In this document: positions 1-19,939 of the stretch, piece after piece
Layout of the letters: every line of letters starts with the position of its first letter
How positions within the stretch are numbered: the first letter of the stretch is position 1
NCBI GenBank assembly: GCA_030705745.1
Contig: JAUZPT010000011.1
Location: 1 to 19,939, forward strand
Origin: Bacillota bacterium
Lineage (GTDB): Bacteria; Bacillota; Bacilli; Bacillales; Cytobacillaceae
Reading direction: 5' to 3'
Length of the DNA: 19,939 nucleotides
Notes under the pieces: generated by a model
Seen by the model: the letters and a program-made list of their open reading frames with translations, nothing else
Databases searched by the model: none
What the model was told of the DNA's origin: nothing
Translations under genes and position numbers: made by a program

Positions 1-1173
1 ATTTTTCATCTCGTTTTGATTACTAGCCCGAAAATGACGAAGTGGAACAATTCCTATTTTATTTTATACGTATTGTCTCGAATACTTGAGGCACTGAAGT
101 TCAACTTCGCTTTTGCAGGGCATGGAGGACGATATGTTAAAAAAGGCCTGGATCCTGATAAATATTTAATCTGGAAAAAAGTCCTTCTTGGAGTTGTAAT
201 CTCCATTCCGGTTTTGTTTATTGTCTTGCAATTACTTATGGCTGCGGATAGCCAATTCGAACGAATCATCGGCGGGTTTCCACAATGGCTGGAGGTAATA
301 AACGCAGAAAGCTTTTTCCGAATACTCGTTGTACTGATTTATACATGTGGGTTTTTTGGCTTATTGCAGGTTTTATTCAAAAAGCAAATACAAGTGATGA
401 GGCAAGAGAATGAAAAGAAGTCTTTCGCCTTGGATGGAGTCATCGCAGTGACGGTGCTCGTTTTATTCAATGCGGTTTATGTTCTTTTCGTTATTGTCCA
501 ATTTAAATACTTTTTCAGTGGTACGCTTCAGGGAGATTATACATTTGCACAATATGCTCGCCGCGGATTTTTTGAACTTTTGTTTGTCACAATGATTAAT
601 TTGTCGATCACAGTGGCAGTCATCGCATTAGTCTCCCCATCGGGAAAGGGAGCGAAAAAATTCATCCAATCGATGCTCACGGTACTTGTTTTAACGAGCG
701 GCGTTATCTTAAGTTCAGCTTTTTTGCGCCTGCTCATGTACGAAGATGCGTATGGATTTACTTTTACAAGAGTGCTTGTGCACTCATTTATGATATTTCT
801 CATGCTCATTCTATCGTTTACTGCCGTAAAAATTTGGCTTGAAAAAGTCTCTCTGTTTCACTTTTATTTCATTACATCGCTCATTTACTATACAGCCATC
901 AATATTGTGAATATCGACCAAATTGTCGTCAAACAAAATATGGACCGCTATGAATCGACCGGGAAAATTGACGTCCAATACTTAAGCCATTTTTCTAGCA
1001 CGGGTGTATTAGGGTTGATCGATCTTTATAAAAAAAAGCCCAATATCCCGGAATTAAGGAATGAATTAACTCATCAAAAAAATTGGGTGAGAAATGGTGA
1101 AAGCCATTGGCAATCCTATAATCTTATTCGTTCACGTGCTGCCGAACAATTAAAAAATTTATCGATTAAATAG
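1..1173 (+). CDS. DUF4173-type multi-pass membrane protein, 5' end outside window
   Basis: The frame is open from the left edge of the window, so the true start lies upstream and this is a C-terminal part of about 390 residues. About seven hydrophobic segments of membrane-spanning length are visible, for example near residues 55-75, 100-122, 138-165, 183-207, 217-240, 252-275 and 280-300 of the visible part. They are followed by a soluble, charged tail of about 80 residues. The pattern and the conserved 'RxLMYEDAYGFTxxR' stretch fit the DUF4173 family of Firmicute membrane proteins. Function is not known for the family and nothing here adds to it. The gene ends just before a clear intrinsic terminator. 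Family assignment is from memory of the motif and could be wrong at the exact DUF number; a membrane protein is certain. Confidence 0.7.
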   Translation: MFHLVLITSPKMTKWNNSYFILYVLSRILEALKFNFAFAGHGGRYVKKGLDPDKYLIWKKVLLGVVISIPVLFIVLQLLMAADSQFERIIGGFPQWLEVINAESFFRILVVLIYTCGFFGLLQVLFKKQIQVMRQENEKKSFALDGVIAVTVLVLFNAVYVLFVIVQFKYFFSGTLQGDYTFAQYARRGFFELLFVTMINLSITVAVIALVSPSGKGAKKFIQSMLTVLVLTSGVILSSAFLRLLMYEDAYGFTFTRVLVHSFMIFLMLILSFTAVKIWLEKVSLFHFYFITSLIYYTAINIVNIDQIVVKQNMDRYESTGKIDVQYLSHFSSTGVLGLIDLYKKKPNIPELRNELTHQKNWVRNGESHWQSYNLIRSRAAEQLKNLSIK

Positions 1174-1178
1174 AATGA

Positions 1179-1212
1179 AACCACTCCTGTACTGATTGCA
1201 GGAGTGGTTTTT
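1179..1212 (+). terminator. Rho-independent terminator after the membrane protein gene
   Basis: An 11-bp perfect stem (AACCACTCCTG at 1179-1189 with its complement at 1199-1209) closes a 9-base loop and runs into a T-rich tail at 1207-1212. It lies 5 bases after the stop codon. Confidence 0.88.
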
Positions 1213-1263
1213 AAAAAATTGCATTTAGTTTTTGTGGTGAAATGCCACTGCAATCCTTTATCA

Positions 1264-1272
1264 TGGTAAAAT
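1264..1272 (+). promoter_or_regulatory. Possible extended -10 promoter of the HAD gene
   Basis: TGGTAAAAT (1264-1272) matches an extended -10 (TGn plus TAAAAT). It sits 36 bases before the chosen start at 1308 and just after the upstream terminator. No convincing -35 hexamer is visible at 16-18 bases upstream, so this is only a candidate. Confidence 0.35.
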
Positions 1273-1307
1273 GGAGTATAAATGTTTTCTGGAATGAGGT
1301 TGGTTTG

Positions 1308-2447
1308 ATGATTAAAACGATGTTGTTTGATGTGGATGGAGTATTGTTGAGTGAGGAGCATTATTTCGACGCCTCCGCATTGACAGTTTGGGAGCTTTTA
1401 TACAGCAATAACTATCTTGGTCTGCAGCCGCAAAAATTTTCAACGGAATATACATCTTCTGAAATAACAGCGATAAGAGAACAAGTTTTTCAGGAAGATG
1501 CGGTTTTGAAATTTTTAAAATCCCGTGGACTTAATGCGAATTGGGATATGATTTATTTAACGTTTAGCTATCAGCTCATCCATCTTTTATCCCAAATTAA
1601 AGAGGTGGAGTCAGAGCATATTAAAAAATGGCTTGGAATCCAAATCACAAGGGAAACGTTGCTCGAAATCGGAAATACACTTAAAAAACACAAAGTTACA
1701 GTCGAATTTCATTTATTTTTGGAAGACTTCCATCAATCTGTTGGGATGAAACAGTCACTATTTGATTATTTGGACACACTTGCAAAAGAAAAATTAGGTA
1801 TTGAAACAACTGTATTCCGCCAAAAGGGAACTCTTTGGTCCGTTTGTGAACATATTTCTCAGGAATGGTACGTAGGGGATGAAAATGTTTTCGCATCGAC
1901 AGGCAGGCCTTCGGTTCAGTTGGGCAAGAAAGGGTTTTTGGCGAATGAGGAAACGCTGCGGTCAAAGTCAGAAATAAGCGAGCTTTTCGAGTTTTTATTG
2001 AATGCTGGAATTTCGATCGGAATTGGAACGGGCCGGCCGGCTTTGGAAACGATTGAACCGTTCAAGCATTTAAACTGGCTGCGTTATTTTGAGGAAAACC
2101 ATATCGTAACTGCCGATGAAGTTTTAAAGGCTCAAAATGAATACACGAGCAAAAAATCGTTATCTAAACCACATCCATATACGTATATCCAGGCGCTGTA
2201 TGGCAAGGATTATCCGATTCAGGATTGCCTGCAAAAACACTTGCCGATTGAAAGCGCAAAGGAAGTATTGATTGTTGGAGATTCTCTTGCTGATTTATTG
2301 GCAGCACGCGAAATGGGTGCGACATTTGCAGCCGTTTTAACAGGGCTTTCCGGCCAAAATGCGAGAAGCGAATTCGAAAAATATCAAGCTGATTATATCC
2401 TCGATTCCGTTTTGGATGTTAAAAATTTAGTAGAGAGCATATATTGA
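1308..2447 (+). CDS. HAD-superfamily hydrolase with large cap insertion
   Basis: Likely a phosphatase or phosphotransferase of the haloacid dehalogenase superfamily; the substrate is unknown. Of 379 residues, motif I is DVDGV at residues 8-12 (Asp8 nucleophile, Asp10 acid/base), motif II is the Thr in GTGRP near residue 240, motif III is the Lys in LSKPHPY near 286, and motif IV is GDSLAD near 324-329. All four are present and ordered, so the enzyme looks active. About 225 residues separate motifs I and II, which is much longer than a usual C1 cap. The start at 1308 is chosen because GAGGT (1296-1300) sits 7 bases upstream and the DxDxG motif is then at the usual N-terminal position. An in-frame ATG at 1242 would add 22 residues without a ribosome site. 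The gene is convergent with serA, with a terminator between them; I see no direct link to serine synthesis. Confidence 0.85.
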   Translation: MIKTMLFDVDGVLLSEEHYFDASALTVWELLYSNNYLGLQPQKFSTEYTSSEITAIREQVFQEDAVLKFLKSRGLNANWDMIYLTFSYQLIHLLSQIKEVESEHIKKWLGIQITRETLLEIGNTLKKHKVTVEFHLFLEDFHQSVGMKQSLFDYLDTLAKEKLGIETTVFRQKGTLWSVCEHISQEWYVGDENVFASTGRPSVQLGKKGFLANEETLRSKSEISELFEFLLNAGISIGIGTGRPALETIEPFKHLNWLRYFEENHIVTADEVLKAQNEYTSKKSLSKPHPYTYIQALYGKDYPIQDCLQKHLPIESAKEVLIVGDSLADLLAAREMGATFAAVLTGLSGQNARSEFEKYQADYILDSVLDVKNLVESIY

Positions 2448-2469
2448 CTTTTATTCAGTCGGAATACAG

Positions 2470-2499
2470 AAAGAGGGGGAACCGTACCCCTCTTTTTGT
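2470..2499. terminator. Bidirectional terminator between HAD gene and serA
   Basis: A 9-bp stem (AAAGAGGGG at 2470-2478 with its complement at 2487-2495) is followed by a T run on the plus strand. The mirrored A/T flanks give a weaker T run on the minus strand. It sits between two convergent stops (2447 and 2514), so it can serve both genes. Confidence 0.82.
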
Positions 2500-2513
2500 T
2501 ATTAGATTTGTTA

Positions 2514-4130
2514 TTAAAAAATGGACTGGTTGGCGGATGGTGCGGGCAACTCCAAATTTTCAATTTCCTTTAAACCTTTAATTAATCCAAGCTGTTTAAT
2601 CACACCAATATCAGCTTTTTTATCAAGCGTGAGTACCATAATTGCATCACCACCGACAGCTGTTCTGCCTACTTGCATCGTTCCGATATTTATCTCGTAA
2701 TCTCCTAAAATGGAACCTACTTTTCCAATCATTCCAGGGACGTCCTGATGACAAATATAAAGCAAGTAGCGTTCCGGCTTGACATCGACGCGGTAAGTAT
2801 TCATTTTAACTATTCGTGCGCCATATCCATTTAACACCGTGGCTCCGATGCTTGCAGTCTTGTTTTCGCGCGAAATCACGAGCTCCATATAATTGGCGAA
2901 TCCTTTGTTCGCCGCATTTTTTTGGACGGTGTACGGAACTCCTTTTTCTTTTAAAAGGTGAAACGCATTGATTGCATTAACAGAATCCTTAAAATGATAG
3001 GAAAGAATACCCTTTATCATCATTCTTGTTAATAAATCAGTATCCTCGTCAATCAAATCCCCGTAAAAATTTATTTCAATTTTATCTGGTGCCTGCTTTA
3101 ATAATTGAACGGACAGTTGACCGAGCTGTTCCCCAAGAATGAGGAAGGGCTGGAGTTTATGTTGAGCTCCACCCGTTATTTGCGGCATATTTACCGCATT
3201 GTGGATCGAGTTTGTTTCAAAAATTTCTATGATTTCTGCGCTCACCTCCTCAGCCACCTTTTCCTGAGCTTCAACCGTTGAAGCTGCAAGGTGGGGAGTA
3301 ACAATAATATTCGGATGTTCAAGCAGTTCTTTTTTAATTACAGGTTCATTTTCAAATACATCAAGAGCGGCCCCAGCCACATGACCGGACTGAAGTGCCC
3401 GAATGAGGGCATTTTCATCAAGTATTCCGCCACGTGCACAATTTATTATCCGCACACCACTCTTTGTTTTGCTCAAATAGTCATCATCGATAAGCGATCT
3501 TGTTTCGTTGGTAAGGGGAGTATGGAGAGTGATGATATCAGATTCCCTCGCAATTTGTTCAAGGCTTGCGTTTGTTACACCAATTTTTTTAGCACGTTCC
3601 TCTGTTAAATAAGGATCATAGCCTAAGATTGTCATGCCAAAGCTCTTGGCGCGTTTGGCAACCTCTGTACCTATTTTTCCCATTCCGATGATTCCGAGCG
3701 TTTTTTTGTATAATTCGATTCCCTTAAAAGCACTGCGGTTCCAAATTCCTTCAGACGTAATTCTATGGGCCTGCGGAATATGTTTTACTAAAGAGAGCAT
3801 CATCGCCAACGTATGCTCAGTAGCCGCAATCGTATTCGCACCAGGCGCATTGATCACGATAATTCCTTTTCTGGTTGCAGCATTCACATCGATGTTGTCA
3901 ATACCAACCCCTGCACGGGCAATGACCTTTAATCGGTCGGCATTGTGCAACACTTCCTCGGTGACCTGTGTTTGGCTGCGGACAATCAATGCATCATAAT
4001 TTTTGATGATCTCCTTGATGTCTCTAGGAGGCAATCCGATTCGTTTATCCACTGAAAAATGAGGATGTTCCATCAAACTGCGAAGTCCATGGTCACTGAT
4101 TTCATCCGTAACAAGTACTTTATAATGCAT
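2514..4130 (-). CDS. serA: D-3-phosphoglycerate dehydrogenase
   Basis: Oxidises 3-phosphoglycerate to 3-phosphohydroxypyruvate with NAD+, the first committed step of serine synthesis in the cytoplasm. The 538 residues match the long Bacillus form: a substrate/nucleotide-binding dehydrogenase core (about 1-315), an intervening ASB-type domain (about 320-450) and a C-terminal ACT domain (about 458-530) that in this family usually senses serine. The Rossmann motif GMGKIG is at 149-154. The catalytic trio is Arg233 (in CARGG), Glu262 (in ENEP) and His280 (in TPHLAAST). The start is supported by AAGGAGG about 9 bases upstream. The first 11 bp overlap the end of the aminotransferase gene, so the two are co-transcribed and probably translationally coupled under the serine T-box leader. 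Confidence 0.97.
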   Translation of the reverse strand: MHYKVLVTDEISDHGLRSLMEHPHFSVDKRIGLPPRDIKEIIKNYDALIVRSQTQVTEEVLHNADRLKVIARAGVGIDNIDVNAATRKGIIVINAPGANTIAATEHTLAMMLSLVKHIPQAHRITSEGIWNRSAFKGIELYKKTLGIIGMGKIGTEVAKRAKSFGMTILGYDPYLTEERAKKIGVTNASLEQIARESDIITLHTPLTNETRSLIDDDYLSKTKSGVRIINCARGGILDENALIRALQSGHVAGAALDVFENEPVIKKELLEHPNIIVTPHLAASTVEAQEKVAEEVSAEIIEIFETNSIHNAVNMPQITGGAQHKLQPFLILGEQLGQLSVQLLKQAPDKIEINFYGDLIDEDTDLLTRMMIKGILSYHFKDSVNAINAFHLLKEKGVPYTVQKNAANKGFANYMELVISRENKTASIGATVLNGYGARIVKMNTYRVDVKPERYLLYICHQDVPGMIGKVGSILGDYEINIGTMQVGRTAVGGDAIMVLTLDKKADIGVIKQLGLIKGLKEIENLELPAPSANQSIF

Positions 4131-5277
4131 GGATCCATACCTCCTTGGCCTTAGAAGTCGCTTTGCCTAGCAAATTCGTTATACCTAAATCATGCATTGT
4201 CATTTCAATTCCAGATAGTACTTTCAAAATGTCAAAAGGAGTGCAGTAGCCCATATGGCCAATTCTTATGATTTCACCTTTTAGTTTTCCTTGCCCGCCT
4301 GCGATGGTGATCCCATATTTTTTCTCCAAACCCGACTTAATTTGTTTTGTTTTTTCATTATTAGTGATTACTGATGTAATAGTAGAAGAAGCATCATCAT
4401 CACATGTGAGCAGTGGCAAATCTAAGGTCGTAAAACCTGCACGCACCATGTTTTTAAGTAGGTGATGCCGTTTGATGACATTTTCGAATCCTTCATCTTC
4501 AATCATTTTGCACACTTCCTGAGCTCCAAAAATAAGAGAAACTGCAGGAGTAAAAGGGGTGGATTTTTCTTTTTCATAAGAAGCTATATAACGGTTTAGA
4601 TCTAAATAAAACCTTTTGGTGCTACACATTCCAATTACTTTTTTTGCTCGTTCGCTAAAGGCGATAAAAGCGAGTCCCGGAGGCAGCATGAGCGCTTTTT
4701 GCGAGCCTGCTACAAGAATGTCGACATTCCATCTTTCCATATCCATCGGCACAGCGCCAATACAACTCACACCATCAACAATGAACAGAGCCTCGGTTTT
4801 CTGTTTCGTAACAAAACCTAAATCACGAATGGGATTTACAATACCAGTAGATGTTTCACAGTAGGTGGCAAAGACTGCCTTTATTTTTGTGTTGATGGAG
4901 TTCAAGAAGTTTTCCAAATCATCGTGGCAACATGTTTTTCCCCACTCGATGTTGAGTCGATGGACATTTGCTCCAAATGCTTCACAAATGCTCGCAAAGC
5001 GTTCACCAAATGCACCAGTGACGATGACGACAACATTATCATTTTCTTCGATGACATTTGCCGCGGCAGTTTCCAACGCAGAGGTTCCGCTGCCGGATAT
5101 TAAATAAACAGGATTTTTTGAGCCAAAGACCGGTGCAAGTCGTGTTGAAACATTCTCAAGCAGCATCGGAAAAGCACTTCCACGATGGGCAATCATTGGC
5201 TGATTCATTGCATGTTTCACACGTTCAGGGATCGGCGTCGGGCCCGGGGTAAATAAGCACTGTTGATCCATTAACAT
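4120..5277 (-). CDS. Class V aminotransferase (AGXT/PucG fold), probable phosphoserine aminotransferase role
   Basis: A PLP-dependent aminotransferase of the alanine/serine-glyoxylate aminotransferase group, 385 residues from the chosen start. Visible motifs are TPGPTPIP near the N-terminus, SGSGTSALE at 61-69 (PLP phosphate binding), DGVSCIGA from Asp168 (binds the PLP ring nitrogen) and AGSQKALMLPPG with the Schiff-base Lys194. The family includes alanine-glyoxylate, serine-pyruvate and some phosphoserine aminotransferases, so sequence alone does not fix the substrate. Being the first gene of a serine T-box operon and overlapping serA by 11 bp argues that it makes phosphoserine from 3-phosphohydroxypyruvate and glutamate (inference). 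Three close in-frame ATGs exist. The one at 5277 has GAAAGG 9 bases upstream; the one at 5286 abuts that site and is less likely; 5271 is possible. Confidence 0.88.
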   Translation of the reverse strand: MLMDQQCLFTPGPTPIPERVKHAMNQPMIAHRGSAFPMLLENVSTRLAPVFGSKNPVYLISGSGTSALETAAANVIEENDNVVVIVTGAFGERFASICEAFGANVHRLNIEWGKTCCHDDLENFLNSINTKIKAVFATYCETSTGIVNPIRDLGFVTKQKTEALFIVDGVSCIGAVPMDMERWNVDILVAGSQKALMLPPGLAFIAFSERAKKVIGMCSTKRFYLDLNRYIASYEKEKSTPFTPAVSLIFGAQEVCKMIEDEGFENVIKRHHLLKNMVRAGFTTLDLPLLTCDDDASSTITSVITNNEKTKQIKSGLEKKYGITIAGGQGKLKGEIIRIGHMGYCTPFDILKVLSGIEMTMHDLGITNLLGKATSKAKEVWIHAL

Positions 5278-5306
5278 GGCATTCATCCTTTCAAATAAAA
5301 ATAATT

Positions 5307-5352
5307 AAAAACGCCCCTCCCAACAGGCAGTATGATCCTGTTGGGAGGGGCG
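5307..5352 (-). terminator. Regulated terminator of the serine T-box leader
   Basis: A perfect 16-bp GC-rich stem (5312-5327 with 5337-5352) closes a 9-base loop. On the minus strand it is followed by a T run (5307-5311). Its 5' arm overlaps the bases that would pair with the T-box in the antiterminator, which is the classical switch. Confidence 0.93.
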
Positions 5353-5568
5353 TGGTATATACGCGGTGCCACCCTCATTTGTTACAATAAAAATAGTAAC
5401 CTCTAAACGATAACGGTGTTGGGCCGTCCCGGCCTAATTGATTTCAGCCGACAAGTTCAGAAGTGCTAGGTTTAATAAGAAAAGCATCGGTTCCCACCAG
5501 CCACCGACTCTCTGAGCCTTTTTCCCATCAACCTTCTTCATCATAACTACTATTATGAAAATCAATGT
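5307..5568 (-). ncRNA. T-box leader, serine-specific, upstream of aminotransferase-serA
   Basis: Read on the minus strand, this leader has the canonical T-box GAGGGTGGCACCGCG (5362-5376). Upstream is a Stem I region with the AGAGAG bulge and a TCGGT/ACCGA apical stem. The terminator that competes with the antiterminator lies downstream. The likely specifier is AGC (5465-5467), followed by A and held in a loop between GGTT/AACC and AGAA/TTCT pairings; AGC is a serine codon. The T-box bulge reads UGGC, which pairs with an acceptor end GCCA, as expected for a tRNA with discriminator G such as tRNA-Ser. Uncharged tRNA-Ser should therefore turn the operon on. The class is certain. The specifier was folded by eye, but two independent positions agree on serine. 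Confidence 0.93.
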
Positions 5569-5575
5569 ACTGAAT

Positions 5576-5604
5576 ATTCTATAATTTTAACAAGTATTTG
5601 TAAA
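5576..5604 (-). promoter_or_regulatory. Sigma-A promoter of the serine operon
   Basis: On the minus strand, -35 TTTACA (5599-5604) and -10 TAGAAT (5576-5581) are separated by exactly 17 bases. Each hexamer matches consensus at 5 of 6 positions. The predicted start near 5569 gives a leader of about 290 bases, the right size for a full T-box. Confidence 0.8.
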
Positions 5605-5755
5605 GGATATATGTCCTCATTTCTTAAAATGTACGATACGTATTGCCAATTTAGTACTGAAATTTTTGATGTTATATGAGTATTTTTAATTAGTCTGTCC
5701 AACTCGGATGGAAAATAGATTCGCAAGCATCTTTCGCATCGTTTTTGAAGTATTA

Positions 5756-5764
5756 TGCTAAAAT
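5756..5764 (+). promoter_or_regulatory. Extended -10 promoter of the DsbA-family gene
   Basis: TGCTAAAAT (5756-5764) is an extended -10 located 33 bases before the start codon. The -35 is weak (TTCGCA at 5734-5739, 19-base spacer). The rest of the interval 5605-5797 shows no other feature I can support. Confidence 0.5.
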
Positions 5765-5797
5765 AAGGTCAAGCTAAAGACTATATGAGGTGAAAAC

Positions 5798-6523
5798 ATG
5801 AAAATTGAAGTATGGTCCGATTTTGTATGTCCGTTTTGTTATATTGGCAAGCGCAGGCTGGAACAGGCACTTGACCAATTTCCGAATAAAGAACAAGTAG
5901 AAGTAGAGTTTAAAAGCTTTGAGCTCGATCCAAATTCTTCGCCATATCCAGGAAAAAACATTCACGAAGTTTTGGCAAAAAAATATGGCATGAGCCTCGA
6001 GCAAGCAAAGCAAGCGAATAAAAATGTTGGTGACCAGGCGGCAAGTGTCGGATTAACATTTAATTTTGAAGAAATGAAGCCAACAAATACGTTTGATGCA
6101 CATCGATTGGCAAAATATGCTCAAACAAAAGGCAAAGAAAAAGAGCTGACTGAGACGCTATTGAAAGCCTACTTTACTGAATCGAAGCATATTGGGGACG
6201 ATGAAACATTGGCTGACATTGCCCAAGCGGTCGGACTGGACAGGAATGAAGCGTTAACAATACTTCAAGACAAAACGGCCTTTGCGAACGATGTAAGAAT
6301 TGACGAAGGCATCGCACAACAATTCGGCATATCCGGAGTTCCATACTTTATCATAAACCGAAAGTATGCCATTTCAGGTGCACAGCCTGCAGAAACGTTT
6401 AAAAACGCGCTTGAAAAAGTTTGGCAGGAGGAGTCACCTGCGCCTGTTTTGCAAGATTTATCAACTGAAACTGGTGCAAGCTGTACCGATGACAGCTGTG
6501 CTGTTCCGGGTAATAAGGAATAG
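5798..6523 (+). CDS. DsbA-family oxidoreductase, FrnE-like
   Basis: A thioredoxin-fold thiol-disulfide oxidoreductase or 2-hydroxychromene-2-carboxylate-isomerase-like protein of 241 residues. The redox motif CPFC is at 11-14, directly after the first strand. The long helical insertion and the cis-Pro loop (GISGVPYF) are typical of the FrnE subgroup. No signal peptide is visible, so it should be cytoplasmic. The C-terminus carries a second cysteine pair, CTDDSC (229-234). A CX4C motif at the C-terminus is also known in Deinococcus FrnE, so this is probably functional rather than chance. The start has AGGTG about 7 bases upstream. It appears monocistronic, as the next gene has its own promoter. 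Confidence 0.9.
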   Translation: MKIEVWSDFVCPFCYIGKRRLEQALDQFPNKEQVEVEFKSFELDPNSSPYPGKNIHEVLAKKYGMSLEQAKQANKNVGDQAASVGLTFNFEEMKPTNTFDAHRLAKYAQTKGKEKELTETLLKAYFTESKHIGDDETLADIAQAVGLDRNEALTILQDKTAFANDVRIDEGIAQQFGISGVPYFIINRKYAISGAQPAETFKNALEKVWQEESPAPVLQDLSTETGASCTDDSCAVPGNKE

Positions 6524-6554
6524 CACAACCCTTTGATGGGATTTTTCAATTGAA

Positions 6555-6583
6555 TTATGATAATTTGGACAAAATGTTATAAT
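6555..6583 (+). promoter_or_regulatory. Promoter of the unknown gene at 6624
   Basis: A consensus extended -10, TGTTATAAT (6575-6583), contains a perfect TATAAT. A weak -35 (TTATGA, 6555-6560) lies at a 17-base spacing. The predicted start is about 35 bases before the TTG start codon. Confidence 0.7.
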
Positions 6584-6623
6584 AGTACATACATATTACA
6601 TCCAGCACGGGAGGATACGAAAC

Positions 6624-7256
6624 TTGTTACATAAACAAATGGAACTATATGTTGCAGAACTTGTAAAGACAATAACTAAGGAACCGACAGAAAGTGGCAC
6701 AATTCTTGAAATGTTTAAGGAAGAAAAAGAATATGCAGAAACGCATAACTTATTGCCAAGCGAGTTCAAAAGCAAGTTGAGTGTAAAAGATTCCGGATCA
6801 AGATTTTTAGACGCATATATCGAAAGAGGCGACAAGGAAACAGAATCGTTCATTGGAAATGAAAGTCCAGATTTTTTGAACGAGCCGCTTGCCTATTTTA
6901 AACAGCACAAAAATGAGTTTCTTTATCTTGAATCGAAATGGTTTGAAGTCATTGGTGTGGATGCGATTTCTCTTGAAGCGGATGATGTATTCGGAACGTA
7001 TGACGTGATGCTTGGCTTGAAGCTCCAAAAAAAAGTTGATAAAGTCTTAAAAAATTGTCTGAATGCATTGGTTCAAGGAGATGGAGCTTCCTACGATGTA
7101 TTGTTTAATGGCGAGGATGGCTTATGGAATGTGAATTTTGCACTGAATAATGTTGACGGTTTTACTGAGGAAATGTCTATTCGGGATGCATATGAATTAA
7201 TATACAGCTTATTATTTACGCTTGTCGAAAAGGTGGAAGAAGAAATCAAGGGGTGA
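6624..7256 (+). CDS. Uncharacterised soluble protein, TTG start
   Basis: I do not recognise this 210-residue protein. It is acidic, has no membrane segments or signal peptide and no cysteine-rich or nucleotide-binding motif. It looks mainly helical at both ends, with a mixed middle part (about 95-170). It is probably real: a perfect TATAAT extended -10 precedes it, GGGAGG (6609-6614) sits 9 bases before the TTG at 6624, and codon use resembles neighbouring genes. The next in-frame ATG (6639) is too far from the ribosome site to be the start. It lies between an oxidoreductase gene and the eut operon in the same direction. The hairpin at 7357-7402 would stop its transcripts before eutS, so a shared role with ethanolamine use is not implied. 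Confidence 0.75.
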   Translation: MLHKQMELYVAELVKTITKEPTESGTILEMFKEEKEYAETHNLLPSEFKSKLSVKDSGSRFLDAYIERGDKETESFIGNESPDFLNEPLAYFKQHKNEFLYLESKWFEVIGVDAISLEADDVFGTYDVMLGLKLQKKVDKVLKNCLNALVQGDGASYDVLFNGEDGLWNVNFALNNVDGFTEEMSIRDAYELIYSLLFTLVEKVEEEIKG

Positions 7257-7305
7257 AATGAAAACGAATTGCCCTTCTTTTCTTTTCGATTATGAAGTTC
7301 TTAAA

Positions 7306-7334
7306 TTGACACGATCCAGCCGATTTAATAAAAT
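7306..7334 (+). promoter_or_regulatory. Strong sigma-A promoter upstream of the eut operon
   Basis: A perfect -35 TTGACA (7306-7311), a 17-base spacer and -10 TAAAAT (7329-7334, 5 of 6) are present. The predicted start is near 7341, about 127 bases before eutS. This is the best promoter match in the gap 7257-7467, and it lies upstream of, not downstream of, the hairpin terminator there. Confidence 0.75.
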
Positions 7335-7356
7335 TTTATATATATTCACACAACTG

Positions 7357-7402
7357 ATGCTTAATAGTTCTTACAACCGTAAGTGCCTATTAAGCATTTT
7401 TT
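7357..7402 (+). terminator. Intrinsic terminator in the eut leader
   Basis: An outer 11-bp stem (ATGCTTAATAG at 7357-7367 with its complement at 7387-7397) encloses an inner 5-bp stem (7370-7374 with 7379-7383) and an AACC loop. A run of six T follows at 7397-7402. It ends transcripts from the gene at 6624 but also lies about 16 bases after the predicted eut transcription start, so it may act as an attenuator. Confidence 0.82.
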
Positions 7403-7467
7403 CTTAAATCCAGTTTTATCCTAAAAAAATAAAGAGGCTTTGTCCAATAAAAAAGGGTGGATTAAAC

Positions 7468-7809
7468 ATGAGTGAGGAAAAAAAGAGGTTTATTCAGGAA
7501 TTCGTTCCGGGAAAGCAAGTAACATTAAGTCACATCATTGCCAATCCGGATGCGGATATGTTTGAAAAACTGGGCATACAGGAAGCAGGGGCATTGGGCA
7601 TTTTGACGTTGACACCAAGCGAGACGGTAATTATTGCTGGTGACTTGGCAACAAAGTCAGCCAATGTGAAAATAGGATTTCTTGACCGGTTTACAGGAAG
7701 TCTCGTAATTGTAGGAAGTGTTTCAGAAGTCGAAAGTGCCATGCAGGAAATCAATCGATTTCTTGAGAATATATTAAACTATACTACTGCTAAAATCACG
7801 AAGTCCTAA
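7468..7809 (+). CDS. eutS: Ethanolamine microcompartment shell protein EutS
   Basis: A circularly permuted BMC-domain protein of 113 residues that forms bent hexamers in ethanolamine microcompartment shells. The match to enterobacterial EutS (111 residues) is very close along its whole length: IQEFVPGKQVTL near the N-terminus, ITLTPxET and IAGDLATKSA in the middle, then IGFLDRFTGSLVI, and NYT...TKS at the C-terminus. The start is supported by AAGGGTGG about 8 bases upstream. It is the first gene of the eut operon, 27 bases ahead of eutP. No hexagonal EutM/EutK-type shell gene is found with it in this window, so how it is used in a shell is unclear. Confidence 0.96.
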   Translation: MSEEKKRFIQEFVPGKQVTLSHIIANPDADMFEKLGIQEAGALGILTLTPSETVIIAGDLATKSANVKIGFLDRFTGSLVIVGSVSEVESAMQEINRFLENILNYTTAKITKS

Positions 7810-7836
7810 TCTACTTCAAATGTGAGGGATCTATCC

Positions 7837-8337
7837 ATGACCAATAAAAATAGAGCAATGTTAATTGGCTCGATTGGTGCGGGCAAATCCACCCTCACCA
7901 ATGCATTGCTTGAAAAAGAAGTAAAAGTCGTCAAAACCCAGACGCTGATTTATTATGACTGGATTGTCGATACACCTGGTGAGTACACGGAAAATCCGCT
8001 GTTTTATAAAAATATTATGGCCACATCCCTGGAAGTTTCACATATTCTCTACTTGCAAGATGCCACAAAGAAAAACACAGTTTTTCCACACGGCTACAGT
8101 CTCGGACTCAACAAATTGCCAATCGGTATTGTCACAAAAAGCGATCATGAACGTGCGGATATTTTGGCAGCTGTTGCTCAATTAAGAAAAGTCATTCCAA
8201 AAGGTCCAATCGTAGTTGCCTCATCGGTCAAAAAAGAAGGTTTGGTAGAAATTCGCGAATTTGTTAAATGTAATTCGCTTGAGGAAATGAAACACTACTT
8301 TAATAACCATCCTTCTGAAAAAGTATTTTTTAAGTGA
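7837..8337 (+). CDS. eutP: EutP/PduV-family small GTPase
   Basis: A P-loop GTPase-like protein of 166 residues encoded with ethanolamine or propanediol microcompartments. Relatives bind or hydrolyse nucleotides, and an acetate kinase activity has been reported for some EutP proteins. Walker A is GSIGAGKST (11-19), the DxxG motif is DTPGEY (45-50), and the base-specificity motif is TKSD in place of NKxD, as in other EutP. The start at 7837 is chosen for GAGGGAT about 7 bases upstream and for the close N-terminal P-loop. A GTG at 7822 would add five residues and lies inside that ribosome site. It follows eutS by 27 bases. The product has no hydrophobic segment and should be cytoplasmic. Confidence 0.93.
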   Translation: MTNKNRAMLIGSIGAGKSTLTNALLEKEVKVVKTQTLIYYDWIVDTPGEYTENPLFYKNIMATSLEVSHILYLQDATKKNTVFPHGYSLGLNKLPIGIVTKSDHERADILAAVAQLRKVIPKGPIVVASSVKKEGLVEIREFVKCNSLEEMKHYFNNHPSEKVFFK

Positions 8338-8342
8338 AAATC

Positions 8343-8371
8343 TTTACATTTTTCAGATTATATTTTATATT
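8343..8371 (+). promoter_or_regulatory. Possible internal promoter ahead of eutA
   Basis: TTTACA (8343-8348), a 17-base spacer and TATATT (8366-8371) fit a sigma-A promoter at 5 of 6 bases each. The tract is very AT-rich, so a chance match is possible. It falls in the only sizeable gap (131 bases) within the eut operon. Confidence 0.5.
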
Positions 8372-8388
8372 TTGATTATACAAATCAA
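8372..8388. repeat. Inverted repeat overlapping the eutA internal promoter
   Basis: TTGATT (8372-8377) and AATCAA (8383-8388) form a perfect 6-bp inverted repeat around 5 bases. It lies directly after the -10 of the candidate promoter, where an operator would sit. It has no T tail and is not a terminator. Confidence 0.35.
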
Positions 8389-8468
8389 TTTACAGGCAAT
8401 GGGGCCGCATGCAAACTGTTAATTCAGACGGTTTATATGTGGCGTTTTTGTTTTTTGGGAGATGGGAA

Positions 8469-9917
8469 ATGAAACACTTAACTCCACAAAATGAAGAAAT
8501 CATTTCCGCTGGTATCGACATTGGAACAAGCACGACCAAGATCGTCATCAGTAAATTTACGCTTATGAATATGGCTGGCGGGGCGCATATGCCTCGAATT
8601 GAAATTATCAATAAAGACATCATCTACCGAAGCCCTATTTTTCCAACTCCGTTAGTAACTTCAACGATCGTTGATATCGAAGCAGTTGACGAACTAGTGA
8701 GATTGGAATATATAAAAGCCGGAATTCGACCTGAAGACATAAAGACAGGTGCCGTTATTATTACTGGGGAAACAGCAACAAAGAAAAATGCCGAAGAAAT
8801 GATACATCATCTATCCGATTATGCGGGTGAGTTTATTGTTGCAACTGCTGGGGCGGATCTAGAGGGGATTATTGCCGCCAAAGGCTCGGGGGCATATGAA
8901 TTTTCGAAAATCAGTAGAAGCCGTGTGATTGCCAATATTGATATCGGCGGGGGGACAGCCAATGTGGCAGTATACAAGGCTGGCAAGCTTTGCGGAACAT
9001 GTACTTTACATATAGGAGGAAGGTTGATCCGATTTTCCGATGATAAAATTGGAAAGATCTCGGAGCCTATTAAAAATTTATTACACGAGTGGAAGTCAGA
9101 CCTTAAAGAAGGACGGACTTTTTCGTTAACAGAAATTGAAAGTATTACAGATTATATGGCACAAGTCATTGGACGAATGCTAAAGCGAGAGCTGACAGCA
9201 ACGGATAAGAACCTTTTGCTTGGACATGAGCCCAACTGGAATGAATGCATCAATGCGATCATGTTTTCCGGAGGTATTGGTGAATGTATTTATCAATATG
9301 AAAAAAATTCATCTGATCCGCAAAGCTTCAATGATATAGGCATGATATTGGCAAAGTCGCTGACAACGGCTTCCTCTTTAAGTGATTGGGAATGGATAAG
9401 GCCACAAGAGACAGTTAGGGCAACCGTTCTTGGAGCCGGCGCACATACGACTGAAATTAGCGGAGCGACGATTGAAGTTGAAAAAGAGGACTTACCGATC
9501 AAGAATTTGCCTGTGTATGAGATTTGTTTTGAGAATGATTTCCTGAAAGGCATCAAGAAAATTCCCTTTGCTATTAAAGAAGCAATTGATATGTATGATT
9601 CCTATAATGAAGGACAGAATTTCTCGATTTATTTTTCGAAAATTCCTCATATTGGATTTAAGGAAGTTCATCAACTAGTCGATTGCCTTCTTAATTCAAT
9701 GAAACAAGTGAAACACTCGGATGTGCCTTTGGTGATTGTGTTGGAAAGTGATCTCGCCAAGGTGGTGGGCCAAACCATTAAAATGATACAACCGAAGCAA
9801 AAAATCATTTGCATTGATCAAATTCAAGTTGAACATGGTGATTATTTGGATATCGGACAAGTTTTGCAGACAAATGTTGTTCCGGTTGTGATTAAAACAC
9901 TAACTTTCCATCAGTAA
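8469..9917 (+). CDS. eutA: Ethanolamine ammonia-lyase reactivating factor EutA
   Basis: Reactivates EutBC by an ATP-dependent exchange of damaged cobalamin for fresh adenosylcobalamin. The 482 residues carry the ASKHA ATPase fold: phosphate-1 motif GIDIGTSTTK (15-24), phosphate-2 motif NIDIGGGTAN (156-165) and adenosine motif FSGGIGE (266-272). Length and order fit EutA (about 467 in enterobacteria). The start at 8469 is chosen because GGGAG (8457-8461) lies 7 bases upstream and the phosphate-1 motif is then at the usual position. An in-frame ATG at 8409 would add 20 residues that do not resemble EutA. Placed directly before eutB, with 16 bases between them. Confidence 0.96.
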   Translation: MKHLTPQNEEIISAGIDIGTSTTKIVISKFTLMNMAGGAHMPRIEIINKDIIYRSPIFPTPLVTSTIVDIEAVDELVRLEYIKAGIRPEDIKTGAVIITGETATKKNAEEMIHHLSDYAGEFIVATAGADLEGIIAAKGSGAYEFSKISRSRVIANIDIGGGTANVAVYKAGKLCGTCTLHIGGRLIRFSDDKIGKISEPIKNLLHEWKSDLKEGRTFSLTEIESITDYMAQVIGRMLKRELTATDKNLLLGHEPNWNECINAIMFSGGIGECIYQYEKNSSDPQSFNDIGMILAKSLTTASSLSDWEWIRPQETVRATVLGAGAHTTEISGATIEVEKEDLPIKNLPVYEICFENDFLKGIKKIPFAIKEAIDMYDSYNEGQNFSIYFSKIPHIGFKEVHQLVDCLLNSMKQVKHSDVPLVIVLESDLAKVVGQTIKMIQPKQKIICIDQIQVEHGDYLDIGQVLQTNVVPVVIKTLTFHQ

Positions 9918-9933
9918 GGAAGGAGGAAAAACG

Positions 9934-11298
9934 ATGAAATTAAGTACAAATTATATAGGAACCGTTTATCAGTTTTCTTCCCTGAAGGACTTATTTGCGA
10001 AAGCGAATGAAGAAAAGTCCGGTGACCGACTGGCTGGAATCGCAGCGGAAACCGTCCAGGAACGTATTGCCGCCAAAGAAGTTTTAAGTCATATCACAAT
10101 AGCAGAGATCAGGGAAAATCCAATGCTTTCGCCTGAAGAAGACGAAGTGTCACGAATTATCGAAAACCAAATCAATAGACCAGTCTATCAATCAATCAAG
10201 AATTGGTCGGTGGCAGAATTAAGGGAATACATTTTAAGCGATAAAACGACCGGTGAGGATTTAAAAAGGCTTGGCAAGGGATTAAACAGCGAAATGATTG
10301 CTGCCGTTGCAAAAATCATGTCCAATCTTGACCTCGTGCATGCTGCCAATAAATTGGAGGTCTTGTCGAAATGCAATATAACAATTGGGCAAAAAGGAGT
10401 ACTCGCATCGAGGCTGCAGCCCAATCATCCTACGGACAGTGTTGAAGGCATGCTTGCATCTCTGAAAGAAGGTCTGTCATACGGAATCGGTGACGCCGTA
10501 ATCGGCATCAATCCGGTTGATGATTCGGTAGAAAGCGTAAAACGTTTGCTTCATGCTACTCATGATTTCATTAAGCAATGGCAAGTTCCAACCCAAAATT
10601 GTGTACTGGCACATGTGACGGCGCAAATGAAAGCGATCCAACAAGGTGCACCTGCTGACATGATTTTCCAAAGTATTGCTGGAACGGAAGCAGCAAACCG
10701 TTCATTTGGTATAACCGCCTCATTATTGGAGGAAGCCAACGAAATGGCAAAGATCTACGGAACTGGCACTGGTCCGCAACGCCTTTATTTTGAGACTGGA
10801 CAAGGATCCGAACTATCGGCGGAAGCGCATTTTGGAATTGATCAAATGACACTCGAATCGCGCAATTACGGATTTGCACGCTATTATGATCCATTTATCG
10901 TCAATACGGTCGTCGGCTTCATTGGACCCGAATATTTGTATAACAACAAACAGGTTATTCGCGCAGGCCTTGAGGATCATTTTATGGGAAAACTGCACGG
11001 TATCCCAATGGGAGTCGACATTTGCTATACGAACCATATCAAAGCTGACCAAAATGATATCGAGGATTTAGCGGTCCTTTTGACTGCGGCAGGAGTGAAT
11101 TTTGTCATAGCTGCTCCAATGGGAGATGATTGCATGTTGAACTATCAATCTCTCAGCTACCACGATGTTGCTACCCTAAGACAGACGTTGAACAAACGCC
11201 CTGCTCCAATTTTTGAAGACTGGCTGGAGAAAATGGGAATCTACGAAAATGGAAAACTAAGTTCAATTGCAGGCGATCCGACAATTTTCACGCGATAG
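9934..11298 (+). CDS. eutB: Ethanolamine ammonia-lyase large subunit
   Basis: Catalytic TIM-barrel subunit of the adenosylcobalamin-dependent enzyme that splits ethanolamine into acetaldehyde and ammonia. At 454 residues it is almost the same length as the E. coli protein (453), and active-site residues fall at the same numbers: Arg160 and Gln162 (in SRLQPNHP), Asn193 (GIN), Glu287 (YFETGQGSE) and Asp362 (VDICYTNH). The enzyme should therefore be active if cobalamin is available. The ribosome site AAGGAGG is about 8 bases upstream. It is followed by eutC after 13 bases. No gene for acetaldehyde dehydrogenase or alcohol dehydrogenase follows, so the fate of acetaldehyde must be decided by genes elsewhere. 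Confidence 0.98.
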   Translation: MKLSTNYIGTVYQFSSLKDLFAKANEEKSGDRLAGIAAETVQERIAAKEVLSHITIAEIRENPMLSPEEDEVSRIIENQINRPVYQSIKNWSVAELREYILSDKTTGEDLKRLGKGLNSEMIAAVAKIMSNLDLVHAANKLEVLSKCNITIGQKGVLASRLQPNHPTDSVEGMLASLKEGLSYGIGDAVIGINPVDDSVESVKRLLHATHDFIKQWQVPTQNCVLAHVTAQMKAIQQGAPADMIFQSIAGTEAANRSFGITASLLEEANEMAKIYGTGTGPQRLYFETGQGSELSAEAHFGIDQMTLESRNYGFARYYDPFIVNTVVGFIGPEYLYNNKQVIRAGLEDHFMGKLHGIPMGVDICYTNHIKADQNDIEDLAVLLTAAGVNFVIAAPMGDDCMLNYQSLSYHDVATLRQTLNKRPAPIFEDWLEKMGIYENGKLSSIAGDPTIFTR

Positions 11299-11311
11299 GA
11301 GGTGGATCAGG

Positions 11312-12352
11312 ATGAATCCTGAACTTGTTGAAACCATTACAAAATTAATTGTTGAAAAATTACAAACCGTTTACCATTTGTCAGATGAAGCTGATGATAC
11401 CGCAAAACTGCTACCAGAATCGGTCAAGCTATGGAATACGAAGTCACACGATGAAAACGGTAAAAATCATGGCTTTACCTTTGAACACGCATCTGAAAGG
11501 AAAGAAGACTCCGATCAGCTTGTAAAATTCAGCGATTATACGTCTGCTCCGAATGTGACGGAACAAAAGGAGAAAGCAGAAAGCAAAAAATCACCGGTTC
11601 AATGCGAGGAACAAATGGTTCAGGACGGGATCGAACAGCCATTCAATCAAGAAGAACTAGAATCGCTGATCAGCAAAACGCCCGCTCGAATTGGAGTAGG
11701 CCGTGCTGGTTTGCGTCCAAAAACGAGCACTTGGCTTAAATTTCGTTATGATCATGCCGCAGCAGTCGATGCAGTTTATGGAAACGTCAATGAAGAGCTG
11801 CTAAAGAGCCTGGATCTTTTTAAGGTGAATACTCTGGTAACCGAAAAGGAAGTGTATATTCGCCGCCCGGATATGGGACGAAAGCTTTCAGACGAAGCAA
11901 AAAATATGATTTCATCGAAATGTGTAAAGTCTCCTACCGTTCAAATTGTCGTTTCCGACGGTTTAAGCTCAAAAGCGATTGACGCAAATTTGGAGGACGT
12001 CTTTTTATCGCTTCAGCAGTCGCTGAAAAGTATTGGACTCGATGTTGGAACTCCTTTCTTTATCGAAAAAGGCAGGGTTGCTGTCATGGATGATATTGGC
12101 GAACTTCTCCGGCCGAAGATTGTCGTTTTATTGATTGGTGAGCGGCCAGGCTTGGTAAGCGCAGAGTCTTTAAGCGCTTATTTATGCTACGAACCGCGCA
12201 TCGGAACAATCGAAGCGGACCGAATGGTGATCTCGAATATTCATAAAGGGGGAATTCCTCCGGTTGAAGCAGGTGCCTACCTCGGTACCATCATTCAAAA
12301 AGTATTGAAGTATGAAGCCAGTGGTGTATCACTCGTTCAAAAAGAAGGGTAG
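11312..12352 (+). CDS. eutC: Ethanolamine ammonia-lyase small subunit
   Basis: Partner of EutB; it helps form the cobalamin-binding site at the subunit interface. Of 346 residues, the conserved core begins near 110 and shows GRAGLRPKT (130-138), RRPDMGR, VVSDGLSSKAI, LIGERPGL and SNIHKGGIPPVEA, all typical of EutC. Residues 2-20 form a predicted amphipathic helix like the N-terminal targeting peptide of enterobacterial EutC. Between it and the core lies about 90 residues of charged, low-complexity linker (Lys, Glu, Asp, Ser, Gln), making the protein about 50 residues longer than the E. coli one (295). The start has GGAGGTG 7-8 bases upstream and lies in the same frame as a longer open frame that begins inside eutB. 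Confidence 0.96.
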   Translation: MNPELVETITKLIVEKLQTVYHLSDEADDTAKLLPESVKLWNTKSHDENGKNHGFTFEHASERKEDSDQLVKFSDYTSAPNVTEQKEKAESKKSPVQCEEQMVQDGIEQPFNQEELESLISKTPARIGVGRAGLRPKTSTWLKFRYDHAAAVDAVYGNVNEELLKSLDLFKVNTLVTEKEVYIRRPDMGRKLSDEAKNMISSKCVKSPTVQIVVSDGLSSKAIDANLEDVFLSLQQSLKSIGLDVGTPFFIEKGRVAVMDDIGELLRPKIVVLLIGERPGLVSAESLSAYLCYEPRIGTIEADRMVISNIHKGGIPPVEAGAYLGTIIQKVLKYEASGVSLVQKEG

Positions 12353-12364
12353 GAGGCGATAAAA

Positions 12365-13018
12365 GTGAGCTTAGAGCGCATATATGCCGAAGTGCTGGCC
12401 GTTCGCATCATTGCAAATGTGGATGTAGCATTAGCAGAGCAATTTAAGTTAAGGCCTGATCAAAGAAGTTTGGCTATTTTCACTTCCACCATTGATGATG
12501 TAGGTTACACAGCTTTGGATGAAGCGACAAAAAGAGCCGATGTTGAAGTAGTGTATGCACGCTCCTTCTATGCAGGAGCGGCTCATTCGTCCGGTCCGTT
12601 ATCCGGTGAAATGATCGGAGTAATAGCCGGCCCCTCACCGGATGAAGTGAAAAGCGGTATGGATGCAGTAAGGCAAACGATTGAATCTGATGCTTATTTC
12701 GAGGCTATTAGCGAGGACAAAAGCCATGCACTGTATGCACATGTTGTTGCAAGAACAGGTGCATATCTCGCGAATGAAGCTGGTGTAAAACAAGGTGAAC
12801 CATTAGCCTATTTAATTGCACCTCCGTTGGAAGCAGTCTATGGCCTTGATGCTGCTTTAAAGGCAGCCGATGTGAAACTGATGAAATTTTTCGGTCCTCC
12901 CTCGGAAACAAATTTTGGTGGAGCCTTGTTGACGGGCTCTCAATCAGCCTGCCAGGCAGCAGTGGATGCATTTAAGGAAGCGATTTTGACGATTGCCAAA
13001 AATCCAACACAGTATTAA
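12365..13018 (+). CDS. eutL: Ethanolamine microcompartment shell protein EutL
   Basis: A tandem-BMC (trimeric) shell protein of 217 residues, believed in the family to gate a central pore for substrate or cofactor passage. Family features are the N-terminal stretch ending in ALAEQFKL, the SFYAGAAHSSGPLSGE loop, AGPSPDEV, and in the second half HVVARTGAYLA, EPLAYLIAPPLEA and FFGPPSETNFGGALLTGS. The GTG start has AGGAGGCG about 7 bases upstream. It lies 12 bases after eutC and is the last gene before a strong terminator, so it closes the operon. EutK, which follows eutL in enterobacteria, is absent. Confidence 0.96.
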   Translation: MSLERIYAEVLAVRIIANVDVALAEQFKLRPDQRSLAIFTSTIDDVGYTALDEATKRADVEVVYARSFYAGAAHSSGPLSGEMIGVIAGPSPDEVKSGMDAVRQTIESDAYFEAISEDKSHALYAHVVARTGAYLANEAGVKQGEPLAYLIAPPLEAVYGLDAALKAADVKLMKFFGPPSETNFGGALLTGSQSACQAAVDAFKEAILTIAKNPTQY

Positions 13019-13062
13019 GCTCCTTATCGTTTAAACCAACCAATGAATAAACTTAATTAAAT

Positions 13063-13112
13063 AAGCAAAAAACGATGTCTCCTTTAATAGAGACATCGTT
13101 TTTTGCTTTTTA
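13063..13112 (+). terminator. Strong terminator ending the eut operon
   Basis: A perfect 19-bp stem (13063-13081 with 13090-13108) closes an 8-base loop and is followed by a T tract. The A-rich 5' arm would also give a T-rich end on the minus strand. Confidence 0.95.
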
Positions 13113-13124
13113 CAAGCGTTAATA
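13110..13124 (+). promoter_or_regulatory. Weak cre-like site before the permease promoter
   Basis: TTACAAGCGTTAATA matches 13 of 15 positions of the Bacillus CcpA consensus WTGNAANCGNWNNCW, with mismatches at the conserved G and at the last C. It touches the -35 of the next promoter. Suggestive only. Confidence 0.3.
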
Positions 13125-13153
13125 TTGTTAGAATATTTGGAATATATTACAAT
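13125..13153 (+). promoter_or_regulatory. Promoter of the small protein-permease unit
   Basis: -35 TTGTTA (13125-13130), a 17-base spacer and -10 TACAAT (13148-13153). It is the best match between the eut terminator and the 47-residue gene and would give a leader of about 95 bases. Confidence 0.65.
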
Positions 13154-13256
13154 ATACTTGTCTGTAAAAGTTTATAACCTACCTGATTCCTTAACGTCTT
13201 GTGATTCAGACAATTTTGATACTTTTCACCAAGCAGTTAGGAAGGAGGTATACATG

Positions 13257-13397
13257 ATGGAAGTATTCGTTGGTATAGCACTTATTATTCTTACTATTCT
13301 GGTAGGAACAGCAATTGGCTTAAAGGCAAACAAAAATGTCCGTTCATTTAAAGAAGCAGAACACGAAATTTATGTTGGCCAGAAAATGAAAAAATAA
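13257..13397 (+). CDS. Small single-pass membrane protein, 46-47 residues
   Basis: A short protein with one hydrophobic helix (about residues 3-22: valine, isoleucine and leucine rich with glycines) followed by a basic, charged tail ending in KMKK. By the positive-inside rule the tail should face the cytoplasm. It is very likely a real gene: AAGGAGG ends 8 bases before the ATG at 13257 (an ATG at 13254 is also possible), and a promoter lies upstream. Its stop is 20 bases before the preferred permease start and overlaps by one base an ATG of the longer permease frame, so translation is probably coupled. I do not recognise the family. A small accessory subunit of the permease is the simplest idea (inference). 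Confidence 0.75.
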   Translation: MEVFVGIALIILTILVGTAIGLKANKNVRSFKEAEHEIYVGQKMKK

Positions 13398-13417
13398 TGG
13401 AAATTGGGGTGGATATA

Positions 13418-14983
13418 TTGAAGTCAAAGGAACAACAAATGCTCGAGGATAAAAAGCAGCTTAACCATTATGGTTATGCGCAGGAATTATTGCGTGACAT
13501 GGGTGGATTTTCAAATTTCGCCATTTCGTTTTCCATTATTTCGATCCTGACTGGAGCTGTTTCCTTATATGGCTACGGCCTAATGTATGGTGGTCCTGGC
13601 ATGATGGGATACGGATGGACAATCGTCGCTTTCTTTGTTCTCTTGGTGTCGGCTTCTCTCGCTGAACTTGCCTCAGCCATTCCTACTGCAGGGGCATTAT
13701 ACCATTGGTCTGCTGCGTTGATGGGGACAAGAATTGGCTGGTATACTGCCTGGATTAATTTAATTGGCCAAATTGGCATCGTCGCTGGAATTGATTACTC
13801 GGTGGCGCTGTTCGCAGATCCTCTCCTTGGTGGAATTTTCAATTATAGCTCCACAGATACAACTATTTTGATCGTATTTGGTGTTGTTTTGCTTTTACAC
13901 GGCATTCTAAATCATGTTGGCATTAAAATCGTCGCCAAGTTAAATGATTTCTCGGCGTGGTATCATATGGCAGTTGTCGCGATTTTAGTAGTCAGCCTGG
14001 CATTTTTTACGAAACATGGCCTACAGCCGATTGATTATTTATTTCACATTGGAAAAACATTTACAGATAAGCCGTATGCACTGGCCTTTTTAATTGGATT
14101 ATTACAGGCGCAATGGACGTTTACGGGATTCGATGCTTCCGCTCATACAATTGAAGAAACCGTGCACCCGAGGGTAAGAGCTCCTTGGGGAATCTTTAAT
14201 TCCGTCGCTTTTTCATTTGTGTTCGGATTCATCATGCTTGCTTTTGTCACCCTATCGATTCATAATGCAAATGGAGCTGTGCATTCTGACAATGCATTTA
14301 TTTATGTCATCAGCCAGGCATTAGGCGGTACGTTTGGAAACATCGTCCTGTGGCTCGTTACATTTGCCATGTTCTTTTGTGGGCTTTCTTCCATTACATC
14401 GTTTTCACGTATGATGTATGCGTTTTCGAGGGATAACGGTATGCCTTTTAGCAAGCAATGGGCCGAGATCAGCCGCAAGTATCGTACCCCTGCAAAAGCC
14501 ATTTGGCTCTCCGTCATTCTGTCATTTGTACTCGCATTTATTGACTATGTGGCAAAAAAAATAAATCCGAATTTCAGTTATTCTACAATCGCGTTTTTAA
14601 CAGCAGTAAGCGTGGTTGGTTTATACGTAGCATACGGCATTCCGATTTTCTTAAAGTTGCGAGCTGAATCGAAAGGGTATTTCAAACCAAAGCATTATGG
14701 ACCTTGGAGCCTCGGAAAATGGAGCCGTCCGATCAATGTTCTGAGCTTATTGTGGATTGTTTTCATATGTGTTGTAATGGTCATTCCTCCGAATCAAATG
14801 GCAGGGTATGCGATTGTTGGAATGTTCATTCTTCTTTTCATCATGGACGTCGCACACTATAAGTACCATTTTAAAGGCCCGCAAGCAGCACTTGAAAAAT
14901 CGGTTGAAGAGATCAAGCGTTTAGAGGGAGAATTTGAACACATTATACACGGCAATGATTCTGACCAGAATTTCTCCCAATAG
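13418..14983 (+). CDS. APC-superfamily amino acid/amine permease
   Basis: A secondary transporter of about 521 residues with some twelve hydrophobic segments and a charged cytoplasmic C-terminal tail of about 50 residues. The N-terminal signature MGGFSNFAISFSIISILTG and SLAELASAIPTAGALYHWSA are typical of the amino acid/choline transporter branch of the APC superfamily, whose members carry GABA, choline or related compounds. Following the eut operon, it may import ethanolamine (inference), since EutH, the usual eut transporter, is not in the window. The start is uncertain. TTG at 13418 has GGGGTGG 5 bases upstream, and ATG at 13439 has AAAGGA 8 bases upstream. The ATG at 13397 has no ribosome site. 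Confidence 0.88.
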   Translation: MKSKEQQMLEDKKQLNHYGYAQELLRDMGGFSNFAISFSIISILTGAVSLYGYGLMYGGPGMMGYGWTIVAFFVLLVSASLAELASAIPTAGALYHWSAALMGTRIGWYTAWINLIGQIGIVAGIDYSVALFADPLLGGIFNYSSTDTTILIVFGVVLLLHGILNHVGIKIVAKLNDFSAWYHMAVVAILVVSLAFFTKHGLQPIDYLFHIGKTFTDKPYALAFLIGLLQAQWTFTGFDASAHTIEETVHPRVRAPWGIFNSVAFSFVFGFIMLAFVTLSIHNANGAVHSDNAFIYVISQALGGTFGNIVLWLVTFAMFFCGLSSITSFSRMMYAFSRDNGMPFSKQWAEISRKYRTPAKAIWLSVILSFVLAFIDYVAKKINPNFSYSTIAFLTAVSVVGLYVAYGIPIFLKLRAESKGYFKPKHYGPWSLGKWSRPINVLSLLWIVFICVVMVIPPNQMAGYAIVGMFILLFIMDVAHYKYHFKGPQAALEKSVEEIKRLEGEFEHIIHGNDSDQNFSQ

Positions 14984-15003
14984 AGCTTTTTTTGAGCGTA
15001 CGG

Positions 15004-15033
15004 GCTGTGCCAAATTTCGGCATAGCTTTTCTT
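15004..15033 (+). terminator. Terminator after the permease gene
   Basis: An 8-bp stem with one G-T pair (GCTGTGCC at 15004-15011 with GGCATAGC at 15019-15026) and a 7-base loop, followed by TTTTCTTT. It lies 20 bases after the stop codon. Confidence 0.8.
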
Positions 15034-15095
15034 TACCGTTAAAATAAAATTTCATTTCAATAATAAAATATTATACAATTGGTAATGGTGATTAA

Positions 15096-16061
15096 ATGGG
15101 GATACAAAACAATTATGTGCTCGAAAATGGAAAATTGAATGATTCACTCATCGTTAAGAGAGAGGTTCTTTATAAAGGTCCAAATGGCAGAGAGGTGGAG
15201 CGAATTTTCGTTTTGTCGGCGACAAGCTATATTTTCAAGCCTTTATCCACGGTCGAGGAAGACAATAAAGAAATTTGGATATACGAAAATATCCTTCCTT
15301 CGTTTCCTTCCATTTATCCAAAAATCATTGACAAATCGCCAGATGATTCCAAAAATACTCGATGGATCATTTATGAGGATTTAGGCAATATCCGCCACCT
15401 GTTCACAGAAAAAGTTGTGTTACAAGTAATTGAACAGATGATAACGTGGCATTCGCTGCGAATCGATACAGTGATCAATGAGCCATTAATAGGGGCAAAA
15501 CCGAAGATTGAAGAAGTACGGAACGATTTGCACTCGAATATGGACGAAGGTATGCAAACTTTTTCACCATTAGGAATGGACAAAGAACGAATCTTAAGGA
15601 TCCTGAAGCTAATGGAAGAAGCCGATTTCACGCAGTTTCCCGTTCTTGTTCACGGCGATCTTCATCTTGGAAATTATGGTCTGTCACATGGAAAATTGGT
15701 CATTATGGATTGGGAGCATGTGCATGTAAATACCCGTTATTGTGATTTATATCATTTGCTTGATTTGTCGCATCCTCTTTTTCCGAAAACGATGGAGAGA
15801 GAGTTTCGGAGCCACATACTGAATCAATATTATGAACGTGCTGTCATGAATGGATTAAACCTTTCACTGAAGGATTTTACATTTGAATATTATTTATATG
15901 CGTGCGTTTTTTCGCTCTGGATGATTTTATTGATTCAGAAAGATTTGGTCTGCAAGGAAGAAAAATGGCCTAAAAAGACACTAAGAAATCAAATGAACGA
16001 ATCGCTTCAAAGTTTTGAACAATGCTCGTTGGAGCTGTTTGAAATATTGAAGAATCGGTAA
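15096..16061 (+). CDS. APH-family kinase (CotS/CotI-like)
   Basis: A protein-kinase-like phosphotransferase of the aminoglycoside phosphotransferase family, 321 residues. Visible catalytic elements are HGDLHLGN (186-193, catalytic Asp188 and metal-binding Asn193), MDWEH (Asp205 in the DFG position) and Lys48 in FKPL as the likely ATP lysine, so it should bind ATP. Bacillus spore-coat proteins CotS and CotI and their relatives belong to this group and often sit beside glycosyltransferases, as here (12 bases to the next gene). A role in phosphorylating a sugar or polysaccharide for the spore surface is inferred from this pairing. A TATACAAT sequence (15072-15079) upstream resembles a sigma-E -10, but no matching -35 is clear. 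GGTGAT lies close to the ATG. Confidence 0.8.
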   Translation: MGIQNNYVLENGKLNDSLIVKREVLYKGPNGREVERIFVLSATSYIFKPLSTVEEDNKEIWIYENILPSFPSIYPKIIDKSPDDSKNTRWIIYEDLGNIRHLFTEKVVLQVIEQMITWHSLRIDTVINEPLIGAKPKIEEVRNDLHSNMDEGMQTFSPLGMDKERILRILKLMEEADFTQFPVLVHGDLHLGNYGLSHGKLVIMDWEHVHVNTRYCDLYHLLDLSHPLFPKTMEREFRSHILNQYYERAVMNGLNLSLKDFTFEYYLYACVFSLWMILLIQKDLVCKEEKWPKKTLRNQMNESLQSFEQCSLELFEILKNR

Positions 16062-16073
16062 GGTGGCTTAGTT

Positions 16074-17072
16074 ATGAAAAAAGTAGGATTGGTCATGCGG
16101 AAAATTCAATTCACCGAAGCACAGGGGCCTCGGATTTTCGCAGAACGGCTCAAAGAAATTGGCAGAGAAATTGATGTTGATATCATCTTTATTTCTCCGG
16201 AACGCCATGTAAGCGGTTACGATTGGAAGCCCGGATATGAGCATGAAAAAGGGGATTTGGTCAATTATGATATTGTACTCGATCAAATTGACAAAGAAAA
16301 ACTTGATCATGTGATTTATACCGTATCAGGATTTACATTTTTAAAAATGTTTATAAAAAAAAGCGTGTTATTTCCGCATAGTTTTCCGGATCCCGCTCTT
16401 ACTGGCTATGAAATGATGAAGCCTTTTTATTCGATCGTCGATAAAGCAATCGTGCAAACTGAGTTTTTGAAGAGTGAACTTGCCCGTCAGTTCGGGGTGA
16501 CGGATGTAACGGTTATTCCGATTGGTTTTAATGAGGTTTTGGCGAAAAAGCATTACGATCCATCACAGGTGATTGAAAATCGAATTCTTTGGATTGGGCG
16601 CGATGAGGAAAATAGGCGTCCGGATCTCGTTCTCGATTATGGCCGACAAAATCCTGACAAGGAAGTTTACATGGTTTTCGGAGGCGAACGCTATAAGGAA
16701 AGCATGAAGAAATACCACATACCGGATAATGTCCGTCTGCAATTTGCACTGACGCAGGAGGAGATTTTCACACTGATGAACTCTTCCAAGGTTTATTGGA
16801 GTTGTTCAAGATTTGATACATTTGCAATGCCGCTTACCGAGGCATTGGCTATGGGCAAAATAGTCGTAAAGCCCGAACATCCTTGTTACAGCCATATCCA
16901 TGCGAAGCATGCATTTGCCGGTAATGAGGAAAATTGGTTCGAACTCGTTAACATGGCAGCAGCTTCTTCACAAAAAACGTCTGCCGAAAATCGTCTCTAC
17001 GCTTTTGAAACCTTTTCCCGGAGCGTTATGAAACAAGGCTATCAGGATTTTTTCGCCGAATGGCTAAAATGA
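16074..17072 (+). CDS. GT4-type glycosyltransferase (CotSA-like)
   Basis: A retaining glycosyltransferase of the GT-B fold, 332 residues, likely transferring a sugar from a nucleotide-sugar donor. The C-terminal donor-binding half begins near residue 170 (ILWIGRD) and contains SRFDTFAMPLTEALAMGK near 245-262, which carries the acidic residue spaced as in the GT4 EX7E region, although the first glutamate of that motif is replaced here by the FDTF stretch. No membrane segment is visible. The ribosome site AAGGTGG is 8 bases upstream, and the gene starts 12 bases after the APH-like kinase gene, so they form an operon. The pairing resembles Bacillus cotSA-cotS and ytcC-cotI type loci. The acceptor is unknown. 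Confidence 0.85.
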   Translation: MKKVGLVMRKIQFTEAQGPRIFAERLKEIGREIDVDIIFISPERHVSGYDWKPGYEHEKGDLVNYDIVLDQIDKEKLDHVIYTVSGFTFLKMFIKKSVLFPHSFPDPALTGYEMMKPFYSIVDKAIVQTEFLKSELARQFGVTDVTVIPIGFNEVLAKKHYDPSQVIENRILWIGRDEENRRPDLVLDYGRQNPDKEVYMVFGGERYKESMKKYHIPDNVRLQFALTQEEIFTLMNSSKVYWSCSRFDTFAMPLTEALAMGKIVVKPEHPCYSHIHAKHAFAGNEENWFELVNMAAASSQKTSAENRLYAFETFSRSVMKQGYQDFFAEWLK

Positions 17073-17137
17073 TCTTTGCATACGAATGAGCCAAAAAACG
17101 TCTTTTCAACAATCCTGATTAAAAAAGCTTTGCACAT

Positions 17138-17175
17138 AAAAAGGATGCCATACATTTGTGTAGGGCATCCTTTTT
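17138..17175. terminator. Bidirectional terminator between glycosyltransferase and glgC
   Basis: A 12-bp stem (AAAAAGGATGCC at 17138-17149 with its complement at 17164-17175) contains an inner TACA/TGTA pairing in the loop. A- and T-runs on the two arms allow it to work for both convergent genes. Confidence 0.9.
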
Positions 17176-17177
17176 CT

Positions 17178-18338
17178 TTAATACGTAGAAATCGCCGGTT
17201 CCATTTTGAACTCTTCATTTTGACCGACAAGTATAATTTCATTCAACTGGTCACTTGATTTGACAATCATCCTGTCTTTGATTGTGACGTTGCAGCCTAT
17301 CACAGCGTTCTGGATGAGGGCATTGTTTCCTATTTCAGCACCAGGTAAAATAACCGAATTCCGAATGACCGTATTTTTTCCGACTTTCACCCCGGTGCAT
17401 AGTACCGAATTTTTTATGATGCCATAAATTCTGCACCCTTCACTGACGAGCGATTTCATGATAGCGCCCTTGGAGTCTAAAAACAGTGGAGGATGTTGCG
17501 TGGAAGCCGTATAGATCATCCAGTCCGGATATTCCATGAAAACATTTGTTTTCTCGGATAATAAGTCCATATTAGCTCGCCAAAAACTTTCGACCGTACC
17601 GACATCTTTCCAATATCCTTCGAAATGATAGGCTTGCAGTACCATTGAATCTTTGATCATAGCGGGAATGATATCGGTTCCAAAATCATTTCTCGGAAGA
17701 ACATTATCATTGCTACCTTCCAAATAGTTAAGCAAAACCTCTTTTTTAAAAATATATACTCCCATGGATGCCAAATTGGAAAGGGGACGTGTCGGTTTTT
17801 CTTCAAATTCGGTTATTTTTCCATTCTTGTTCACGTTCATAATTCCGAACCTCGACGCTTCCTCCCAGGGTACTTTGACTACCCCAATTGTCACATCTGC
17901 ATCTGTGAGTATATGATGTTTTAGCATTTTCTCATAATCCATTTTGTAAATATGGTCTGCTGAGATAATCAAAATATGTTCGGGATCATAGTGTTGAATG
18001 AAGTGGACATTTTGATAAATTGCTGCTGCTGTCCCTTCATACCATTGAACACGGTTTCGGGTTTCAAATGGAGGTAGTAATGTCACCCCACCATCATGCT
18101 GATTAAGCTGCCATTTTTGTCCATTCCCGATATACGTATGTAAAACATGAGGCTGATATTGAGTCAGCACCCCAACCGTATCGATATGCGAATTCCGGCA
18201 ATTGCTCAAAGCAAAATCAATAATCCTATATTTGCCGCCGAATGGAACAGCTGGTTTAGCGATTGTTTGTGTTAATGTTTTCAGCCGGTTTCCTTTGCCT
18301 CCTGCTAGAACCATTGCAATCCATTTTTTTCTTGCCAC
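17178..18338 (-). CDS. glgC: Glucose-1-phosphate adenylyltransferase
   Basis: Makes ADP-glucose from glucose-1-phosphate and ATP, the donor for bacterial glycogen. The 386 residues match Bacillus GlgC (380) closely: N-terminal LAGGKGNRL nucleotide loop (about 10-18), [59 protein letters not shown] and a C-terminal left-handed beta-helix with repeated hexads. The usual GDHIYK motif reads ADHIYK, so Ala replaces a well-conserved Gly. The GTG start has GGAGGAG about 8 bases upstream; the longer frame to 18365 is not supported. Unlike the glgBCDAP cluster of Bacillus subtilis, no other glycogen gene is adjacent, and a terminator follows. Confidence 0.94.
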
Positions 18339-18440
18339 ATGCCTCTCCTCCAGAATGATGATCACAAGCTCATCGTATGAGATATAGTAGAATCATTTTT
18401 TTGGGCGTTATTATTTCAAAGCATCCCAAATCATACTATT

Positions 18441-18455
18441 AAGTAACCGTTCACG
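18441..18455. promoter_or_regulatory. cre-like site between glgC and the methyltransferase gene
   Basis: AAGTAACCGTTCACG matches 13 of 15 positions of the CcpA consensus. It lies about 105 bases upstream of the glgC start and 185 bases before the methyltransferase. The rest of the gap 18339-18639 is AT-rich and I see no clear glgC promoter in it. Confidence 0.35.
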
Positions 18456-18573
18456 ATGGAAAATAAAATAATGGCCTGTGAACAAAATTATTCTTCATCG
18501 CTTTCTTTATATATGAATCGAAGGAAGAAATATTCATAAGATTTTCTTATTGTGATAGTTTGAAAAACAATAA

Positions 18574-18602
18574 TTTTCATTATGACTTTTATTCACTATA
18601 GT
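18574..18602 (+). promoter_or_regulatory. Candidate promoter of the methyltransferase gene
   Basis: TTTTCA (18574-18579, 4 of 6), a 17-base spacer and TATAGT (18597-18602, 5 of 6), 38 bases before the start codon. Moderate match in AT-rich DNA. Confidence 0.45.
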
Positions 18603-18639
18603 AATAGAAGAGGATAAAAAAGGTAAAAGGAGTGGGAGT

Positions 18640-19410
18640 ATGGACATCAAAAAGGATGTAAAAAATCAATTTGGAAAAAGTGCCACGGACTATGTTGAAA
18701 GCAAAATTCATAAAGAAGGCAATGATTTGCAAAAACTCTTTAAAATGGCTGAGTTGACAGGAGCGGAAGAAGTATTGGATGTTGCTACGGGCGGTGGACA
18801 TACCGCGAATAAGTTCGCACCATTTGTAAAGAGGGTGGTCGCAGTAGATTTGACGCCAGAAATGCTTGCAGCGGCAAAAAGCTTTATATTAGGAAACGGC
18901 AATGAAAATGTTGAATTTATTGAAGGCGATGCTGAGAATCTTCCATTTTCAGATGATTCGTTCAAGATTGTAACATGCCGTATCGCTCCACACCATTTCC
19001 CAAATGTAAAACAGTTTATTAACGAGGTTCATCGTGTTTTACATTCAGAAGGAACGTTTTTGCTCGTCGACAACGTCGCGCCAGAGAAAAATGAACATGA
19101 TCATTTTTATAACAAGATAGAAAAAAAGAGGGATTATAGCCATTTTCGCGCATGGAAAAAAACTGAGTGGATAGCGATGCTCGAATTAGCAGGATTTGAA
19201 CTTCAAGAGTTGCACACATTTGAAAAAAGGTTCGCGTTCGATTCGTGGTGTGAACGAATGAAGCTGTCGCCTTCGGAAAAAATGGATTTGAGCAACTTCT
19301 TTTTAGCCACAACAGAGGAAACGAAGAAAAAATTCCGAATAATAACAGAAGAAGAAAAAGTAATTTCCTTTACAGGTGAATCGATTATTGTAAAAGCAAA
19401 AAAAGTGTAA
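18640..19410 (+). CDS. Class I SAM-dependent methyltransferase (UbiE/YcgJ-like)
   Basis: A Rossmann-fold methyltransferase of 256 residues. SAM-binding motif I is VLDVATGGG (45-53), the acidic residue that binds the ribose hydroxyls is Asp70 (AVDLTPEM), and GDAENLPF (96-103) contacts the adenine. RIAPHHF (114-120) and the HRVLHSEGTFLLVD strand complete the core. It resembles Bacillus YcgJ-type proteins; the substrate is not known. The start has AAAGGAG about 8 bases upstream. The gene that follows begins 81 bases downstream with no terminator between, so co-transcription is possible. Confidence 0.9.
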   Translation: MDIKKDVKNQFGKSATDYVESKIHKEGNDLQKLFKMAELTGAEEVLDVATGGGHTANKFAPFVKRVVAVDLTPEMLAAAKSFILGNGNENVEFIEGDAENLPFSDDSFKIVTCRIAPHHFPNVKQFINEVHRVLHSEGTFLLVDNVAPEKNEHDHFYNKIEKKRDYSHFRAWKKTEWIAMLELAGFELQELHTFEKRFAFDSWCERMKLSPSEKMDLSNFFLATTEETKKKFRIITEEEKVISFTGESIIVKAKKV

Positions 19411-19491
19411 TGAATTGACCTAAACTCAAAATCTAAGTAATTATGCTGCTGCCGATGATTTTTCATGCAATGGGCAAGAGGGAGTAAGAGA

Positions 19492-19939
19492 ATGAAAGCA
19501 ATTTTAGTTCATGAATTTGGAAGTACAGATGTTATGAAGTATGAGGACATAGACATTCCGGCCATTCAATCGATGCAGGTATTAATTCGCGTGGAAAAAA
19601 CAAGCGTGAATTTTGCTGATATTAAGTCACGATACGGAACAAAAGGAAGTAGGACATTCCCTTTTATCCCAGGCATTGATGCGGCTGGTGTGATTGTCGA
19701 AGTTGGATCAGAAGTTCAATCATTAAAAGTTGGCCAAAGAGTGATCGCTTTTCCTGCACACGGATCCTACGCACAGTACATTGTCGCTGATGAAAATCTT
19801 ACGTTTATTTTACCAGATTCTGTTGGGTTTGAGGTAGCGGGAGCTTGCCCGATCGTCTCTTTTCTTTCGTTCTGCTTGCTTTCGAATGTGGCTAGAATTG
19901 AAAAGGGTGAAACCGTTTTGATTCATGCAGCCGCAGGCG
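19492..19939 (+). CDS. Zinc-free quinone oxidoreductase-like MDR protein, 3' end outside window
   Basis: The first 149 codons of a medium-chain dehydrogenase/reductase of the NADPH:quinone oxidoreductase group. The N-terminus MKAILVHEFG, the VNFADIKSRYG strand, the PGIDAAGVI segment and GQRVIAF fit the GroES-like domain. The frame runs off the right edge at HAAAG, where the NADPH-binding Rossmann domain begins. No structural zinc cysteines are seen in the visible part. The start has a GGGAG-type ribosome site about 10 bases upstream. A weak promoter-like pair (TTGACC at 19415-19420 and AATTAT 18 bases further) may precede it. Confidence 0.88.
   Translation, partial: MKAILVHEFGSTDVMKYEDIDIPAIQSMQVLIRVEKTSVNFADIKSRYGTKGSRTFPFIPGIDAAGVIVEVGSEVQSLKVGQRVIAFPAHGSYAQYIVADENLTFILPDSVGFEVAGACPIVSFLSFCLLSNVARIEKGETVLIHAAAG

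What the first reader, a model, noticed from the sequence alone, without database searches (positions are those of the whole stretch)
7468..13018. Reduced ethanolamine locus: lyase plus two shell proteins, no aldehyde-processing genes
The order eutS-eutP-eutA-eutB-eutC-eutL follows the enterobacterial operon but skips the whole block between eutP and eutA (eutQ, T, D, M, N, E, J, G, H) and ends without eutK or a regulator. EutS and EutL alone should not close a shell, since the main hexagonal tile (EutM) and the pentamer vertex (EutN) are missing. Either the other parts are encoded elsewhere, or this is a different use of EutS and EutL, for example an open scaffold around EutBC for nitrogen scavenging. 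A strong terminator directly after eutL shows the operon is complete as built, not cut by the window edge on that side.
Basis: partly seen in the sequence, partly recalled or inferred. Interest (0 to 1): 0.7.

Follow-up and report, generated by a model that had tools for sequence, protein, structure and literature searches.

The report
Ethanolamine genes borrowing another organelle's shell
This gene cluster is an ethanolamine-degradation operon that has lost its own shell and aldehyde genes, most likely because a second protein organelle encoded in the same genome can supply them; gene clusters of this kind have been described before.

Summary
In detail: eutS-P-A-B-C-L (7468-13018) is intact, is followed by a strong terminator, and has no eutM, eutN, eutE, phosphotransacylase or regulator beside it. 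It is not a free-standing reduced design. Its closest relatives carry eutE, hexamer, pentamer and second hexamer genes directly after eutL, so this copy has lost a block of about 6 kb and its eutVW-like regulator. The same genome holds a second microcompartment locus, of the sugar-phosphate (SPU) type (contig C57), with two hexamers, three pentamers, PduL, aldehyde dehydrogenase and DeoC; synteny in a relative places C57 next to this contig. In the family, 6 of 53 EutL loci lack a pentamer gene (5 also lack a hexamer); all 6 lie in SPU-bearing genomes, against 11 of the other 47 (Fisher p = 0.0005, not corrected for phylogeny). Such losses happened at least three times. In a reduced sister pair eutL and eutS remain under purifying selection. 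Best reading: an 'EUT module' feeding the SPU organelle, as Sutter et al. (2021) proposed for such satellite loci. Against: the SPU aldehyde dehydrogenase carries an in-frame stop in this assembly, the assembly is about 86% complete, no shared operator was found, and co-assembly is untested.

The parts
7306..7334 (+). promoter-like site before eutS (11 of 12 consensus bases)
   Evidence: weak: 20 promoter-like sites found in 7000-13500 against 15.6 expected by shuffling
7356..7400 (+). leader hairpin with T-run before eutS; its outer stem (TGCTTAATAG/CTATTAAGCA) is also seen before eutS in complete relatives
   Evidence: fold z -7.1; comparison by eye
7468..7809 (+). eutS (permuted hexameric shell protein)
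   Evidence: NCBIfam NF012012 139.7 bits, cut-off 123
7837..8337 (+). eutP (EutP/PduV GTPase family)
   Evidence: PF10662 108.5 bits, cut-off 21
8466..9917 (+). eutA (lyase reactivase)
   Evidence: NF007992 E 2.3e-141, below the equivalog cut-off
9934..11298 (+). eutB (ethanolamine ammonia-lyase, large subunit)
   Evidence: NF011649 669 bits, cut-off 554
11309..12352 (+). eutC (small subunit) with an N-terminal extension of about 100 residues that starts with a peptide resembling an encapsulation peptide
   Evidence: the peptide is judged by eye
12365..13018 (+). eutL (trimeric shell protein)
   Evidence: TIGR04502 360 bits, cut-off 300
13019..13253 (+). place of the lost block (eutE, hexamer, pduL, pentamer, hexamer, mdh, ethanolamine permease in L010)
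   Evidence: comparison with L010 and other complete loci
13066..13105 (.). terminator hairpin after eutL (T-run on both sides)
   Evidence: fold z -9.0
13254..13397 (+). 47-residue protein that precedes the permease in relatives too
   Evidence: no Pfam match
13397..14983 (+). amino-acid/amine permease (TIGR00907-like), candidate ethanolamine importer
   Evidence: 83-89% identical copies beside 12 other EUT loci of the family

Best explanation
The locus is a satellite 'EUT module' made by deletion. A complete Bacillaceae ethanolamine operon (eutVW-S-P-A-B-C-L-E-M-pduL-N-K-mdh-permease) lost its regulator and everything after eutL in a genome that also carries an SPU-type microcompartment. EutBC, carried by the N-terminal peptide of EutC and kept active by EutA, would be taken into the SPU organelle. 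The SPU hexamers and pentamers form the shell, EutL and EutS tile into it as ethanolamine-specific pores, and the acetaldehyde made by EutBC is passed to the SPU aldehyde dehydrogenase and PduL, which already serve the acetaldehyde released by DeoC. Shown: gene content, the missing block relative to relatives, the SPU locus, its linkage by synteny, the association of the loss with SPU, selection on eutL/eutS in a reduced sister pair. Inferred: co-assembly, shared catalysis, the pore role.
For: Complete operons in relatives (30 of 30 closest loci) and in the window's sister clade (bootstrap 95). SPU locus on C57, neighbour of this contig by synteny with G162. 6 of 6 EutL loci without a pentamer gene lie in SPU genomes, against 11 of 47 others. 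At least three separate losses. dN/dS of eutL 0.073 and eutS 0.014 in the reduced pair G123-G161. SPU hexamer 2 is 75-82% identical to the best hexamer of the 48 EUT loci that have one. A cobalamin adenosyltransferase-family gene is present on C109.
Against: The SPU aldehyde dehydrogenase of this assembly has one in-frame stop, while nine other SPU loci have none, and no TIGR02518 enzyme at E <= 1e-100 was found in this genome. No shared operator; no EutV orthologue in the assembled genome although the leader hairpin remains. 11 SPU genomes keep a complete EUT locus, so SPU permits but does not force the loss. In the window lineage EutS and EutA are among the longer branches (ranks 2 and 1 of 26). 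The EutC peptide does not discriminate: paralogues of EutC have a similar start. Assembly 85.68% complete.
Confidence: 0.68

Rival explanations
1. The operon is decaying: shell and aldehyde genes are gone, EutBC works free in the cytosol for nitrogen, and EutS and EutL are leftovers.
For: The SPU aldehyde dehydrogenase is interrupted in this assembly; the regulator pair is gone; EutS and EutA of the window are on the long side.
Against: All six genes are intact; EutL of the window is not accelerated (rank 20 of 26); in the reduced pair G123-G161 eutL and eutS are under purifying selection; five loci keep exactly eutS, P, A, B, C, L and a permease after separate losses.
Confidence: 0.14
2. The missing block exists in the part of the genome that was not assembled, or the junction after eutL is an assembly error; the system is then an ordinary split or complete EUT locus.
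For: 85.68% complete, 566 contigs. I found no second genome with the same junction to confirm it.
Against: eutL is followed by its own terminator and by the small protein and permease that also end the operon in the sister clade; four other loci from other genomes, 99-100% complete, show an equivalent loss.
Confidence: 0.1
3. EutS and EutL form an open scaffold or sheet around EutBC without any closed shell.
For: They are the only shell proteins in the locus.
Against: Each EutL genome of the family also has a pentamer gene, and hexamers close to EutM are encoded in the same genome.
Confidence: 0.05

Closest known systems
'EUT module' satellite loci of HO, SPU3 and SPU6 microcompartments (Sutter et al. 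2021, PMC8217296; passages read)
   Same: EutA/B/C with a EutL-type shell protein, apart from a main locus of another type in the same genome; the authors propose that the main organelle is extended to ethanolamine with EutL as entry pore
   Different: here EutS and EutP are kept too; the host locus is SPU-type but its subtype was not assigned; the module can be traced to deletion from complete operons
Complete EUT operons of Bacillaceae and relatives (for example L010, L089)
   Same: same genes and order from eutS to eutL; same downstream small protein and permease in the sister clade
   Different: they have eutE, hexamers, pentamer, usually pduL, and a kinase/regulator pair
Enterobacterial eut operon (E. 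coli K-12)
   Same: homologous eutS, eutP, eutA, eutB, eutC, eutL
   Different: other core enzymes and order; it is not the template for the missing block here

Membership tests
EUT-module satellite locus (Sutter et al. 2021) | EutA/B/C together with a EutL-type shell protein | tested here: met
   (EutA by a hit below the equivalog cut-off)
EUT-module satellite locus (Sutter et al. 2021) | locus lacks the hexamer-plus-pentamer set of a main locus, and a main locus lies elsewhere in the genome | tested here: met
   no BMC-P in the window; hexamers and pentamers on C57
EUT-module satellite locus (Sutter et al. 2021) | main locus of HO, SPU3 or SPU6 type | tested here: inconclusive
   SPU type met by PF01791 and PF02502; subtype not assigned
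EUT-module satellite locus (Sutter et al. 2021) | EutBC, EutL and EutS physically in the main organelle | not testable with these tools
   needs purification and microscopy
SPU microcompartment locus (C57) | PF01791 aldolase and PF02502 isomerase with hexamer, pentamer and aldehyde dehydrogenase genes | tested here: met
   the aldehyde dehydrogenase has one in-frame stop
Complete EUT main locus | at least one hexamer and one pentamer gene in the locus | tested here: not met
   no BMC-P and no EutM-type hexamer in the window

The most novel reading that the evidence does not exclude
One bacterial organelle repeatedly absorbs the pathway of another: once an SPU shell is present, EUT operons can shed their own hexamers, pentamer and aldehyde enzymes but keep the pore proteins EutL and EutS, giving a hybrid organelle for ethanolamine and deoxyribose phosphate with one shell and one acetaldehyde branch.
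Probability: 0.5. Interest if true: 0.72.

Novelty: new member of a known kind. Interest (0 to 1): 0.5.

Why it matters
It gives the proposed role of satellite EUT loci a testable case in Bacillaceae, with a clear ancestral state and repeated losses. If true, shell tiles of different organelles mix in nature under selection, and EutL and EutS are the parts that make a shell fit for ethanolamine, separate from the bulk shell.

Tried and rejected
Shared control by the SPU regulator: the element conserved before SPU operons was turned into a score from 8 loci. SPU promoters score 34-43 (L113, not used in building it, 34.4). The best window score is 14.8, equal to the maximum of one shuffle; L103 13.5 and L105 12.5 exceed their shuffle, L102 11.3 does not, L107 has 18.1 far from eutL. 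No site comes near a true one. Rejected.

Encapsulation peptide as proof: EutC paralogues beside complete loci have a similar short start, so it was dropped as a discriminator.

C57 as contamination: its helicase is closest to genus g19 (80%), then same-genus G162 (74%, partial), G163 and G164 (68%). The window's SerA shows a like pattern (G162 76%, g19 74-76%, G164 70%, G163 69%), while its GlgC-like protein is closest to G162 and G164 (71%, 66%). Synteny in G162 joins both contigs. Contamination is judged unlikely.

RNA families: one T-box in the window; nothing at gathering score in the eutS leader (two weak hits at E 0.35 and 0.87).

Literature searches: 'EutL, EutS, Bacillaceae, microcompartment' no paper; 'EUT module' two papers, Sutter 2021 and a Listeria paper seen in the listing only; 'sugar phosphate utilization' with ethanolamine three papers; 'Neobacillus' with ethanolamine and microcompartment none. 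Supplementary files of Sutter 2021 could not be read, so its own table may already hold some of these genomes.

Full report
What is there. The window is the whole contig C13 of a draft genome (566 contigs, 85.68% complete, 4.9% contamination). eutS-eutP-eutA-eutB-eutC-eutL are uninterrupted ORFs from 7468 to 13018, recognised by NCBIfam or Pfam. A hairpin with a 16-bp stem and T-run follows eutL (z -9.0), another with a T-run precedes eutS (z -7.1), downstream of a promoter-like site (where promoter- and terminator-like counts are near the shuffled ones).

What is missing, and relative to what. 70 loci around eutL relatives were fetched from named genomes and annotated by tblastn. In the 30 closest (L007-L036), 30 of 30 have an EutE-like gene, a hexamer, a pentamer and a second hexamer directly after eutL; a PduL match was seen in 26 of 30 (none in L012, L015, L020, L026). 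L010 gives a full order: histidine kinase, response regulator, eutS-P-A-B-C-L, acetaldehyde dehydrogenase, EutM-like, PduL, pentamer, second hexamer, malate dehydrogenase, ethanolamine permease (TIGR00908), a small protein, and a permease 87% identical to the window's. I call the first two eutW and eutV from their place; their family hits are generic. In the window eutL is followed, after 235 bp, by the same small protein and permease. The simplest reading is a net loss of about 6 kb and seven genes after eutL, plus loss of the regulator pair.

The second locus. PF00936 has five matches in this genome: one in EutS and two in EutL on C13, two on C57. PF03319 has three, which by ORF list and Pfam are the three on C57. 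C57 encodes a SorC-type regulator, PduL, a 244-residue protein without Pfam match, three BMC-P, an aldehyde dehydrogenase, two BMC-H, triosephosphate isomerase, RpiB and DeoC. This fits the SPU type as described by Sutter et al. 2021 (PMC8217296, passages read) and Axen et al. 2014 (PMC4207490, passages read). The aldehyde dehydrogenase has one in-frame stop in this assembly; nine other SPU loci examined have none. G000 has no TIGR02518 match at E <= 1e-100.

Same genome. In the single-contig chromosome of same-genus G162, a helicase and three further genes of C57 and five genes of C13 (methyltransferase, GlgC-like, transaminase, SerA, HAD hydrolase) lie within about 26 kb in consistent orientation. 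If that order holds here, the SPU locus lies on the side of C57 that faces the eut module, at least 11 kb from eutL. This is an inference from synteny.

Family survey. Of 193 family genomes, 94 have a BMC-domain match and the same 94 have a BMC-P match (lists compared by eye). 52 genomes hold 53 EutL loci over the TIGR04502 cut-off. All 53 were read from DNA (window and fetches; annotated). Five have no hexamer match (window, G113, G123, G161 and the second copy in G151), and the tables show no pentamer, EutE or PduL beside them. G129 has E, hexamers and pduL but no pentamer there; its three pentamers are those of its SPU locus. Three more loci (G102, G127, G131) lack eutE, the first two also pduL, but keep hexamer and pentamer; these genomes are SPU-negative by the marker. 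The marker, the 244-residue protein of C57, is strong (E < 1e-30) in 24 of 193 genomes. G132 has an SPU locus without it and was added by inspection (L154), so the marker can miss SPU loci. Loci without a pentamer: 6 of 6 in SPU genomes; with one: 11 of 47; one-sided Fisher p = 0.00054; after dropping 17 close relatives by hand, 5 of 5 against 8 of 31, p = 0.0034. Neither test models phylogeny.

Origins. In the concatenated tree (51 loci, G121 and G125 left out) the window is sister to six complete loci, all in SPU genomes (bootstrap 95). G129 lies elsewhere in that half. The four other reduced loci fall in a distant clade (bootstrap 100) with another gene order, eutL first. So at least three separate losses; inside the distant clade support is weak (53-68), so it may hold one to three.

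Are EutL and EutS still used? For the reduced pair G123-G161 dN/dS is 0.073 (eutL) and 0.014 (eutS), within the range of the seven other pairs (eutL 0.030-0.211, eutS 0.009-0.137). On the window's branch EutL is not accelerated (rank 20 of 26), while EutS and EutA are long (ranks 2 and 1). SPU hexamer 2 of this genome is 75-82% identical to the best hexamer of the 48 EUT loci that have one, hexamer 1 60-82%. That these tiles pack with EutL and EutS as EutM does is inferred from identity.

Regulation. The outer stem of the leader hairpin resembles that of complete relatives (by eye), yet the best EutV-like hits in G000, G123 and G161 are generic regulators at 28-35% identity, while G113 keeps a 48% match beside its module. 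The SPU promoter element is not at the module. How the two loci would be expressed together is open. That EutVW act by antitermination is recalled, not tested.

Interpretation. The proposal of Sutter et al., an SPU or HO organelle extended to ethanolamine with EutL as pore, explains content, loss pattern and selection better than decay, incompleteness or an open scaffold. The step from gene pattern to hybrid organelle is inference. The interrupted SPU aldehyde dehydrogenase and the draft state of this genome are the main points against.

Names. Equal contig lengths suggest that G130 is the genome of L010, G151 of L007, G148 of L016 and G164 of L014 (Neobacillus terrae); nothing else supports these identities.

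Noticed in passing
window 13254-14983: A 47-residue protein directly precedes the TIGR00907-like permease; the pair is found together beside 13 of 53 EUT loci (window included), which suggests a two-part importer.
   Followed up: partly
window 5343-5553, minus strand: T-box leader (RF00230, 102.7 bits) upstream of an aminotransferase and SerA on the minus strand, probably a serine-responsive switch.
   Followed up: no
L139 (G129) 12304-13201: Otherwise complete EUT operon that lacks only the pentamer gene, in an SPU genome: a possible early step of the same process.
   Followed up: partly
L169 (G101) 192-3441: A SorC-type regulator like that of the SPU locus stands directly before the helicase with no SPU genes between: looks like loss of an SPU locus; G101 is not among the genomes with BMC matches.
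   Followed up: no
G151 (L102, L132, L155, L161, L162): One genome with a complete EUT operon, a reduced EUT module, an SPU locus and two further loci with hexamer, EutE-like, PduL and pentamer matches.
   Followed up: no
L010 12662-13519: PduL carries a C-terminal part with weak PduM similarity (residues 238-277, below cut-off).
   Followed up: no
L118-L128, L133, L136, L146, L147, L151: Many complete EUT loci have a second, diverged eutB/eutC pair close by (about 55-62% identity in EutB) whose role is unclear.
   Followed up: no
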